Origin: Pseudomonas fluorescens Q2-87
Lineage (GTDB): Bacteria > Pseudomonadota > Gammaproteobacteria > Pseudomonadales > Pseudomonadaceae
Length of the DNA: 64,000 nucleotides
Direction of reading: 5' to 3'
Assembly (NCBI RefSeq): GCF_000281895.1
Contig: NZ_CM001558.1
Coordinates: 5,956,556-6,020,555 of the forward strand
Part shown: positions 1 to 64,000 of the stretch, piece by piece
Position numbering within the stretch: position 1 is the stretch's first letter
Layout of the letters: each line of letters opens with the position of its first letter
Translations under genes and position numbers: made by a program
Notes under the pieces: generated by a model
What the model was told of the DNA's origin: nothing
Databases searched by the model: none
What the model saw: the letters and a program-made list of their open reading frames with translations, nothing else

Positions 1-44
1 GTCGCCCCAGTGACCCGGCCCAATGGTGTCGTGCGCAAGGATAA
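1..44 (+). CDS. C-terminal end of an EnvC-like murein hydrolase activator (partial)
   Basis: Only the last 13 codons and the TAA stop (42-44) are in the window; the reading frame starts at base 3 and ends DPAQWCRAQG. The short tail resembles the end of EnvC-type M23 proteins, and envC lies directly before ctpA in the Pseudomonas order I remember. EnvC activates periplasmic amidases that split septal peptidoglycan. The call rests mainly on gene order, since almost no protein is visible. Confidence 0.5.
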   Translation, partial: RPSDPAQWCRAQG

Positions 45-76
45 GCGCGCCCATCCTATTAAGGAGTTCGTTCGAC

Positions 77-1393
77 ATGCTGCATTTGTCCCGCCTCACC
101 TCGCTGGCCCTGACGATCGCCCTCGTGATCGGTGCGCCGCTGGCTTTCGCCGCCGACCCGGCCCCGTTGGCCCCCGCCGCCTCGGCCGCGACCACCAAGG
201 CCCCGCTGCCGCTGGATGAGCTGCGCACCTTTGCCGAAGTCATGGACCGGATCAAGGCCGCCTACGTGGAACCGGTGGACGACAAGACGCTGCTGGAGAA
301 CGCCATCAAAGGCATGCTCAGCAACCTTGACCCGCATTCGGCCTATCTGGGGCCGGACGATTTTGCCGAGCTGCAGGAAAGCACCAGCGGCGAGTTCGGG
401 GGCCTGGGCATCGAGGTCGGCAGCGAAGACGGCTTCGTCAAAGTGGTATCGCCCATCGACGACACGCCCGCTTCCAAGGCTGGCATCCAGGCGGGCGACT
501 TCATCGTCAAGATCAACGGCCAGCCGACCCGCGGCCAGAGCATGACCGAAGCGGTCGACAAGATGCGCGGCAAGATCGGCCAGAAGATTACCCTGACCCT
601 GGTGCGAGACGGCGGTACGCCGTTCGACGTGACCCTGACCCGAGCAGTCATCCAGGTCAAGAGCGTGAAGAGCCAGCTGCTGGAATCGGGCTATGGCTAT
701 ATCCGCATCACTCAATTCCAGGTCAAGACCGGCGAAGAAGTCGCCAAGGCCCTGGCCAAGATGCGCAAGGACAACGGCAAGAAACTCAACGGCCTGGTCC
801 TGGACCTGCGCAACAACCCCGGCGGCGTGTTGCAGTCGGCTGTGGAAGTGGTGGATCACTTCATCACCAAGGGCCTGATCGTCTACACCAAGGGCCGCAT
901 CGCCAACTCCGAGCTGCGCTTCTCGGCCACCGGCAACGACCTGAGCGAAGCCGTGCCGCTGGTGGTGCTGATCAACGGCGGCAGCGCCTCGGCATCGGAA
1001 ATCGTCGCCGGCGCCCTGCAGGACCAGAAACGCGGCGTGGTCATGGGCACTACCAGCTTCGGCAAGGGCTCGGTGCAAACTGTCTTGCCGTTGAACAACG
1101 ACCGCGCCTTGAAGATCACCACCGCGCTGTACTTCACGCCCAACGGCCGCTCGATCCAGGCCCAGGGCATCGTCCCGGACATCGAGGTGCGCAAGGCCAA
1201 GATCACCAACGAGCAGGACAGCGAATACTTCAAGGAAGCCGACCTGCAAGGTCACCTGGGCAATGGCAACGGCGGCGCCGACAAACCGACCGGTTCCGGT
1301 GGCAAAGCCAAGCCGATGCCGCAGGATGATGATTACCAGTTGGCCCAGGCCTTGAGCTTGCTCAAAGGATTGAACATCACGTCCGGCCGCTGA
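77..1393 (+). CDS. ctpA: S41-family carboxyl-terminal processing protease CtpA
   Basis: Periplasmic serine protease (438 aa) of the CtpA/Prc family, which in Pseudomonas trims cell-wall hydrolases. The ATG at 77 is chosen because an AAGGAG site lies at 61-66 and a clean signal peptide (residues 1 to about 25, MLHLSRLTSLALTIALVIG) follows; an in-frame ATG at 23 would add 18 non-signal residues. A PDZ domain spans roughly residues 90-170 (GGLGIEVGSEDGFVKVV). The S41 catalytic core contains GGSASASE, with the nucleophile near Ser305, and SFGKGSV, with the general-base lysine near Lys330. The tail (about 400-438) is rich in Gly, Lys and Asp and looks flexible. It is followed after one base by the deacetylase-like gene, so the two are probably cotranscribed. 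Confidence 0.95.
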   Translation: MLHLSRLTSLALTIALVIGAPLAFAADPAPLAPAASAATTKAPLPLDELRTFAEVMDRIKAAYVEPVDDKTLLENAIKGMLSNLDPHSAYLGPDDFAELQESTSGEFGGLGIEVGSEDGFVKVVSPIDDTPASKAGIQAGDFIVKINGQPTRGQSMTEAVDKMRGKIGQKITLTLVRDGGTPFDVTLTRAVIQVKSVKSQLLESGYGYIRITQFQVKTGEEVAKALAKMRKDNGKKLNGLVLDLRNNPGGVLQSAVEVVDHFITKGLIVYTKGRIANSELRFSATGNDLSEAVPLVVLINGGSASASEIVAGALQDQKRGVVMGTTSFGKGSVQTVLPLNNDRALKITTALYFTPNGRSIQAQGIVPDIEVRKAKITNEQDSEYFKEADLQGHLGNGNGGADKPTGSGGKAKPMPQDDDYQLAQALSLLKGLNITSGR

Positions 1394-1394
1394 G

Positions 1395-2180
1395 ATGGGC
1401 CTGCGTTTTACCTTCGTCCTGTTGTGCCTGCTGGCGGGGGCCGTTAACGCGGCGCCCGCCGCACCCTCCTCGCCGCACAAGGCTTACCTGAGCCTGATCA
1501 TCGATGACCTGGGGCAAAACCTGCCCCGGGACAGACGAGTACTGGCCCTGCCCGGGCCGGTCACCGCCGCGATCATGCCCGACACACCCCACGCCGCCGA
1601 ATTCGCCCGCGAAGCCCATCGCGCCGGCAAACTGGTCATGCTGCACATGCCCATGGACCCCGCGACCGGGCCGTTCGCCTGGCATCCGGAACTGTCCATC
1701 GAAGAATTGGGCAAGCGCCTCGACGCCGCGTTTGCCGCCGTGCCCTACACCAGCGGAATCAACAACCACATGGGCAGCCGCATGACGGCCCAACCAGACG
1801 CGATGGCGTGGCTGATGGCGAATTTGCAGCAGCGCCACAAGTTTTTCGTCGACAGCCGCACCAGCGCCCAGACCGTCGCCGCCGCCGAGGCGCAGAAGAT
1901 TGGCCTGGCCAGCGTCTCGCGGGATGTGTTCCTGGATGACGAACGCACCGAAGCCGCCATCGCCCACCAGCTCCAGACCGCCATCGACCTGGCCCGCCGA
2001 CAGGGCTCGGCAGTGATGATCGGCCATCCCTACCCGCAAACCCTCGCGGTGCTCGAACGCGAGCTGCCCCGGCTCAAGGCCCAGGGCGTCGAGTGGATCG
2101 ACATCAAGTCGATGATCAGCTTGCGCAGCAATCAGGCGATGGCCGGACATGGGAAAGATGGGGTTTATCGACCGCGATAA
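1395..2180 (+). CDS. Divergent polysaccharide deacetylase family protein (YibQ-like)
   Basis: Secreted protein of 261 aa with a signal peptide (about residues 1-20, ending VNAAPA) and the NodB-like fold of the divergent polysaccharide deacetylase family, seen as SLIIDDLGQN near the N-terminus, LHMPMDP in the middle and GHPYPQTL near the C-terminus. The substrate is not established; the family is usually coded beside ctpA/envC and is presumed to act on the cell envelope. The ATG lies one base after the ctpA stop, consistent with translational coupling. The last dozen residues (MAGHGKDGVYRPR) are low complexity. Confidence 0.9.
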   Translation: MGLRFTFVLLCLLAGAVNAAPAAPSSPHKAYLSLIIDDLGQNLPRDRRVLALPGPVTAAIMPDTPHAAEFAREAHRAGKLVMLHMPMDPATGPFAWHPELSIEELGKRLDAAFAAVPYTSGINNHMGSRMTAQPDAMAWLMANLQQRHKFFVDSRTSAQTVAAAEAQKIGLASVSRDVFLDDERTEAAIAHQLQTAIDLARRQGSAVMIGHPYPQTLAVLERELPRLKAQGVEWIDIKSMISLRSNQAMAGHGKDGVYRPR

Positions 2181-2194
2181 CCATGCCGCCGCCA

Positions 2195-2488
2195 TCGCGA
2201 GCAAGCTCGCTCCCACAGTAGTTCTGCATCGGGCGCAAGATTTGTGTTCACAGCAGATCCCCTGTGGGAGCGAGCCTGCTCGCGATGACGGCGGCACATT
2301 CAATATCTCTGCAAGCTGACCCACCGCTTTCGCGGGCAAGCCCGCTCCCACAGTAGTTCTGCATCGGGCGCAAGATTTGTGTTCACAGCAGATCCCCTGT
2401 GGGAGCGAGCCTGCTCGCGATGACGGCGGCACATTCAATATTTCTGCAAGCTGACCCACCGCTTTCGCGGGCAAGCCCGCTCCCACAG
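2195..2488. repeat. REP cluster with a 135-bp tandem duplication
   Basis: The sequence holds several REP palindromes (gcgagcaagctcgctcccac and its complement). A 135-bp unit occurs twice in tandem (2211-2345 and 2346-2480) with one visible difference (atctct versus atttct), and a third unit begins at 2481. Each unit holds two REP half-sites in opposite orientation (a BIME). It lies between convergent genes, so it may act as a bidirectional transcription barrier. It fills the gap between 2181 and 2516. Confidence 0.85.
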
Positions 2489-2516
2489 GTTTGTGTATCT
2501 AGTACCGATCCAGCGC

Positions 2517-3263
2517 TCAGAGATACCGCGCCATGATCGCATCCACTGCACCTTCCTTGCGCAGCGCATCCAGGGCCGTTTGAAGGCGAGCGACCACGTC
2601 GTCGGGCACGTCCTTGTTCAGCGCCAGGTACAGCTCGGCGCTGTTGAATCGCAGCACCGTCTTGAGGTCACTCACCCCTTCCTGACGCGCCAGGTAACGT
2701 CCGGCCGGGTCACCGGTTGCCCAGAGGTCGATCTGGCCATTGACCAGCTTCTTCGCATTGTCCTGGTCGCGTAGCACGACAATCGGCTTCAATCCCTGCT
2801 TAGCCAATGTCTCGGCAATCGCGTCGCCCTTGTAGGCGCCGATCTTGAATCTGCGCGCCTGCTCCAGCGAATCGAGGGAAATCTGGCTGTCGGCCTTGGC
2901 CAGCATGACCCAATCGTCCGGACCAATGGGGCCAACCCATTTGAAGAGTTTCTCGCGCTCTGGCAATCGGGCCATCACGAAAACGCCATAGCCGGGGTTT
3001 TCCAGGGCGAGCTTGTAGATCCGCTCCCAGGGGAAACGCAGCGTCAGGCTGTAGGTGATGTCGGCGCGCTTGAATATCTCGCGGACGATGTCCACGGCGA
3101 TGCCATGGATGTTTTCGTCCTGGGCGAAGTTCTTGCCGTTCTTGGCCATGTTGTATGGCGGGAAGTTTTCCGTCAGCAACACCAGCGATGTATCAGCGGC
3201 GCGGGCGGCGCCAGCGAGCAGCAACGAGGCACCGGCGAAGGCGAGAACGAGGCGTTTGAGCAT
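2517..3263 (-). CDS. Periplasmic amino-acid-type substrate-binding protein (SBP_bac_3)
   Basis: Secreted protein of 248 aa with a signal peptide ending near residue 22 (LLLAGAARA) and the SBP family-3 fold: TENFPPYN near the mature N-terminus, then FPWERIYKLA and a C-terminal lobe ending DAIMARYL. No permease or ATPase is nearby, so it may be an orphan binding protein serving another transporter or a sensor. It lies 63 bp downstream of hisF on the same strand. It matches the stand-alone binding proteins that sit next to hisF in Pseudomonas. The ligand cannot be read from the sequence. Confidence 0.85.
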   Translation of the reverse strand: MLKRLVLAFAGASLLLAGAARAADTSLVLLTENFPPYNMAKNGKNFAQDENIHGIAVDIVREIFKRADITYSLTLRFPWERIYKLALENPGYGVFVMARLPEREKLFKWVGPIGPDDWVMLAKADSQISLDSLEQARRFKIGAYKGDAIAETLAKQGLKPIVVLRDQDNAKKLVNGQIDLWATGDPAGRYLARQEGVSDLKTVLRFNSAELYLALNKDVPDDVVARLQTALDALRKEGAVDAIMARYL

Positions 3264-3326
3264 GTCGGGCTACCGCAATCCATGGTGTGCCCAAGAGTGC
3301 CTTGGGCCCGCCATGGTGTCCAGCGG

Positions 3327-4097
3327 TCAGCGAACGCAGATACCGCGATGAGCCATGTAGGCCTTGGCTTCCGGCACGGTGTATTCGCCGAAGTGGAAGA
3401 TGCTCGCCGCCAGGACCGCGCTGGCGTGGCCTTCGATAATCCCGTCGGCCAAATGCTGCAGGTTGCCGACGCCGCCGGAGGCGATGACCGGGATGCCCAG
3501 CGCATCGCTGATGGCGCGAGTGACGCCCAGGTCGAAACCGTTTTTCATGCCGTCCTGGTCCATGCTGGTGAGCAGGATTTCACCGGCGCCCAGGCCTTCC
3601 ATCTTCTTCGCCCATTCAACAGCGTCGAGGCCCGTGGGCTTGCGGCCGCCGTGGGTGAAGATTTCCCAGCGCGGGGTTTCGCCCGGTCCGGAAACCTTCT
3701 TCGCATCGATGGCCACCACAATGCATTGCGAGCCGAAGTGCTGGGCCGCTTCGCCGACGAACTCGGGGTTGAACACCGCCGCGGTGTTGATGGAGACCTT
3801 GTCCGCACCGGCGTTGAGCAGGTTGCGGATGTCCTGCACGGTGCGCACGCCACCGCCCACAGTCAGCGGGATGAACACCTGGCTGGCCATGCGCTCGACG
3901 GTATGCAGCGTGGTATCACGGCCGTCGACGCTGGCCGTGATGTCGAGGAAGGTAATCTCGTCCGCGCCCTGCTCGTCGTAGCGACGGGCGATCTCCACCG
4001 GATCGCCGGCGTCACGGATGTTCTCGAACTTCACACCCTTGACCACCCGGCCGTTGTCCACGTCCAGGCAAGGGATGATGCGTTTGGCCAGCGCCAT
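3327..4097 (-). CDS. hisF: Imidazole glycerol phosphate synthase cyclase subunit HisF
   Basis: Cyclase subunit (256 aa) of the HisFH synthase, which turns PRFAR plus HisH-derived ammonia into IGP and AICAR in histidine biosynthesis. It is a TIM barrel with the two phosphate-binding halves visible ([11 protein letters not shown] and [11 protein letters not shown]). The catalytic aspartates are in IPCLDVDNG (about Asp11) and SMDQDG (about Asp130). The length is standard. It is the last his gene of a minus-strand cluster, 9 bp after the hisA stop. Confidence 0.97.
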
Positions 4098-4106
4098 GGT
4101 GAGTCC

Positions 4107-4844
4107 TCAGCCTTTGTAGGAATCGCAGAAGGCCTGGGCCTCGGCGACGTCCAGGGTGCCTTCGTAGATCGCGCGACCGGTGATCGCACCAATGATGCCC
4201 GGGGCCCTGGCGTCGAGCAGCGCCTTGATGTCACCCAGGTTGTGGATACCGCCGGAAGCGATGACCGGGATCTTCGTGGCGGCGGCCAGGGCGGCGGTGA
4301 ACGGAACGTTGCAGCCCTGCATCATGCCGTCCTTGGCGATGTCGGTGTAGACGATGGCAGACACGCCGTCGGCCTCGAAACGCTTGGCCAGGTCGATCAC
4401 CTGAACGGTGCTGACTTCAGCCCAGCCGTCGGTGGCGACGAAACCGTCCTTCGCATCGAGACCAACGATGACCTTGCCCGGGAAGGCGCGGCAGGCTTGG
4501 GCGACGAACTCGGGCTCTTTCACGGCCTTGGTGCCAATGATCACGTAGCTCACGCCGGCCTTGACGTAGTGCTCGATGGTTTCCAGCGAGCGAATACCGC
4601 CACCGATCTGGATCGGCAGGTTCGGATAACGCTTGGCGATGGCCGTGACGACTTCACCGTTGACCGGTTGCCCTTCAAAGGCGCCGTTCAGGTCAACCAG
4701 ATGCAGGCGACGGCAGCCGCCCTCCACCCACTTGGCGGCCATGCTCACCGGGTCATCGGAAAACACCGTGGAGTCTTCCATGCGGCCCTGGCGCAGACGT
4801 ACGCAAGCGCCGTCCTTGAGATCGATAGCGGGGATAATCAGCAT
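4107..4844 (-). CDS. hisA: Phosphoribosylformimino-5-aminoimidazole carboxamide ribotide isomerase HisA
   Basis: Fourth-step isomerase of histidine biosynthesis (ProFAR to PRFAR), 245 aa, a TIM barrel homologous to His[13 protein letters not shown] carries the catalytic aspartate near position 8 and [10 protein letters not shown] holds the second near 130. Phosphate loops are [11 protein letters not shown] and [12 protein letters not shown] chose the ATG at 4844 because it gives the canonical MLIIPAID start; an upstream in-frame ATG at 4859 would add only MKVCQ. Confidence 0.97.
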
Positions 4845-4886
4845 CTGGCAAACCTTCAAATACGAATATTCAGCTTGGCTCGAAAA

Positions 4887-5141
4887 TCAATTTTTCTCGA
4901 GCGCCCACAAGTCGCTTTCAATGCTTTCGAACCTTTCTTTAAGGTGCGTCTGCACGTCGAAAATCGCCCTGTTGTAATAGTGCGGCGCGATTTCGCGGGT
5001 AAACAAGTCAAGAATTTCCGCCGCTTCGAACGAACCCAGGTCCAGTTCGAAACGTTCCTCCATGAACCGCTGGATCTTGCGGTTCGCCTCACTCTCCTGC
5101 TCGGGCGTGAGGGTGAGGATCGGCGGTTTCTTGCGAGCCAT
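4887..5141 (-). CDS. DUF2164 family protein
   Basis: Small protein of 84 aa beginning [15 protein letters not shown]. It matches DUF2164, an uncharacterised family often coded between hisH and hisA in Pseudomonas. The sequence is mainly helical and charged, with no signal peptide or membrane segment. Its ATG overlaps the hisH stop by one base (TAATG at 5139-5143), so it is translationally coupled within the his operon. Whether it has any role in histidine synthesis is unknown. Confidence 0.88.
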   Translation of the reverse strand: MARKKPPILTLTPEQESEANRKIQRFMEERFELDLGSFEAAEILDLFTREIAPHYYNRAIFDVQTHLKERFESIESDLWALEKN

Positions 5142-5779
5142 TACCAGCGACCGTCCCACGCCGCGAAGTTTTGCAGCAGTTGCAAGCCGTGTGTATGGCT
5201 CTTCTCGGGGTGGAACTGCACGGCGAAGCGCGAACCGTCGGCCAGGGCCGCGGCGAAATCGACGCCATAGTGACCGCTGCCCACCACCTGCCGCGCATTG
5301 CCGGCCGCGATGTAGTAGCTGTGCACGAAATAGAAGCGCGCCAGGTCCGGAATGTTGTGCCACAGCGGGTGATCCACCGTCTGCTTCACTTCATTCCAGC
5401 CCATGTGCGGGACTTTCAGGTGCTCGCCATCTTCATGCAGGCCCTTGCCGAAAAACTTCACCTGGCCCGGGAACAGGGAGATGCAATCAACGCCGTCGTT
5501 CTCTTCGCTGCGTTCGAGCAAGGCTTGCATGCCCACGCAAATGCCGAGGAACGGACGGTCCTGGCTGACCTCGTGGACGAGCTTGTCGAAACCCAGGCGA
5601 CGAATCTCGGCCATGCAATCGCGAATCGCACCCACCCCAGGAAACACCACCCGGTCGGCTTCGCGAATCACGTCGGCGTCGCTGGTGATCAGCACCTTGC
5701 CGGCGCCCACATGCTCGAGGGCCTTGGCCACCGAGTGCAGGTTACCCATGCCGTAATCGATAACCGCGACCGTCTGCAT
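5141..5779 (-). CDS. hisH: Imidazole glycerol phosphate synthase glutaminase subunit HisH
   Basis: Class I glutamine amidotransferase (212 aa) that supplies ammonia to HisF. The nucleophile cysteine sits in [10 protein letters not shown] (near residue 82), and the His/Glu pair is in [11 protein letters not shown] near residue 195. The start [13 protein letters not shown] is canonical. The stop overlaps the next start by one base, and the upstream hisB stop overlaps its own start, so the cluster is tightly coupled. Confidence 0.97.
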
Positions 5780-6372
5780 TACAGGACGCCCTTGGTCGAA
5801 GGCATTTGCCCGGCCATGCGGTCATCGAGCTCCACGGCCATGCGCAGCGCGCGGCCGAAAGCCTTGAACACGGTTTCGATCTGGTGATGGGTGTTGTGCC
5901 CGCGCAGGTTATCGATGTGCAAGGTCACGTTGGCGTGATTGACGAAGCCCTGGAAAAATTCCTGGAACAGGTCGACATCGAAGCCGCCTACGGTGGCGCG
6001 GGTATACGGCACATGCATTTGCAGGCCCGGACGACCGGAGAAGTCGATGACCACGCGCGACAGCGCTTCATCGAGCGGCACATAGGCATGGCCGTAACGC
6101 CGGATGCCTTTTTTGTCGCCGATGGCTTTGGTAAAAGCTTGTCCCAGGGTGATGCCAACGTCTTCCACCGTGTGGTGGTCGTCGATATGCAGGTCGCCCT
6201 TGCTGACGATATCCAGGTCGATCAGCCCGTGACGGGCGATCTGGTCCAGCATGTGCTCAAGAAAAGGCACGCCGATATCGAATCGGGCCTTTCCGGTGCC
6301 ATCCAGGTTGATCGAGGCTTTGATCTGGGTTTCCAGAGTGTCGCGCTCGACAGACGCCTTACGTTCGGCCAT
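5779..6372 (-). CDS. hisB: Imidazoleglycerol-phosphate dehydratase HisB
   Basis: Monofunctional IGP dehydratase (197 aa), the sixth enzyme of histidine biosynthesis. The duplicated metal-binding motifs are clear: [10 protein letters not shown] near residues 67-76 and [10 protein letters not shown] near 160-169, plus [13 protein letters not shown]. It is the first gene of the minus-strand his cluster. The second of two adjacent ATG codons (6372) gives [12 protein letters not shown]; starting at 6375 would add one Met. Confidence 0.96.
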
Positions 6373-6525
6373 CACCAGCTCCGCAAAATCATTGGGCGAA
6401 AAAGGCAGCCATTATAGGGGCGCGAGCGGCAAACAGAAACAAAAGAGGTGACTCACTGACGGGCTGAACGCCGTGTCGGCGGCGATAGACATGTGCATAC
6501 AAGTATTTGCCTTCACCTAAAACAA

Positions 6526-6617
6526 CTGTGGGAGCGAGCTTGCTCGCGAAGAGGGCGTGTCAGTCAACATAAGTGCCGACTGACCCACCGCTTTCGCGAG
6601 CAAGCCCGCTCCCACAG
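6526..6617. repeat. REP pair (BIME)
   Basis: Two inverted REP units, ctgtgggagcgagcttgctc at the left and gcgagcaagcccgctcccac at the right, are separated by about 45 bp. They lie between divergent hisB and the 3' end of the MFS transporter gene. Confidence 0.8.
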
Positions 6618-6651
6618 GGTTTGCCCTGGCCCGACGGGTCAGGGCAAGTTT

Positions 6652-8313
6652 TTAGTGGAACAGCACCGCGGTCTTCTGCAGGGTCACCCACACGCCCCAC
6701 GCCAACGGAATGCCCACCACCAGCCAGGCGGCGATTGCCAGGGGCTTGGTGCCCGGTGCGGCTTTCCATTCCAGAGAGGTAGTGCTGTCGGCACCCTTGT
6801 CATGACCCAGCGCCTGTTCGGCGGCCAGTTCGGCGTCGGTCATGAAGTACTTGTCGGCGACCGGGCGAACCAGCAGATTGCACAGGAAGCCCAATACCAG
6901 CAGGCCGGCAAGGATGTACAAGGTGATGTCATAGGCCGCGGCACGTTCCACACCGATGCTCAATTGATACTCACGCAAGTAGTTGACCAATACCGGACCC
7001 AACACGCCTGCCGCAGCCCATGCGGTCAGCAAGCGACCGTGGATCGCGCCGACCATTTGCGTACCGAACAGGTCCGCCAGGTAGGCCGGCACGGTGGCGA
7101 AACCGCCGCCGTACATCGACAGGATGATGCAGAACGCGGCCACGAACAGCGCGACGCTGCCCAGGTGCCCCAGGTTCGGGATCAGCGCATACAAGGCAAA
7201 GCCCAGGGCGAAGAACACGAAATAAGTGTTTTTGCGGCCCAGGTAATCCGAGAACGACGCCCAGAAGAACCGGCCACCGATGTTGAACAGGCTCAGCAGA
7301 CCCGTGAAACCGGCCGCGATGGCCGCGATCTGGCCCAGCTGTGTAGCGTCCAACTGACCGAACGGCAGGTCGTTGCCGAGCAGTTTGCCGCCGAACACTT
7401 CCTGCAACAGTGGCGAAGCCATGCCCAGGATGCCGATACCGGCCGATACGTTCAGGCACAGCACCAGCCATACCAGACGGAACTGCGGGGTTTTCCAGGC
7501 GACGTTCACGTGAACGTGGCGATGGGTGATCATCGCGTTCGCGGCTTTCTTCGGCGCCGGGGTCCAGCCTTCAGGCTTCCAGCCGGTCGGCGGGACGCGG
7601 TACGACAAGGCGCCACCGATCATGAACACGAAGTAGATCGCGGCCATGACCAGGAAGCTCTGCCATACGCCCACGCCAGTCGGCGAGGCGAAGTGGCTCA
7701 TCAGCGCTGCGGCCAGCGGAGCACCGACCATCGCACCGCCGCCAAAGCCCATGATCGCCATGCCGGTCGCCATGCCGCGCTTGTCCGGGAACCACTTGAT
7801 CAGCGTCGACACTGGCGAGATGTAGCCCAGGCCCAAGCCGATACCACCGATGACCCCGGAACCGACCCACATCAGCCAGATCTGGTGGGTATAGATACCC
7901 AGCGCGGAAATCAGCAGGCCACCGCACCAGCACAATGCCGATACAACGCCAGCCTTGCGCGGCCCGGCGTGTTCCAGCCAGCCACCCCAAATGGCTGCCG
8001 AGCAGCCCAGGAAGATGAAGAACAGGGTGTAGATCCAGCCGAGCATCGAGATCGGCCAGTCACACTGGGATGAAAAGACTTGCGAGATGAAGCTCATGTC
8101 CGGTGCGCAGGCCACAGGCTTGGTGACGCCCAAGGCTTTGGACAGCGGCAACCAGAACACCGAGAAGCCATAGGCCATGCCGATGCAAAGGTGGATAGCC
8201 AGTGCAGCCGGCGGAACCAGCCACCGGTTGAAGCCAGGCTTGGCGATGATGCGTTCCTTGGAGAGGAACGCAGGCTGGTCGGCGACGCCGCCCGCCATAA
8301 TGCTCGTGCTCAT
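6652..8313 (-). CDS. OFA-family MFS transporter
   Basis: Inner-membrane major facilitator of 553 aa in the oxalate:formate antiporter (OFA) family. About twelve hydrophobic segments are visible, with a large loop near residues 60-90 that contains two cysteines. Typical pieces are WLVPPAALAIHLCIGMAYGF near the N-terminus, GGIGLGLGYISPVSTLIKWF and FPDKRGMATGMAIMGFGGGA. The length exceeds common MFS proteins because of a C-terminal tail (about 470-553) with two further hydrophobic stretches. No linked metabolic gene shows the substrate; monocarboxylates are a family-level guess. Confidence 0.88.
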   Translation of the reverse strand: MSTSIMAGGVADQPAFLSKERIIAKPGFNRWLVPPAALAIHLCIGMAYGFSVFWLPLSKALGVTKPVACAPDMSFISQVFSSQCDWPISMLGWIYTLFFIFLGCSAAIWGGWLEHAGPRKAGVVSALCWCGGLLISALGIYTHQIWLMWVGSGVIGGIGLGLGYISPVSTLIKWFPDKRGMATGMAIMGFGGGAMVGAPLAAALMSHFASPTGVGVWQSFLVMAAIYFVFMIGGALSYRVPPTGWKPEGWTPAPKKAANAMITHRHVHVNVAWKTPQFRLVWLVLCLNVSAGIGILGMASPLLQEVFGGKLLGNDLPFGQLDATQLGQIAAIAAGFTGLLSLFNIGGRFFWASFSDYLGRKNTYFVFFALGFALYALIPNLGHLGSVALFVAAFCIILSMYGGGFATVPAYLADLFGTQMVGAIHGRLLTAWAAAGVLGPVLVNYLREYQLSIGVERAAAYDITLYILAGLLVLGFLCNLLVRPVADKYFMTDAELAAEQALGHDKGADSTTSLEWKAAPGTKPLAIAAWLVVGIPLAWGVWVTLQKTAVLFH

Positions 8314-8697
8314 TTGTGTATCCCCCAGTTATTAGAATGGTTCGCCAGCCACGCATCACCCTCAACCTTATTTGCACGCAGGCATGGCTGTATTTTTAGG
8401 TGAAGCTCCATATTGGTGCGACGTCAAGTCGCAGAAAGACGTGCGAACGAGTAAAGGTTACCATTTGCCCGTGACAGAAAAACCAAAGTGCTATCACGTT
8501 TTTTGTGTCATTCGTCTTATCGCGCCGTTGGCCATTTTCTATAGGGGGCCAGCTGTTTATTTTTCCGGCCTTTGCAATATAGAGCTGTTTTTCAGGTGAT
8601 TGTGGAACGGCGCTGGAAAACGATGACCCAACGCTCCATCAATTGCCGGCGTTATACTCCCAGGCAAATTTTGAACTCAACCTGTAAGGATTCGCCC
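8314..8697. other. Divergent intergenic region between the MFS gene and asmA
   Basis: 384 bp that must carry the promoters of both divergent genes. A small hairpin (gcgac/gtcgc, 8418-8432) lies on the MFS side and a TATACT-like -10 near 8652-8657 on the asmA side. I see no RNA gene or further coding sequence. Confidence 0.5.
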
Positions 8698-10923
8698 ATG
8701 AAAGCGTTCGGCAAAATCCTGGGTCTGGTACTTCTCGGGCTGTTGCTGATCATTGTGGCCCTGGGCTTTGCCCTGACCCATCTGTTCGATCCCAACGACT
8801 ACAAAGAAGAGATCCGCCAGATAGCCCGCGATAAAGCCCACATTGAGCTGACCCTCAATGGCGACATCGGCTGGAGCCTGTTTCCATGGCTGGGTCTGGA
8901 ATTGCACGACGCCAGCGTAGCCACCCTGGCCAATCCGACACAGCCTTTCGCCGACTTGCAGATGCTTGGCCTTTCGGTGCGGGTGATACCGCTGTTGCGC
9001 CGGGAAGTACAGATGAGCGATGTCCGGGTCGAAGGCCTGAACCTGCGCCTGAACCGTGACAAAAACGGTCACGGCAACTGGGAAGACATCGGCAAGGTGC
9101 CCACGGCTGCGACGACCGCGAACACGCCAGCACCAGCCGAACAGCCAGCCCCACCTGCCAGCCCCCCAGCGGAGAAACCGGCCCAGCCGACCCGCTTGGA
9201 CATCGACAGCCTGACCGTGAATAACGCCCGGGTCGAATATACCGACGAGCGCACCGGCAAGCTGCTCACTGCCGAAAGCATCCAGCTGAGCACTGGCCCG
9301 GTCCATGATTCCACCAACATCCCGGTCACCCTCACCGCATTCCTGTCCAGCAGCCAACCGGCCGTGCGCGTGCGCACCGAAGTCACCGGTGAACTGCGCT
9401 TCGAGCGCGCCTTGCAACGCTACAAGTTCGAAGACCTGAAACTGTCTGGCGAAGCCACGGGCGACCCGTTGCAGGGCAAGACCCTGAATTTCGCCGCCCA
9501 GGGTCAATTGTTCCTGGATAAAGCGGCCAACGTCGCCGAATGGACCGGCGTCAAGCTGTCGCTCAATCAGTTGCGCGCCTTGGGCGAACTGAAGGTCAAC
9601 GACCTCGACAAGACACCACAACTGAACGGTGGATTGTCCATCGCCCCGTTCGACCTGGCGAACTTCGTTGACAGTGTCGGCCAGAAACTGCCCGCCATGG
9701 CCGAAGGCAGCCTGAGCAAAGTCGAATTGGTCACCCGCATTGCCGGCACGCCGACCAGCGTCGACTTCAATGACATCAACCTGAAGATCGACGACAGCAG
9801 CTTCAGCGGTCGCATTGCCGTGGAGGATTTTGCCAAGCAGTCCCTGCGCGCGCAGCTCAAGGCCGACACCTTCAACGTCGACCGCTACTTGCCGCCGAAA
9901 TCCGCCGAAGCCGACAGCTCCAAGGCGGCCCGTGAGGCCGAAGTCAGCAACACCGAAGCCAGTGCCATGGCGGGCGCCGGCAGCACACCGCTGCCCAGCG
10001 CCCCGACCCAGGGTGCGTGGAGCAATGACCGGCTGTTTCCGGTGGAGCGCCTGAGCAAGCTGGACCTCGATGCCGACCTGACTTTCGGTCAACTGACCCT
10101 CGACAAGCTTGCGATCCAGAACGCCGCGCTCAAGGCGACAGGCCTTGCCGGTTTGTTGACCTTGGAAAACCTGCGAGGCGATCTGTATGGCGGCAACTTC
10201 GAAGCCAAGGGCACGCTGGACGTGCGCCAGCCCACACCGCAGTTGAGCCTGCAAACCCGCATCAACCGGGTGCCAGCCGAAAAAATCATCGAAAGCCAAG
10301 GCAAGAATCCGCCGGTCAAAGGACTGGTCACGCTCAACAGCGCGGTAACCGCCAGCGGCAATAGCCAGAAGGCGCTGATCGACAGCCTCAACGGCAACGC
10401 CGGGTTCGTCATCAACGATGGCATGCTGCTCAATGCAAACCTTGAGCAGCAACTGTGCAAAGGCATCGCCACCCTGAATCGCCAAGCCCTCAGTGGCGAA
10501 CCCCGAGGCAAGGACACGCCGTTCCAGCAACTCGATGGCAACCTCACCTTCCATAATGGCGTCGCCAGCAACCCCGACCTGAAAGTCCGCGTCCCCGGCA
10601 TGAGGGTCAACGGTAACGGCGACATCGACCTGCGGGTCCTGGGCATGGACTATCGCGTCGGCGTCATCGTCGAAGGCGACAAGAGCGACATGCCCGACCC
10701 CGCCTGCCAGGTCAACGAACGCTACGTCGATATCGAATGGCCGTTGCGCTGCCGTGGCCCGCTGGAGTTGGGTGCGAAGGCATGCCGCCTGGACAACGAT
10801 GGGCTGGGCAAGGTCGCGGCGAAACTGGCCGGCGACCGTCTCGGCGACAAGATCGATGAAAAACTCGGCGACAAGGTCAGCCCCGAACTGAAAAATGCGC
10901 TCAAGGGGTTATTCAAGCGATGA
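8698..10923 (+). CDS. AsmA family outer-membrane assembly/lipid transport protein
   Basis: 741-aa protein with an N-terminal membrane anchor (about residues 7-27, ILGLVLLGLLLIIVALGFAL) and a large periplasmic AsmA region. AsmA-like proteins are thought to bridge the periplasm and move phospholipids toward the outer membrane. FDPNDYKEEI after the anchor is typical. A Pro/Ala-rich linker (about 138-165) and a second one (about 405-440) divide it into lobes. The AsmA C-terminal signature GNAGFVINDGMLLNANLEQQ falls near 570. The ATG at 8698 is preferred because it puts the anchor at the N-terminus. The end overlaps the mutY start by 4 bp. Confidence 0.93.
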   Translation: MKAFGKILGLVLLGLLLIIVALGFALTHLFDPNDYKEEIRQIARDKAHIELTLNGDIGWSLFPWLGLELHDASVATLANPTQPFADLQMLGLSVRVIPLLRREVQMSDVRVEGLNLRLNRDKNGHGNWEDIGKVPTAATTANTPAPAEQPAPPASPPAEKPAQPTRLDIDSLTVNNARVEYTDERTGKLLTAESIQLSTGPVHDSTNIPVTLTAFLSSSQPAVRVRTEVTGELRFERALQRYKFEDLKLSGEATGDPLQGKTLNFAAQGQLFLDKAANVAEWTGVKLSLNQLRALGELKVNDLDKTPQLNGGLSIAPFDLANFVDSVGQKLPAMAEGSLSKVELVTRIAGTPTSVDFNDINLKIDDSSFSGRIAVEDFAKQSLRAQLKADTFNVDRYLPPKSAEADSSKAAREAEVSNTEASAMAGAGSTPLPSAPTQGAWSNDRLFPVERLSKLDLDADLTFGQLTLDKLAIQNAALKATGLAGLLTLENLRGDLYGGNFEAKGTLDVRQPTPQLSLQTRINRVPAEKIIESQGKNPPVKGLVTLNSAVTASGNSQKALIDSLNGNAGFVINDGMLLNANLEQQLCKGIATLNRQALSGEPRGKDTPFQQLDGNLTFHNGVASNPDLKVRVPGMRVNGNGDIDLRVLGMDYRVGVIVEGDKSDMPDPACQVNERYVDIEWPLRCRGPLELGAKACRLDNDGLGKVAAKLAGDRLGDKIDEKLGDKVSPELKNALKGLFKR

Positions 10924-11987
10924 GGGCCGAGCAGTTTTCCAGCGCCGTACTGGACTGGTTCGACCGCCACGGGCGTCATGACTTGCCGTGGCAACAAGGC
11001 ATCAACCCGTATCGGGTGTGGGTCTCGGAAATCATGTTGCAGCAGACCCAGGTCAGCACCGTGCTCAATTACTTCGACCGGTTCATGGCCTCGCTGCCCA
11101 CCGTCGAAGCCCTGGCCGCCGCGCCGGAGGATGAAGTGCTGCACCTGTGGACCGGGCTGGGCTACTACACCCGGGCGCGCAACCTGCAAAAAACCGCGAA
11201 AATCGTGGTCGAGCAGTACGGAGGGGAGTTTCCCCGGGACGTGGAAAAACTCACCGAGCTGCCGGGGATCGGTCTATCCACTGCCGGGGCCATTGCCAGC
11301 ATCAGCATGGGCCTGCGGGCGCCGATCCTCGACGGCAACGTCAAGCGGGTCCTGGCACGCTTCACCGCCCAGGAAGGCTACCCGGGCGAGCCCAAGGTCG
11401 CCAAACAGCTCTGGGCCACCGCCGAGCGCTTCACGCCCCAGGATCGCGTCAACGCCTACACCCAGGCGATGATGGACCTGGGAGCAACGCTCTGCACCCG
11501 CAGCAAGCCCAGCTGCCTGCTCTGCCCGCTGAAACAAGGCTGCGAGGCCCACATGCTGGGCCTGGAAACGCGCTACCCGATTCCCAAGCCACGCAAGGAC
11601 GTACCGAAAAAACGCACCCTGATGCCAATGCTCGCCAACCACGAAGGCGCGATCCTGCTTTACCGTCGCCCTTCCACCGGTTTGTGGGGCGGCTTGTGGA
11701 GCCTGCCGGAACTCGACGACCTCGACGACCTGCAGCACCTGGCCCTGCAACACTCGCTGGAGCTGGGCAGGCAGCAAGAAATGCCGAGCCTGGTACACAC
11801 CTTCAGCCACTTCCAGTTGGCGATCGAACCCTGGCTGGTCCGGGTCCGGGAAACCGCTCATCACGTGGCCGAGGCCGACTGGCTCTGGTATAACCTCGCC
11901 ACCCCGCCGCGCCTGGGCCTTGCCGCCCCGGTCAAAACCTTGCTCGAACGCGCGGTCGCCGTATTGAACGCAGGAGAGTTGCAATGA
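10920..11987 (+). CDS. mutY: A/G-specific adenine DNA glycosylase MutY
   Basis: Base-excision repair enzyme (355 aa) that removes adenine opposite 8-oxoguanine. The order is catalytic glycosylase ([14 protein letters not shown] near 35-45, helix-hairpin-helix [13 protein letters not shown] near 115), a 4Fe-4S cluster with spacing C-X6-C-X2-C-X5-C near residues 195-211, and a C-terminal NUDIX-like domain ([11 protein letters not shown], then HTFSHFQL) that recognises 8-oxoG. The start overlaps asmA by 4 bp and the end overlaps yggX by 4 bp, so the three genes form a coupled operon. Confidence 0.97.
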
Positions 11988-12256
11988 CCCGCACCATCAT
12001 GTGCCGCAAGTACAAAGAACAACTCGAAGGCCTGGAACGCGCACCATTCCCGGGTGCCAAGGGCCAGGACATCTACGACAACGTCTCGGCCAAGGCCTGG
12101 GGCGACTGGCAAAAACACCAGACCCTGCTGATCAACGAAAAGCGCCTGAACATGATGAACGCCGAAGACCGCAAGTACCTTCAGGGCGAAATGGACAAGT
12201 TCTTTTCCGGCGAAGAATACGCCAAGGCCGAAGGCTACGTGCCGCCGTCCGAATAA
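11984..12256 (+). CDS. yggX: Probable Fe(2+)-trafficking / oxidative damage protection protein YggX
   Basis: Small cytosolic protein (90 aa) of the YggX family, which protects Fe-S enzymes from oxidative damage. [14 protein letters not shown] carries the single conserved cysteine, and [14 protein letters not shown] and [12 protein letters not shown] are family signatures. Coupling to mutY, itself an Fe-S enzyme, is conserved in gamma-proteobacteria. The length is normal. Confidence 0.96.
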
Positions 12257-12318
12257 GTGGTTCAGGCCGGGGCGGATCGTAACCGACGGTAATAATTAAA
12301 TATTTTTTGAAATCATGC

Positions 12319-12347
12319 TTGACGCCCCCCTGAAAAACCCGTTTAAT
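12319..12347 (+). promoter_or_regulatory. Sigma-70 promoter of tRNA-Phe
   Basis: TTGACG (12319-12324) and TTTAAT (12342-12347) are separated by 17 bp, and the mature tRNA starts 11 bp downstream. A GC-rich stretch near the expected start resembles a stringent discriminator. Confidence 0.75.
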
Positions 12348-12357
12348 GCGCCCCGTT

Positions 12358-12433
12358 GCCCAGATAGCTCAGTCGGTAGAGCAGGGGATTGAAAATCCCC
12401 GTGTCGGCGGTTCGATTCCGTCTCTGGGCACCA
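12358..12433 (+). tRNA. tRNA-Phe (GAA)
   Basis: 76-nt tRNA with encoded CCA. The acceptor arm GCCCAGA (12358-12364) pairs with TCTGGGC (12423-12429), the D-loop contains AGCTCAGTCGGTAGAGC, the anticodon loop is TTGAAAA with anticodon GAA, and the T-loop is GGTTCGATTCC. The discriminator base is A. Confidence 0.97.
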
Positions 12434-12444
12434 AATACCGAAAA

Positions 12445-12474
12445 CCCCGATCAAGAAATTGATCGGGGTTTTTT
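12445..12474 (+). terminator. Rho-independent terminator after tRNA-Phe
   Basis: Perfect 8-bp stem (ccccgatc/gatcgggg) with an 8-nt loop, followed by six T. Confidence 0.9.
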
Positions 12475-12793
12475 ATTGCCTGCGGTTTCTTGCAATGGCG
12501 ACTGATCTCTTTTAGGCCGCCCCCCTATAGATCAGTCGGCAGAAGTGTTGCGGCTCGTTTCCGCCTTTGATCGCCGCATCGTGAGCGATTAACCTTTCTC
12601 CACGCTGATCCGACGGGCTCTCCCATTTGGGATCGCCTTTTTGCGCCACACGCAGCGAGAGTTTGCGTCACACGCAGAATCTGCGTAATACTGCGCCCAA
12701 CAACTAACCCTCGTGACCGGTGTGGCATGTCCATCTGGTTGGAGGGGGAAAAAGCCGGCGCAAGCCGGTTTTTTCATTTCTGGAGCAAGGGAT
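12475..12793. promoter_or_regulatory. Leader/operator region of the NYN gene
   Basis: 319 bp without a gene. It holds a 15-bp near-perfect direct repeat, ttgcg(c/t)cacacgcag, at 12641-12655 and 12663-12677 (22-bp spacing, one mismatch), which runs into a palindrome CGCAG-aat-CTGCG at 12673-12685. A short hairpin with a T-run (ccggc/gccgg then tttttt, about 12747-12774) lies just before the NYN start and could act as a leader attenuator. No other feature is seen. Confidence 0.55.
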
Positions 12794-13741
12794 ATGCAGC
12801 GAGTGCCCGATTTCGAACCTCTGCGCACTCGTATTTACATCGATGGCTATAATTTCTACTACGGTTGCCTGAAGGGAACCTCCTACAAATGGCTCGACCT
12901 GCTGTCACTTTTTGAAAAGCACCTTTTGCCATCAGTGCTGGTCAAGGACACTAACAACCTCGTCAGGCAATCAGCCCTGCTCGCCTGCCCCTCGATAAAA
13001 TTCTTTACAGCCAAAATCATCGAAACCGTGGCGCGAGCACCTGACTCGGTTTCATCCCAAGCCCGCTATCACACTGCTCTACGCAAGCTATACGGCAACC
13101 GTATTGACTTGGTGGAGGGCTATTACGCGGTCAACAAGATGAAGGTGAAAGTTGTCGATGCCAGCCACCCAAATCGCGCGCCTCGTGAATGTGAAGAAAT
13201 CCAGGCCTGGAAAGTTGAGGAAAAGCAGAGTGACGTAAACCTGTCTCTACAGGCCTATCACGACGCAATGACTGGGGAGATCGATCATGCTGTTTTCGTC
13301 ACGAACGACACGGATATCGCCCCAGCCCTTCAGATGATTCGTAGCTACACCCCTGTCCGGGTGGGCGTAGTCATTCCAACGACAAATCACGAACGAATCC
13401 CCAATACCGAACTGGCCGAATCAGCTCATTGGGTGCGAACCCATATCACTCGTGCAGAGCTCGCGGCATGCCAGCTCCCCCGAGTAATTCCCGGGCGAAA
13501 AGCGACGGTTAAGCCCGAATCCTGGTATCCCCGTCCTGATCTACTTCATCAGGTCCTCAAGCTGGCAATCCCAATCCGAGGTGATCGTGGCAAGGCGTTC
13601 AAATGGATGGAACAACCGAATAGCCATCTAGATGGCCAACGGCCCATTGAATTGGTAGAAACAGAGGAGGGAACCCAGCAAGTCTTGAGTTACATCCAGG
13701 ACTGGATAGCTCATCAAACCAAACTCCAAGACAGTGTTTAG
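12794..13741 (+). CDS. NYN domain-containing protein (PIN-like ribonuclease fold)
   Basis: 315-aa protein whose first 185 residues or so match the NYN/LabA-type PIN fold: RIYIDGYNFYYG carries the first acidic residue and VFVTNDTDIAPALQMI carries the C-terminal acidic pair of a metal-dependent nuclease. The region from about 240 to 315 is unrecognised. I chose the ATG at 12794 (AGCAAGG upstream) because it places YIDGYN near residue 17. It has no partner gene and lies just after tRNA-Phe with lower GC than the core genes, which suggests acquisition. NYN proteins act in RNA turnover or in defence; the role here is unknown. Confidence 0.82.
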   Translation: MQRVPDFEPLRTRIYIDGYNFYYGCLKGTSYKWLDLLSLFEKHLLPSVLVKDTNNLVRQSALLACPSIKFFTAKIIETVARAPDSVSSQARYHTALRKLYGNRIDLVEGYYAVNKMKVKVVDASHPNRAPRECEEIQAWKVEEKQSDVNLSLQAYHDAMTGEIDHAVFVTNDTDIAPALQMIRSYTPVRVGVVIPTTNHERIPNTELAESAHWVRTHITRAELAACQLPRVIPGRKATVKPESWYPRPDLLHQVLKLAIPIRGDRGKAFKWMEQPNSHLDGQRPIELVETEEGTQQVLSYIQDWIAHQTKLQDSV

Positions 13742-13863
13742 ACGCCATCAAAGAGTGGAAAGGAAGGCAGCCAAAGCTTCCTCTTCCGGCGAGTTCTTCC
13801 TCTGCCCAACCGACTCAGTTACATTCCCTCATGTTGCTCCCCTTTCCCTACAGACGAGTCGAC

Positions 13864-14193
13864 ATGGACATCACCGGCATCCCCTTTGGCACCACCGATT
13901 GGTCAACCATCGAGCCCACCGAACACAAGGGCGTTACCGGAACCGCTTACTGGCGCACCCGGCAGTTCGGGAACATCCGGGTGCGGATGGTGGAATATAC
14001 GGCGGGGTATCTGGCCGATCACTGGTGCACCAAGGGGCACATCCTGTTTTGCCTGAAAGGCGAGCTGCACACGGAATTGGAGGATGGGCGGCAGTTCGTG
14101 CTCAAGGCTGGCATGAGCTATCAAGTGGCCGACCAGGCCGAGCCTCATCGATCTTCCACCGAGCTGGGCGCAACCTTGTTCGTGGTGGATTGA
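13864..14193 (+). CDS. DHCW-motif cupin fold protein
   Basis: 109-aa single-domain cupin beginning MDITGIPFGTTDWSTIEP. The core reads YLADHWCTKGHILFCLKGEL, the DHxC/W type of metal-site variant found in a small family of cupins. Function is unknown. The ATG at 13864 is preferred because the family start MDI(T/N)xIPFxxTDW is canonical. It stands alone, 122 bp after the NYN gene. Confidence 0.85.
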   Translation: MDITGIPFGTTDWSTIEPTEHKGVTGTAYWRTRQFGNIRVRMVEYTAGYLADHWCTKGHILFCLKGELHTELEDGRQFVLKAGMSYQVADQAEPHRSSTELGATLFVVD

Positions 14194-14258
14194 GGTTCGA
14201 AGCGTCGGCCGTGAAGCTGTAGGATAGATGGCCTTATTTACATGCCAGGAATCGACTC

Positions 14259-14660
14259 ATGTCATCGGCGGACAAACAGCAGAAACGCAACCAGCGCGCC
14301 AAGGCGAAAGCCAAGAAAAACCGGATTCAACGCGCCGCTGCGCCGAACGATTTCCTGGACCCGAACGATGAGCGCATCGATCTGGAGACGGTGGATCTGT
14401 CGGAACTGTTCCAGGTCATGAACGCAGCCGAAAAGATCAGCCAACAGGCCATGTGTGCGGTTTTCCTGGGGCATCCTCTGCTGGCGCTGGTGTTGGAGCA
14501 GGAAGGCGAAGAAGAAGCCACTGATTTCATCATTACCACCCTGATCGAATACCGGCGCATGACCAAAGGCGTCGATGAGCAGACCGCGCTGGACTGGGTC
14601 GAGAGCAAGCAATTCCAGGCCGATTATGTGGCCGCCTCCCAGGCGCTGGCGCAAGGCTAG
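14259..14660 (+). CDS. KQQKR-family small basic protein, copy 1
   Basis: 133-aa protein of unknown function. The N-terminus (residues 6-22, KQQKRNQRAKAKAKKNR) is strongly basic and probably helical; the rest is acidic and helical, with a conserved-looking end EYRRMTKGVDEQTALDWVES. Two diverged relatives follow at 16081 and 17326, sharing the basic N-terminus and the C-terminal 'YR-x-W/M-x-D-x2-D-x2-A-x2-W' pattern. A charged basic tail on an acidic body suggests nucleic-acid or ribosome binding, which is inference only. Confidence 0.75.
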   Translation: MSSADKQQKRNQRAKAKAKKNRIQRAAAPNDFLDPNDERIDLETVDLSELFQVMNAAEKISQQAMCAVFLGHPLLALVLEQEGEEEATDFIITTLIEYRRMTKGVDEQTALDWVESKQFQADYVAASQALAQG

Positions 14661-14669
14661 GCCTGAGCG

Positions 14670-14700
14670 TCGTCCCGCCAGACACTTTTTGGCGGGGGGC
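14670..14700 (+). terminator. Possible terminator after KQQKR copy 1
   Basis: A 7-bp stem (cccgcca/tggcggg) with a short loop lies 13 bp after the stop. It has no clear T-run, so the call is weak. Confidence 0.4.
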
Positions 14701-14888
14701 GCTTGCGGTGGACGACACGCTGCTGGGATAACTCCTACAAACCAGGTTCAAGCGACATATAGCGGCGTCATCCCCATCCTGCGTTGACTACCTATATTTC
14801 CTCCAAGCCAATCAGCCCCGTCCTGCATCATCGAAAATGCCTCTGGAGCATGCTTTGGGTCCGCCCCCTTTAATGGCTGGACGCATCG

Positions 14889-15938
14889 ATGACTTCTATT
14901 TCGCCTCAGGATGACCCACAACTCGCGCCACTGATCACCGAGCTCGGCGAACTGATCCGCCAGGCTCGCCAGAAGGTCCTGCGCGCCGTTGATACGCTCC
15001 AAGTACAGACGTGCTGGCAGATCGGGCGACACATCATTGAATTCGAACAGGGCGGGGCTGAACGAGCGGCGTATGGAAAACGCCTGCTGCCGTCGCTGGC
15101 GAAGGTGCTGACGGCTCGGTTTGGCAAGGGGTTTGATGAACGCAACCTGCGTCACATGCGAGACTTTTATCAGAAATTCCCGATTTGGGACGCAGTGCGT
15201 ACCGAATTGAGTTGGACCCATTACCGCACGCTTTTGCGCGTGGAGCACGACGACGCCCGGCGCTGGTACATGAAAGAAGTGGTCATCCAAAACTGGTCCA
15301 CCCGCGCCCTCGAACGCCAGATCGGCACCTTCTATTACGAACGTCTGCTCACCAGCCGCGACCGGCCGGCGGTGGAGCAGGAGGCTGTGGTCAACACGAG
15401 GGAATTGAACCTCGGCCCCAGGGATATCGTCAGGGATCCGGTAGTTCTGGAGTTCCTCGGCCTACCCAATGCCGGCATCGTCCTGGAAACAGAACTGGAA
15501 CAGGCCCTGATCGACCAACTGCAGGGTTTTCTTCTGGAGCTGGGCAAAGGCTTCGCCTTCATCGCTCGTCAACAACGCATCAGCACCGAAAGCAAAGATT
15601 TCTACGTCGACCTGGTCTTCTACAACTACCTGCTCAAGTGCTTTGTCATCGTCGACCTCAAGCGTGGCGAACTGAGCCACCAAGACATCGGGCAAATGGA
15701 TATGTACGTGCGCCTCTACGAAGATCTCAAACGCAGCCCCGAAGACAAACCCACCGTCGGCATCATTCTCTGTGCCCAGAAAGACGAATCGGTGATGCGT
15801 TATTCGGTATTGCTGGGCAATGAGCAGTTATTCGCCAGCCAGTACAAGCTGGTGCTCCCCACGGAAGAAGAACTGCGCACCGAGCTGGACCGTGAACGGG
15901 CACGGCTTGAGCACATGACAACCGGGCCAGGTTTGTAG
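14889..15938 (+). CDS. PDDEXK nuclease domain protein (DUF1016/YhcG)
   Basis: 349-aa YhcG/DUF1016-type protein. The N-terminal domain (about 1-160) has WQIGRHIIEFEQGG and LRHMRDFYQKFP. The C-terminal PDDEXK nuclease domain shows FYVDLVFYNYLLKCFVIVDLKRGE, where the D...DLK residues match the catalytic set, and then GQMDMYVRLY. The family is found with restriction-modification and mobile loci and may cut DNA or resolve junctions. It is inserted between KQQKR copies 1 and 2, and its last codons run straight into a histidine-kinase remnant, which suggests a recombination junction at its 3' end. Confidence 0.9.
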   Translation: MTSISPQDDPQLAPLITELGELIRQARQKVLRAVDTLQVQTCWQIGRHIIEFEQGGAERAAYGKRLLPSLAKVLTARFGKGFDERNLRHMRDFYQKFPIWDAVRTELSWTHYRTLLRVEHDDARRWYMKEVVIQNWSTRALERQIGTFYYERLLTSRDRPAVEQEAVVNTRELNLGPRDIVRDPVVLEFLGLPNAGIVLETELEQALIDQLQGFLLELGKGFAFIARQQRISTESKDFYVDLVFYNYLLKCFVIVDLKRGELSHQDIGQMDMYVRLYEDLKRSPEDKPTVGIILCAQKDESVMRYSVLLGNEQLFASQYKLVLPTEEELRTELDRERARLEHMTTGPGL

Positions 15939-16040
15939 ATTTCCAAGGGGATTGTCCAGGCTCATGGCGGTAAACTGCACGCCGAAAGCCAGCCAGGCCA
16001 GGGCAGCGAGTTCCGCTTCACTGTGCCGAAAATCGACTGA
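15939..16040 (+). pseudogene. Remnant of a histidine kinase C-terminus
   Basis: Read in the frame continuing past the DUF1016 stop, 33 codons give ISKGIVQAHGGKLHAES, then PGQGSEFRFTVP and a TGA at 16038-16040. This is the end of a HATPase_c domain (the stretch after the G2 box). The last DUF1016 codons (TTGPGL) also resemble a G2 box, so the junction may lie within it. No start codon or other kinase part is present nearby. Confidence 0.75.
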
Positions 16041-16080
16041 GCCGTGCGCCGCCCCTTCAACAATTGGAAACCGAAGCCCA

Positions 16081-16527
16081 ATGGCCTCACTGAACAAACA
16101 GCAAAAACGCGCCAAGCGCGCCAAAGACAAAGCCAAGCAGATCCGCATGACCGGGCGTAAATCCACCCCGATGTACGGTGACCCGGCCTACGCCACCGCC
16201 CAGCCTCCGGTCTATGTGCTGGAACTGTTCGCCAAGCTGCGCGAAGCCGAAGCCATCAGCCGCAGCGAAATGCTCGACACGTTGCTCGCCTCGCTGAGCG
16301 TGATGATCAGCGAACGCCCAGGGCTGCTCGATCTGAAAAACGCCGAGAACGAAAGCATGGCGGCGACCAACCTGGCCGCCGACATGCTGGTGGACTACCG
16401 CATGTGGGTCGATGAAATGGACCGCGAGACGGCACAGCGCTGGCTCAGCACGCCGGAGTTCATCAAGGACTTCAGCGAAGCATTGGACCGGTATCGTCAG
16501 TCCATGAAAGAGCCCGCCGGCGAATAA
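16081..16527 (+). CDS. KQQKR-family small basic protein, copy 2
   Basis: 148-aa protein of unknown function starting MASLNKQQKRAKRAKDK. It shares with copy 3 the N-terminal 18 residues almost exactly, NAENE(S/A)MA in the middle and a C-terminal W-x-D-x2-D-x-E-x-A-x2-WL-x-(T/S)PE block. Between them the sequence diverges widely. No signal peptide or membrane segment is seen. The start ATG at 16081 lies 41 bp after the kinase remnant. Confidence 0.78.
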   Translation: MASLNKQQKRAKRAKDKAKQIRMTGRKSTPMYGDPAYATAQPPVYVLELFAKLREAEAISRSEMLDTLLASLSVMISERPGLLDLKNAENESMAATNLAADMLVDYRMWVDEMDRETAQRWLSTPEFIKDFSEALDRYRQSMKEPAGE

Positions 16528-16536
16528 GCCGACCGG

Positions 16537-16986
16537 TTATTCGTCGCCGTTCCAATGGAACACCAGGTTGCGTGCAGCGCCGCTGCCAACTTCGGCGGTG
16601 TCGCGCCGCTCCTCACCGTTGCGCTTCGCCAGCACGGTGTACTTGCCCGGCGGCAGTTGGACATATACGAGCGGCCCCGCGTCGCTGAGCGTTAGTAGCG
16701 TCTGCCCTGATGCAGTCTGGACGACGACATCCACATCCGGGATGTATTTGTTTTCCGGCCCGACCGCGAAGGTCATGTGCAGGTTGTAGCCCTGGGCCTG
16801 CCCGATTGCCCGGGCTTCATCCTCACCAATCCCGCCGGACAGGTAGCTGATACCGTTCTGCTGCATGGGCTGGACCTGGACACCTGTGTTGTCTATGGGC
16901 GCTAGGTTGGTGGCATTGAGCCCGATGGGGAACAGCAGGATACTGATGGCGATGAAAGGTAATACAAAATAATGAATGAGCTTCAT
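16537..16986 (-). CDS. Secreted carboxypeptidase-regulatory-like domain protein
   Basis: 149-aa exported protein with a signal peptide (about residues 1-24, MKLIHYFVLPFIAISILLFP). The mature part has a beta-sandwich pattern (VDVVVQTASGQTLLTL, then GPLVYVQLPPGKYTVLAKR) typical of carboxypeptidase regulatory-like (transthyretin-like) domains, which are non-enzymatic. I chose the ATG at 16986 because it starts at the signal peptide; an in-frame ATG at 17013 adds MFPEPGVLA. It converges on KQQKR copy 2. Confidence 0.75.
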   Translation of the reverse strand: MKLIHYFVLPFIAISILLFPIGLNATNLAPIDNTGVQVQPMQQNGISYLSGGIGEDEARAIGQAQGYNLHMTFAVGPENKYIPDVDVVVQTASGQTLLTLSDAGPLVYVQLPPGKYTVLAKRNGEERRDTAEVGSGAARNLVFHWNGDE

Positions 16987-17325
16987 GGCGAGGACTCCAG
17001 GTTCTGGAAACAACTCACATGAGTTCTTTTTGGAGCACCATTGCGCGTTAAGGTTTAGATCGATTGGGACTATTCCTGATAATCGAATCCACGCTCAGTA
17101 CCACCCCGGACCGCGCATCGAGAATAGGATTACTGTGGCAACGCCAGGGTTGTAACTTAGGTAGCATGGCGTTAGAAAACAGCTCCATCGCCCCTGTGGG
17201 AGTGAGCTTGCTCACGATGAGGCCATCAACCTCAGCTCTTCGTTGGCTGCTCTACCGCTATCGCGAGCAAGCCCGCTTCCACAGGCTTTATCGATTTTTG
17301 TTCAATAGATAACGGAACCACGCCC
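16987..17325. repeat. Intergenic region with a REP pair
   Basis: The 5' region shared by the divergent minus-strand secreted protein and KQQKR copy 3. A REP pair spans 17193-17285 (cctgtgggagtgagcttgct at the left, tcgcgagcaagcccgcttcc at the right). No RNA gene or recognisable coding sequence was found in the rest. Confidence 0.7.
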
Positions 17326-17826
17326 ATGGCCTCCGCGAACAAGCAACAGAAACGCGCCAAGCGCGCAAAAGCAAAAGCCAAGCAAATACGCGTCAGTCGT
17401 ACAAAACCTGCTGCCACCACGTTTGGTCTTCCCGAATACGACGATCCATATGTAATGGATGCCCTGCACGACGAATTCGCAGAACGCCCAAGAGACTTCT
17501 TGTCGTTGTTTTATGAGATGCACGACGCCGAAGAAGAGTCGGGGCGCATTGACATGATGGTCAGGATGATCGGACTACTCCTTGCAATGACGAATGAACA
17601 GCCCGAGCTGCTGCATAATGAAAATGCTGAAAACGAAGCCATGGCGGTCCAGACTCTGGCCGAAAATACCCTGGTCGCTTACCGAAGGTGGGCTGACGAC
17701 ATTGATCAGGAAGCAGCGGAGCATTGGCTTCACAGCCCTGAAGTACAGACGGATTTCGAAACTGTACGAGCCAGTTTCAAAGAGGTTCTCAAAATACTGT
17801 GGGATCTCGAGGATGCTCCCGAATAA
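17326..17826 (+). CDS. KQQKR-family small basic protein, copy 3
   Basis: 166-aa protein of unknown function starting MASANKQQKRAKRAKAK. It is the longest of the three copies, with an insert near residues 28-60. The body is acidic and helical with NAENEAMAVQTL, and the end WADDIDQEAAEHWLHSPEVQTDF matches copy 2. Its lower GC and freer codon use compared with copy 2 suggest different ages or origins of the copies. Confidence 0.78.
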   Translation: MASANKQQKRAKRAKAKAKQIRVSRTKPAATTFGLPEYDDPYVMDALHDEFAERPRDFLSLFYEMHDAEEESGRIDMMVRMIGLLLAMTNEQPELLHNENAENEAMAVQTLAENTLVAYRRWADDIDQEAAEHWLHSPEVQTDFETVRASFKEVLKILWDLEDAPE

Positions 17827-18126
17827 CCCAACAGACTTTTGATTGTGGCACGCTCATCCGGTTAACCCTTCCAACCCCCGTCCAAAGCTGGCACCATCGC
17901 GCCTTTTTTTACGCGACTCCCCGGGCTTTTCACCGGTAAATACGGTTCAAACGGCCGTTCGGTTGTTGATGGCGCGACAGACTGCTGTGCCGATGCGACA
18001 ACCTGCCACACATCACCGGTTTACCGCCCGTAGCGCTGTTGGCTGCCATTCGGACGCATGCTAGCTTGGCCGCCTCGCCACGGAAGGCAGCCAACAGCAA
18101 GGGAGCACACACCATGAGGACCGCAC
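17827..18126. promoter_or_regulatory. Leader of the amino-acid ABC operon with a perfect inverted repeat
   Basis: Perfect 13-bp inverted repeat, gctgttggctgcc at 18035-18047 and ggcagccaacagc at 18086-18098, separated by 38 bp. Directly after the right arm is AAGGGAG (18099-18105), then an ATG at 18114 that opens a 12-codon frame ([12 protein letters not shown]) overlapping the ATPase start. The layout allows an RNA stem or a dimeric-repressor site; which one cannot be told from sequence. Confidence 0.5.
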
Positions 18127-18900
18127 ATGGCCCAGGCCACGCCCGCGCTTGAAATCCGCAACCTGCACAAACGCTACGGACAGCTTGAGGTGCTCAAGGG
18201 CGTCTCGCTGACCGCCCGTGACGGCGATGTGATCTCGATCCTGGGCTCATCCGGGTCCGGCAAGTCCACGTTCCTGCGCTGCATCAACCTGCTGGAAAAC
18301 CCTAACCAAGGGCAAATTCTGGTGGCCGGCGAAGAGCTCAAGCTCAAGGCTGCAAAAAACGGTGAGCTGATGGCCGCCGACGGCAGGCAGATCAATCGCA
18401 TGCGCAGCGAGATCGGTTTTGTATTTCAAAACTTTAACCTTTGGCCGCACATGAGCGTGCTCGATAACATCATCGAAGCCCCACGCCGGGTGCTTGGCCA
18501 GAGCAAGGCCGAAGCCGTCGAAGTGGCCGAAGCCCTGCTCGCCAAGGTCGGCATCGCCGACAAGCGCCACGCCTATCCTGCCGAGCTGTCCGGCGGCCAG
18601 CAGCAACGTGCGGCCATCGCCCGCACCCTGGCGATGCAGCCCAAGGTAATTCTGTTCGACGAGCCCACTTCTGCCCTTGACCCGGAAATGGTCCAGGAAG
18701 TACTAAGTGTGATCCGCGCCTTGGCCGAAGAGGGTCGCACCATGCTGCTGGTGACCCACGAAATGGGCTTTGCCCGCCAGGTTTCCAGCGAGGTGGTGTT
18801 CCTCCATCAAGGCCTGGTCGAGGAGCAGGGATCGCCACAGCAGGTCTTTGAAAACCCACTTTCGGCGCGCTGCAAACAATTCATGTCCAGCAACCGCTAA
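18127..18900 (+). CDS. Polar amino-acid ABC transporter ATP-binding protein (HisP/ArtP type)
   Basis: Cytoplasmic ATPase (257 aa). Walker A is GSSGSGKST near residue 41, the Q-loop is [10 protein letters not shown], the ABC signature is LSGGQQQR, Walker B is [13 protein letters not shown] and the H-loop is [10 protein letters not shown]. The extended loop after the Walker A region ([15 protein letters not shown]) is typical of the HisP/AotP class for basic amino acids. It is the first gene of a four-gene operon (ATPase, binding protein, two permeases). Confidence 0.93.
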
Positions 18901-18913
18901 CGGAGCAGTACAC

Positions 18914-19666
18914 ATGCAGACCTACAGGAAATTTCTTTTGGCCGCAGCCGTCAGCCTGGTCGTTTCGGCCAGCGCCACGGCCGCTGACAAACTGAAGATG
19001 GGCATCGAAGCGGCCTACCCGCCATTCAACAACAAGGACGCCAGCGGCCAAGTCGTCGGGTTCGACAAAGACATTGGCGACGCCCTGTGCGCCAAGATGA
19101 AAGTTGAATGTGAAGTGGTCACGTCCGACTGGGACGGCATCATCCCGGCCCTGATGGCCAAGAAGTTTGATTTCCTGATTTCTTCGTTATCCGTCAACGA
19201 CGAGCGCAAGCAAGCCGTGGACTTCACCGACCCGTACTACTCCAACAAACTGCAATTCATCGCGCCGAAAAACGTCGAATTCAAAACCGATAAAGATTTT
19301 CTCAAAGGCAAGGTTATCGGGGCACAGCGCTCGACCCTCGCCGGCACTTGGCTGCAAGACGAACTGGGCGACGATATTACCGCCAAGCTCTACGACACCC
19401 AGGAAAACGCCTATCTCGACCTGACTTCCGGCCGCCTTGACGCGATCCTGGCGGACAAATATGTGAACTACGACTGGCTGAAAACCGAAGCCGGCCGTGC
19501 CTACGAATTCAAGGGTGACCCGGTGGTAGAGGGCGACAAGATCGCCATTGCCGTGCGCAAGGGCGATCCTCTGCGCGAAAAATTGAATGCCGCTTTGAAG
19601 GAAATCGTCGCCGACGGCACCTATAAGAAAATCAATGACAAGTACTTCCCGTTCAGCATCTATTGA
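18914..19666 (+). CDS. Polar amino-acid ABC transporter periplasmic binding protein (Lys/Arg/Orn/His-type)
   Basis: 250-aa binding protein with a signal peptide (about 1-23, ending SASATAA). MGIEAAYPPFNNKDASGQVV, then GFDKDIGDALCAKM with the paired cysteines (CAKMKVEC) are features of the Lys/Arg/Orn- and His-binding class (SBP_bac_3). It starts 13 bp after the ATPase stop, with GGAGCAG upstream. The exact ligand is unknown; a basic amino acid fits best. Confidence 0.93.
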   Translation: MQTYRKFLLAAAVSLVVSASATAADKLKMGIEAAYPPFNNKDASGQVVGFDKDIGDALCAKMKVECEVVTSDWDGIIPALMAKKFDFLISSLSVNDERKQAVDFTDPYYSNKLQFIAPKNVEFKTDKDFLKGKVIGAQRSTLAGTWLQDELGDDITAKLYDTQENAYLDLTSGRLDAILADKYVNYDWLKTEAGRAYEFKGDPVVEGDKIAIAVRKGDPLREKLNAALKEIVADGTYKKINDKYFPFSIY

Positions 19667-19744
19667 TCCTGACGTGCCTGGCCGGTGCGGCTCCACAGCT
19701 GCGCCGGCCCTTAGCAAAGCCTGCCGCGATATGAACACACACCC

Positions 19745-20440
19745 ATGATGATCGATCTCTACGGATTCGGCCCGGCGCTCGCCGCTGGCGCGCTGATGAC
19801 CGTCAAACTCGCGCTCTCGGCCCTGTGCCTGGGGCTGGTACTCGGTCTGCTTGGCGCCTTGGCCAAGACCTCACCGCACAAGCCGCTGCAATGGCTTGGC
19901 GGCACTTATTCGACATTGGTCCGCGGCATTCCGGAATTGCTCTGGGTACTGCTGATCTATTTCGGCACCGTCAATCTGATGCGCGCCTTGGGCGAATACC
20001 TGGGCGATCCCGAGCTTGCCCTCAACGCTTTCGCCGCCGGCGTCATCGCCCTGGGCCTGTGCTTTGGCGCCTACGCCACGGAAGTGTTTCGCGGCGCGAT
20101 CCTGGCGATTCCCAAGGGTCACCGTGAGGCCGGCGTCGCCTTGGGCCTGTCAAAGTGGCGGATCTTCACCAAGCTGATCATGCCGCAAATGTGGCGCATC
20201 GCCCTGCCCGGCCTGGGCAACCTGTTCATGATCCTCATGAAAGACACCGCGCTGGTCTCGGTGATCGGCCTGGAAGAAATCATGCGCCACGCGCAAATCG
20301 GTGTGACCGTGTCCAAACAACCGTTCACCTTCTACATGGTGGCAGCGTTCATGTACCTGGGCCTCACTGTACTCGCCATGATCGGCATGCACCTGCTGGA
20401 ACGACGCGCCGCCCGTGGATTTACCAGGAGCACCCAATGA
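19745..20440 (+). CDS. Polar amino-acid ABC transporter permease (HisQ type)
   Basis: Inner-membrane permease (231 aa) with about five hydrophobic helices and the EAA loop EAGVALGLSKWRIFTKLIMP that contacts the ATPase. The start MMIDLYGFGPALAAGALMTV resembles HisQ/ArtQ. The stop overlaps the next permease by 4 bp (ATGA). Confidence 0.93.
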   Translation: MMIDLYGFGPALAAGALMTVKLALSALCLGLVLGLLGALAKTSPHKPLQWLGGTYSTLVRGIPELLWVLLIYFGTVNLMRALGEYLGDPELALNAFAAGVIALGLCFGAYATEVFRGAILAIPKGHREAGVALGLSKWRIFTKLIMPQMWRIALPGLGNLFMILMKDTALVSVIGLEEIMRHAQIGVTVSKQPFTFYMVAAFMYLGLTVLAMIGMHLLERRAARGFTRSTQ

Positions 20441-21126
20441 ACTGGGACGTCATCATCAAGTGGCTGCCGAAGCTGGCCCAAGGCGCCACTCTCACCCTGG
20501 AACTGGTAGCCATCGCCGTGATTGCCGGCCTGCTGCTGGCGATCCCGCTGGGCATCGCCCGTTCTTCGCGGCTGTGGTACGTGCGGGCCTTGCCCTATGC
20601 CTACATTTTCTTTTTCCGTGGCACGCCGCTGTTGGTCCAGCTGTTCCTCGTCTACTACGGCCTGGCGCAATTCGACGCCGTGCGCAGCAGCGCGTTGTGG
20701 CCGTACCTGCGCGATCCGTTCTGGTGTGCCACCGCCACCATGACCCTGCACACTGCCGCCTACATCGCCGAGATCCTGCGCGGCGCAATCCAGGCCATTC
20801 CCCGTGGCGAGATCGAAGCCGCACGGGCCCTGGGCATGTCGCGGCCCAAGGCGCTGTTCTACATCATGCTGCCCCGCGCCGCGCGCATCGGCCTGCCGGC
20901 CTACAGCAACGAAGTGATCCTGATGCTCAAGGCCAGCGCGCTGGCGAGTACCGTGACCCTGCTGGAACTCACCGGCATGGCCCGCACGATCATTGCGCGG
21001 ACTTATCTGCCGGTGGAGCTCTTCTTTGCAGCCGGCATGTTCTACCTGTTGATGGCATTCCTGTTGGTGCAAGGCTTCAAGCAGCTGGAGCGCTGGTTGC
21101 GCGTCGATGCCTGCCAAGGACGCTGA
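20437..21126 (+). CDS. Polar amino-acid ABC transporter permease (HisM type)
   Basis: Second permease (229 aa) of the transporter, with five hydrophobic helices, FFFRGTPLLVQLFLVYYGL near residues 65-85 and the EAA loop EAARALGMSRPKALFYIMLP. The ATG at 20437 overlaps the upstream gene by 4 bp and gives the family start MNWDVIIKWLPKLAQGA. Its last 20 bp overlap the methyltransferase gene. Confidence 0.93.
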   Translation: MNWDVIIKWLPKLAQGATLTLELVAIAVIAGLLLAIPLGIARSSRLWYVRALPYAYIFFFRGTPLLVQLFLVYYGLAQFDAVRSSALWPYLRDPFWCATATMTLHTAAYIAEILRGAIQAIPRGEIEAARALGMSRPKALFYIMLPRAARIGLPAYSNEVILMLKASALASTVTLLELTGMARTIIARTYLPVELFFAAGMFYLLMAFLLVQGFKQLERWLRVDACQGR

Positions 21127-22339
21127 CGGCAGCGTGCTGACGGGCCCAGCCTTGCTGGCCCGTTTCACAGCGCTGGACGCATTCCTCACGGCGCATCAAG
21201 CGCTGTGGAAACCGCGCCCGTTCACCCATCTGCACCTGCCCTGGGAAACCTCCTACCCGGAACTGGCCCAATGGCTACGTCAGCGCTCACTGGAGGCTGC
21301 GGAAAGCGACCATCATCAACCCTGGTTGATTCAAGACGCGCCAGCACCCTTTCCTGAACTGGCGGCAACTTCCCGTACATTGAGTGCTGTCGCAGCATTG
21401 CCGGACAGAACCCTCGAAGCGCCTGTCTATCGCCTCAACGTCGACGTGCCCGGGCGCAAATGGCAACAGATCGAAGCCTTCGCCAGCCGCCTGCACTTCG
21501 CCAACGAACCGACCCACTGGCTGGACTGGTGCGGCGGCAAAGGCCACCTTGGGCGACGCCTGGTGCACGGTTCACAAAGCCTGACGTGCCTGGAATACGA
21601 TCCGGCCCTGATCACCAGCGGCGAGCAACTGAGCCGACACCATCACCTGCCCGCCGTACACCTGCAGCAAGACGTGATGGCGGCGGATGCAGCCCAGGCG
21701 ATACGCCCTGAACACACGCCCGTCGCCCTGCATGCCTGCGGCGATCTGCATGTGCGACTCATGCAGTTGGCGAGCGCCGCCGGTTGCGCGCAGTTGGCTA
21801 TCGCCCCGTGCTGCTACAACCGCATCAACGCTGAGCGTTACCAGGCATTGTCCGACCCCGGCAAAGGCTCTGCCCTACAACTCTCCCTTGATGATCTGAG
21901 CCTGCCACTGACGGAAACCGTCACCGCCGGTGCCCGCATACGTAGGCAACGGGACCAATCCATGTCTCGGCGCCTGGGGTTTGACCTGTTGCAACGGCAA
22001 ATCCGGGGGCGCGATGACTACCTGCCCACGCCTTCATTGCCCAGCGCCTGGCTGGAAAAATCCTTCGCCCAATACTGCATCGACCTGGCAGCCTTGAAAG
22101 ACTTATCCACAGTCGGCACGCCTGATTGGGTGGCGCTGGAAGCCGCAGGCCAACAACGCCTGGCCCAGGTGCGCAACCTGGAACTGGTACGGGGCCTGTT
22201 CCGACGCCCCCTGGAGCTTTGGCTGGTGTTGGACCGGGCACTTTTCCTTAGGGAAAAAGGCTATGAGGTTCGCCTTGGCACCTTCTGCGAAACGCCCCTG
22301 ACGCCTCGAAACCTGATGCTGCTGGCAGAGCGTCACTAA
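21107..22339 (+). CDS. SAM-dependent methyltransferase (Methyltransf_32-like)
   Basis: 410-aa cytosolic protein. The SAM-binding motif I is WLDWCGGKGHLGRRL near residues 137-152, followed by CLEYDPALI and HACGDLHVRLM, and a cysteine-rich ALAPCCY-like segment (LAIAPCCYNRI near 230). This pattern matches the Methyltransf_32/METTL25-like family. The substrate is unknown. It overlaps the upstream permease gene by 20 bp, so it is cotranscribed with the transporter, but there is no obvious functional link. Confidence 0.85.
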   Translation: MPAKDADGSVLTGPALLARFTALDAFLTAHQALWKPRPFTHLHLPWETSYPELAQWLRQRSLEAAESDHHQPWLIQDAPAPFPELAATSRTLSAVAALPDRTLEAPVYRLNVDVPGRKWQQIEAFASRLHFANEPTHWLDWCGGKGHLGRRLVHGSQSLTCLEYDPALITSGEQLSRHHHLPAVHLQQDVMAADAAQAIRPEHTPVALHACGDLHVRLMQLASAAGCAQLAIAPCCYNRINAERYQALSDPGKGSALQLSLDDLSLPLTETVTAGARIRRQRDQSMSRRLGFDLLQRQIRGRDDYLPTPSLPSAWLEKSFAQYCIDLAALKDLSTVGTPDWVALEAAGQQRLAQVRNLELVRGLFRRPLELWLVLDRALFLREKGYEVRLGTFCETPLTPRNLMLLAERH

Positions 22340-22670
22340 GGCCTGACAGCCTGTGGATAACTCTGTTGATGAAATCCAGCTGGATCCAAGAAATTCATGA
22401 TTTCCTGACCAAAACAAGGCTGGTCATTTTTTGTTCATATGGATAAAAAACCATGAAAACAGCCATTTGCGACGAAACGAGAAACTGGTCACAAAATCGT
22501 AAGACGTCGCCCACAGCGTCCTTTCCGTTGTGCATAAGCATCTAAGCAAAACGACATAACCGCCGAATTCAGTGCTCCCCCGCGCCAATAATTGCGTCCA
22601 CCGCGTCCGTGCTATACAACAGCCCCACGTATCGTGATTGACACAATGCCGACACACTCAAGGACTGGCC
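22340..22670. other. Intergenic region before the FkbM gene
   Basis: 331 bp without a recognised gene. It is locally AT-rich (22420-22480) and contains one perfect DnaA-box match (tgtggataa at about 22351-22359). A purine-rich site AAGGA (22660-22664) serves the downstream GTG start. Nothing else is recognised. Confidence 0.5.
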
Positions 22671-23495
22671 GTGACGTTCATTTCCTACGCTCAAAATTTC
22701 GAAGACATACGCCTGTGGCGCGTCCTTCAGTCGGTGGAAGACGGCTTTTACCTCGACGTCGGCGCCAACCATCCGACAGATGACTCCGTCACCCGGGCGT
22801 TCTACGAACGTGGCTGGCGCGGTATCAATATCGAGCCCGTCCAGGCCTACCACGACGCGCTCAACCAAGAACGCCCCCACGACATCAACCTGCAATGCGT
22901 GGCCGGCGAAAACGCCGACAGCCTGACCTTCTACACCATCGCCGACACCGGCCTGTCCACGGTCGAAGCCAGCGTCGCCCAACAACACCGCGACGCCGGC
23001 ATGGACGTGCGCAAGCAGACCGTCCAGTCCCGCACCCTGGCCTCGATCTGCGAGCAATACGCCCAGGATCGCCCCATCCACTTCCTGAAAATCGACGTCG
23101 AAGGCCACGAAGAAACCGTGCTGCGCGGTATGGATTTCAGCCGCTGGCGCCCATGGATCATCCTCATCGAAACCCCATGGGCCCGCGACCAGACCTGGGA
23201 AACCCTGGTCACCGACGCCGGCTACCAGGCCATCCTCTTCGATGGCATCAACACCTACTACCTCGCCGAAGAACACCTGGCCCTCAAACCCGCCTTCGAC
23301 ATCCCGCCTTGCAACCTCGACGGCTTCCAGCTCTGCAAAGGCCACAAACTCAGCCACCCCGTCAGCGACACAACCCCACAACTCACCGCCGCCCTGCAAC
23401 GGGCCGAACAGGCTGAAGCCCAACTCCACGCCATCCAAAACAGCCGCGCGTGGCGAGCCCTGAACAAACTGCGCAACCTGCTGCATCGCGCCTGA
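22671..23495 (+). CDS. FkbM family methyltransferase
   Basis: 274-aa methyltransferase of the FkbM family, which typically O-methylates sugars or polyketides. FYLDVGANHPTDDSVT holds the SAM motif I near residue 25, INIEPVQAYHD follows, and FLKIDVEGHEETVLRGM is the FkbM signature near 140. A C-terminal coiled segment (about 240-274, ALQRAEQAEAQLHAIQ) resembles the tails found on glycosyltransferases. I prefer the GTG at 22671 (reads VTFISYAQNFED) to the ATG at 22638, because the family starts at TFISYAQNFED and AAGGA lies before it. Confidence 0.87.
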   Translation: MTFISYAQNFEDIRLWRVLQSVEDGFYLDVGANHPTDDSVTRAFYERGWRGINIEPVQAYHDALNQERPHDINLQCVAGENADSLTFYTIADTGLSTVEASVAQQHRDAGMDVRKQTVQSRTLASICEQYAQDRPIHFLKIDVEGHEETVLRGMDFSRWRPWIILIETPWARDQTWETLVTDAGYQAILFDGINTYYLAEEHLALKPAFDIPPCNLDGFQLCKGHKLSHPVSDTTPQLTAALQRAEQAEAQLHAIQNSRAWRALNKLRNLLHRA

Positions 23496-23530
23496 GTCGG
23501 ACCTAAGCAAAAATAGTCAGAATTCAGGGG

Positions 23531-23558
23531 TTTACAGAACGCGCCCAATCGCTATAAT
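23531..23558 (+). promoter_or_regulatory. Sigma-70 promoter of tRNA-Thr
   Basis: TTTACA (23531-23536) and TATAAT (23553-23558) are separated by 16 bp, with the mature tRNA starting 12 bp later. Confidence 0.8.
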
Positions 23559-23570
23559 CGTCGCCCACAC

Positions 23571-23646
<76 letters not shown>

Positions 23647-23692
23647 TTTAAGGTTCCAGAGAAGGCTTTCAAAATCTCTGAACCCCTCGAAA

Positions 23693-23716
23693 AACCCGCC
23701 TTCTGGCGGGTTTTTT
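23693..23716 (+). terminator. Rho-independent terminator after tRNA-Thr
   Basis: 8-bp stem (aacccgcc/ggcgggtt) with a 4-nt loop, followed by T4. It lies between the tRNA and the integrase. Confidence 0.85.
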
Positions 23717-23817
23717 CGTTTTGGCGTTCCATCGGTTTCCGTCAGGAACTGGTGGATTCCAACCGTTTTAGGGGTAGTGTTAGGGGTAAGGTAATTCGAT
23801 AAAGGGGGAGTACCCTT

Positions 23818-25140
23818 ATGTCGCGCACCACTGCTCCACTCTCCGATTCGGCTTGCCGCTCAGCCAAGCCCACCGACCGCGCTTACAAGCTTTTCGACGG
23901 CGACGGCCTCTACCTTCTAGTCCAACCCAATGGCCGTAAAGGCTGGCGTCTCAGGTATATCAAGCCTGATGGACGCGAAGGACTGACCCCGTTCGGCAGC
24001 TATCCCGTGGTCGGCCTCGCCGATGCGCGCAACAAGCGCCTGGAGGTCAAGCGGATGCTGGCGAATGGCATCGACCCCATAGAGACCAAACACCAAGCCA
24101 AGACGCAGGCCGCAATCAAAGGCCGAACCTTTGAAAGCGCCGCACTGGACTGGCACAAAGCGATGTCTGCCAAATGGGCTCCGGGCCATGCCAAGACCGT
24201 CCTGAGCCGCCTCAAAACCCATGTCTTCCCGCTGATCGGCGCTCGCTCCATTGTCGATCTGGACACCCATGACCTGATGCAACCTCTGGAAGCGATCCAG
24301 AAGCGCGGCACGATTGACGTCGCTTTAAGGGTACAAAACTACCTGCAGAGCATCATGCGCGAGGCGAAGCGTGCTCGACAGATCGCGGCAAACCCGGCCT
24401 CCGACCTTGAAGGTTTGATCAAAGCTCCGAGGGTGATTCACCGCCCTGCTTTACCTTTATCGCGTCTGCCTGAATTGCAGGAGCGTATCGACACCTACAG
24501 AGGCCGCGCACTTACCCGGCTGACGGTCATGCTCTCGCTGCATGTGTTCGTCCGCTCCAGCGAACTGCGCTTCGCCCGCTGGAGCGAGTTCGACCTCAAG
24601 CGCGGCACCTGGGAGATACCGGACACTCGACCCGCGTTGGACGGAGTACCCTTTTCAACAAGGGGTACGAAGATGGCCGGGGACATCCACCTTGTACCCT
24701 TATCGCCGCAAGCCGTGACCCTGCTTGAACAAATCCACGTCCTCACCGGCAAATTCGACTTGGTGTTTGCAGGCGATGCCAAGCCCTGGAAGCCCATGTC
24801 TGAAAACACGATGAACAGCGCACTCAGAAAGATGGGGTACAACACCAAAGCCGAAATATGCGGGCATGGGTTTCGGTCGATGGCCTGTAGCGCGCTGATT
24901 GAGTCAGGCTTGTGGTCGGAGACAGCCATTGAACGGCAGATGAGTCACAAGGAGCGGAATAACGTCCGAGCTGCTTACATCCACAAGGCCGAGTTCATCG
25001 AGGAGCGCAGGCTGATCATGAACTGGTGGAGCCGGTATCTGGAGGCCAACCGGCAGGAGCATGTCACCCCGCACGAATTTGCAAACCAGACCGGGACGAA
25101 CGTCACGCGGCTCAAGGCGAAAAGCCACTTGAGGGAGTAG
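23818..25140 (+). CDS. P4-type tyrosine integrase of the tRNA-Thr element
   Basis: 440-aa integrase with an N-terminal DUF4102 arm-binding domain (about residues 5-90, LSDSACRSAKPTDRAYKLFD then DGDGLYLLVQPNGRKGW), a core-binding domain (about 110-210) and a catalytic domain. Catalytic residues visible are Arg in SSELRFARW, the HGFRSMA box (HxxR), SHKERN and the tyrosine in AAYIHKAEF. The gene starts 171 bp after the tRNA and faces away from it, the arrangement of P4-family islands. It catalyses integration and excision at the tRNA 3' end. Confidence 0.95.
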   Translation: MSRTTAPLSDSACRSAKPTDRAYKLFDGDGLYLLVQPNGRKGWRLRYIKPDGREGLTPFGSYPVVGLADARNKRLEVKRMLANGIDPIETKHQAKTQAAIKGRTFESAALDWHKAMSAKWAPGHAKTVLSRLKTHVFPLIGARSIVDLDTHDLMQPLEAIQKRGTIDVALRVQNYLQSIMREAKRARQIAANPASDLEGLIKAPRVIHRPALPLSRLPELQERIDTYRGRALTRLTVMLSLHVFVRSSELRFARWSEFDLKRGTWEIPDTRPALDGVPFSTRGTKMAGDIHLVPLSPQAVTLLEQIHVLTGKFDLVFAGDAKPWKPMSENTMNSALRKMGYNTKAEICGHGFRSMACSALIESGLWSETAIERQMSHKERNNVRAAYIHKAEFIEERRLIMNWWSRYLEANRQEHVTPHEFANQTGTNVTRLKAKSHLRE

Positions 25141-25149
25141 GCCGTTAGC

Positions 25150-26853
25150 CTACTCCTCGTCCTGCCCACCAACGTACGCTTTGTACGCCTGCCTTTCATG
25201 AGTCGGCTTGGACGGAAATGCCAACTGAATCTGCCTACTTTTCACCATTCCATTCAGGTACTGCTGACGGAGGGCATCTGGACTGCGCTTTACCAAATTA
25301 GCCAACACGTTGAGCGTCAGATAGTGCTCCTTGCATAGGGTGATAATCACCTGTTGCATACGATCCTTTTGCATGCGCTCTCGATTGCGCGGCTCCTCAG
25401 CCAGTATTTCGAGCTTTTCTCGAAACCCTACATCAAGCCTGTCCAAATCATCGATCAGCGGCGCGTCAATATGATCGCTCAACAAGCAGCCATCATCGTT
25501 TCGCTGCATATCCAGCTCGACCTTATGTTCGGAGCTACCTGCGTTATGTTCGGAGCTAGCCCCGTTATGTTCGGAGCTGCCGGCGTAATGTTCGGAGCTC
25601 TGTAGCGGACCTGCGAACACTTGCTCCGGCGTAGGCAGTTGCTCACCCGGCAGGTGATAAATCATGCCCCGTGAGCGCCCGTCGGGCACAAGGAATCCCT
25701 CGCGTACCAACCGCGCAAGCAGTTGGCTCAAGTCATGAGCATGAGTATCACAAATCTCAAGAAGACGATTATGGCTGACCACCCGCTCAATCGCGGCCGT
25801 GGCCAAAATCAACCTGGCAGTATGTTCCAAGCTCTCGAAACGAACCCCAAATCGCTCTCGTAACTGCTCCACCACCCCTTCAGGAAGCAAGTCCAACATG
25901 CGAAGCTCAAGAAGGGTTTGCTCGGGCTCGGGCTTTTCATAAAGGGCTGGCGGTCGCCAATGCTGGCTGCGCCACCCGCTGTAGATTTTTGGAACCCCAG
26001 AACCACCACGCTCGCCAAGGCCTATAAGAAGAAACATTTGGTGCATTAGCCTGTTCCGGCAATCGCTGGTACCACCTTGCAACACCTGCTCAAGGGGTAA
26101 ACGCAAGCCGCCAGGATTGCGAAAGCCAAACAAGTCAGGACGCTTCACGACTAACACAGAAACCCGTCCGGTATAGTCGGCATGGACCAAGGTATTAACC
26201 AAAGCCTCGCGCAGAGCTTCATGTACCGGTGTGTCATCCTGGCGCTGATCACCTTTGAGAACGAACGGTACCTTTAGGTCCTCAACCAACTTGCGATAAA
26301 CCCGCCGGTAGAAATCAAACAGATTTCCTGACCAGGTTCCATCAGGGACGAGTCTATCCACCCAACGTAGTTCTGTTTTGGCGTGCGGCCGCTCCTGATA
26401 GTCCACAAAGTAATGCGGCACACTCTCTTGGATCGAAAGCCAGCGTCCGAACATCAGTAAACCTGCCAGAGTCAGCCCTTCGACTCCGTTCGCTCGGTCC
26501 TTTCGCCAGCCGCCTATCTGTCGAAGAAACTCAATCCCTTGGTGCTCCAGCGCTGGATGGCCTGGCTTTATGTCGCTAAGCATCTGGCGGTAGATACGCA
26601 GACTGTCCGGATCGATGTCTGCGAAGTCGTAATTTGGCAAAATCCGCTCGTCCCGACAGTCCTCCACTTGCTCTGCGAACATGCGGCGAACATCTTCCTC
26701 AGAGCAACGCCGATCACCCTCATGTAATCGACGATAAGTGTTACCTAGCGGCTGACCATTGAGAAATACTGGCTTCTGCTTACGCGAAGCCGCCGGGATT
26801 TTCACTTCAAGTACCTGCTTGCCCTCCAACTCTCTGACGATCCGCTTGTCCAC
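25150..26853 (-). CDS. ATP-binding AlbA_2/Schlafen-like protein, 5'-truncated
   Basis: 567 aa from a GTG at 26853 (gtg gac aag). It begins with what is normally the second half of an AlbA_2 (Schlafen-like) domain: VLEVKIPAASRKQKPVF, then NTYRRLHEGDRRCSEEDVRRM. The first 70-80 residues of that domain, with the conserved ERK-type motif, are missing, and an in-frame stop lies 19 codons upstream. The middle part has an HATPase-like stretch (EALREALVNTLVHADY) and GLGERGGSGVPKIYSGW, as in the ATP-dependent transcription-regulator relatives. A 21-bp repeat codes SSEHxAG four times near residues 418-443. It is probably a decayed or shortened gene; it could still be expressed from the GTG. Confidence 0.75.
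   Translation of the reverse strand: MDKRIVRELEGKQVLEVKIPAASRKQKPVFLNGQPLGNTYRRLHEGDRRCSEEDVRRMFAEQVEDCRDERILPNYDFADIDPDSLRIYRQMLSDIKPGHPALEHQGIEFLRQIGGWRKDRANGVEGLTLAGLLMFGRWLSIQESVPHYFVDYQERPHAKTELRWVDRLVPDGTWSGNLFDFYRRVYRKLVEDLKVPFVLKGDQRQDDTPVHEALREALVNTLVHADYTGRVSVLVVKRPDLFGFRNPGGLRLPLEQVLQGGTSDCRNRLMHQMFLLIGLGERGGSGVPKIYSGWRSQHWRPPALYEKPEPEQTLLELRMLDLLPEGVVEQLRERFGVRFESLEHTARLILATAAIERVVSHNRLLEICDTHAHDLSQLLARLVREGFLVPDGRSRGMIYHLPGEQLPTPEQVFAGPLQSSEHYAGSSEHNGASSEHNAGSSEHKVELDMQRNDDGCLLSDHIDAPLIDDLDRLDVGFREKLEILAEEPRNRERMQKDRMQQVIITLCKEHYLTLNVLANLVKRSPDALRQQYLNGMVKSRQIQLAFPSKPTHERQAYKAYVGGQDEE
25525..25608. repeat. 21-bp tandem repeat inside the AlbA_2-like gene
   Basis: Four copies of atgttcggagct-N9 start at 25525, 25546, 25567 and 25588. 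On the coding strand they give SSEH followed by three variable residues. The number of copies is likely to vary between strains, without a frameshift. Confidence 0.85.
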
Positions 26854-26856
26854 GCG

Positions 26857-26901
26857 GGTCCATCCAAGCGGGGCTGCAAAGCCGCCCTGCTTGGATGGAC
26901 C
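26857..26901. repeat. Large inverted repeat at the 5' end of the truncated gene
   Basis: Left arm ggtccatccaagcggggctgc and right arm gccgccctgcttggatggacc pair over 21 positions with two mismatches, around a 3-nt centre. It lies 4 bp before the GTG start. Confidence 0.8.
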
Positions 26902-27708
26902 TCACTTAAAAAATCTAAAGCCCACGCAACTGTCTGTGGAAAACCACTGATTTCCACCGGTGGATAATTTCATCCACAGCCGCAGAACTCCCGAAAATTC
27001 GAGCCTTGACCCGAATTATCCACAGGCGTAGAAAAGATCGGGCAAAGCGCTGTCGTTGACAGCAACCCAGGTAGTCAGAACCTTTAAGGCTACGCCACAC
27101 GGTGGTGGTTCTCCCAAAGTGCGATTAGCGTCCGGCGGCTCGCACGGTCACAGCGATGTGATGGATGCCTACTTTTATCAGTGTGCCCACTGCGGCAACT
27201 CATCCCCTTTCATAGCTGCCCTGCAGCAACCTATCCGCTTGTCCATTTCCTTGCGCCAACCTGCGCCCGTCTCTTTCTTCCGGAAAGAGACGGGCGCTCC
27301 TACCGCTGCTGCAGCCCAACTCGTACAAGGCTTTGCGGCATTCCCTCTCGTGACAATCGGCGTGACAAACACCGAAGTCACCAGCATCAGCGATGCCGAT
27401 GATGGTGCCGCAGCCCACGGAATGGACTGCACCTGACTGACAGTCAGGCATGCCCCGGTCACCGCATCACTACCTTCACTCGACTCAGGATCTCGCGGCA
27501 TTGGTCTCGTCAGCCAGTGCAGCCTCCACCCGCCCACTTCTTTGGAAGTGTTCAGGAGGTCAGATCATGAGATGCCCAACCGCCAGTCCTGCGTTAGAGG
27601 ACAACCCTCACAGGTCGCAGGGGCCTTGATCCCTGATAACACTCAACATTCGTGGCGGGATGACGTGAGGAAGGTTTGAAACTTTTTGGCTTCGAGAGGA
27701 GTTCGATC
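26902..27708. other. 807-bp region with a DnaA-box cluster and an unrecognised conserved-looking stretch
   Basis: 26935-27024 holds four DnaA-box-like 9-mers: tgtggaaaa (26935-26943), ggtggataa (26959-26967), tcatccaca (26970-26978) and the perfect TTATCCACA (27016-27024). From about 27056 to 27436 a 126-codon frame is open on the plus strand (starting MTATQVVRTFKATPHGGG) but it has no ribosome site I trust and no family I know. From 27437 to 27708 I see no feature beyond the ribosome site GAGAGGA (27694-27700) of the next gene. Confidence 0.5.
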
Positions 27709-28689
27709 ATGGCACTGGTAGGTAAACGTGGCGGGCGCAATTTTGGCTATGGCCGGCAACTGAGTTATGCCGGGCCGCAGGCGTTAAAAGACATGTTCGG
27801 CGGAGGGCATTACGGGACCGTCAAAGCGCACAGTGATCGTTGGCTGGCATTTGTACGATGGTGTCGGTCTGAGGATGGGCCCGGGTTTAACGATGCGAGG
27901 CAAATTGATTGGCGGACCTTGCTGGACTACGCCGGTCATCTGCGTCACCAAGTTGAACAAGGCGCTATCAGCATCGCCACCGCGCAAAACCGGTTGTCCA
28001 GCGTAAACCGAACCATGGCCGCACTTCGCGGTGATCAGTATGTGAAAGTGCCGAGTCCGAGCAAGACGCTGGGAATGCGGCGGAACAGTGTTCGTCGCTC
28101 GGTGCCGCAAGGCCAAGACCGCGAACACGTGAAGCGGATCGTCGACGTGCTCTGCGAACACCAAATGCCGCGTGCGGCGGCCATCGCCCAGCTGGCGCGA
28201 GCCACCGGCATGCGCTTGCGCGAGGCCATCTTGGCCGACCTTCCGCGCCTGCGAAGAGAAGCCGAACACTACGAAAAGATCAACATCCAGGATGGCACCA
28301 AAGGTGGCCGCGGCGGCGGAACCGCGCCTCGGTGGATCAGGGTGGATGACCATATTCGCGAAGCGCTCAGGTACGCCGAACAGGTCTCTCCCGACGGTAG
28401 CCGCAACCTGCTGGCACCGAACGAGAGCTACCTCGATTTCCAACCGAGTGTCATACGCCCCGCCCGAGACATCCTCCATACGCACAACCTCAAAGGCTTC
28501 CACGAATTGCGCGCGGCTTATGCATGCGAACGCTATGAGCAGATCACCCATCACCTAGCGCCCATCAACGGTGGCAGGGGCAGGCGCCTCGATCCATGCC
28601 TTGATCGAGAGGCACGCTTTCAAATCAGCTATGAGCTGGGACACGGTCGAATCGACGTGGTATCGGCGTACATCGGTGGTCGGGTATGA
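27709..28689 (+). CDS. Tyrosine recombinase, Integrase_1 type
   Basis: 326-aa protein with an N-terminal phage-integrase SAM-like domain (VKAHSDRWLAFVRWC near residues 35-50) and a catalytic domain with Arg in ATGMRLREAIL, the HELRAAY box (HxxR) and the final LGHGRIDVVSAYIG with the nucleophile tyrosine. All catalytic residues appear present. I start at the ATG at 27709 with GAGAGGA before it. Such 'integrase domain-containing' proteins occur in Pseudomonas ICE backbones, where their target is unknown. It is distinct from the P4-type integrase at 23818. Confidence 0.88.
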   Translation: MALVGKRGGRNFGYGRQLSYAGPQALKDMFGGGHYGTVKAHSDRWLAFVRWCRSEDGPGFNDARQIDWRTLLDYAGHLRHQVEQGAISIATAQNRLSSVNRTMAALRGDQYVKVPSPSKTLGMRRNSVRRSVPQGQDREHVKRIVDVLCEHQMPRAAAIAQLARATGMRLREAILADLPRLRREAEHYEKINIQDGTKGGRGGGTAPRWIRVDDHIREALRYAEQVSPDGSRNLLAPNESYLDFQPSVIRPARDILHTHNLKGFHELRAAYACERYEQITHHLAPINGGRGRRLDPCLDREARFQISYELGHGRIDVVSAYIGGRV

Positions 28690-28961
28690 ATAAACCATTC
28701 GATATGGAGATCTTCTTGGCTGGGGCACTGACTGGAGCACATGCCACACGAGAACGTCACATCCGCCAGGCCAAGACTATTCAAGCAGCCATTTCTGAAC
28801 GCTGGAACCGAGATAATCCATGGACATGGCAAAGAAAGCATCTCGTTTGGTTTTTGAACCACCACATGAACTCAAACTCGAAATCGACGCGCTACTACTA
28901 CCTGCTGACCACAAGCCTGATCACTCTGCGCCTAGGAAAATCCTGGAATTTTCAACGTTAG
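28686..28961 (+). CDS. Small helical partner of the Integrase_1-type recombinase
   Basis: 91-aa protein whose start overlaps the recombinase stop by 4 bp (ATGA), so it is translationally coupled. It starts MNKPFDMEIFLAGALTGAHAT and contains DNPWTWQRKHLVWFLNHH and STRYYYLL, a pattern I associate with the small proteins that follow Integrase_1 genes in ICEs. It resembles a core-binding SAM-like domain on its own. Its function is unknown; it may assist DNA binding. Confidence 0.7.
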   Translation: MNKPFDMEIFLAGALTGAHATRERHIRQAKTIQAAISERWNRDNPWTWQRKHLVWFLNHHMNSNSKSTRYYYLLTTSLITLRLGKSWNFQR

Positions 28962-29157
28962 CCGAATGCCAGCAACTGCGCGCTCTGTATCCCTAACTGG
29001 CAGATTGAGCCAGCCAACAATTTGATTGGGATTAGGGCGGACCTCTTGAGCCCCTGAACCTAACCTCTGTTGTTTGATAACCTCTATGTTTTACTGATGG
29101 ACTGAGGGTTGTAGCTCGAGGCTACAGGCTTCACCTGAGACGTAGAGGCTGAAGGCG
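28962..29157. promoter_or_regulatory. Leader of the primase/helicase gene
   Basis: 196 bp without a gene. It contains a hairpin tgtagc-tcgag-gctaca (29110-29126) about 30 bp before the GTG start, and GAAGG (29151-29155) as ribosome site. Confidence 0.5.
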
Positions 29158-31530
29158 GTGATAGACACTAGTCTGGTGGCGAAGCTAAGGGCTGAGAATG
29201 CAAGATTGGTTGCCTTGCTGGATGCTCATGGCATCGAATGGCGTCCGCCTGCTGAGCCAGTCAAGATAGCGATTGTCCAAGCAGAACAATCACAGCAACT
29301 CGATACTGATGGAAAGCTTGCCCTATTCCGAAGCTTGTTTCGTGGTAGGACGGACGTTTATCCCATCCGCTGGGAAAGCAAGGCAGGCAAATCAGGATAC
29401 GCACCCGCTTGCGCAAACGAATGGAAGCCTGGTGTTTGTGAGAAGCCCCGAATTAAGTGTGGCGACTGCGGTAACCGCCAGCTGCTTCCGCTGACCGATG
29501 AGGTGGTCTATCGCCATCTGGCGGGCGAAGTGGTCGTTGGTATCTACCCCCTACTCTCTGATGACACTTGTTATTTTTTGGCAGTCGACTTCGATGAGGC
29601 CGAATGGCGTGATGATTCCAAAGCTTTTGTACAGTCATGCCATGAGTTGAACGTCCCGGTGGCGCTGGAAATATCGCGCTCAGGCCAAGGGGCTCATGGC
29701 TGGATTTTCTTTGAGCGTAATGTTCCTGCCTGCGATGCGCGCCGCCTCGGTGCCGCAATCATCAGTCATGCCTGTGAGCGCACCCGCCAGTTGGCGCTCA
29801 GCTCCTATGATCGACTGTTTCCAAACCAGGACTATATGCCCAAAGGCGGCTTTGGAAATCTCATCGCGCTCCCTTTACAAAAGCGGGCCAGGGCCCAAAA
29901 CAATAGCGTTTTTGTAGACGACTCGCTTGAGCCTCATCCTGATCAATGGGCCTTCCTGGCATCGATTCAGCGCATGAGTCCAGAAGATATCCAGCCCGTT
30001 ATTATCCAGGCGATGGGTAATCGGGACCCTCTAGGGGTCGCCTATGTCGATGACGACGGTGATGCAGAACCTTGGAAAGATCGTGAATCGAGATCACGTA
30101 AATTGACATGCCCGTTGCCTGCTGCTGTCAACATCACGCTGGCTAACTTAATTTACTTTGAAAAGTCGGAATTGCCACAGCCATTGGCAAACCAGCTTGT
30201 CCGGCTCGCTGCCTTTCAAAATCCTGAGTTCTACAAAGCTCAGGCCATGCGCATGTCAGTGTGGAACAAGCCAAGGATTATCGGCTGTGCCCAGAACTTC
30301 CCCAAACATATTGCGTTACCACGTGGCTGTTTGGATGCTGCGCTGGAGCTTTTAGAGGAAAACGGGGTTACCCCTATTCTTAAAGACGAACGCTTCGCGG
30401 GCGACCCCATCGACGTGAGCTTTCTCGGGACCCTGCGTTCTGACCAAGAGGCTGCTGTCAGCGCAATGCTAAGTCATGACACCGGTATCCTCTGCGCACC
30501 GACAGCTTTCGGTAAAACAGTGAGTGCTGCTGCGTTGATTGCCGCACGTGGCATTAACACGTTGGTGCTTGTGCATCGGACAGAACTATTAAGGCAGTGG
30601 CAAGAGCGCTTGCAGGCGTTCTTGAGAGTCGGGAATGGTGTCGTTGGTACTCTTGGGGGCGGAAAAGCGAAACTTACAGGCATCATCGACATTGCCGTAA
30701 TGCAGTCGTTATCGCGAAAAGGCGAGATCAGCGATCAGGTAAAAAATTACGGCCAGATCATCGTTGATGAGTGTCATCACCTATCAGCAGTGTCATTCGA
30801 GGCACTACTGAGAAGCGCTACAGCGCGGTACGTACTGGGACTCACTGCAACCCCAGTGCGCCGAGATGGGCAGCAGCCCATTATTTTCATGCAGTGCGGA
30901 CCGATCCGACATTCTGCTGCTCGACCTGCGAGTGCGCCCCATGACCTCTCCGTCGTGCCTCGATTGCTGCCCAAACCAATAGTGGTCCCCGACGGCTTTG
31001 GGATTCAGGACGTTTTTCGGCGTCTAGCCGACGACTCTGAGCGGACAGCCAAAATCGTCTCGGAGATTGAGCTGGCGTACAACGAGGGTAGAAAAATTCT
31101 AGTGTTAACGGAGCGGACGGAACATGTGGATGCCCTTGAATTAGAATTGAAGCAGCGCGTGCATAACCTTTTCACGCTTCATGGGCGAGTGCCTAAGAAA
31201 CAGCGAACTTCCCGTATGCATGATCTTGAGTCCCTTCCCCCTGATGCTCCACGAGTGCTGCTGGCAACAGGAAAACTAGTAGGTGAAGGCTTCGATCATC
31301 CGCCGTTGGACACGCTGGTGCTGGCAATGCCCATCTCATGGAAGGGTATCCTTCAGCAATATGCGGGACGATTGCATCGATCGCATGCCGAAAAGGCCGA
31401 CGTGAGAGTGATCGACTTCGTTGACGAGGGTAATGTCGCGCTGATGAGGATGTGGGATAAGCGCCAGGCGGGTTACAAAGCGATGGGCTACCGCATGGCT
31501 GATTCCATGGCCACCATGGACCTACTCTAA
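29158..31530 (+). CDS. TOTE-type archaeo-eukaryotic primase / SF2 helicase fusion
   Basis: 790-aa protein from a GTG start. Residues 1-35 form a helical motif (AKLRAENARLVALLDAHGIEW). Residues about 60-290 form an AEP-fold primase domain of the TOTE conflict-system class, with a small Cys module (CGDCG), FLAVDFDEAEW carrying the metal-binding aspartates, SGQGAHGWIFF with the conserved histidine, and GNLIALPLQ. From about 420 follows a SF2 helicase: CAPTAFGKTVSAAALI (Walker A), IIVDECHHLSA (DEAH-like box), LGLTATPVRRDG, and QQYAGRLHRSHAEK (motif VI). The helicase is of the COG1061/UvrB-like type. No separate nuclease is seen. Such proteins are presumed anti-phage or mobile-element conflict factors; the exact action is unknown. 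Confidence 0.88.
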   Translation: MIDTSLVAKLRAENARLVALLDAHGIEWRPPAEPVKIAIVQAEQSQQLDTDGKLALFRSLFRGRTDVYPIRWESKAGKSGYAPACANEWKPGVCEKPRIKCGDCGNRQLLPLTDEVVYRHLAGEVVVGIYPLLSDDTCYFLAVDFDEAEWRDDSKAFVQSCHELNVPVALEISRSGQGAHGWIFFERNVPACDARRLGAAIISHACERTRQLALSSYDRLFPNQDYMPKGGFGNLIALPLQKRARAQNNSVFVDDSLEPHPDQWAFLASIQRMSPEDIQPVIIQAMGNRDPLGVAYVDDDGDAEPWKDRESRSRKLTCPLPAAVNITLANLIYFEKSELPQPLANQLVRLAAFQNPEFYKAQAMRMSVWNKPRIIGCAQNFPKHIALPRGCLDAALELLEENGVTPILKDERFAGDPIDVSFLGTLRSDQEAAVSAMLSHDTGILCAPTAFGKTVSAAALIAARGINTLVLVHRTELLRQWQERLQAFLRVGNGVVGTLGGGKAKLTGIIDIAVMQSLSRKGEISDQVKNYGQIIVDECHHLSAVSFEALLRSATARYVLGLTATPVRRDGQQPIIFMQCGPIRHSAARPASAPHDLSVVPRLLPKPIVVPDGFGIQDVFRRLADDSERTAKIVSEIELAYNEGRKILVLTERTEHVDALELELKQRVHNLFTLHGRVPKKQRTSRMHDLESLPPDAPRVLLATGKLVGEGFDHPPLDTLVLAMPISWKGILQQYAGRLHRSHAEKADVRVIDFVDEGNVALMRMWDKRQAGYKAMGYRMADSMATMDLL

Positions 31531-31732
31531 CTCTAACGTGATTGACAGTTGACACAGCAACGGCCCAACTCTCATAGACGAATGACCGGCCGCTGTGGGG
31601 GCAACTCCGGCCCTTCGCCGTTAGTCACGTCAAGCAAGATCCTCAGGCGCGCGAGGTCCTTGAGGTAGTTTTAGAGGTAGAATCGCACAGGTCTTTAAGT
31701 ATTAATCAGCTAACTCAATAACTTATTAGATC

Positions 31733-31750
31733 GTTCGACTCCTGGTGCCG
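31733..31750 (+). repeat. attR (copy of the tRNA-Thr 3' end)
   Basis: 18 bp identical to attL. The following bases caccat differ from the tRNA ggcaccat by the loss of one G. Confidence 0.85.
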
Positions 31751-31764
31751 CACCATACAAAACG

Positions 31765-31795
31765 AAGCCCTCGCAGAAATGCGGGGGCTTTGTTG
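31765..31795 (+). terminator. Terminator-like hairpin beyond attR
   Basis: Stem aagccc-cgca/tgcg-gggctt around gaaa with one bulged base each side, then ttgttgttt. Likely chromosomal DNA that followed a tRNA copy. Confidence 0.6.
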
Positions 31796-31962
31796 TTTCT
31801 GATGCTTGAAATTTCCAGAAAACAGATACGACCCACACCGCCTTGTCAGCATCGACAGACCAAACCTTGCTTGCGCGCCTGCTCGTTACAATTTCACGTT
31901 AGTGCGACGTTGACGGGTAACCGTCTGGGCAACACATCTTCCTGATGCCATCGCTTAAGGCG

Positions 31963-31994
31963 ATGGTGTCCACCTAAATTTAAGTGGACACCAT
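31963..31994. repeat. 32-bp near-perfect palindrome left of the IS66 element
   Basis: atggtgtccac / gtggacaccat arms of 11 bp with an inner palindrome taaattta; only the flanking C/A pair is unmatched. It ends 12 bp before the left IS66 end. Confidence 0.8.
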
Positions 31995-32020
31995 TTTTTA
32001 GCCTTTTTAAGCGGACGCCC

Positions 32021-32347
32021 ATGCCACAAGAACGTCGTTCCTATTCCAAATCCTTCAAGGCCCAAGTCATTGCCGAATGTGCGCAGCCTGACACCTCGAT
32101 TGCCAATGTCGCTTTGACCCACAACCTCAACGCCAATCTAGTCCATAAATGGATTCGGGTGCATGCGCAGAAAACTCTGGCGCTGCAAACCGCCTTCATC
32201 CCGGTCAAGGCAGCGCCAGCGGTGCATCAAGTCCTTTCTGCCACGATTAGGATCGAAGTGCCTCATTCAAAAGGCGTAGTTGTGGTGAGTTGGCCGACAG
32301 AAAATGCAGCGTCGTGTTCCGCTTTCCTACGAGACCTGCTTCGATGA
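32021..32347 (+). CDS. tnpA: IS66 accessory protein TnpA
   Basis: 108-aa small IS66 protein with a helix-turn-helix near residues 8-45 (YSKSFKAQVIAECAQPD then HNLNANLVHKWIR). It is thought to be needed for IS66 transposition, probably by binding DNA. The stop overlaps tnpB by 4 bp. Confidence 0.85.
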   Translation: MPQERRSYSKSFKAQVIAECAQPDTSIANVALTHNLNANLVHKWIRVHAQKTLALQTAFIPVKAAPAVHQVLSATIRIEVPHSKGVVVVSWPTENAASCSAFLRDLLR

Positions 32348-32679
32348 TCCGCGTCGACTCCATCTGGCTCGCCACCGAGCCCATGGACATGCGCGCCGGC
32401 ACTGAAACCGCGCTGGCGCGAGTTGTCGCGGTGTTCGGTGCGGCGAAGCCGCACTGTGCCTATCTGTTCGCCAACCGCCGCGCCAATCGCATGAAAGTGC
32501 TGGTGCATGACGGCGTGGGGATTTGGCTTGCCGCCCGGCGTTTGAATCAAGGACGCTTCTTCTGGCCGGGTGTGCGACACGGCTCAGAAGTTGAGTTGGA
32601 TGCCGAGCAACTTCAGGCCCTGGTGCTCGGTTTACCTTGGCAGCGCGTCGGTGCAGGCGGAATCATCTCGATGCTTTAA
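32344..32679 (+). CDS. tnpB: IS66 accessory protein TnpB
   Basis: 111-aa IS66 Orf2-like protein (WLATEPMDMRAGTETAL, then CAYLFANRRANRMKVLVHDG and GIWLAARRLNQGRFFWP). The family is required for IS66 transposition by an unknown mechanism. It is unrelated to the IS200/IS605 TnpB nuclease of the same name. Confidence 0.92.
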   Translation: MIRVDSIWLATEPMDMRAGTETALARVVAVFGAAKPHCAYLFANRRANRMKVLVHDGVGIWLAARRLNQGRFFWPGVRHGSEVELDAEQLQALVLGLPWQRVGAGGIISML

Positions 32680-32760
32680 GACCTGCCATGGCGCGCTTGC
32701 CAGCGCAATTGGCCCATCAGTCTGTCGCAGCCATGTGCCCTCTCTGGCAAAATCGGCGGT

Positions 32761-34287
32761 ATGACTTCGCATCCGAATCTCGATCAATTAAACCCTGAAG
32801 AACTGCGAGCCTTGGCGGCGCAGTTGATCCAGCGCGTCGAGACGATGGACAAGCAAATTACTCATCACAAGTCGGTCAACGAGAAGCTGGCCCACGAGAT
32901 CGCGCTGCTCAAACGCTTCAAGTTTGCCAAGCGCAGCGAGCAGCTAAGTCCGGATCAAGCCAGCTTGCTCGACGACTTGATCGACACCGATATCGCCGCC
33001 ATCGAAGCTGAGCTTGAAGCACTGCAACCCGTGTCTGTCGAAGCCAAAATGCGCCAGCAGCCCAAGCGCGCTGCGCTGCCACCGCAGTTCCCTCGCACTC
33101 TGATCCATCACGAACCGGAAAACAGCCACTGCCAATGCGGCTGCGCCCTCAAGCGTATCGGCGAAGATGCCAGCGAAAAGCTCGACTACACACCGGGCGT
33201 TTTCACGGTCGAGCGCCATATCCGTGGAAAATGGGCCTGCGAGCAGTGCGAAACACTGATCCAGGCGCCGGTACCGGCGCACGTCATCGACAAAGGCATC
33301 CCGACGGCGGGCCTGCTGGCCCACGTCATGGTGGCCAAGTTTGCCGACCATCTGCCGCTGTATCGGCAGGAGAAAATCTTCGGCCGCGCCGGACTGCCTA
33401 TTGCTCGCTCGACCTTGGCGCAATGGGTGGGCAACTGCGGCGTGCAATTACAGCCGCTGGTTGATGCGCTGCGCGAAGCCGTGCTGACGCACGGCGTCGT
33501 CCACGCCGACGAGACGCCGGTACAAATGCTGATGCCTGGCGCTAAGAAAACTCACCGCGCTTATGTCTGGGCCTATGCCACCAGCCAGTTCTGCGATCTG
33601 GCAGCAGTCGTTTATGACTTCAGTCCGAGCCGTGCTGGCGAACATGCCCGAGCCTTCCTTGGCCACTGGAACGGCAAGCTAGTCTGCGACGACTTCGCTG
33701 GCTACAAGGCAGGCTTTGAACTGGGCGTCACGGAGATCGGCTGCATGGCCCATGCACGCCGCAAGTTCTTCGACTTGCACGCGACCAACAAAAGCCAGAT
33801 CGCCGAAAAAGCGCTGCACTACATCGGGGCCTTGTACGAAGTAGAACGAGAAGTCCGCGAGCTGGAACCGGGTGTCCGACAGCGAATACGGCAGGAAAAA
33901 GCAGCGCCTATTATCGACGCACTTCATACCTGGATGATCGCCCAGAGGCAGCTTGTGCCTGAGGGATCGGCCATCGCCAAGGCATTGGATTACAGCCTCA
34001 AACGCTGGATAGCGCTAACGCGTTATCTCGATGACGGTGCTGTACCCATCGATAATAACTGGTGCGAGAATCAAATTCGGCCGTGGGCTCTTGGTCGCTC
34101 GAACTGGCTGTTCGCGGGCTCGTTACGCAGTGGTAAACGTGCCGCAGCGATCATGAGTTTGATCCAGTCGGCGCGGCTCAACGGGCATGATCCGTATGCG
34201 TATTTGAAGGATGTTCTTACACGCCTGCCGACGCAGCGGGCGAGTGAGATTACCGAGCTGTTGCCGCACAGGTGGGTGCCCGTTTAA
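32761..34287 (+). CDS. tnpC: IS66 transposase TnpC
   Basis: 508-aa DDE transposase. An N-terminal leucine-rich helix (about 12-60) precedes a zinc-binding segment (HCQCGCALKRIGED near 120, then CEQCETLI), then the DDE domain with VVHADETPVQML, LVCDDFAGYKAGF and DNNWCENQIRPWALGRSNW (the D, D and E). The length is normal and the frame is intact, so the element could be active. Confidence 0.95.
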   Translation: MTSHPNLDQLNPEELRALAAQLIQRVETMDKQITHHKSVNEKLAHEIALLKRFKFAKRSEQLSPDQASLLDDLIDTDIAAIEAELEALQPVSVEAKMRQQPKRAALPPQFPRTLIHHEPENSHCQCGCALKRIGEDASEKLDYTPGVFTVERHIRGKWACEQCETLIQAPVPAHVIDKGIPTAGLLAHVMVAKFADHLPLYRQEKIFGRAGLPIARSTLAQWVGNCGVQLQPLVDALREAVLTHGVVHADETPVQMLMPGAKKTHRAYVWAYATSQFCDLAAVVYDFSPSRAGEHARAFLGHWNGKLVCDDFAGYKAGFELGVTEIGCMAHARRKFFDLHATNKSQIAEKALHYIGALYEVEREVRELEPGVRQRIRQEKAAPIIDALHTWMIAQRQLVPEGSAIAKALDYSLKRWIALTRYLDDGAVPIDNNWCENQIRPWALGRSNWLFAGSLRSGKRAAAIMSLIQSARLNGHDPYAYLKDVLTRLPTQRASEITELLPHRWVPV

Positions 34288-34318
34288 TCACGCAAGGTGT
34301 GTTGGGCGGACGCTTACG

Positions 34319-34346
34319 TTGACGGCCCCTTACACCCACCTATAAT
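34319..34346 (+). promoter_or_regulatory. Consensus promoter of the Abi-associated RNA
   Basis: TTGACG (34319-34324) and perfect TATAAT (34341-34346) with a 16-bp spacer. The -35 box begins 2 bp after the IS66 right end. Confidence 0.8.
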
Positions 34347-34351
34347 GCACC

Positions 34352-34414
34352 CCAACACACCCGCCAAGCCTAGGTTGACCCAGTCAGCAAGCTCAAATCG
34401 TGCGGGTTTTTTTT
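34352..34414 (+). ncRNA. Candidate structured RNA upstream of the Abi gene (abiF-RNA-like)
   Basis: About 60 nt lie between the expected start (near 34352-34354) and a run of eight T (34407-34414). acccgc (34359-34364) pairs with gcgggt (34402-34407), closing a 37-nt internal region that contains cctagg and can fold further; the T-run follows directly, as in a terminator with a large loop. The Abi start codon is 16 bp downstream. From memory, AbiF-type genes are often preceded by a structured RNA that acts as antitoxin; I did not run a covariance model. Confidence 0.6.
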
Positions 34415-34430
34415 GCCTGGAGAAAACTAC

Positions 34431-35420
34431 ATGAGGCCCTTCGACAAACCGGCTCTCAGCGTAGAACAGCAATTGGAACTGCTAAAGCAACGAGGCTTGC
34501 ACATCGCCAACGATGATCGGGCCATGCGTTTTCTTGAAGTGGCCACGCTGTTTCGCCTGAGTCCTTACATGCGCCCTTTTCAAGAGCCAGACCCTGAACA
34601 TACTTTCAAGCCAGGCAGCACACTGAAGGCAATCGTCGACATCTACCGCTTCGATGGTTCGTTGCGGCGCATTACCATGGACGCCATCGAACGTGTCGAA
34701 GTCGCCATACGAGCGACTATCAGCAATCATATGTGCCCAAAGTATGGGGCTGACTGGATAGCTGACTCGTCAGTCTTCTCCTCGTCATACTCACACCCCG
34801 ATCTGTTGCGTCCGTTGCGGGAGCAAATGAATAAGGAGCGCAGCAAACTCAGACGTGATATTGACCGCATCAAAAAGGGTCGACAAGCCGATGGGCTTCA
34901 GCACCAGCGGATCGAAAACCGCATGCGCGACAATTATTTTCGATATTACGGTGCAACCTATGCCCACCCTGAGTTGCCGCCCGCTTGGGCGATCATGGAA
35001 GAGCTGAGCCTTGGGACGGTATCTGCTCTCTTCAATGCCATAGGCAAAAGCGCCGACAAGAAAGCTATTGCCACCCGCTTCAGCCTGCCCTTCGAAGTAT
35101 TAGCCTCCTGGCTACACACGTTGACCTTCATTCGCAACTGTTGTGCTCACCACTCCAGACTATGGAACCGAGAGCTTTCGATTCGACCGTCCTTGCCTAA
35201 AGAATGGACCATCCCAACGGCTCCTGCTAACCGACCTCAGCCCAAACAGCGGTTATACATCGTATTGACGATGCTGGCCTACCTAACCGACTTGATCAGC
35301 CCAGACAGCCAATGGAAGCTTCGCCTGGCCGAAATCATGGATCGGCAGGAAGTGGATTATTTGAGACTCATGGGGTTTCCAGATAAATGGAAGGATCAGC
35401 AGCAATGGCGCCGAGCGTAA
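34431..35420 (+). CDS. Abi_2/AbiF-like abortive-infection HEPN protein
   Basis: 329-aa member of the Abi_2 (AbiD/AbiF) family. The N-terminal part has LLKQRGLHIANDDRAMRFLE and SPYMRPFQ, the middle YRFDGSLRRITMDAIERVEVAI, and the C-terminal HEPN ribonuclease motif is FIRNCCAHHSRLWNRELSI (R-x4-H). HEPN Abi proteins cleave RNA and stop growth on phage infection. I prefer the ATG at 34431 (GGAG at 34419-34422) to an upstream TTG at 34413. It stands behind the candidate RNA at 34352-34414 and just outside the IS66 element. Confidence 0.9.
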   Translation: MRPFDKPALSVEQQLELLKQRGLHIANDDRAMRFLEVATLFRLSPYMRPFQEPDPEHTFKPGSTLKAIVDIYRFDGSLRRITMDAIERVEVAIRATISNHMCPKYGADWIADSSVFSSSYSHPDLLRPLREQMNKERSKLRRDIDRIKKGRQADGLQHQRIENRMRDNYFRYYGATYAHPELPPAWAIMEELSLGTVSALFNAIGKSADKKAIATRFSLPFEVLASWLHTLTFIRNCCAHHSRLWNRELSIRPSLPKEWTIPTAPANRPQPKQRLYIVLTMLAYLTDLISPDSQWKLRLAEIMDRQEVDYLRLMGFPDKWKDQQQWRRA

Positions 35421-35596
35421 AAAGCTAGAAACAGAACAGGATTAATGTTTTGAGTTCCGCTGCGAGGACAACGCCAGGGAGTTGGTGTCCGGTCTGTAGG
35501 GACAAGTCCAACTCCCGGTTTTCCTACCCCGTGCATGGCCGCCACCCAATCCCGTAGGAAGGACGGTTGCGGCTCTCACAGTCAAGGAGCCAGGCA
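35421..35596 (+). promoter_or_regulatory. Two-hairpin leader before the DUF3077 gene
   Basis: Hairpin 1 has 9-bp arms gggagttgg (35477-35485) and ccaactccc (35508-35516) with inner pairing tgtcc (35486-35490) and ggaca (35500-35504). Hairpin 2 has arms ttcctac (35521-35527) and gtaggaa (35554-35560). The coding sequence begins at 35597 after AAGGAG (35584-35589). Could be a structured 5' UTR. Confidence 0.5.
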
Positions 35597-35845
35597 ATGC
35601 CGAATCCGCAAGACCTCAAAACCGTAGGCCTAACCTTCTTCTCCTACCACGCCGACCGCCCTCTCTTTCGCGTCAACAGCGGCATACCCGTAGGCGAAGC
35701 CCTAACCCACGCTTCCAACCTCCTCCACGTTGCCAAGGTCCTGGCCGAGGGCGCGGCGATGATTCGAGGTACGGATCGTTATGCCTGGGCTTCACTCAGA
35801 CCAACCGAGCCCCGCCATCGATGTTCAACGTGGCGCCGTTCATAA
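35597..35845 (+). CDS. DUF3077 domain protein, probably 3'-truncated
   Basis: 82 aa. The first 62 or so match Pseudomonas DUF3077 proteins (MPNPQDLKTVGLTFF, then PVGEALTHASNLLHVAKVL and DRYAWAS). After RYAWA the sequence is not family-like and enters the 3' end of the convergent SDR gene, so the true C-terminus was probably lost at about 35790. The function of the family is unknown. Confidence 0.65.
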   Translation: MPNPQDLKTVGLTFFSYHADRPLFRVNSGIPVGEALTHASNLLHVAKVLAEGAAMIRGTDRYAWASLRPTEPRHRCSTWRRS

Positions 35846-36560
35846 ACGTATTGGTCATCAAGAAAACGGTAGCCGCGCCTGCTTCAGCGGCGGTGCCCAC
35901 ACGATGCAACGGCAACGCTTGTTCCCATGCGCGGACGTACGCATCGCGCCCCTCGCCCAGGGCTTTGCTGAAAATGGGGGTGTTGATCGGGCCTGGGGAC
36001 AGGGTGTTGACGCGAACGGGCGCCAGTTCCAGAGCCAAGCCACGGGCCAGTGCTTCCATGGCTGCCGAAGCAGCAGCGAGCACAGCGGTGCCGTGGGCAT
36101 TGGGCCGATCGGCCAAGCAGCCGGAGACAAAGGTGATGGAACCGTCCTTGGACAACCGATTGCCGAGCGCGCGAATGGCGTGCACAGAGGCCCATATCCG
36201 CTCTTCAAACGCCCGGCGCAGGTGATCGATTTCCGCATCCAGCACCTTGCCCGCCACAAATGTCCCGGCGAGTAGAACCAGATGATCCACGTGTGGGATG
36301 TCCGCCAAGGCGGCATAGATGGCTTCGCTATGGGTGACATCAGCGGCACGCCAGCCGGCGAGCCCGTGCTCCAGGGCTGCTTGTTCGGCACGTTCGGCGT
36401 TGGAGCCGATTACTATCACGAGTGCCCCGGCAGCTTTGGCTTGAATCGCCGCGGCTAAACCAATGCCGGACGTGCCGCCGAAAATCACCACGGTGCGGCC
36501 TTCCAATTGGGCTGGAAGCGGTTGGGTAAATGCGTTTTGTGTAGCTGTGGAATGGGTCAT
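35796..36560 (-). CDS. Atypical SDR family oxidoreductase
   Basis: 254-aa Rossmann protein with the SDR cofactor motif VIFGGTSGIGLAAAIQ near residues 25-40, AGTFVAG in place of NNAG, and PVRVNTLSPGPINTPIF near 175. The usual catalytic Tyr-x3-Lys is absent: the aligned stretch reads VLAAASAAMEAL. This fits the divergent SDR subgroup that lacks YxxxK and may not have classical dehydrogenase activity. The start at 36560 (GGAGAGAG upstream) removes 20 residues of implausible N-terminus. It is divergent from a LysR gene, its probable regulator. Confidence 0.85.
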   Translation of the reverse strand: MTHSTATQNAFTQPLPAQLEGRTVVIFGGTSGIGLAAAIQAKAAGALVIVIGSNAERAEQAALEHGLAGWRAADVTHSEAIYAALADIPHVDHLVLLAGTFVAGKVLDAEIDHLRRAFEERIWASVHAIRALGNRLSKDGSITFVSGCLADRPNAHGTAVLAAASAAMEALARGLALELAPVRVNTLSPGPINTPIFSKALGEGRDAYVRAWEQALPLHRVGTAAEAGAATVFLMTNTFMNGATLNIDGGARLV

Positions 36561-36657
36561 GGTCTCTCTCCTTGAACGCCCTGATGGCGTCGATGGGCAA
36601 AGACTAAAGGCGCGAGCCAATATTGATAATTAGGGCATAAGTCGCTTTACTGATGCC

Positions 36658-37614
36658 ATGAAGGAACAAATTGGGTTGGACCGCCTTACAGGTCTCATTG
36701 CCTTTGCTCGCGCAGCCTCCTTGGGCAGCTATACCGCTGCAGCGCGCGATTTATCGGTGTCGCCGTCTGCCATCAGCAAGAGCGTGCAACGCCTGGAGCA
36801 GCATTTCGAGCTGAGTTTGTTCAGCCGTACCACCCGCTCGCTCACTCTGACAGCGGAAGGACGAGACCTGTACGAACGAGCGTTACGGATTTTGCGCGAG
36901 GTGGAGGACATTGAGCAGGCTGCTGCTGCCTCGCGCGCTGAGCCCTCCGGCACCTTGAAAGTGACAGCGCCACCACCTATCGGACTGAACATATTGGCGC
37001 CGGCGATTCCCAGGTTTCGCCAGCGCTACCCCAAGCTCGCCATCGACCTGCGCTTGGGCGATCAGTTTGCGGACATCGTCGAGCAAGGCATCGATGTGGC
37101 CGTGCGCGTGGGCGACCTGACCGACTCGCGACTCATCTCTCGTAGACTGGGGCCGCATCGAATTTGCGCTTTTGCCTCGCCAGCCTATTTAGCCGAACGC
37201 GGCACGCCGCTGGAGCTCAGTGATCTGGCCGACCACGACTGCGTGAATTTTCGCTACCAGAGTTCGGGCCAGGCGTTGCGCTGGCCATTCAGCGTGGGAG
37301 ATCGAATAGTGGAAATCGCACCCGACGCCTCCATCATCATCGACGCCAGCGATGCGGTAGCCGCGGTGCTCGCAGCGGGCGGTGGCATTGGCATTTCACC
37401 CACCTATGTCGCGGCGCCTTATGTCGCTCGGGGAGAACTGAAGCCGCTCTTTCCACAGTTCGCCGTCGACCGCTCCTCCATCACAGCCTTATGGCCTGAA
37501 AGCCGCCGGGCAAGCCCGAACGTTAAAGCGTTTGTAGGTTTTCTGAACGAGCTGTTTCCCACCCCCACGGCGTGGGACGAGATCGTAGCAAAGGGCGCCC
37601 TGAACTCCATCTAA
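36658..37614 (+). CDS. LysR-family transcriptional regulator
   Basis: 318-aa LysR protein. The winged HTH spans about residues 9-67 ([21 protein letters not shown], then [14 protein letters not shown]), and the effector domain of the PBP2_CrgA type follows ([18 protein letters not shown]). It starts 97 bp from the divergent SDR gene, so it probably controls that gene and itself from the shared region. The effector is unknown. Confidence 0.92.
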
Positions 37615-37634
37615 AGTGTCCGCTTCCAGCTCAT

Positions 37635-37690
37635 TACAGGAAGAAGGGCTGCTTCGCAGCCCAGCGGGAGCAAGCTCCCTCGACACGTGG
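37635..37690. repeat. Single REP-like unit, second family
   Basis: agcccagcgggagcaagctccctcg-type unit, related to units at 39067-39098, 40844-40872 and 60174-60267. Confidence 0.6.
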
Positions 37691-37729
37691 AATATTCATT
37701 GAATCATTCCCCGTGGATAGCCGGGCGGA

Positions 37730-38266
37730 TCATGCACCCAGGCGATAGGTGGACTGAACCAATCCCGAAGGAAAGCTGCGACTGGATACCAGCTTCAATT
37801 CAACGTCCTGCTGAAGGGCCCCGAACAACGGTCTACCCGATCCGATCAGCACAGGAACCGTGGTGATCACCATGTCGGCGACTAATCCATCACGCAGGAA
37901 TGACTGCACCACTTGCCCGCCGTCGACATAGACTCGACGTACGCCCTGCGTCGCCAGTTCCTCCATCACGTCCCTGGGTGAGAGGTGGGAGAAACGCACC
38001 TTACCCTTCAGCGCCTCGGGCACCGGCGAATTCGCCAGTTGTTCAGACAGCACCACCACGGGCCTTTCATAGAACCAAGTGTCAAAGGTCAGTACCTTCT
38101 CGTAGCTTCCCCGCCCCATCACAATCACATCCTTGTCAGCAATGAAGTCTGAGTAGCCATGGTCCTCGGTTGGATCGTCGCGTTGCAAAAGCCAGTCGAT
38201 GTCACCATCGGGCCGGGCGATGAAGCCATCCAGACTGGTGGCGATGAAAACGTGGGCAGTGGTCAT
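37730..38266 (-). CDS. Dihydrofolate reductase family protein (RibD_C)
   Basis: 178-aa reductase-like protein: MTTAHVFIATSLDGFIARPDG at the N-terminus, DIDWLLQRDD, VIVMGRGSYEKVLTFD and a C-terminal VDGGQVVQSFLRDGL. The fold is that of DHFR/RibD reductases, which use NADPH. The substrate is unknown. The start at 38266 (AAGGAGA upstream) is preferred to longer frames that begin in non-coding sequence. No linked partner. Confidence 0.88.
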   Translation of the reverse strand: MTTAHVFIATSLDGFIARPDGDIDWLLQRDDPTEDHGYSDFIADKDVIVMGRGSYEKVLTFDTWFYERPVVVLSEQLANSPVPEALKGKVRFSHLSPRDVMEELATQGVRRVYVDGGQVVQSFLRDGLVADMVITTVPVLIGSGRPLFGALQQDVELKLVSSRSFPSGLVQSTYRLGA

Positions 38267-38389
38267 CAGAATCTCCTTGCGGTGCGTGATCAAAAGCCGA
38301 ATGAGAGGCCTTCCTTGTGTTCTGCCGCTCCGGGGTACGGCACGCAAAGAAAGGTACAGCCCTAATAGTTCTGGACTACGCTCTCCCGT

Positions 38390-38674
38390 TTACCACTGGG
38401 CACGAGGGCGTTGCCTTGTGTGGAACACCCCAAGAATTTGAAGCCGATCACCGAGTACCCGATAGGGAATGAGATAGGACCAATTAGGAACTGCCCATTC
38501 CCGTGTGTTCTTTACTCGACCTTCACGGCCCATGGTTGGGAATTGGGCCAACCGTTCTACGCTGGCAAAGATTGCATCGGAAAAGTCGTCAGCAGCCTTG
38601 GGGGTTTCAAGGGCTATGTAACTGGCTTCGTCTTCCAGGTTTTTAAGGGCTTTTTCCAGCCACTCAACCCGCAT
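38390..38674 (-). CDS. RelE/ParE-family toxin
   Basis: 94-aa ParE-type toxin (MRVEWLEKALKNLEDEASYI, then RLAQFPTMGREGRVKNTREW and YLIPYRVLGDRLQILGVFHT with RQ at the end). ParE toxins poison DNA gyrase, RelE toxins cut mRNA on ribosomes; the sequence is closer to ParE. Its start overlaps the antitoxin gene by 11 bp, so both are made from one transcript. Confidence 0.9.
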   Translation of the reverse strand: MRVEWLEKALKNLEDEASYIALETPKAADDFSDAIFASVERLAQFPTMGREGRVKNTREWAVPNWSYLIPYRVLGDRLQILGVFHTRQRPRAQW

Positions 38675-38906
38675 CCCTGCTCCAGCGTCGGGAACGCATC
38701 GCGGCTACTTGACCATCGGAGGCGAACTTACCTTGATCGGCCTCCTCTACCGCCAGCTCGATTTGTGCGGTCAACGCCTTCTCGTGCTCGATGTAATCAC
38801 GAAGAACGTCCATCGCCAAATAGCTCACTGTTTGGCCATTCGTCTTGGCCAGATCAGAGAGTGAGTTCGAAAGGTCTTCCGGCAGGTTCAGGGAAATCCC
38901 GGTCAT
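38664..38906 (-). CDS. Ribbon-helix-helix antitoxin of the ParE pair
   Basis: 80-aa protein with an N-terminal RHH domain (ISLNLPEDLSNSLSDLAKTN) and a C-terminal toxin-neutralising tail (KFASDGQVAAMRSRRW). Upstream of and overlapping the toxin gene, as in ParDE. The antitoxin usually represses its own promoter, which must lie in 38907-39000. Confidence 0.88.
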   Translation of the reverse strand: MTGISLNLPEDLSNSLSDLAKTNGQTVSYLAMDVLRDYIEHEKALTAQIELAVEEADQGKFASDGQVAAMRSRRWSRDAG

Positions 38907-39225
38907 GACAGCCTCGATAGTGAGCGTTTGTTGAGCATCTTACACCGGCAAGAGCCCGCTTAAATTAGCAGGTCGTCGCGAGATACTTCGGGGCACTGTA
39001 GGAGCGGGCCTCAATCCGTCCGGCTGGAGCTTGGGGGTTTGGGCATGGATAAGAAGCACCGCTCCGCAGCCCAACGGGAGCAAGCGCCCTCGCCACGGGT
39101 TCTGGGGATATTCACCTTATCGCTCCCCCCGCCGATAGCCTCAAATAAGAACATCGTCCGCCCCAGGGCTCTGCTGTCACTCGACTACACTTGCCCAGAA
39201 ATCACCGCTCCAGGAGCAGTAAGCG
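38907..39225. other. Divergent intergenic region between the antitoxin and the chemoreceptor gene
   Basis: 319 bp holding the toxin-antitoxin promoter on one side and the chemoreceptor ribosome site (CAGGAGCAG, 39211-39219) on the other. A REP-like unit of the second family occupies about 39063-39098 (cccaacgggagcaagcgccc). No gene or RNA is recognised. Confidence 0.55.
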
Positions 39226-40833
39226 ATGAAGATCCGCACCAAAGTCATAGGCTCGGGGTTGGTCAGTCTTTCTTTTGCGCTGTTGCTCGGTGGCATCGGG
39301 TTGTGGGGTTATCACTCCATGTCCGAGGCCCTGGTGCAGAGCGAGACCAGTATTTCGGCCATGCGCAAGCACATGGAGGCGGACATGATGCACGACGCCA
39401 TTCGTGCCGATGTGTTGGCCGCTTTGTTGGTGGTGCGCGGGGATGCTCAGGGGGCCAAGGATGTGCTGGAGGCGTTTGACGAGCATTCCCAGCGGATGCG
39501 CAAGGTTATTGCCGAGAACGCCGAGGCGAAGTTGCCGGGGGCGGTCGCTCAGGCGATTACTGAGTTGAAACCACAAGCCGATACCTACATCGAGAAAGCC
39601 AAGCAGGTGATCGGCAAGGCGTTGAGCGGTGCCCAGGATGGTCATGCGTTGCGAGCCGAGTTCGACACGGCGTTTTCAGCCTTGGAGGAGCGCAACGAGG
39701 CGGTCAGCGAACTGATCGAAAACCAGGCGCAGACGTCGCGCGAGCATCAGGACAGCAGCATCCAAACTTCACAAAGTTGGTTGGTCATTACCTTGCTGGC
39801 CACGTGCGTGGCGTTGGCGCTGTTGTCGTGGAGCTTGCTCAAGGCGGTGCTCACGCCGCTGAACAAGATCATCCTCAATACCCAGGCGATTTCCCAGGGA
39901 GATTTGCAGCGGTCGATGGGAGCGCAAAGCAAGGATGAGCTGGGCCAGTTGCAAGGGGTGATCGAGCAGATGCAAACGAATCTGCGGCAGATGATCGCCA
40001 CGATCCGTGGCCAGAGCGACGAGTTGAACGGCACGTCGCGGAATCTGGGCGACACGGCGCGGCAGATCGTGGCCAGTGCCGATCAGCAGGCGCAGAGTGC
40101 GACCAGCATGGCCGCGAGCATGGAGCAGATGATGGCGAACATCAGCCAGATCCATCAACACGCCGACAGCGCCCGGACGATTTCGGCGCAGTCCGAACAA
40201 TTGGCTAGCAGCGGCGGGCAGGTGATTCTCGGGGTGGTGGAGGGCATGAACCGGATCGCCGAGGTGGTCAACCAATCTTCCAGCAAGATCACGGCGCTGG
40301 ATGCGTCCTCCGAAGACATTCATTCCATCATCCAAGTGATCAAGAGCATCGCCGAGCAAACCAACTTGCTGGCACTCAACGCGGCCATCGAGGCCGCGCG
40401 TGCCGGCGAGGCGGGTCGCGGTTTTGCGGTGGTGGCCGATGAAGTGCGCAACTTGGCGGCACGCACCACTCAGTCCACCCAGGAAATCACCGCGATGATC
40501 GAGCGCATCCAGACCAGCGCCCGGGATGCGGTGGCGAATATGCAGGCGTGCGTCAGTCGGGTGGACGAAGGCGTGAACCTGGCCCAGCAGGCCGGGGTGT
40601 CCATCAGCGAAATCCGCACCGGCGCCCGGCATGCCGCCGAGGTGGTGGAAGAAATTTCCCAGACCATTGCCGAGCAATCGAAGGCCAGCGATGAAATGGC
40701 CCAGCGGGTCGAATCGATTGCCGAGCAATCCCGGAAAAATACCCGCTCGATCCACAACCTGACGCAAACGGCGGATCAACTGAATGACGCGGCGGGGTCG
40801 ATGCAGGCTTCGGTACAACAGTTCAAGATCTGA
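39226..40833 (+). CDS. Methyl-accepting chemotaxis protein
   Basis: 535-aa chemoreceptor. TM1 spans about residues 9-30, a four-helix-bundle ligand domain about 31-185, TM2 about 186-210 ([20 protein letters not shown]) and a HAMP domain about 211-265. The signalling domain's tip ([20 protein letters not shown], then [11 protein letters not shown]) couples to CheA/CheW. It has no C-terminal pentapeptide for CheR. The ligand is unknown. It is flanked by inverted REP-like units of the second family (39067-39098 and 40844-40872) and by toxin-antitoxin pairs on both sides. Confidence 0.95.
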
Positions 40834-40843
40834 CCAGATGCCC

Positions 40844-40872
40844 GTGGCGGGGGCGCTTGCTCCCGCTGGGCT
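40844..40872. repeat. REP-like unit after the chemoreceptor gene
   Basis: cgtggcgggggcgcttgctc unit, inverse of the copy at 39067-39098. Lies between convergent genes. Confidence 0.55.
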
Positions 40873-40888
40873 GCACTGCAGCCCTCCT

Positions 40889-41569
40889 TCACACCTCGCT
40901 CACCTCGAACACAAACGATATCTCCCGCTTCTGGGCACTCCAGACGTACCGAATATGCTTGCCTTGCACCGGAATCGACACCGCCGGTGGGCGAAAAGCG
41001 GCTACGCATTCGTGGCCGGGCAGGCGAACGCTGTTGTAGAGCAGCCCCCAAGACAAAGTTTCGCGCAGTTGTCGGGCGAACACTTGGGACGGACCGTAGG
41101 CGGCAGGGTCCGGATTGTGGAGGTGCGGGTAGTCGTGGCGGATGTCGTGCAGGGGTTTGACGACCTTGTTGACATAGGTGCGCATGGTCAATTCGAGGTC
41201 GGGCTCGTTGGTCGCCCCAAGGAATCGCGCCTGGTGATAGCAGGTTTCGGCGATAGCGGCTTCCTGGCTGCTGGCGGCATAGTAGACGCCGAAAGTGCCG
41301 TCGCTGAAGCGGCTGCTTTTGCCGATATGGGTAAACGCCGCCATCACGGGCGAGGAGCCGGGCCCGGAAACCCGGTCTTCGGGGCGCACCCGCGACAGCA
41401 CGCCGGCTTCAGCCATGAGCCGATCATTGGTCAATGCTTCAAGGGCATAGGCAGTGGCCAGGTCCTCGGGGTCGAGCACGTCTTCAAACAATGTGATCGG
41501 CGGGAAGCTGCTGTTGACGATCCGATAGGCCCGTTTCCATTGCGGATCCACCAGCGGTGGCGTCATCAA
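40889..41569 (-). CDS. RES-domain toxin (NAD+ phosphorylase family)
   Basis: 226-aa RES protein. The conserved Arg-Glu-Ser set is visible: KRAYRIVNSSFPP near residue 14, YYAASSQEAAIAETCYHQ near 95 and GLLYNSVRLPGHEC near 185. RES toxins degrade NAD+ (ADP-ribosyltransferase-like fold). The gene overlaps its antitoxin stop by 4 bp. The C-terminus ends ISFVFEVSEV. Confidence 0.92.
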   Translation of the reverse strand: MMTPPLVDPQWKRAYRIVNSSFPPITLFEDVLDPEDLATAYALEALTNDRLMAEAGVLSRVRPEDRVSGPGSSPVMAAFTHIGKSSRFSDGTFGVYYAASSQEAAIAETCYHQARFLGATNEPDLELTMRTYVNKVVKPLHDIRHDYPHLHNPDPAAYGPSQVFARQLRETLSWGLLYNSVRLPGHECVAAFRPPAVSIPVQGKHIRYVWSAQKREISFVFEVSEV

Positions 41570-41976
41570 CCGCGCACTCCGTCCAGATAGCGCCGTACAT
41601 CGGCGATGTCCACCACTCGTCCGGCCAGCATGTAGGTCAGCGCCGACTGGCCGTTGAACGGCGCAGCGGTGTTAGGGCTGCTGACCCATTGATAGGCACG
41701 GTCCCGACTGTTGCTGAAGATAATGCTCAGCGCCTTGTGAATACCCATCAGATAGGAAATACGCTCAAGGGTGTCGCGAGGCAGCCGTACGTTTTCCGGC
41801 AATTGTTTGTACTTATAGAAAGTCGTGTTTCCAACCTTGCCCAACAATATGCGCTGCTGCTCGACAGTGCAGCCCCAAAGCGTCATGAGATTGAAGAAGA
41901 ATTTCAACGCGACTCGACCCGCGTCCGGGGAATCCAATTGTTGCTGTGCGTTGAGGGCAATCGAGGAAGTGGCCAT
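41566..41976 (-). CDS. Xre/MbcA/ParS-type antitoxin of the RES pair
   Basis: 136-aa antitoxin: an Xre-like N-terminal half (LWGCTVEQQRILLGKVGNTT) and a C-terminal MbcA/ParS toxin-binding domain (ERISYLMGIHKALSIIF, then SALTYMLAGRVVDIADVRRYLD). Upstream of and overlapping the RES toxin, as in Xre-RES modules. It probably autoregulates. Confidence 0.92.
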   Translation of the reverse strand: MATSSIALNAQQQLDSPDAGRVALKFFFNLMTLWGCTVEQQRILLGKVGNTTFYKYKQLPENVRLPRDTLERISYLMGIHKALSIIFSNSRDRAYQWVSSPNTAAPFNGQSALTYMLAGRVVDIADVRRYLDGVRG

Positions 41977-42289
41977 GGGATTTGGGCTCCGTTGTTACGG
42001 GTGACGCCTAAATAGTAGTACACATATGGATGTAAATTAAGTTTTTATTCGCAAGCGAACAGTCTTTATCAGCCAAAGATGATTTACGCGACGTACTACA
42101 CACTCCAATACACACCGAAACGGCATGAACGCTAAATGTTGCATAAGCTCCAAAGATCGCCTGCCGGAGCTTTTCGGCACAAAATCGCGACAACCGAGCC
42201 AAGGTGCATGATGATAGCCAACACGCACTCCCTGGCACGGGCCAGGTGCACAACAATAGCGAGCCCACTTAAGCAGAGGGCATTACCTC
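41977..42289. other. Divergent intergenic region
   Basis: 313 bp between the antitoxin and the LysR gene. An AT-rich stretch (42010-42060) near the antitoxin start probably holds its promoter and operator. An 86-codon minus-strand frame inside it is Cys/Ser-rich with no ribosome site and is not believed to be a gene. Confidence 0.5.
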
Positions 42290-43216
42290 ATGGATAGCAG
42301 AACCCTACGCAACCTCATGCGCATCGTGCAGACCGGTTCGTTGTCGGCTGCGGCCGAGCATTCGTGTCTTACGGTGCAGGCCCTGGCGGCGCAGTTGAAT
42401 AAAGTCGAGGAGCAGTTCGGTTTCCGGTTGTTCCGGCGCTCGAACAAGGGCCTGACGTTGACGAGCCAAGGCTCGGAACTGACGCCTTTTATGGATCAGG
42501 TGCTGATCGCTACCCGGCAATTGGAAGAGAAAGTCGCGGCGCTCAAGACGCCTCGGCAACGCACGCTCAAGGTGGCGCTCAATACCACCCTGCCAACGGA
42601 CTTCAACCGACGGATGATCGATCGATTGATCGGCGTCTTTCCCCAGTACCAGTTGGAGTTCAGTTACGCCGAGTCGATGGAGAACCTGAGCAAGCTCAAG
42701 AACGAAGCGTTTGACCTGGCGATCCTGATCGGCCAACAGCAAAGCGGCTTTTCCAGTATCACCATGCCGGATGTGCAGGTGCGGGTGGTCGGCGCCCATT
42801 GTGGCGACGAAGACGATTCCCTTGGCTTGCTCGGTGACAAGTTCCAGGTGCGTCCGGCAGAAGAATGTCCGTATTCCCACAGCTTTCTTCGCTTTTTGGA
42901 TGCCGGCCTGGGTGAATATGGGTCAAGCCAGCGGATGGTCTATTCCTGCAGTGAAACCCTGACGTTGTCGTTGATCACTCAGCTCGACGGCCTGGGACTG
43001 GTGTCCCGGGAGGCGGCGCTGCGCAACGGGCTGACGATTTTCCCGGACTTCGAGGATTTCCTTGAAGTTCGCCTGACAGTGAACAATCCGGAGTTGTCTA
43101 GCCAGGCCCTGCACGATGTAGTGGATTTGCGGCTACAGGAAGGAACCGAGCGCGATGTACGCCGCCGTGCCCACCGCCACACTGAGAAACAGGTTGCGAC
43201 TGAAATACGCACATAA
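42290..43216 (+). CDS. LysR-family transcriptional regulator
   Basis: 308-aa LysR protein with a winged HTH at about 3-60 (TLRNLMRIVQTGSLSAAAE, then LAAQLNKVEEQFGFRLFRRS) and a rather divergent effector domain. The final 28 codons (from about DLRLQEGTERD) run into the 3' end of azlD on the other strand, an 84-bp tail-to-tail overlap. It may control the convergent dioxygenase/azlCD operon, but it does not share a promoter with it. Confidence 0.88.
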   Translation: MDSRTLRNLMRIVQTGSLSAAAEHSCLTVQALAAQLNKVEEQFGFRLFRRSNKGLTLTSQGSELTPFMDQVLIATRQLEEKVAALKTPRQRTLKVALNTTLPTDFNRRMIDRLIGVFPQYQLEFSYAESMENLSKLKNEAFDLAILIGQQQSGFSSITMPDVQVRVVGAHCGDEDDSLGLLGDKFQVRPAEECPYSHSFLRFLDAGLGEYGSSQRMVYSCSETLTLSLITQLDGLGLVSREAALRNGLTIFPDFEDFLEVRLTVNNPELSSQALHDVVDLRLQEGTERDVRRRAHRHTEKQVATEIRT

Positions 43217-43450
43217 CAGCGTCGGGATCGCGGCGTAAAACTCCGGGCGGTCGAGCTGTATTCGCTGATCCTTGATCAGCAGCGGGGTCAGGCTGATGGC
43301 AGCGACGATCGCCACCGGCAGGTATTCCAGCGCGCGGGCGACAAACGGCGGCCAGTGTTCGGTATTGACCTGCAAAGGCAAGGCCCGTGGCAGGAAGGTC
43401 ACGGCCATCATCAGGGCCACCACCAGGATCAGGAACGTTTGGTCAGGCAT
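43133..43450 (-). CDS. AzlD-family branched-chain amino-acid exporter subunit
   Basis: 105-aa membrane protein with about four hydrophobic helices (FLILVVALMMAVTFLPRALP at the start, LPVAIVAAISLTPLLI in the middle). It belongs to AzlD, the small partner of AzlC in branched-chain amino-acid export. It overlaps azlC by 22 bp and is the last gene of the operon. Confidence 0.88.
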   Translation of the reverse strand: MPDQTFLILVVALMMAVTFLPRALPLQVNTEHWPPFVARALEYLPVAIVAAISLTPLLIKDQRIQLDRPEFYAAIPTLLCAYFSRNLFLSVAVGTAAYIALGSFL

Positions 43451-44142
43451 ACGCCCACCCCGCAGCCAACGAACGTGGCAATGAAGACGTTGAACGGCGA
43501 ACTGCCCAGCAGGCTCAGCACGCCCATGCAGACGACTGCCGCCAGGGCGGCGATCAGTTTGTTACGGGTATTGCACAATGAGACCAGCACGTAGAGCATC
43601 ATCGCGGTCAGGGCATAGTCGAGCTGGTACTTGATCAGGTGCGCCGCGTATTGCGCACAAACGGCGCCCAACAAGCCACCCAGCACCCAGGACGTGTGGC
43701 AAAACAGGTTGAAGCCAATCAGGTAGCGCACGCTCACAGGCGCCCCACTGCCCAGCTTGACGCTGTGGAAGGCAAAGGATTCATCCGTCAGCCCCGCCGC
43801 GTAGCACCAACGCTCGAAACGACTCAGCCCCAATGCCCGCAACGCCTTGGCCATGTAGACGGACATGAGCATGTGCCGTGCATTGATCAGGAAGGTGGTG
43901 AGCACGATGGTGGTCAGCGACGCGCCGCTGGAGATCAGTGCCAGCGCCGCAAACTGCGACGCGCCGGCATAGACAAACAGGCACATCGCCACGGGTAACC
44001 ACAAAGGCAGCCCGGCGTTGACCGCCATCAGGCCGAACACAAACGAAACCGTAAAATAACCCGCTACCACCGGACTGGCTTCAGCGAAGGTACGCGAGGC
44101 TTGTGGTTCGACCGCCAGCGGTTGGCTGGAAGTCTTGTTCAT
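43429..44142 (-). CDS. AzlC-family branched-chain amino-acid exporter
   Basis: 237-aa inner-membrane protein with about six to seven helices. AzlC signatures include YFTVSFVFGLMAVNAGLP, LFVYAGASQFAALALI, NARHMLMSVYMA and AAGLTDESFAF. With AzlD it is expected to export branched-chain or related amino acids. The start overlaps the GNAT stop by 4 bp. Confidence 0.9.
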   Translation of the reverse strand: MNKTSSQPLAVEPQASRTFAEASPVVAGYFTVSFVFGLMAVNAGLPLWLPVAMCLFVYAGASQFAALALISSGASLTTIVLTTFLINARHMLMSVYMAKALRALGLSRFERWCYAAGLTDESFAFHSVKLGSGAPVSVRYLIGFNLFCHTSWVLGGLLGAVCAQYAAHLIKYQLDYALTAMMLYVLVSLCNTRNKLIAALAAVVCMGVLSLLGSSPFNVFIATFVGCGVGVCLTKRS

Positions 44143-44579
44143 AAATCCCTCTCGAAGGTAATTTCACCCCGAGGCTCGCAGAACCCCTGGGCAGCCCAAA
44201 AGCGCTTGCCGGCCAGATTAGCATCGTCGACAAAAAGGAACATGCGCAGCACGCCGACCCGCTTCATGTCAGCCGATGCGGCTTCCACCAGGCGCTGGCC
44301 CAGGCCGCGGGTGCGATGGAGCGGGCTCACGGCCAGGTGATTGATGGTGCCACGGGTGCCGAGCATGCCGCCAATCACTGCCCCGACCACTTCTCCACTG
44401 GCATCGATGGCCAGGTACGCGGTGGTGGTTTCTTGCAACAACACACCGCGCAGGAACCGCGCATCCTGCCATTCACAGAACGACACTTCGTCGAAACCGC
44501 GGAAAAACCGCTCCAGGCGCTCGGCATCCCTGACCATGGCCCGACGCAACAGAACCTGCTGTTGCCCCGCGTCGTCCAT
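44139..44579 (-). CDS. GNAT-family N-acetyltransferase
   Basis: 146-aa acetyltransferase from ATG 44579. The acetyl-CoA loop is HRTRGLGQRLVEAA near residue 88-101, preceded by INHLAVSPL and followed by LFVDDANLAGKRFWAAQGF, the usual GNAT order. The substrate is unknown; an amino acid would fit its operon neighbours. It starts 13 bp after the dioxygenase stop. Confidence 0.88.
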   Translation of the reverse strand: MDDAGQQQVLLRRAMVRDAERLERFFRGFDEVSFCEWQDARFLRGVLLQETTTAYLAIDASGEVVGAVIGGMLGTRGTINHLAVSPLHRTRGLGQRLVEAASADMKRVGVLRMFLFVDDANLAGKRFWAAQGFCEPRGEITFERDL

Positions 44580-44592
44580 GGGTTCGAGCTGT

Positions 44593-45339
44593 TCAGCGAA
44601 CAATGTCGAAAGCGGTCCCGGGCCGCGAGAAGGAAATCGCCAGGATCTGCCTGAACGCCATCTCATGGCCGTGGGTGTTGCGGGCCGGAGTGACGTAATG
44701 GCGCATGTCGCGATCGAGGAAGAACGTGGTGTCGAGGATGTCCTCGTAGGTCGTCGCCGCCAGTTGCTCTTCCTGGGCGGTATACAGCCGGCTCTCTGCG
44801 CCAGCCACGTTATGACGGCCCCAGAAGTGCACACCGCTGAAAGGATACCCGTCGCAATGAATCCCTTCGGGGGTGATCTCCAGCTGTTTGCCCGGCTTGA
44901 TCTCGATGCGAATCTGATGAATCTGGCATTGCCAGATTTCGTCGTGCAATTCCGGCGGCAGAACATTCTTGTAAACGTCGAAGTCCGTGTCGATCAGGCT
45001 GCGCATGACGGGGGAATTGATCACTTCGTTGGAAAAATCCTCGAAGTGCCGCTCCAGTCCGCCGACATAGCTGTTGTTGGCTTTGGACTGCACATAGGCC
45101 CGGTGTTCGAGCTGCTTGAGCTCACGGGTCGTCGGGTTGTATTCGAAGTCGCTGTAGCGGCGAAAACGCATGCCTGACTCGGCCTGGCCGTAATAGCTGT
45201 CGGGCTCCATGTTTTCCCAGCTTTTGGTCAGCCGGACAAAATCGCCGAAATGACCGTAGAGATTGAAGTCTCCACCGCGGACGTTGACGAATTTGTCACG
45301 TCTTAGCGCTTCGCCTACTTCCCTGTTCAGAACGATCAT
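44593..45339 (-). CDS. 2OG-Fe(II) dioxygenase family protein (amino-acid hydroxylase type)
   Basis: 248-aa protein of the 2OG-Fe dioxygenase family that includes bacterial L-isoleucine hydroxylases. The Fe-binding H-x-D is in EGIHCDGYPFSGVHFW near residue 160 and the distal His in THGHEMAFRQILAISFSRPG, with the Arg near its end for 2-oxoglutarate. It is the first gene of a four-gene unit (dioxygenase, GNAT, azlC, azlD). The guess is hydroxylation, acetylation and export of an aliphatic amino acid; none of this is proven by sequence. Confidence 0.85.
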   Translation of the reverse strand: MIVLNREVGEALRRDKFVNVRGGDFNLYGHFGDFVRLTKSWENMEPDSYYGQAESGMRFRRYSDFEYNPTTRELKQLEHRAYVQSKANNSYVGGLERHFEDFSNEVINSPVMRSLIDTDFDVYKNVLPPELHDEIWQCQIHQIRIEIKPGKQLEITPEGIHCDGYPFSGVHFWGRHNVAGAESRLYTAQEEQLAATTYEDILDTTFFLDRDMRHYVTPARNTHGHEMAFRQILAISFSRPGTAFDIVR

Positions 45340-45515
45340 TTTTCATAGGTCTCCGCTGCGTTGAGCGGCCTAATCTAGTAGGTGCAGGATTTACGTCCAT
45401 GAGAAAGTATTTGAAGCATTTCAAGCCCTGCTTGAAACGGAGGCTGAAGATCTATCAATAGAACTTTTTCTATGGAAAACAGAGGGATTTTGCGGTGCTT
45501 TTGCCGCTAAACGTT

Positions 45516-45546
45516 AAAAACCCCCGAGCTTGCGGTCGGGGGTTTT
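45516..45546 (-). terminator. Rho-independent terminator after oprD-like gene
   Basis: 9-bp stem (aacccccga/tcgggggtt) with an 8-nt loop and A/T runs on both sides, so it may work in both directions. Confidence 0.9.
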
Positions 45547-45574
45547 AATCAGGCGCTTATAACGCGATCAAGCA

Positions 45575-46861
45575 TCAAAAGACATTGATCGGGTAGTCCA
45601 CGAACACCCGCAGTTCGTTACCGCTGACGTTGTACTCGCTGGATTTCTGCGACACACGCAGCACGGAACTGCGCAACCTTACGCTCAGATCCTTGGCCGG
45701 TCCGCTCTGGACCACGTATTTGAACTGGTTGAAGATCTCGCGCTCGGTCCCGCCTTCGCTGGTGGAGGTAGTGATGTTGTCACCCCGTACATAAGCGACG
45801 TTATAGGTCAGGCCCGGTACGCCGAAGGTGGTGAAGTCCAGGCCATAGCCCAACTGCCAGCTGCGCTCGTCCTCGGCGTTGAAGTCGGACCAGTACGAGT
45901 TGGCGAGGTAGATGGTGTTGCCGCCATCACCCACACGGTTCTGATCGCGCTGATAACCGCCATAGGCGTAGCCCAGGTTGCTGTCGCCGGTGCTGCGCTG
46001 GTGGGCAAGCGTGAAGCTGTGCGGACCTGTGGCGAAGGTGGCGGCCAGGCTCCAGATCTTGTTGTCGTCGCCGGTGACGTCGTTTTCGCGAACGTAGCTG
46101 TTGTCCAGCTTGGTGCGATACCCGTTGAAATCCAGGGTCAGGGACTGATCCTTGGCCAGCGGGAACACATAGTTGGCGTTCACATATTGCTTCTTCAACA
46201 CGTCTTCGACGTCCGAGGCATAGAGCGAAGCCTTGAACTGCTCGGTGAACTGATAGCTGCCGCCCAACACGTTGATCGACTTCAGGCCACCGCTGTCGCG
46301 GCCTTCGGCGCTCTTACGCGACTCGGCAGTGAAACGGCCAGCGTTCAGTTCCAGGCCTTTGATCTCTTTGGAGGTGATCAATGTGCCGGTGTAGCTTTCC
46401 GGCAACAGGCGCGAGTTGTCATAGCTCAGCACCGGCAGGGCCGGCATCTGGTCGCCATAAGCCAGCACGGTATTGGAGACGCGGAATTTGACCGCTGCAC
46501 CGAACTTGGACAAGTCATCGGCCGCATTGCCGCTGTCGCCTCGCTTGAAGAAGTCGATGCCTTGTGCCCCGCTACGGCCCTTGCCGCCGTCCAGACGCAA
46601 TGCGTACAGGCCGAAGGCGTCTACACCCACGCCCACCGTGCCTTGGGTGAAGCCGGACGAGAACGTTCCGATGGCCGCCTGGCCCCATTCGGCCTTGTCT
46701 TTGTTGCCGTCTTTGTAGTCGCGGTTGATGTAAGCGTTGCGCAACAGCACTTTCAAGCTGCTGTCTTCAACGAACCCCTTAGACTCAGCCTGGTCGTTGG
46801 CCATGGCGTGTGTCGAGCTCAAAATCCCCAATGCGATCAGACCGATGCGCTTGTTCAACAT
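45575..46861 (-). CDS. OprD-family outer-membrane porin
   Basis: 428-aa outer-membrane porin with a signal peptide (about 1-21, ending THAMA). FVEDSSLKVLLRNAYINRDY at the mature N-terminus and a chain of alternating hydrophobic strands ending in Phe (DYPINVF) are typical of the OprD family, which admits amino acids, peptides or organic acids. The substrate cannot be told. It is monocistronic with its own terminator. Confidence 0.93.
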   Translation of the reverse strand: MLNKRIGLIALGILSSTHAMANDQAESKGFVEDSSLKVLLRNAYINRDYKDGNKDKAEWGQAAIGTFSSGFTQGTVGVGVDAFGLYALRLDGGKGRSGAQGIDFFKRGDSGNAADDLSKFGAAVKFRVSNTVLAYGDQMPALPVLSYDNSRLLPESYTGTLITSKEIKGLELNAGRFTAESRKSAEGRDSGGLKSINVLGGSYQFTEQFKASLYASDVEDVLKKQYVNANYVFPLAKDQSLTLDFNGYRTKLDNSYVRENDVTGDDNKIWSLAATFATGPHSFTLAHQRSTGDSNLGYAYGGYQRDQNRVGDGGNTIYLANSYWSDFNAEDERSWQLGYGLDFTTFGVPGLTYNVAYVRGDNITTSTSEGGTEREIFNQFKYVVQSGPAKDLSVRLRSSVLRVSQKSSEYNVSGNELRVFVDYPINVF

Positions 46862-46956
46862 GATTATTTTCCTTATACGGGTTGATACGCACTGCGGCGG
46901 GCAGCCGAAACGGCGCTTTTTGCGCTCTTTTCCGGACTCTTGCTCCTGAAATAATG

Positions 46957-46995
46957 AAAAGGCCCGCCCACGAATATTCGTGTCGGGCCTTTTTA
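46957..46995 (-). terminator. Rho-independent terminator after the DsbA-family gene
   Basis: 10-bp stem (aaaaggcccg/cgggcctttt) enclosing a second palindrome (cacgaatattcgtg). Confidence 0.85.
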
Positions 46996-47111
46996 TTATT
47001 TAAGAGTCATGGCTGTTAGCCACAGGCGTAGGACGAATGCTAGTCGCGCCGTCAATAGCGTGTCAATTTCGTGAATCGTCTGTAATTAGGCGAAAAACGT
47101 CTAACAACCTA

Positions 47112-47783
47112 TCAAAGGGAACAGCCATCCAGGCCACAGGCCAGCGCAGCAGCCGGTGCCTGAACCGGCAGGGCTTGCGCCAGCCATTGGGCGAACGCCT
47201 CGGGCTTGCCGAACCACTGGCTGACGTCGATCAGCGTGAACCGGCCATCGCGCTCCAAGGCAAAGGTCGGGAAACCTTGCCCACCAACCTTCGCCAACAA
47301 GGTACGGCTGGCCTTGATATGGCCCTGCACATCAACCGCGTCCAGCGTCGCTTGAAACGTGCGTGCCTCAAAGCCGATGGATTGTGCAAGCGCCAGCAGG
47401 ACGGCTTGGTCGGCGATGCGCCGACCCTCGACGTAATGGGCGGTTTGCAGGTGCCCCAGCAGCTCCAGGCCGCGCCCGCCAAGTTGCTCGGCAGCGAGGA
47501 TCGCCGCAATTGGCGGTGCCGAGTCGAACACCGCGCTGTCATCGCGTAGCAAGCCTTCATAATAAGCATGGCCAAACGGTTGCCCAGTGTATTCAGCGAT
47601 ACGCCGGTCGTGGGGCATCACGTAGTTGCGCAACTGTGGCGAGACCTGTTGGCGATTGGCTCCGGTCATCATGCCACCGCCATGCAGGATTATCGGCAAC
47701 ACAGCACCGGCGGCCTCCACCAAGGGCTTGGCGCCGTAGCACCAGCCGCACAACGGATCGTAGATGTAATGTAGGGTGCTCAT
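47112..47783 (-). CDS. DsbA-family protein (cytosolic thioredoxin-fold)
   Basis: 223-aa DsbA-like oxidoreductase. The active site CGWC is at residues 12-15 (YDPLCGWCYGAKPL), with the cis-proline near GGQGFPTFAL. There is no signal peptide from ATG 47783, so it is probably cytosolic, like the FrnE-type members. An upstream ATG at 47804 would add MTASGVS. The C-terminus carries two cysteines (ACGLDGCSL). Confidence 0.88.
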   Translation of the reverse strand: MSTLHYIYDPLCGWCYGAKPLVEAAGAVLPIILHGGGMMTGANRQQVSPQLRNYVMPHDRRIAEYTGQPFGHAYYEGLLRDDSAVFDSAPPIAAILAAEQLGGRGLELLGHLQTAHYVEGRRIADQAVLLALAQSIGFEARTFQATLDAVDVQGHIKASRTLLAKVGGQGFPTFALERDGRFTLIDVSQWFGKPEAFAQWLAQALPVQAPAAALACGLDGCSL

Positions 47784-47956
47784 GGAAACTCCACTGGCCG
47801 TCAAGATTCGAGGGCAACAGAGTAGCCCCGCAGGCTTTGCGGAAAAACGCCGAAATGGTGTCCAGTCTGTTTCATGTATCGGTCAAATGCGCCGCTTGGG
47901 TGGATGACCACCTCCCACAAGGGTTTGGTGTCGATTCGGGAATCTCTTCGCATAAA

Positions 47957-47987
47957 AAAAGCGCTGCCATCCCGGCCAGCGCTTTTT
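47957..47987 (-). terminator. Rho-independent terminator
   Basis: Stem aaaagcgctg/cagcgctttt with A- and T-runs on either side; terminates the small gene at 48005. Confidence 0.85.
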
Positions 47988-48004
47988 ATCAATCCGTCGA
48001 ATTC

Positions 48005-48205
48005 TTATCCTTGCATCACATCCCACAATGCTTCGAGCTCTGCCTCGCTGAACAGGCCAGCAGGGTAACGCTCGACAATCATCAGGCGCGGATCAGGTTC
48101 TCTGATCTGACGCGTTCCGTTGGACTTCAACCACTGCGCCACAGCTTGAAGCGACTCACCATTGACGGCCAAGGGATGGCATGTGCTCTCGCTTATCATA
48201 TTCAT
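48005..48205 (-). CDS. Small protein of unknown function
   Basis: 66 aa (MNMISESTCHPLAVNGESLQ, ending LEALWDVMQG). A strong AGGAGG (48215-48220) lies 9 bp before the ATG and a terminator follows 18 bp after the stop, so it is very likely a real one-gene unit. It is hydrophilic, without signal peptide, and I recognise no family. Confidence 0.7.
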   Translation of the reverse strand: MNMISESTCHPLAVNGESLQAVAQWLKSNGTRQIREPDPRLMIVERYPAGLFSEAELEALWDVMQG

Positions 48206-48345
48206 TCCAGCGACCCTCCTGGTTGATGAGCGGCCAATTTATCCAAGGGTTATGACAAAACAACTCAGCTCCGCTCCCTGGGACTGTCGGCAAACAGATA
48301 CAAGAGCTATGCCAATGTTATTGGCAACGCCAATAAACAGGCGCA

Positions 48346-48378
48346 AAAAACCCGCGCCCCAATCGGGCCGCGGGTTTG
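48346..48378 (-). terminator. Rho-independent terminator after aguA
   Basis: GC-rich stem (aaacccgcg/cgcgggttt with inner ccc/ggg) with an A/T tract; lies 70 bp after the aguA stop. Confidence 0.85.
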
Positions 48379-48447
48379 CTGGTGTGGATCCAAAAGCGCC
48401 GGTCTAGAACCGGCGCGATGGATATCAGCTGGTTGTTACATCGACAC

Positions 48448-49554
48448 TCAATTTGCCCGGGGCGCAGGCTGTTGTTGGGTAAGGCAATGGATATTCCCGC
48501 CCCCCAGTAACAATTCGCGACCTGGCACCATGACCACTTCGTGCTGCGGGAACAGGCCCTGCAGGATGGCCATGGCCGGTGCGTCCAGGGGATCGTCAAA
48601 ACTTGGCGCGATGATGCCGCCGTTGACGATCAGGAAGTTCACGTAGGAACCGGCCAGCCGCACGCTCGGGTTGCGCTCTTGGGAACCTTGCACCGCGTCG
48701 ACGCCGGCGCACTCCTCTTCGGTGGCATACAACGGCCCCGGGATCGGCATTTTATGCACGATGAATGGGCGCCCCTTGGCATCGGTGCTGTTTTGCAACA
48801 CATCCATCGCGGCGTGGCAGCGACTGTAGTTCGGGTCCTGCGGGTCATCGGTCCAGGCAAGCAGCACTTCGCCAGGGCGGACGTAGCAGCAGAAGTTGTC
48901 CACATGGCCGTCGGTTTCGTCGTTGAACAGGCCATCCGGCAGCCAGATGATCTTGTCCACCGCCAACTGCGCGCTGAGCACCGCTTCGATCGCTTCGCGG
49001 CTCAGGTGCGGGTTGCGATTACGGTTGAGCAGGCATTCCTCGGTGGTGATCAGGGTGCCCTCGCCATCGACGTGGATAGAGCCGCCTTCAAGCACAAAGC
49101 CTTCGGTACGGTAACGTGGGCTGCGCTCGATCTCCAGGATCTTGCCGGCCACTTGCGAATCGCGATTCCACGGCGCATACAGACCACCGTCGAAACCACC
49201 CCAGGCATTGAAATCCCAATCGACGCCGCGCACTTCGCCGTTGTTATTGATCACGAACGTGGGGCCGGTATCGCGGACCCAGGCGTCGTCGCTGGACATT
49301 TCCACCAAGCGGATATTGGGCACATCAAGCCGCGCCCGGGCATTTTCGTACTGCGCCGCCGACACCGCCACGGTCACGGGTTCGAAGCGGGCGATGGCCT
49401 TGGCCACCGCCGCGTGGGCCGCCTGCGCGGGCTTGCCGCCCAGGCGCCAGTTATCCGGACGCTCGGGCCAAATCATCCAGACCTGGGTCTGGGCCGCCCA
49501 CTCGGCAGGCATGTGGAAACCGTCCGCGCGGGGCGTGCTGTGCAACGTAGTCAT
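48448..49554 (-). CDS. aguA: Agmatine deiminase AguA
   Basis: 368-aa agmatine deiminase converting agmatine to N-carbamoylputrescine plus ammonia in polyamine synthesis from arginine. The Asp/His set is in [10 protein letters not shown] near 90 and [14 protein letters not shown] near 215, and the nucleophile Cys is in [13 protein letters not shown] near 355. The length is normal. A palindrome (49613-49638) lies about 60 bp upstream and may be its operator. aguB is not adjacent. Confidence 0.96.
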
Positions 49555-49612
49555 GAATCAGGACTCCAGTGAGCCATCGAAATCATCTTCTGAGCGATGG
49601 GCAGAGTGGACT

Positions 49613-49638
49613 TTATAGCCGATAAAAATCGGCTATAA
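49613..49638. promoter_or_regulatory. Operator-like palindrome upstream of aguA
   Basis: Perfect 11-bp arms ttatagccgat (49613-49623) and atcggctataa (49628-49638) around aaaa. A related half-site, aatcggcta, lies at 49690-49698. It is placed to control aguA. Confidence 0.6.
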
Positions 49639-49717
49639 AAGGGAAAAATACGCAGGACTTCCTGCTACAGCCTAAAAAAATATCGACAAAAATCGGCTAA
49701 AGCTCACCGCAACACCT

Positions 49718-49811
49718 CTGTGAAAGCGAGCTGGCTCGCGATAGCGGTTGGTCAGTCAGATAATTATTGACTGAAAAATCGCCATCGCGAGCAAGCTCGC
49801 TCGCTCCCACC
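49718..49811. repeat. REP pair between the kinase/aminotransferase gene and aguA
   Basis: ctgtgaaagcgagctggctc at the left and catcgcgagcaagctcgctc at the right, inverted, about 50 bp apart. Confidence 0.7.
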
Positions 49812-49830
49812 TGGATGGGGTAGGGATCTG

Positions 49831-52743
49831 CTACAGCCCCTCCTCCAGCACCTTCGCCAGCATATCGACGAAGAAGTCGACGCTCTGGCGCGAAGTGACC
49901 ATGGGCGGCTTGATCTTGAGGATGTTCAGGTAATCGCCCGTGGGTTGCATGAAGATGCCCAGCTCGCGCAAGCGGTTGCACAGCGCCGTGGTTTCTTCGG
50001 TGGCCGGCTCCAAGGTGTCGCGGTTGCGGATCAACTCCACACCCAGGTAAAACCCGGAACCATGCACCGCGCCGACCAATGGGTAGCGATCGATCAAGGC
50101 TTCAAGCCGAGCCTTGAAATGCCCGCCGACCACTTTGGCGTTTTCCCAGAGTTTTTCTTCCTCCATGACGTCCAGCACCGCCATGCCGATCTGACAACTG
50201 ACCGGGCTGCCGCCAGCGGACGAGAAGAAGTAGCCCTCGGCTTCCAGCGCCTCGGCGATTTCCCGCCGGGTGATGACGGCCCCCAACGGCTGGCCGTTGC
50301 CCATGCCCTTGGCCATGGTGATGATGTCCGGCACCACGCCTTGCTCTTCGAACCCCCAGAAAAACTCGCCCATGCGCCCGTAGCCGACCTGGACCTCATC
50401 GGCGATGCACACCCCGCCACGCTCGCGCACCAGGGCGTAGACCTGCTTCAGGTAACCGGGCGGCAGCGCGATCCCGCCTGCGTTGCCGTACACCGGCTCG
50501 CAAATGAAACCAGCGAGCTGGCGTTTGCTTTCGGCGATTTTCGCCAAGTTATGTTCGACGCTGCGCACATAATCCGGCGCGCTGTCGGGGCCACGGAATT
50601 CGCCACGATAGGTATTGGGAGCAGTCACCGGATGCACCCAGTCCGGACGACTGCTCAGGGCCTTGGGGTTGTCGGCGATGGACGTCGACACCGCATCGGC
50701 CGCCACCGACCAACCGTGATAGGCCTCCAGCACACTGAGCATGTCCCGTCCGCCGCTGTAGGCCCAGGCCAGGCGGATTGCCAGGTCGTTGGCCTCGGTG
50801 CCGCTGTTGACCAGGAATACCCGGTCCATGTTGGATGGCGACAACGCCAGCAGGCGTTCGGAAAAATCGGCGATGGCCGCATAGTGGAACCGCGAGTTGG
50901 TATTGAGCAGCGACCACTGCCGCGCGGCGACCGCCGCCATGCGCGGATGGCCGTGCCCCAGCACCGCAACATTGTTGAGCATGTCGAGGTAGGACCGGCC
51001 CTGCATGTCGATCAGGTGATTGCGCCAGCCGCGCTCGATGCGTGGCGGGTCGATGTAATAATGCTTCTGGGACCGGGCAAAACTGGCATCGCGGCGGGCC
51101 AGCAGCGCATCCGGATCGATCTCCGGTTCAGCATCGCAAGCCAACCCCAACAACACCGCCGGAGACGGGCACAACGCCTGCCAGGCAGCGGCCCTGGATG
51201 GCGTGCAGAACAGCGGCGGGTTCAATTGAGCTCCCCGGCACAACTGCACTTGCAATGGCCCCGCCACTTCGCCCAGCACCTGACCCTTGACCAGCGCCGC
51301 CCCGGAATGCAGCGGCGACGTCACGCCCCACAACCGTACGCTGAGCTGGGCGCTGTCCAGTTGCAGCATGCCGTCGGCCGACTTGTGCACGACCCCGGCG
51401 AACGGTGATTCGAGGGGCGTGCCAAGCGGTACGTTCAGTTCCACGTGCAACGGATAGGTATCAGGCTCAACGGCGCTGTCCGGCCGAGTGCGAGACAAGC
51501 GGTACTGCCCGTAGCGGCTGGCGGCCAATCCGTGAATCGCAGCGGCTTCGCTCAACAAGCGCCGGTCGACGTCCGGTTGCTCCCAGTTGCCGGCCTCGAA
51601 ATGCGGGCTCAACACGCCCAGGTCAATCAGCGCAAATTCGCGGCCGACCAGGGTTGGCAGCAGCGGTGCGAAGCCTTCGCTGGCAATGGCGGGCAGGCTG
51701 TGGCCTGCGGCGCTGAGAATCGCCGCTTCCATCAGCTCGAACGGCACCGAATGGGCGACACGAAAGATTTCCCATTCATGGGCCAAATTATCGCGGCTGT
51801 ACTGGTTGTCCGGGTCGATGGAAACCTGCTGTTCGCCGCTGAGCACCAATACGGCGGCGCGCGCCACGATCAGCGGCCAAAGCGCCAGTAGTTCCTGGCG
51901 CTGCAACGGATTGACCGCGTGATAGGCCTTGATTGCCGGCAAGATAAAGAACGGATCACCGTCGGCATGATGCAGCAGGGCGGCGCAGGTCACCGACAGG
52001 TCAGTGATGCGCCAAGTGCGAACCAGGTCGCCGAAATCAATGACGCCCTGCATCTGCCACTGGCGCTGGGCATCGCGCTGCCAGACCACATTGTCATCGG
52101 TAACGTCCATGTGGATCGCCTGCACCGGCAGGCTGGCCTTGAGCGGCAGCAAGCGCCGCTCGGCCTGTTCGGCGGTCTCGGCGATCAGCGTGCGCCGTGG
52201 CTCGTCCTGGATCACCGGTAGCAGATGGCCGATCAACGCATTGGCATGACGGGCGTCCCATTGCAGCGTGCGCTCCAAACCAGGGTGATCGAACGTGGCC
52301 AGGGCCAGGTCGATTTCCGCGCACAGGCGCCCCAAGCCGGTCACGAGGGCAGGTTCCAGATACTTGAGCTGCGTGAGGGACTGGCCGTCGATGTATTCCA
52401 GCAGCCGGACATGAACCGCTTGCCCATCGACGTCCAGTGTCAGCAGGTCCGAACCGTTATTGGCGACGATCACCTTCGGCACTTTCACCGCGCTGTGCCC
52501 GGCCAGCCGCTTGAGGGCCGCATGCTGGGCCTGGAGCTCCTGGACGTCGTAGTCGCCATGGCAGATCTTCAGCACGAATCGCCCGCGCTCGCTGTCGACG
52601 CGGTAATTGAGGTCTTGTTGGCTGCCAAGGGGTCGCAGGTCGCCGCTGAGTCCGTAATTTGCGCGCAGCAGCCCCACCGCCTGTTCGGCGTTGAGCTGTG
52701 GGCTTGGCAAACTGGCACGGTGGACCAACGTAGCGAGTGGCAT
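49831..52743 (-). CDS. APH-type kinase / M23-like / class III aminotransferase fusion
   Basis: 970-aa three-part protein from ATG 52743. Residues 1-340 form an APH/choline-kinase-like phosphotransferase ([22 protein letters not shown] and [12 protein letters not shown], matching Brenner and DFG motifs). Residues about 430-560 contain a M23/lysozyme-like beta domain ([15 protein letters not shown]). Residues about 590-970 form a class III PLP enzyme ([50 protein letters not shown] with the PLP lysine). The combination matches bacterial relatives of hydroxylysine kinase plus the phospho-lyases AGXT2L1/2, so it may phosphorylate an amino alcohol and then eliminate phosphate. The substrate is unknown. 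Confidence 0.88.
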
Positions 52744-52975
52744 ACAACGACCCCTGAGGTGGTTTTGTCGGACGCCTATATCGCCACTGAGTCGGGGGAT
52801 AAGCAACCCCCTTCTCAGCTGTAGCGTGGCTTGGCATATCGGGCAGGCTGCCGGAGCCCTGATACGACAAGGGTCTTGCCAATCCCATACCGGACAAATC
52901 CCTTGCACAGCCTTGATCATGCCGACAAGCTATGCTCCTACTGTTTGGTCGTCTCATGGAAAAAGGCTTAACCGG
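52744..52975. other. Divergent intergenic region upstream of rmlB
   Basis: 232 bp that must contain promoters for the fusion gene and for rmlB. A TATGCT -10-like hexamer lies at 52931-52936. No gene or RNA is recognised. Confidence 0.4.
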
Positions 52976-54058
52976 ATGCGCATTCTCATCACCGGCGGTG
53001 CCGGCTTCATCGGCTCGGCACTTATACGGCACTTGATCCTTGAGACAGGACATCAAGTCCTGAACCTCGACAAGCTGACGTACGCCGGCAATCTCGAATC
53101 GCTGAGCAGCATCGATCACGACAGCCGCTACGAATTCGTCCAGGCCGATATCATCGACCAACCGACAGTCAGCGCGATCCTGACGCGATTCGAGCCCGAC
53201 GCCATCATGCACCTGGCGGCTGAATCCCATGTGGACCGCTCCATTGACGGTCCGGCGGACTTCATTCAGACCAACATCGTGGGCACCTATAGCCTGCTCG
53301 AAGCCACCCGCGCCTATTGGCAGACGCTGGCCGAGCCGCGCAAGGGCGAGTTTCGCTTCCATCATATTTCCACCGATGAGGTGTATGGCGACCTGCACGG
53401 CCTGGATGATCTGTTCACCGAAACCACCTCCTATGCGCCAAGCTCACCGTATTCGGCGAGCAAGGCGGCGTCCGACCACTTGGTCCGCGCCTGGCAGCGT
53501 ACCTACGGCTTGCCCGTGCTGCTGACAAATTGCTCGAACAACTATGGACCGTTTCACTTCCCCGAGAAGCTGATCCCGCTGGTGATCCTCAATGCCCTGG
53601 CTGGAAAACCGCTGCCGGTGTACGGAAATGGCGAGCAAGTACGCGACTGGTTGTACGTTGAAGATCATGCCCGGGCGCTGCTCAAGGTCGTCACCGAAGG
53701 CACGGTCGGCGAAACCTACAATATCGGCGGCCACAACGAGCAAAAGAACATCGACGTGGTGCGCAGCATCTGCGCCCTGCTCGAAGAACTGGCGCCACAC
53801 AAACCCGACAGCGTCGAGCACTACGCCGACCTGATCACCTTCGTGAAAGACCGGCCCGGCCACGATCAGCGCTATGCCATCGACGCGGGCAAGATCGAAC
53901 GGGAGCTGGGCTGGACACCCCGTGAAACCTTCGAAACCGGTCTGCGCAAGACCGTGCAGTGGTACCTCGAAAACCTGCTGTGGTGCCGGCGTGTCCAGGA
54001 TGGCAGCTATCAGGGCGAGCGCCTGGGCTCGCTTGACCACAAGGATGCGATTGCATGA
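52976..54058 (+). CDS. rmlB: dTDP-glucose 4,6-dehydratase RmlB
   Basis: 360-aa NAD-dependent extended SDR, second step of dTDP-L-rhamnose synthesis. [13 protein letters not shown] is the cofactor motif near residue 7, [11 protein letters not shown] and [15 protein letters not shown] hold the catalytic Tyr-x3-Lys near 160, and [13 protein letters not shown] follows. The ATG at 52976 gives the standard [11 protein letters not shown] start. It is the first gene of rmlB-rmlA-rmlC-rmlD, coupled by 4-bp overlaps. Confidence 0.97.
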
Positions 54059-54930
54059 TGAAAGGCATTGTTCTGGCCGGTGGTTCCGGCACGCGCCTGC
54101 ACCCGATTACCCTCGGGGTTTCCAAACAGCTGCTTCCGATCTATGACAAGCCGATGATCTATTACCCGATCTCGGTGCTGATGCTCGCCGGTATCAAGGA
54201 TATCTTGCTGATCTCTACGCCCCAGGACTTGCCGCAATATCGCAACCTGCTGGGCGACGGTAGCCAGTTCGGCGTGCAGTTCAGCTATGCCGAGCAGCCG
54301 TCACCCGATGGCCTGGCCCAGGCATTCCTGATCGGCGAGCAATTTATCGGCACCGACCCGGTGTGCCTGATCCTGGGTGACAACATTTTCCACGGACAAC
54401 ACTTCGGCGAACAATTGCAGGCTGCCGTCAACCGTCCCAGTGGCGCGACGGTGTTCGGTTATTGGGTCAAGGATCCCGAGCGCTTTGGCGTGATCGATTT
54501 CGACCCTGAGGGGCGAGCCATTTCCATCGAAGAAAAACCCTCCATGCCGAAATCCAGCTATGCGGTGACCGGCCTGTATTTCTACGATAACGACGTGATC
54601 CAGATCGCCAAGACCATCAAACCCTCCAAACGGGGCGAACTGGAAATCACCGACGTTAACAATGCCTATCTGAACCGCGGGGAGCTGCACGTCGAGCGTT
54701 TCGGCCGCGGCTTCGCCTGGCTCGACACAGGGACTCACGACAGCCTGCTGGAGGCCTCGCAATACGTGCAGACCATCGAGCATCGGCAAGGCTTGAAAGT
54801 CGCGTGCCTGGAAGAAATCGCCTACCAGCAGGGCTGGGTCAGCCGCGAGCATGTCCTGGAACGCGCCCAGTACTTCGGCAAGACCGGTTACGGCCAGTAC
54901 CTGTTCAAGATCGCTGGTGAGACCCGATGA
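54055..54930 (+). CDS. rmlA: Glucose-1-phosphate thymidylyltransferase RmlA
   Basis: 291-aa nucleotidyltransferase making dTDP-glucose, the first step to dTDP-rhamnose. [18 protein letters not shown] near the N-terminus, [25 protein letters not shown] and [16 protein letters not shown] are the family motifs. It overlaps rmlB by 4 bp. The start may be the first or second of two adjacent ATG codons. Confidence 0.97.
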
Positions 54931-55472
54931 AAGTCATCGCCACGTCACTGCCGGAGGTGCTGATCATCGAACCGAAGGTGTTCGGTGACGAGCGCGGTTT
55001 CTTCTATGAAAGCTTCAATGCCAAGGCGTTTGCCGAGGCCACCGGCTGCACGCTGCAGTTCGTCCAGGACAACCATTCGCGATCGGCCAGGCATGTCCTG
55101 CGCGGCCTGCATTATCAGATCGAACAGGCCCAAGGCAAACTCGTGCGGGTGACGGCGGGAGAAGTACTGGATGTGGCGGTGGACATTCGGCGCAGCTCGC
55201 CCACTTTCGGCCAATGGACAAGCGCGCGCCTGTCGGCACAAAACCACCGGCAACTGTGGATTCCGCCTGGGTTCGCCCATGGCTTCGCGGTGCTGAGCGA
55301 TTCGGCGGATTTTCTCTACAAGACCACAGACTATTACGCGCCATCCGCCGAGCGTTGTATTCGTTGGGACGACCCGGAGCTGGCCATCGACTGGGAACTG
55401 GATGGCACGCCGATCCTGTCGCTCAAGGATCAGGCCGGCAAGCCCCTTGGTGAGGCAGACCTGTTCCCATGA
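54927..55472 (+). CDS. rmlC: dTDP-4-dehydrorhamnose 3,5-epimerase RmlC
   Basis: 181-aa cupin-fold epimerase. [24 protein letters not shown] with the catalytic His, [16 protein letters not shown] and [20 protein letters not shown] are canonical. Overlaps rmlA and rmlD by 4 bp each. Confidence 0.97.
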
Positions 55473-56349
55473 ATGCTTCCTTGCGCATTCTGATCATCGG
55501 CGAGAACGGCCAGGTATCCCGGGCGCTCCAATCGCGCCTGGCCGGCATGGGCGAGCTGATCGTACGCGGCAGCGGCCAGCTCGATCTGGCACGCCCGGAT
55601 TCCCTGCGCTCGCCCATCGTGGCCCTGAAGCCCGACCTGATTGTCAACGCCGCAGCCCACACGGCAGTTGACCTCGCGGAGACCGAACCGGAGCGAGCGT
55701 TCACCATCAACGCCACGGCGCCAGGCATTCTGGCCCAGGCGGCGTCAGAGCTGGGCATCCCGTTGATTCATTACTCCACCGATTACGTCTTCGATGGTCT
55801 CAAACCCGCCCCTTATACCGAGGACGACACGCCCACCCAGTGAGCGTCTACGGCCGCAGCAAACTGGCCGGCGAAGACGCCATTCGACACATCGTCGGCC
55901 AGCACCTGATCCTGCGCACCAGCTGGGTGTATTCCGTCGAAGGCCGCAATTTCTTGCTGACCATGCAACGCCTGCTACAAGAAAAACCGCAACTGCGAGT
56001 GGTGGCCGATCAGATCGGCGCGCCAACCTGGGCCGGCACCATCGCCGACAGCACCGCCCAATTGATCGAGCGCTGGCAGACCGGCCAACACGGGGCCTGG
56101 GGCACGTATCACTTGGCGGCCCGGGGCGAGACGTCCTGGTTCGGTTTCGCCCAGGCCATTGCCGAAAGCCTGGTCGAACAACACAAGCCTTGCGCCGTGC
56201 TCGAGCCCATCCCGTCCAGCGCTTACCCAACGCCAGCCCAACGTCCTTTGAACTCGCGCCTCGATTGCACACGCCTGTATCGCGAATGGGGCGTGAGCCA
56301 ACCAGACTGGCGCAGCGCGTTACAGCAGTGTCTTGCCGGACAAGTCTAG
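55469..56349 (+). pseudogene. rmlD: dTDP-4-dehydrorhamnose reductase RmlD, frameshifted
   Basis: Two consecutive frames make up one RmlD. The first (55469-55843, 124 aa) has the NAD(P)-binding half with LIIGENGQVSRALQ, NAAAHTAVDLAE and STDYVFDGLK, and stops at TGA after DDTPTQ. The second (55840-56349) continues with VYGRSKLAGED (the Tyr-x3-Lys site), RTSWVYSVEGRNF and a normal C-terminus. At cagtgagcgtctac one base (or four) seems missing, where relatives read ...PLSVYGRSK. The second frame could start at GTG 55840, overlapping the stop. A sequencing error is possible. If real, the last step of dTDP-L-rhamnose synthesis is lost or made by split halves. Confidence 0.85.
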
Positions 56350-56414
56350 TACGGCCTTACAAATAGTATTTGCGAGGCAACTAGGCATAATACGCCTGTC
56401 CCCACAGGCGCTCG

Positions 56415-58229
56415 ATGCTCATGAATTCCACCCTTCCCCGCAGACCCCGTTGGCGCAGCCTGGCCTTGCTTGCCCTGTGCCTGGCGCCGTTGCTGTGGCC
56501 GCTGGAGCATTTGGCCGAGCGCTACTACCGCAGCGAACTGGCCGGGCAGAATCGCCAGACCCTGGACCTTTACGTCGCCAACCTGTTGGGCACCCTGCAC
56601 CGCTATGAAGTGCTACCACAGATTCTCGCCGACCTGCCGGCCTTGCGCGCAGCGTTGTCGGCCCCGGACGACGGCGTTACTCAAGGCAACGCCAACCGGC
56701 TGCTGAAAAACATCAGCACCCAGACGGGGGCCGAAGTCATGTACCTGATGGACGCCACCGGCAAGACCCTGGCCGCGTCGAACTGGGACAAGCACGACAG
56801 TTTCGTCGGTCGCAACTTCGCCTTCCGGCCGTATTACATCGAAGCCATGGCCGGACGCCTTGGGCGCTTCTTCGGTTTGGGCACCACCTCGGCCAAGCGC
56901 GGTTATTTCTTTGCCGCCGCCGTGCGCGACCGCGAAAAAGTCATCGGTGTGCTGGTGGTCAAGGTCGACCTGGACCACACCGAAAGCCTGTGGGGCAAAA
57001 CCCCGGAGCAACTGCTGGTGACCGACCATAATGGCGTGGTCATCCTTACGTCGCGACAGGAATGGCGATTCCGTGCGACCCGGCCCCTGAGCGACGACGA
57101 GAACAAGTCCATCAGCGCCGTGCAGCCCTATCCAACCCGCGACCCCAAGCCCTTGAACCTGGACGCCAATGCCTGGCTGACACAGACCCAGTCCATCGAC
57201 GAAACCGGCTGGAGCGTAAGCATCCTGGCCCCGCGTACGTTGATCGATCGCCCGGTGCGCACGGTGGTCGCCATTGGCGGCGCGGCGCTGCTGGTCTTGA
57301 TGTTATTGCTCGGCTTGATGATGCAGCGTCGGCGTCATTACCTGGATCGGATCGCCTTCGAAGCCAAGGCCCGTCATGAACTGGAAGGCCGCGTAGCCGA
57401 GCGGACCAGCGATCTGGAAGGCCTGAACCGGCGCCTGAAGCAGGAAGTACTGGAACGTGAACAGGCCCAGCAGGAATTGGTCCGCGCCCAGGATGACCTG
57501 GTACAGGCCGGCAAACTGTCGGCCCTGGGCACTATGTCAGCGAGTATCAGCCATGAACTCAACCAACCGCTGGCGGCGATTCGTAGCTACGCGGAAAACG
57601 CCGAGATCCTGCTCGACCACCAGCGCACCGACGACGCCCGTGGCAATCTCAAGCTGATCAGTGAATTGACCGGGCGGATGGCCTCGATCATCGCTCACCT
57701 GCGGGCCTTCGCCCGCCGCGACCGGCATGCGCCGGAGAGCGTTGCCCTGCAACCGGCACTGGACGATGCCCTGGCGCTGCTGGCCAAACGTCGGCGCAGC
57801 ATGGAAGTCGAGCTGATCCGTGACCTGCCGGCCGCCACGCTGTGGGTCGAGGCCGGCGAAACCCGCTTGCGCCAGGTATTGGGCAACTTGCTGGCCAACG
57901 CCCTCGACGCCCTGACTGAAAAAGGCCCGCCGCGCAAACTCTGGCTCAGTGCCCAGGCCACCGAAACCGGCGTCAATCTGTGCATCCGCGATAACGGCCC
58001 GGGCTTCTGCATGGAAGCCCTTGGCCGCGCCGGCGAGCCTTTCTATACCACCAAGACCCGCACCCAGGGCCTTGGTCTGGGACTGGCGATCTGCGACACC
58101 TTGATGCGTGCCTTCGGCGGTGAACTGTCGTTCGCCAACCACAAGGAAGGCGGCGCCCTGATTACCTTGAAGCTGCGCGCGGGTGCGCCCGGAGTGAGCC
58201 TGCAACCGTCCGAGGACCGTAGTGTATGA
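56415..58229 (+). CDS. dctB: DctB-like sensor histidine kinase
   Basis: 604-aa membrane kinase. TM1 (about 15-33), a periplasmic double-Cache-type sensor (about 45-275, TGAEVMYLMDATGKTLAASN), TM2 (about 280-303), a coiled coil (about 315-365), then ASISHELNQPLAAIRSYAEN with the phosphohistidine near 380, NLLANALDAL (N box), DNGPGF (G1) and GLGLGLAICDTLM (G2). The family senses C4-dicarboxylates and phosphorylates DctD. It overlaps the regulator gene by 4 bp. The name rests on family and gene order. Confidence 0.9.
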   Translation: MLMNSTLPRRPRWRSLALLALCLAPLLWPLEHLAERYYRSELAGQNRQTLDLYVANLLGTLHRYEVLPQILADLPALRAALSAPDDGVTQGNANRLLKNISTQTGAEVMYLMDATGKTLAASNWDKHDSFVGRNFAFRPYYIEAMAGRLGRFFGLGTTSAKRGYFFAAAVRDREKVIGVLVVKVDLDHTESLWGKTPEQLLVTDHNGVVILTSRQEWRFRATRPLSDDENKSISAVQPYPTRDPKPLNLDANAWLTQTQSIDETGWSVSILAPRTLIDRPVRTVVAIGGAALLVLMLLLGLMMQRRRHYLDRIAFEAKARHELEGRVAERTSDLEGLNRRLKQEVLEREQAQQELVRAQDDLVQAGKLSALGTMSASISHELNQPLAAIRSYAENAEILLDHQRTDDARGNLKLISELTGRMASIIAHLRAFARRDRHAPESVALQPALDDALALLAKRRRSMEVELIRDLPAATLWVEAGETRLRQVLGNLLANALDALTEKGPPRKLWLSAQATETGVNLCIRDNGPGFCMEALGRAGEPFYTTKTRTQGLGLGLAICDTLMRAFGGELSFANHKEGGALITLKLRAGAPGVSLQPSEDRSV

Positions 58230-59614
58230 CCATCGATAACCAGATTGAGGTGGTGCTGATCGACGACGATGCCCACCTTCGTCAGGCCTTGAGCCAGACC
58301 CTCGACCTGGCCGGCTTGAAAATCCTGCCCCTGGCCGAAGCCCGGGGCGTGGCCGGACAACTGCCCCGGGACTGGCCGGGCGTGGTGGTCAGCGACATTC
58401 GCATGCCGGGCATGGACGGCCTCGAGTTATTGAACGAACTCCACGCCCAGGATCCGGAGCTGCCGGTGCTGCTGATCACCGGCCATGGCGACGTGCCGCT
58501 GGCGGTGCAGGCGATGCGTGCCGGGGCCTATGACTTTCTGGAAAAGCCTTTCGCCAGCGATCACTTGCTCGACAGCGTGCGCCGCGCCCTGTCCTTGCGC
58601 CGACTGGTGCTGGACAATCGCAGCCTGCGCCTGGCCCTCAGCGATCGCCATCAACTCAGCGCCCGCCTGGTCGGCCAATCCACGCCGATGCTGCGCCTGC
58701 GCGAACAGATCGGTGCCTTGGCGGCCACCCGTGCCGATGTGCTGATCCTGGGTGAAACCGGTGCGGGCAAAGAAGTGGTCGCTCGTGCACTGCACGACCT
58801 GTCGAGCCGGCGTAACGGGCCGTTCGTGGCCATCAACGCCGGAGCCCTGGCCGAGTCGGTGGTGGAAAGCGAGCTGTTCGGCCACGAACCCGGCGCGTTC
58901 ACCGGCGCGCAAAAACGTCGCATCGGCAAGTTCGAGTTTGCCAACGGCGGCACCCTGTTTCTCGATGAAATCGAAAGCATGAGCCTGGATGTCCAGGTCA
59001 AGCTGCTGCGCCTGCTGCAAGAACGCATGGTGGAACGTCTGGGGGGCAATCAGCAGATCCCCTTGGACATCCGCGTCATCGCCGCCACCAAGGAAGACCT
59101 GCGCCAGGCTGCCGATCAAGGGCGCTTTCGCGCCGACCTGTATTACCGTCTGAACGTCGCGCCGCTGCGCATACCGCCGTTGCGGGAGCGGGGTGAGGAC
59201 GCGCTGATGTTGTTCCAGCACTTCGCCAACGAAGCCAGCGCTCGCCACGGCCTGCCGCCCCATGAACTGCAACCGGCCCAACGGGCATTGCTGCTGCGCC
59301 ACAACTGGCCGGGCAACGTGCGAGAACTGCAGAACGCCGCTGAACGCTTTGCCCTGGGCCTGGAATTGGCCCTGGACAACAGCGCACCAGACGGCGGTCC
59401 CGGCGCACCAGTAGAATTGGTCAGTGGCGGCTTGAGCGAACAGGTGGAAAACTTCGAGAAAACACTGATCGCCGCCGAACTGGCCCGCCCCCACAGCTCG
59501 GTCCGCAGCCTGGCCGAAGCGCTGGGCATTCCGCGCAAAACCCTGCACGACAAACTGCGCAAGCATGGGTTGAACTTCGATAGCAGCCACGGTGCGGCTG
59601 ACGAATCCGATTGA
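58226..59614 (+). CDS. dctD: DctD-like sigma-54 response regulator
   Basis: 462-aa NtrC-family regulator: receiver domain (about 5-125, phospho-Asp in VVVSDIRMPGMDGLEL), AAA+ domain (about 145-380) with Walker A GETGAGKEVV, the sigma-54 contact GAFTGAQKRRIG, Walker B GTLFLDEIESM, and a Fis-type HTH at the end (SLAEALGIPRKTLHDKLRKHG). Activates RpoN promoters, typically of C4-dicarboxylate transport genes, on signal from DctB. Translationally coupled to the kinase. Confidence 0.93.
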   Translation: MTIDNQIEVVLIDDDAHLRQALSQTLDLAGLKILPLAEARGVAGQLPRDWPGVVVSDIRMPGMDGLELLNELHAQDPELPVLLITGHGDVPLAVQAMRAGAYDFLEKPFASDHLLDSVRRALSLRRLVLDNRSLRLALSDRHQLSARLVGQSTPMLRLREQIGALAATRADVLILGETGAGKEVVARALHDLSSRRNGPFVAINAGALAESVVESELFGHEPGAFTGAQKRRIGKFEFANGGTLFLDEIESMSLDVQVKLLRLLQERMVERLGGNQQIPLDIRVIAATKEDLRQAADQGRFRADLYYRLNVAPLRIPPLRERGEDALMLFQHFANEASARHGLPPHELQPAQRALLLRHNWPGNVRELQNAAERFALGLELALDNSAPDGGPGAPVELVSGGLSEQVENFEKTLIAAELARPHSSVRSLAEALGIPRKTLHDKLRKHGLNFDSSHGAADESD

Positions 59615-59651
59615 ACGCCCGTCAATCCACTTTCAAGCAAGAGGCCCGGCA

Positions 59652-60107
59652 ATGAATCGCGACAGCCGTTACCTGGAATCGATCCTGCACCACGACATCC
59701 CGCTGACACGGGACATGGGCCTCAAGGTGCTTGATTGGCAAGCCCGGCAACTGCGCTTGTTCTTGCCGCTTGAGGCCAACGTCAACCACAAGAGCACCAT
59801 GTTCGGCGGTAGCTTGTACTGCGGCGCGGTGCTCGGCGGCTGGGGCTGGCTGCACCTGGCCCTGCGCGAAGAAGGCATCGAAGACGGGCATATCGTGATC
59901 CAGGAAGGACAGATCAGTTATCCGCTGCCGGTCACCCACGACGCGGCTGTCGTCTGCGACGCGCCTGAGGAGAAGGTCTGGAAACGCTTCCTGGCCACCT
60001 ACCGACGCTACGGCCGGGCGCGGCTGGCCTTGCAGACGCGGGTGATGAATGTCGCAAGCGAGGAAGTGGCGGTGCAGTTCGAGGGGCAGTACGTGTTGCA
60101 CCGCTAA
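59652..60107 (+). CDS. YiiD-type thioesterase domain protein
   Basis: 151-aa hotdog-fold protein of the YiiD C-terminal/thioesterase family: MGLKVLDWQARQLRLFLPLE, then NVNHKSTMFGGSLYCGAVLGGW, where the GGSL segment is typical. The substrate is unknown. The ATG at 59652 gives MNRDSRYLESILH. It follows dctD by 37 bp and may be cotranscribed. Confidence 0.85.
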   Translation: MNRDSRYLESILHHDIPLTRDMGLKVLDWQARQLRLFLPLEANVNHKSTMFGGSLYCGAVLGGWGWLHLALREEGIEDGHIVIQEGQISYPLPVTHDAAVVCDAPEEKVWKRFLATYRRYGRARLALQTRVMNVASEEVAVQFEGQYVLHR

Positions 60108-60173
60108 AAACACCGCAACTCCCCATAGTGAAGGGATTCATAGGGGGTACACCGCTGAAAAACACCATAAATC

Positions 60174-60267
60174 CCGTGGCGAGGGAGCTTGCTCCCGCTC
60201 GGTTGCGCAGCAACCGCCAAAAGCCGGGGCTGCTTCAGCCCAGCGGGAGCAAGCTCCCTCGCCACGG
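60174..60267. repeat. Perfect long inverted REP pair, second family
   Basis: Two 26-bp arms (60174-60199 and 60242-60267) are exact reverse complements, of the type ccgtggcgagggagcttgct. They lie between convergent genes and should make a strong hairpin, usable as bidirectional terminator. Confidence 0.85.
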
Positions 60268-60282
60268 AACAGCAGCTACGGT

Positions 60283-61110
60283 TCAGGCGCGAGCCAGCTC
60301 GAGCAACTTGCCCCGCCACGCCGCTTTCGCCGGCAACGCCAGGAACGACGCGTTCAACAGCGATTCACGTGGCGGATAACAGAACGGCTCGCCGCTCAAG
60401 TCCAACACCTCGCCACCCGCTCCTTCCAGTACGCCCTGGGCGGCAGCGGTGTCCCACTGGGACGTCGGCGCCAGCCGTGGATAGCAATCCGCAGCGCCCT
60501 CGGCCAGCAGGCAGAACTTCAGCGAACTGCCAATATTGGTCAGTTGCAGTTCACCCAGGCTCGCGCTCAAGCCACTCAACAACCGCTCCTGTTCAGGACT
60601 GGTGTGACGGCGGCTGGCAACCACGGTGAACGCTTCACCCGGCGCCAACACGTTGCGAACTGCGATGTGCACAGGCGCGCCACCCTGGTCGCCACGCCAG
60701 GCACCCAGTCCCGCGCCACCGACGTAATAACGCCCATTGGTGGGCATCGATACCACGCCAAACACCACGCGGCCCTGTTCTACCAATGCGATGTTGACGG
60801 TGAACTCTTCGCTGCCGGAAATGAACTCCTTGGTTCCATCCAGCGGGTCCACCAGCCACCAGCGATGCCAGCCTGCACGCACGCTTTGGGCAATGTTGGC
60901 GTCCTCTTCAGAAAGGATCGGAATATCCGGGGCCAACGCTGTCAGCCCGGCCACGATCACATCATGGGCGGCCATGTCGGCAGCCGTCACCGGTGACTCG
61001 TCAGCCTTGTGGTTGACCTGCACGTTGGCCCGCCAGAACGGCAGGATCGCGTCTCCTGCCTGGAGCGCAAGCTCGATCACAGGCGCTATCAGCGGATGGG
61101 GGAAATTCAT
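60283..61110 (-). CDS. cysQ: 3'(2'),5'-bisphosphate nucleotidase CysQ
   Basis: 275-aa Mg-dependent phosphatase that converts PAP to AMP in sulfur metabolism. Metal-binding motifs of the inositol-monophosphatase superfamily: LSEEDANIAQ near residue 72, WLVDPLDGTKEFISG near 90 and SQWDTAAAQGVLEGAGG near 215. It overlaps nudE by 4 bp and shares its promoter. Confidence 0.95.
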   Translation of the reverse strand: MNFPHPLIAPVIELALQAGDAILPFWRANVQVNHKADESPVTAADMAAHDVIVAGLTALAPDIPILSEEDANIAQSVRAGWHRWWLVDPLDGTKEFISGSEEFTVNIALVEQGRVVFGVVSMPTNGRYYVGGAGLGAWRGDQGGAPVHIAVRNVLAPGEAFTVVASRRHTSPEQERLLSGLSASLGELQLTNIGSSLKFCLLAEGAADCYPRLAPTSQWDTAAAQGVLEGAGGEVLDLSGEPFCYPPRESLLNASFLALPAKAAWRGKLLELARA

Positions 61111-61673
61111 GACAGGAAGGCTCCGCGTTGGGACAGCAGGTCACGGGCCAGATAAAGCGCCGCCAGGGCGCGGCCTTCAGTGAATTGCGGGTTTTGCGCC
61201 AGGGCTGACAGTTCATGGAGATTGACCTTGTCGACGCGCATCGGCTCGGGCTCATCGCCCTCCAGTCGTTCTTCATAGAGGTCGGTCGCCAGCACCACTT
61301 GGATTTTCTGGCTCATGTAGCCAGGCGACAGGGACAACTCCGTCAGGTGTTCCAACTGACGCGCGCCGAAACCGGCCTCTTCCTTGAGCTCCCGCTCGGC
61401 CGCTGCCAACACGTCTTCACCCGGCTCGATCAGGCCCTTGGGCAGGGACAGTTCGTAGGCGTCGGTACCGCCGCAATACTCCTCCACCAATACCGCATGG
61501 TCAGCGTCGAGCATCGCCACAATCATCACAGCGCCATAGCCCGTGCCTTTGCTCGCCAGACGTTCGTAAGTGCGTTCCACACCGTTGGAAAAACGCAGTT
61601 TCAGTTCTTCCACGCAAAACAGGCGACTGGTGGCGACGATCCGACGATCGAGTATGGTGGGTTTCTGGCGCAT
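61107..61673 (-). CDS. nudE: ADP compounds hydrolase NudE
   Basis: 188-aa Nudix hydrolase acting on ADP-ribose, NADH and similar dinucleotides. The Nudix box reads GLIEPGEDVLAAAERELKEE then AGFGA, near residues 95-119. The start MRQKPTILDRRIVATSRLFCV is typical. First gene of the nudE-cysQ pair and divergent from yrfG. Confidence 0.96.
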   Translation of the reverse strand: MRQKPTILDRRIVATSRLFCVEELKLRFSNGVERTYERLASKGTGYGAVMIVAMLDADHAVLVEEYCGGTDAYELSLPKGLIEPGEDVLAAAERELKEEAGFGARQLEHLTELSLSPGYMSQKIQVVLATDLYEERLEGDEPEPMRVDKVNLHELSALAQNPQFTEGRALAALYLARDLLSQRGAFLS

Positions 61674-61761
61674 AGACGGCTCCCTGGGCGATAGCGAGCT
61701 ACTATACCCGGCCTATTCTGATTGTTTGTGTCGGATATCCGATTACCGCTGGAGAAGTTTT

Positions 61762-62424
61762 ATGGCCATGCTGCCCTGGCATGAGATCGACACGGTGCTG
61801 CTGGACATGGACGGCACCTTGCTGGATTTGCATTACGACAACCATTTCTGGATGCAACACCTGCCCCAGCGCTATGCCGAACTGCATGGCGTGAGCCGGG
61901 CGATGGCCGAGATGGAGTTGCAACCGCTGTTCGAACGCAACGCCGGTCAACTGCAATGGTATTGCCTGGATTTCTGGAGCACCGAGCTGAAATTGCCGGT
62001 GCGCGAACTGAAACTGGAAACCGCGCACCTGATTGCCTTGCGCCCGGACGCCGATACGTTTCTGGCGGCGATCCAGCAAGCCGGCAAACGCGTGGTAATG
62101 ATCACCAACGCTCATCGAGACTCGTTGTCCCTGAAGCTGGAGCGCATCGAGCTGGCCCCCTATTTCGAGCGCCTGATCAGTTCCCACGATTACGGTTTCC
62201 CCAAGGAAAACCCGCAATTCTGGGACGCCCTGCAAGCCGACCTGAACTTCGACCCGGCCCGTAGCCTGTTCATCGACGACACCTTGCCAGTATTGCGCAG
62301 CGCCCGGGACTTCGGCGTGGCACACCTGCTCGCCGTCAGCGAGCCGGACAGCCGCCAAGGGCCGAAGGATACGGCGGAGTTCGACGCGTTGATCGACTAC
62401 CGGACGCTGATTGAAGGGCTCTGA
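61762..62424 (+). CDS. yrfG: GMP/IMP nucleotidase YrfG (HAD family)
   Basis: 220-aa HAD phosphatase that dephosphorylates purine nucleotides. Motif I DMDGTLLDL near residue 15, motif II MITNAHRDSL, the lysine in SHDYGFPKENPQFW and motif IV SLFIDDTLPVLRSA. The ATG at 61762 (GGAGAAG upstream) gives MAMLPWHEIDTVLLDMDGTL. Divergent from nudE, an arrangement conserved across Pseudomonas. Confidence 0.95.
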   Translation: MAMLPWHEIDTVLLDMDGTLLDLHYDNHFWMQHLPQRYAELHGVSRAMAEMELQPLFERNAGQLQWYCLDFWSTELKLPVRELKLETAHLIALRPDADTFLAAIQQAGKRVVMITNAHRDSLSLKLERIELAPYFERLISSHDYGFPKENPQFWDALQADLNFDPARSLFIDDTLPVLRSARDFGVAHLLAVSEPDSRQGPKDTAEFDALIDYRTLIEGL

Positions 62425-62472
62425 GAAGACTTATGTAGGGAGGGCGCCTGCTCCATCCCCACAGAGGCCTGG

Positions 62473-62913
62473 TTACTCAGGGATACGCAACACCTGCCCT
62501 GGATAAATCTTGTCCGGGTGCGTCAGCATCGGTTTGTTGGCTTCGAAAATCTTGTTGTACTTGTTTGCATCGTGGTACTCAGCCTTGGCGATGGCGCTGA
62601 GTGTGTCGCCTTTTTTAACCGTCACGAAACGCGCCGCTTTTGCCACCGGACCGGTCACCGTGATCTGGTCGTCGACACTGCCGACACCGGCGATGTTACC
62701 CACCGCCAACAGAATTTTTTCCTTCTCTTCCTGGCTTTCCACTTCACCGGTAACCGTGACCTTGTCACCTTCGATGGTCGCCTGAACGTTCGGATTGCCC
62801 AGCCCGACCTTTTCAATGTGCTCTTTGAGCTGTTCGCTGGCATTGGCATTGCCGGGGGTCAGCAGATCGATCAGTTTTTCACCCGCTTCCTTCACAAAGC
62901 TAAAAATACTCAT
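62473..62913 (-). CDS. BON/LysM domain protein (LysM peptidoglycan-binding)
   Basis: 146-aa protein with a BON domain (about 25-85, [20 protein letters not shown]) and a C-terminal LysM repeat (about 97-146, [20 protein letters not shown] then PGQVLRIPE). No signal peptide is evident. Related YgaU/LysM proteins are potassium-binding or envelope-linked; the role here is unknown. Single gene. Confidence 0.9.
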
Positions 62914-63047
62914 GGCGTACGCTCCTTGGGTTTAGTGTCCAGACGCAAAAGACTAGACCAGGCGAGGCGAACCCGGTTCCCAGCCGACCAATGACCCCGC
63001 CACCTGCAAGCGCTAGAATCCGAACCTTCCCGCGTCTTGGAGCGAAG

Positions 63048-63935
63048 ATGGACATCAAGCAGCTGAAATTTCTGATCGCGCTGGACGAAACCCGCCACTT
63101 CGGCCAGGCCGCCGCCCGTTGCCATATCACCCAGCCGACCCTGTCGATGCGCCTGCGCAGCCTTGAAGAGGAACTCGACTTGCCACTGGTCAATCGCGGC
63201 CAGCGCTTTGAAGGTTTCACCGCCCCGGGGGAACGGGTGCTGGCATGGGCACGCACGGTGCTGGCGGCCTATGACGGCTTGCAGGCCGAAGCGGCGGCCT
63301 GTCGCGGCAACCTGGTCGGCACGCTGCGCCTGGGCGTGGTGCCGTTGTCGGACTTCGACCCGTTATCCATCATGCAACGCTTGCATGCCGAACACCCCAA
63401 CCTGCGTTTCGAGCTGTCGTCCCTGAGCTCTGAAAACATCCTCGAACACCTGGCGAACAACCGCATCGACCTGGGCATTTCCTACCTGGAACGACTGGAC
63501 AATGAACGGTTCGAAGCCCTGCCCTTCGCCCATACCCGCATGGGCCTTTTGTACGACCAACGCTACTTTTTCTTCGGCGAACAACCGCTGACCTGGGAAG
63601 CGCTGGTCGAATTGCCCTTGGGCATGCTCACCAGCGGCATGCATTTTCGCCAATCCATCGACCACAATTTCCACAGTCGGGGCCTCACACCACGCCCATT
63701 GCTGCAAACCGACGCCGTACATCAGTTGCTCCAAGCGGTACACGGCGGGCTGTGTTGCGCGGTGATGCCGTTGAACAGCGGCCTGGACGTACTGACTGAA
63801 GACTTACGTATTCAGCCCATGGAAAGCGCGCAAACCCTTGTCCCGCTTGGGCTGATCATGCGCCGTGGTGCCCCGCGCTCGGCCTTGGCCGAGGCCTGTT
63901 TCGCCCTCTATCAGAAATCATCAAGCCCTTCTTGA
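63048..63935 (+). CDS. LysR-family transcriptional regulator
   Basis: 295-aa LysR protein. The winged HTH (about 1-60) starts MDIKQLKFLIALDETRHFGQ, then TQPTLSMRLRSLEEEL; the effector domain (about 90-290) has GTLRLGVVPLSDFDPLSIM. The ATG at 63048 gives the canonical LysR start. The regulon is unknown. It is divergent from the BON/LysM gene with 134 bp between. Confidence 0.92.
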   Translation: MDIKQLKFLIALDETRHFGQAAARCHITQPTLSMRLRSLEEELDLPLVNRGQRFEGFTAPGERVLAWARTVLAAYDGLQAEAAACRGNLVGTLRLGVVPLSDFDPLSIMQRLHAEHPNLRFELSSLSSENILEHLANNRIDLGISYLERLDNERFEALPFAHTRMGLLYDQRYFFFGEQPLTWEALVELPLGMLTSGMHFRQSIDHNFHSRGLTPRPLLQTDAVHQLLQAVHGGLCCAVMPLNSGLDVLTEDLRIQPMESAQTLVPLGLIMRRGAPRSALAEACFALYQKSSSPS

Positions 63936-64000
63936 TCGACGTCATCTATTGATGGATCAGTAATAGCAATTAGACGTGGCAGATTGCCGCATTTAGTCTT
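63936..64000. other. Window end, no feature seen
   Basis: 65 bp after the LysR stop; no gene or terminator is recognised. Confidence 0.5.

Follow-up and report, generated by a model that had tools for sequence, protein, structure and literature searches.

A chromosomal AbiF-type gene in Pseudomonas with a predicted abiF RNA antitoxin on its own promoter

A promoter, about 60 nt with pairing ends and a run of T, all placed before the start codon of an Abi protein gene, raise the question of whether the short RNA is itself a product and what it would do to the protein encoded behind it. We examined such a locus in a 64-kb window, by which we mean the whole stretch of DNA analysed (5956556-6020555 of a 6.37-Mb single-contig Pseudomonas genome), for which the first-pass annotation had proposed an AbiF-type protein with an RNA as its antitoxin. 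The unit is laid out as follows, in window positions.

34319-34324, forward strand: -35 hexamer TTGACG, from the promoter scan, within the right copy of an IS66 target duplication
34341-34346, forward strand: -10 hexamer TATAAT, from the promoter scan
34353-34414, forward strand: predicted antitoxin RNA of ~60 nt, its start placed from the -10 box and its end from the T run
34407-34414, forward strand: U8 tract right after the closing helix and, with that helix, the probable terminator, from the sequence and a T-rich tract kept in relatives
34419-34422, forward strand: GGAG, probable ribosome binding site from the sequence, 8 nt 5′ of the ATG
34431-35420, forward strand: abiF-type gene for a predicted Abi_2/HEPN RNase of 329 aa, from Pfam, PADLOC, PDB matches and an AlphaFold2 model
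35133-35150, forward strand: codons of RNCCAH (R235-H240), the RxxxxH HEPN active-site motif, from an alignment of 14 sequences

The promoter reads TTGACG-N16-TATAAT (34319-34346) as annotated at first pass, and matches 11/12 consensus letters in the promoter scan. At the scan threshold of 9/12, 0.7 such sites are expected in the 1.4 kb concerned, so that a promoter match alone is unremarkable; sites with at least 11/12 letters number 2 in the 64-kb window, both strands included. The paired ends of the ~60-nt segment were likewise found, ACCCGC (34359-34364) being complementary to GCGGGT (34402-34407). The eight T form the sole run of that length on either strand of the window and end 16 bp before ATG 34431, as had been described; the run was said to follow the paired ends, which is correct for its length of eight but not for its first letter, since T 34407 is already the final letter of the stem. 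An alternative in-frame TTG start at 34413 would yield 335 aa, and ATG 34431 is preferred because of its better ribosome binding site.

The assignment of the gene product as an Abi_2 HEPN protein was upheld by the Pfam model Abi_2 (PF07751), with 155.9 bits against a cut-off of 25.6 (E 1.8e-45), and by the RNCCAH motif at residues 235-240, in which R, N, C, A and H are invariant in 14/14 aligned sequences. PADLOC calls the protein AbiD, not AbiF (E 9.7e-63), and no NCBIfam model matches it. Its AlphaFold2 model (pLDDT 88.2, pTM 0.83) was matched by Foldseek to PDB 8vz6 chain A, entitled 'PbAbiF dimer bound to ncRNA', with E 4.2e-17 and TM 0.75/0.82, and no chain besides those of 8vz6 passes E 0.001. 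By sequence, 8vz6 is reached with E 3.3e-47 from the protein alone and E 3.1e-68 from a profile. On these matches and the model, the gene product is predicted to be an AbiF-type HEPN RNase with the PbAbiF fold. It is the one Abi_2 gene in the genome, and among its relatives in named genomes 19/25 are from Pseudomonas, with identities up to 94%. A phage or plasmid origin was considered and rejected. The phage collection gave no DNA match to the unit, and the plasmids gave one short match, whose 82 query bases begin shortly before the -10 box and extend slightly beyond the T run; on its Pseudoalteromonas plasmid it precedes an Abi gene that is flanked by type I restriction genes. At the protein level, the 20 phage records listed (of 49) do not exceed ~30% identity and the 30 plasmid records listed (of 404) do not exceed 43%, and all phage (49) and plasmid (404) records are below 60% identity.

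The RNA was compared with the Rfam family of abiF RNAs (RF03085), folded, and aligned with its relatives, which gave the following elements.

34359-34407, forward strand: abiF RNA motif, RF03085-like, from the Rfam model, folding, covariation and model R1
34359-34364 with 34402-34407, plus C34365-G34400, forward strand: helix 1, from predicted structure and covariation
34367-34369 with 34391-34393, forward strand: helix 2, from predicted structure and covariation
34374-34379 with 34383-34388, forward strand: helix 3, from predicted structure and covariation

The abiF covariance model, by which the first-pass annotation had proposed to identify the RNA, gives 34.2 bits for 34360-34407 (E 6.3e-5 for the 181 bases scanned, which hold a single motif), and the match keeps every displayed consensus letter; it is the single RF03085 match in the whole 6.37-Mb genome (E 5.2e-4) but lies under the Rfam gathering score of 37 bits, so that a default Rfam scan of the window is without this RNA. 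The window RNA has the same two conserved helices and loop letters as the family, and differs from it by an apical part that is 10 nt longer, with an extra 6-bp apical helix, and by one inserted U. A second model, R1, was trained on 41 RNAs from other genera and from Pseudomonas clades other than the window's, so as to avoid circularity; these training RNAs had themselves come via RF03085 or proximity to Abi relatives. R1 scores the window RNA at 47.1 bits (E 4.7e-8 in the window), the next-best window match having 9.2 bits, and finds only this one match genome-wide (E 4.7e-6).

The covarying stems that had been predicted among homologues were found in two partly overlapping alignments, A1 with 46 distinct long-type RNAs and A2 with 53 diverse RNAs. 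In A1, 96.8% of cells are paired, both-side changes occur in 10/16 pairs, and 93 cells are changed on both sides against 34.0 in shuffles; in A2, 98.7% of cells are paired, 8/10 pairs show both-side changes, and such changes affect 56 cells against 11.9. In neither alignment is any of five measures equalled in 500 shuffles, and sliding the structures along the alignment drops the pairing to 27%-54%. The opening pair of helix 2 varies by group as A-U, U-A or C-G (A2), and these natural compensatory variants of the relatives suit tests of RNA-toxin specificity. The unpaired C12, T13 and A37 of the motif are conserved in all rows of A1 and A2, and the AAA after helix 2 in 46/46 rows of A1, but not in A2. 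Folding energy was weakly better than that of shuffles (z -1.74 for the window RNA and -1.65 for the core), two relatives giving weaker values (-0.61 and -0.62) and one a stronger value (-3.14). A chance structure is thus ruled out by the covariation and the independent model R1, energy alone not being decisive. The covariation supports a conserved two-helix abiF structure, and the window RNA is predicted to have the abiF fold.

We next assayed how far the RNA and the gene travel together in the genus. RF03085 matches were present in 28/398 sampled Pseudomonas genomes, the window's included, and protein matches at E 1e-10 or better in 86/398. The 28 RNA loci comprise 20 with a full-length Abi frame, four with a fragmented or stop-split abi (L010, L014, L019 and L021) and four with no abi (L004, L005, L011 and L027). 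Only 2/28 of these genomes reach the Rfam cut-off, and 20/28 RNAs precede a full-length Abi frame despite 26/28 genomes lying below it, a sign that the cut-off is too strict for this genus. Reciprocally, the RNA lies directly upstream of abi in 30/30 of the best protein loci of the genus (best 30 of 86). These are the window, 15 further loci whose proteins are 62-94% identical to the window's, a broken gene being among them, and 14 loci (L116-L129) belonging to a second Pseudomonas clade. The latter proteins share 43-48% identity with the window's and stand behind an RNA variant, GCCATGCC...GCACAAATTG, with U-A in place of A-U in helix 2; 12/14 of their genomes have no RF03085 listing in the genus scan. 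The 49-nt core is letter-identical in 14/28 genus RNA loci, the window included, and these loci include proteins down to ~84% identity with that of the window. Over 22 distinct intact loci of the clade, 43/49 core positions are invariant, and 4/6 of the variable ones lie in the apical hairpin.

Promoters were compared among 32 distinct window-clade loci left after identical surroundings (~150 nt) had been removed, 25 intact and 7 broken. At least 11/12 promoter letters were found in 23/25 intact and 0/7 broken loci, counts that ignore relatedness, and at least eight T in 25/25 and 3/7, respectively. The de-duplication removed L019, whose gene is broken and whose 11/12 promoter is identical to that of the intact L015; with L019, the broken loci stand at 1/8. 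In eight loci (L005, L010, L011, L014, L019, L021, L027 and L048) the RNA core is kept while abi is broken or missing, and the promoters are mostly worn. Retention of the RNA after toxin loss was considered as proof of an antitoxin and rejected: the broken loci were found mainly via the RNA and are therefore biased to RNA retention, and mutations strike a stretch of 60 nt less often than a gene of 1 kb.

The unit can be set against systems already described. The closest precedent is RCd22/AbiFCd of the C. difficile prophage phi027, for which the RNA antitoxin has been demonstrated experimentally: without RCd22 the abiF transcript rises 17-fold, RCd22 neutralises AbiFCd in cis and in trans, and an R/H mutant loses toxicity (PMC12373285). 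As described there, that system shares with the window unit a promoter, an RF03085 motif RNA, a U-tract end and an Abi_2 HEPN gene with RNxCAH, and in both the RNA and gene are probably co-transcribed. In contrast, RCd22 carries a pair of abiF motifs followed by a distinct terminator hairpin (PMC12373285), whereas the window RNA has one motif whose closing helix runs into U8; AbiFCd/RCd22 resides in a prophage lysis module and the window unit at a chromosomal site near tRNA-Thr; and the function of the former is experimental, that of the latter predicted. PbAbiF has been solved as a dimer with its ncRNA AbiFr (8vz6; PMC12737573, PMC12373285). The window protein is homologous to it along almost its entire length and shares its fold and the RNxCxH motif, at ~30% identity. 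The toxin of the type III system ToxIN has the ToxN fold, that of the window being a predicted HEPN protein. ToxIN is otherwise described as carrying an RNA antitoxin, a terminator and a toxin gene on one transcript (PMC12373285), an order that the proposed unit would share if its closing helix and U8 act as a terminator. Antitoxins of the ToxIN kind consist of tandem repeats, which the window RNA lacks. The same protein family as the window's occurs as AbiD/AbiF in the restriction-modification operons described earlier (PMC3710099), and the operons of this sort found here carry the same RNA, whereas the window unit lies outside any restriction operon. Judged by these comparisons, the unit is a putative member of the already known AbiF toxin/RNA antitoxin kind.

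The pairing with an antitoxin RNA thus gained support from the abiF fold, the covariation, the PbAbiF fold and the C. difficile precedent (PMC12373285), and we consider it very likely that the locus is an AbiF-type RNA-antitoxin/toxin unit working as follows. Transcription from the one promoter would yield a short RNA with the abiF fold. It would mostly stop at U8 after the closing helix and so supply free RNA in excess, and some polymerases would read through to give the HEPN RNase mRNA. The RNA would bind the AbiF dimer and block its RNxCAH active site; should the RNA supply drop, for example on phage take-over of transcription, free AbiF would cut RNA and growth would stop. The promoter sequence, covarying RNA fold, U tract, gene, active-site motif, predicted protein fold and conservation as a unit are all seen here. 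RNA-protein binding, neutralisation, toxicity and read-through are what the published relatives lead one to expect, and by the same analogy the RNA most likely keeps a self-toxic RNase harmless. The trigger and the anti-phage role of the unit are guesses. The locus would offer, in a genus that is easy to work with, a small chromosomal representative of a type of RNA-antitoxin system which two papers present as ancestral to Cas13 (PMC12737573, PMC12165695).

The single promoter and the stem and U tract just 5′ of the gene would equally suit an RNA that is a cis-acting leader only, that is, an attenuator limiting read-through to abi mRNA and binding no protein, and RCd22 is reported to have by itself a strong effect in cis on transcription in C. 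difficile (PMC12373285). We regard this as improbable, because the conserved unpaired letters lie off the terminator part (C12, T13 and A37, and the AAA in A1, not A2) and a plain attenuator needs none of them, and because the related RCd22 acts in trans and co-purifies with AbiF (PMC12373285) and PbAbiF was solved together with its RNA (PMC12373285, PMC12737573).

An insertion adjoins the promoter of the proposed RNA-antitoxin unit.

31909-31916, forward strand: left copy of the target duplication GTTGACGG, from the junction alignment
31917-34317, forward strand: IS66-family element of 2401 bp, from Pfam and the junction alignment, with 4 identical genome copies including this one
34318-34325, forward strand: right copy of the target duplication GTTGACGG, from the junction alignment

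The element ends in GTAACCGTC and GTAAGCGTC and is flanked by a target duplication of 8 bp. When it was excised in silico, the flanks aligned gap-free at the junction with L029, L030, L017 and L009, all four of which lack the IS and have identical promoter hexamers (L017 equals L029 around the site). An IS66 end beside the -35 box had been noted at first pass, and it does adjoin the promoter; the gap is, however, 1 bp and not 2, and the hexamer sits inside the target duplication. Since the duplicated octamer holds the whole -35 hexamer, the promoter was restored exactly and just the sequence upstream was displaced, which accounts for the unit having escaped disruption, as had been supposed, and makes the locus a clear instance of an insertion sequence that rebuilds a promoter by duplicating its target site. 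The four identical copies in the genome suggest that the insertion is probably recent. The unit could still be a silent remnant, with upstream promoter elements removed by IS66 and the gene unexpressed, given that all sequence 5′ of the -35 box was displaced and that 8/28 genus RNA loci have a broken or no abi, so that decay is common. This is nevertheless an unlikely outcome, and more so than a bare leader, as no damage is seen in the frame, active site, RNA, ribosome binding site or promoter, the target duplication rebuilt the -35 box exactly, and most broken loci have worn promoters (L019 excepted), which the window does not. Finally, a Cas13-like RNA guide steering the HEPN RNase to targets, suggested by the placing of AbiD/F proteins at the origin of the Cas13 HEPN domains (PMC12165695, PMC12737573), is very improbable and was rejected for the absence of a variable spacer-like part, 43/49 positions being invariant in the 22 distinct intact loci.

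The position of the T-rich tract was followed in the window RNA and its relatives, which together gave 62 unique motifs (61 of them from the relatives), mostly gammaproteobacterial by sampling. At least 5 T occur in the 8 nt after the closing helix in 58/62 motifs and at least 6 T in 49/62, as compared with at least 5 T in 0-5 of 62 for eleven other 8-nt windows around the motif. A promoter of at least 9/12 letters lies within 55 nt upstream of 32/62 motifs versus 3.0% of random windows, the other 30 having none that good. A standard short-loop terminator scan lists nothing at the abi unit because of the long loop. Judging from its position, the antitoxin's closing helix in Pseudomonadota is probably also the terminator hairpin, and as the T-rich tract abuts this helix in 58/62 motifs while the hairpin of RCd22 is separate, a fused antitoxin-terminator is proposed. 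If true, this would be a very economical switch.

The distribution of the RNA beyond the window's clade was then surveyed in stretches around 57 loci with 62 RNAs, comprising all order-, class- and phylum-level places and 7/28 of the genus; L193, L194, L196 and L197 were fetched and are outside this count. The first-pass annotation had held that the same RNA found away from Abi genes would speak against the pairing, and among the relatives this is partly the case: 17/62 RNAs lack a neighbouring Abi gene, as far as the profile detects. Nine of these stand with type I restriction genes, a setting already known for Abi2/AbiF genes (PMC3710099), and the other 8 are mixed. Since the Abi profile was built from relatives found in this analysis, a very divergent Abi could escape it in RNA-only loci; L139 holds a weak Abi remnant. 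In 18/57 stretches the RNA shares its strand with type I hsd genes; these comprise 13 with Abi (some fragmented) and 5 without an Abi detected by profile (L130, L133, L134, L136 and L184). In L133, L158 and L186 hsdR is the sole hsd gene noticed, and Pfam confirms HsdM, HsdR or HsdS for the six genes tested, in L130, L131, L132, L133 and L134. Several operons hold more than one copy: abi, hsdS and hsdR are each preceded by an RNA in L131, two copies precede hsdS and a third abi in L132, and in L167 two copies precede abi. Each of the three loci includes at least one weakly matched RNA (29.2 bits).

A wider reading of these observations is offered tentatively and we think it more doubtful than not. 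In Pseudomonadota, antitoxin fold and terminator would be one object, whose folding shuts the toxin gene and whose misfolding would both free AbiF and raise its synthesis. In type I restriction operons, a part of the reading that concerns the relatives only and not the window locus, the RNA would have spread as a cassette, also before hsdS or hsdR and sometimes without AbiF, so that AbiF there could stay silent only during operon transcription, an RNA-based safeguard. In the literature consulted, seen in part, no published account was found of the Pseudomonas unit or of RNA-only restriction-operon copies, which does not prove their absence from print; for specialists, the fused antitoxin-terminator and these copies are the points of interest. 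Two further neighbourhoods were observed: in L136 a Fic-domain gene adjoins the abiF RNA, and in L135 (176-1883) an abiF RNA of 34.8 bits lies 5′ of two genes that by eye resemble an AbiEi/AbiEii pair.

The chromosomal home of the window unit was traced through the tRNA gene that accompanies its relatives.

23571-23646, forward strand: tRNA-Thr (TGT), from the tRNA scan, shortly 5′ of the unit in many relatives
23818-25140: phage-type integrase in an ~8-kb element
27035-27168: radC RNA in the ~8-kb element
27676-28689: second integrase-like gene in the ~8-kb element
29158-31530: TOTE-type primase-helicase in the ~8-kb element

tRNA-Thr (TGT) was found in 29/42 loci scanned, duplicates kept, a set that includes the window itself (L001) and L003, which is of another type. 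A 3′ piece of the tRNA lies upstream of the unit in 32/41 clade loci, 26 times at a distance of 131-357 nt and 6 times at 665-1268 nt; in L005, L010, L014, L021 and L027 the RNA is near the same tRNA-Thr and abi is decayed or missing. In the window, an 18-bp repeat of the 3′ part of tRNA-Thr occurs at 23623 and 31733, and between the two repeats an integrative element of ~8 kb is seated at tRNA-Thr (23571-31750). This element pushed tRNA-Thr away from the abi unit. On the other side, a small DUF3077 gene (PF11275) at 35567-35845 lies just 3′ of the unit.
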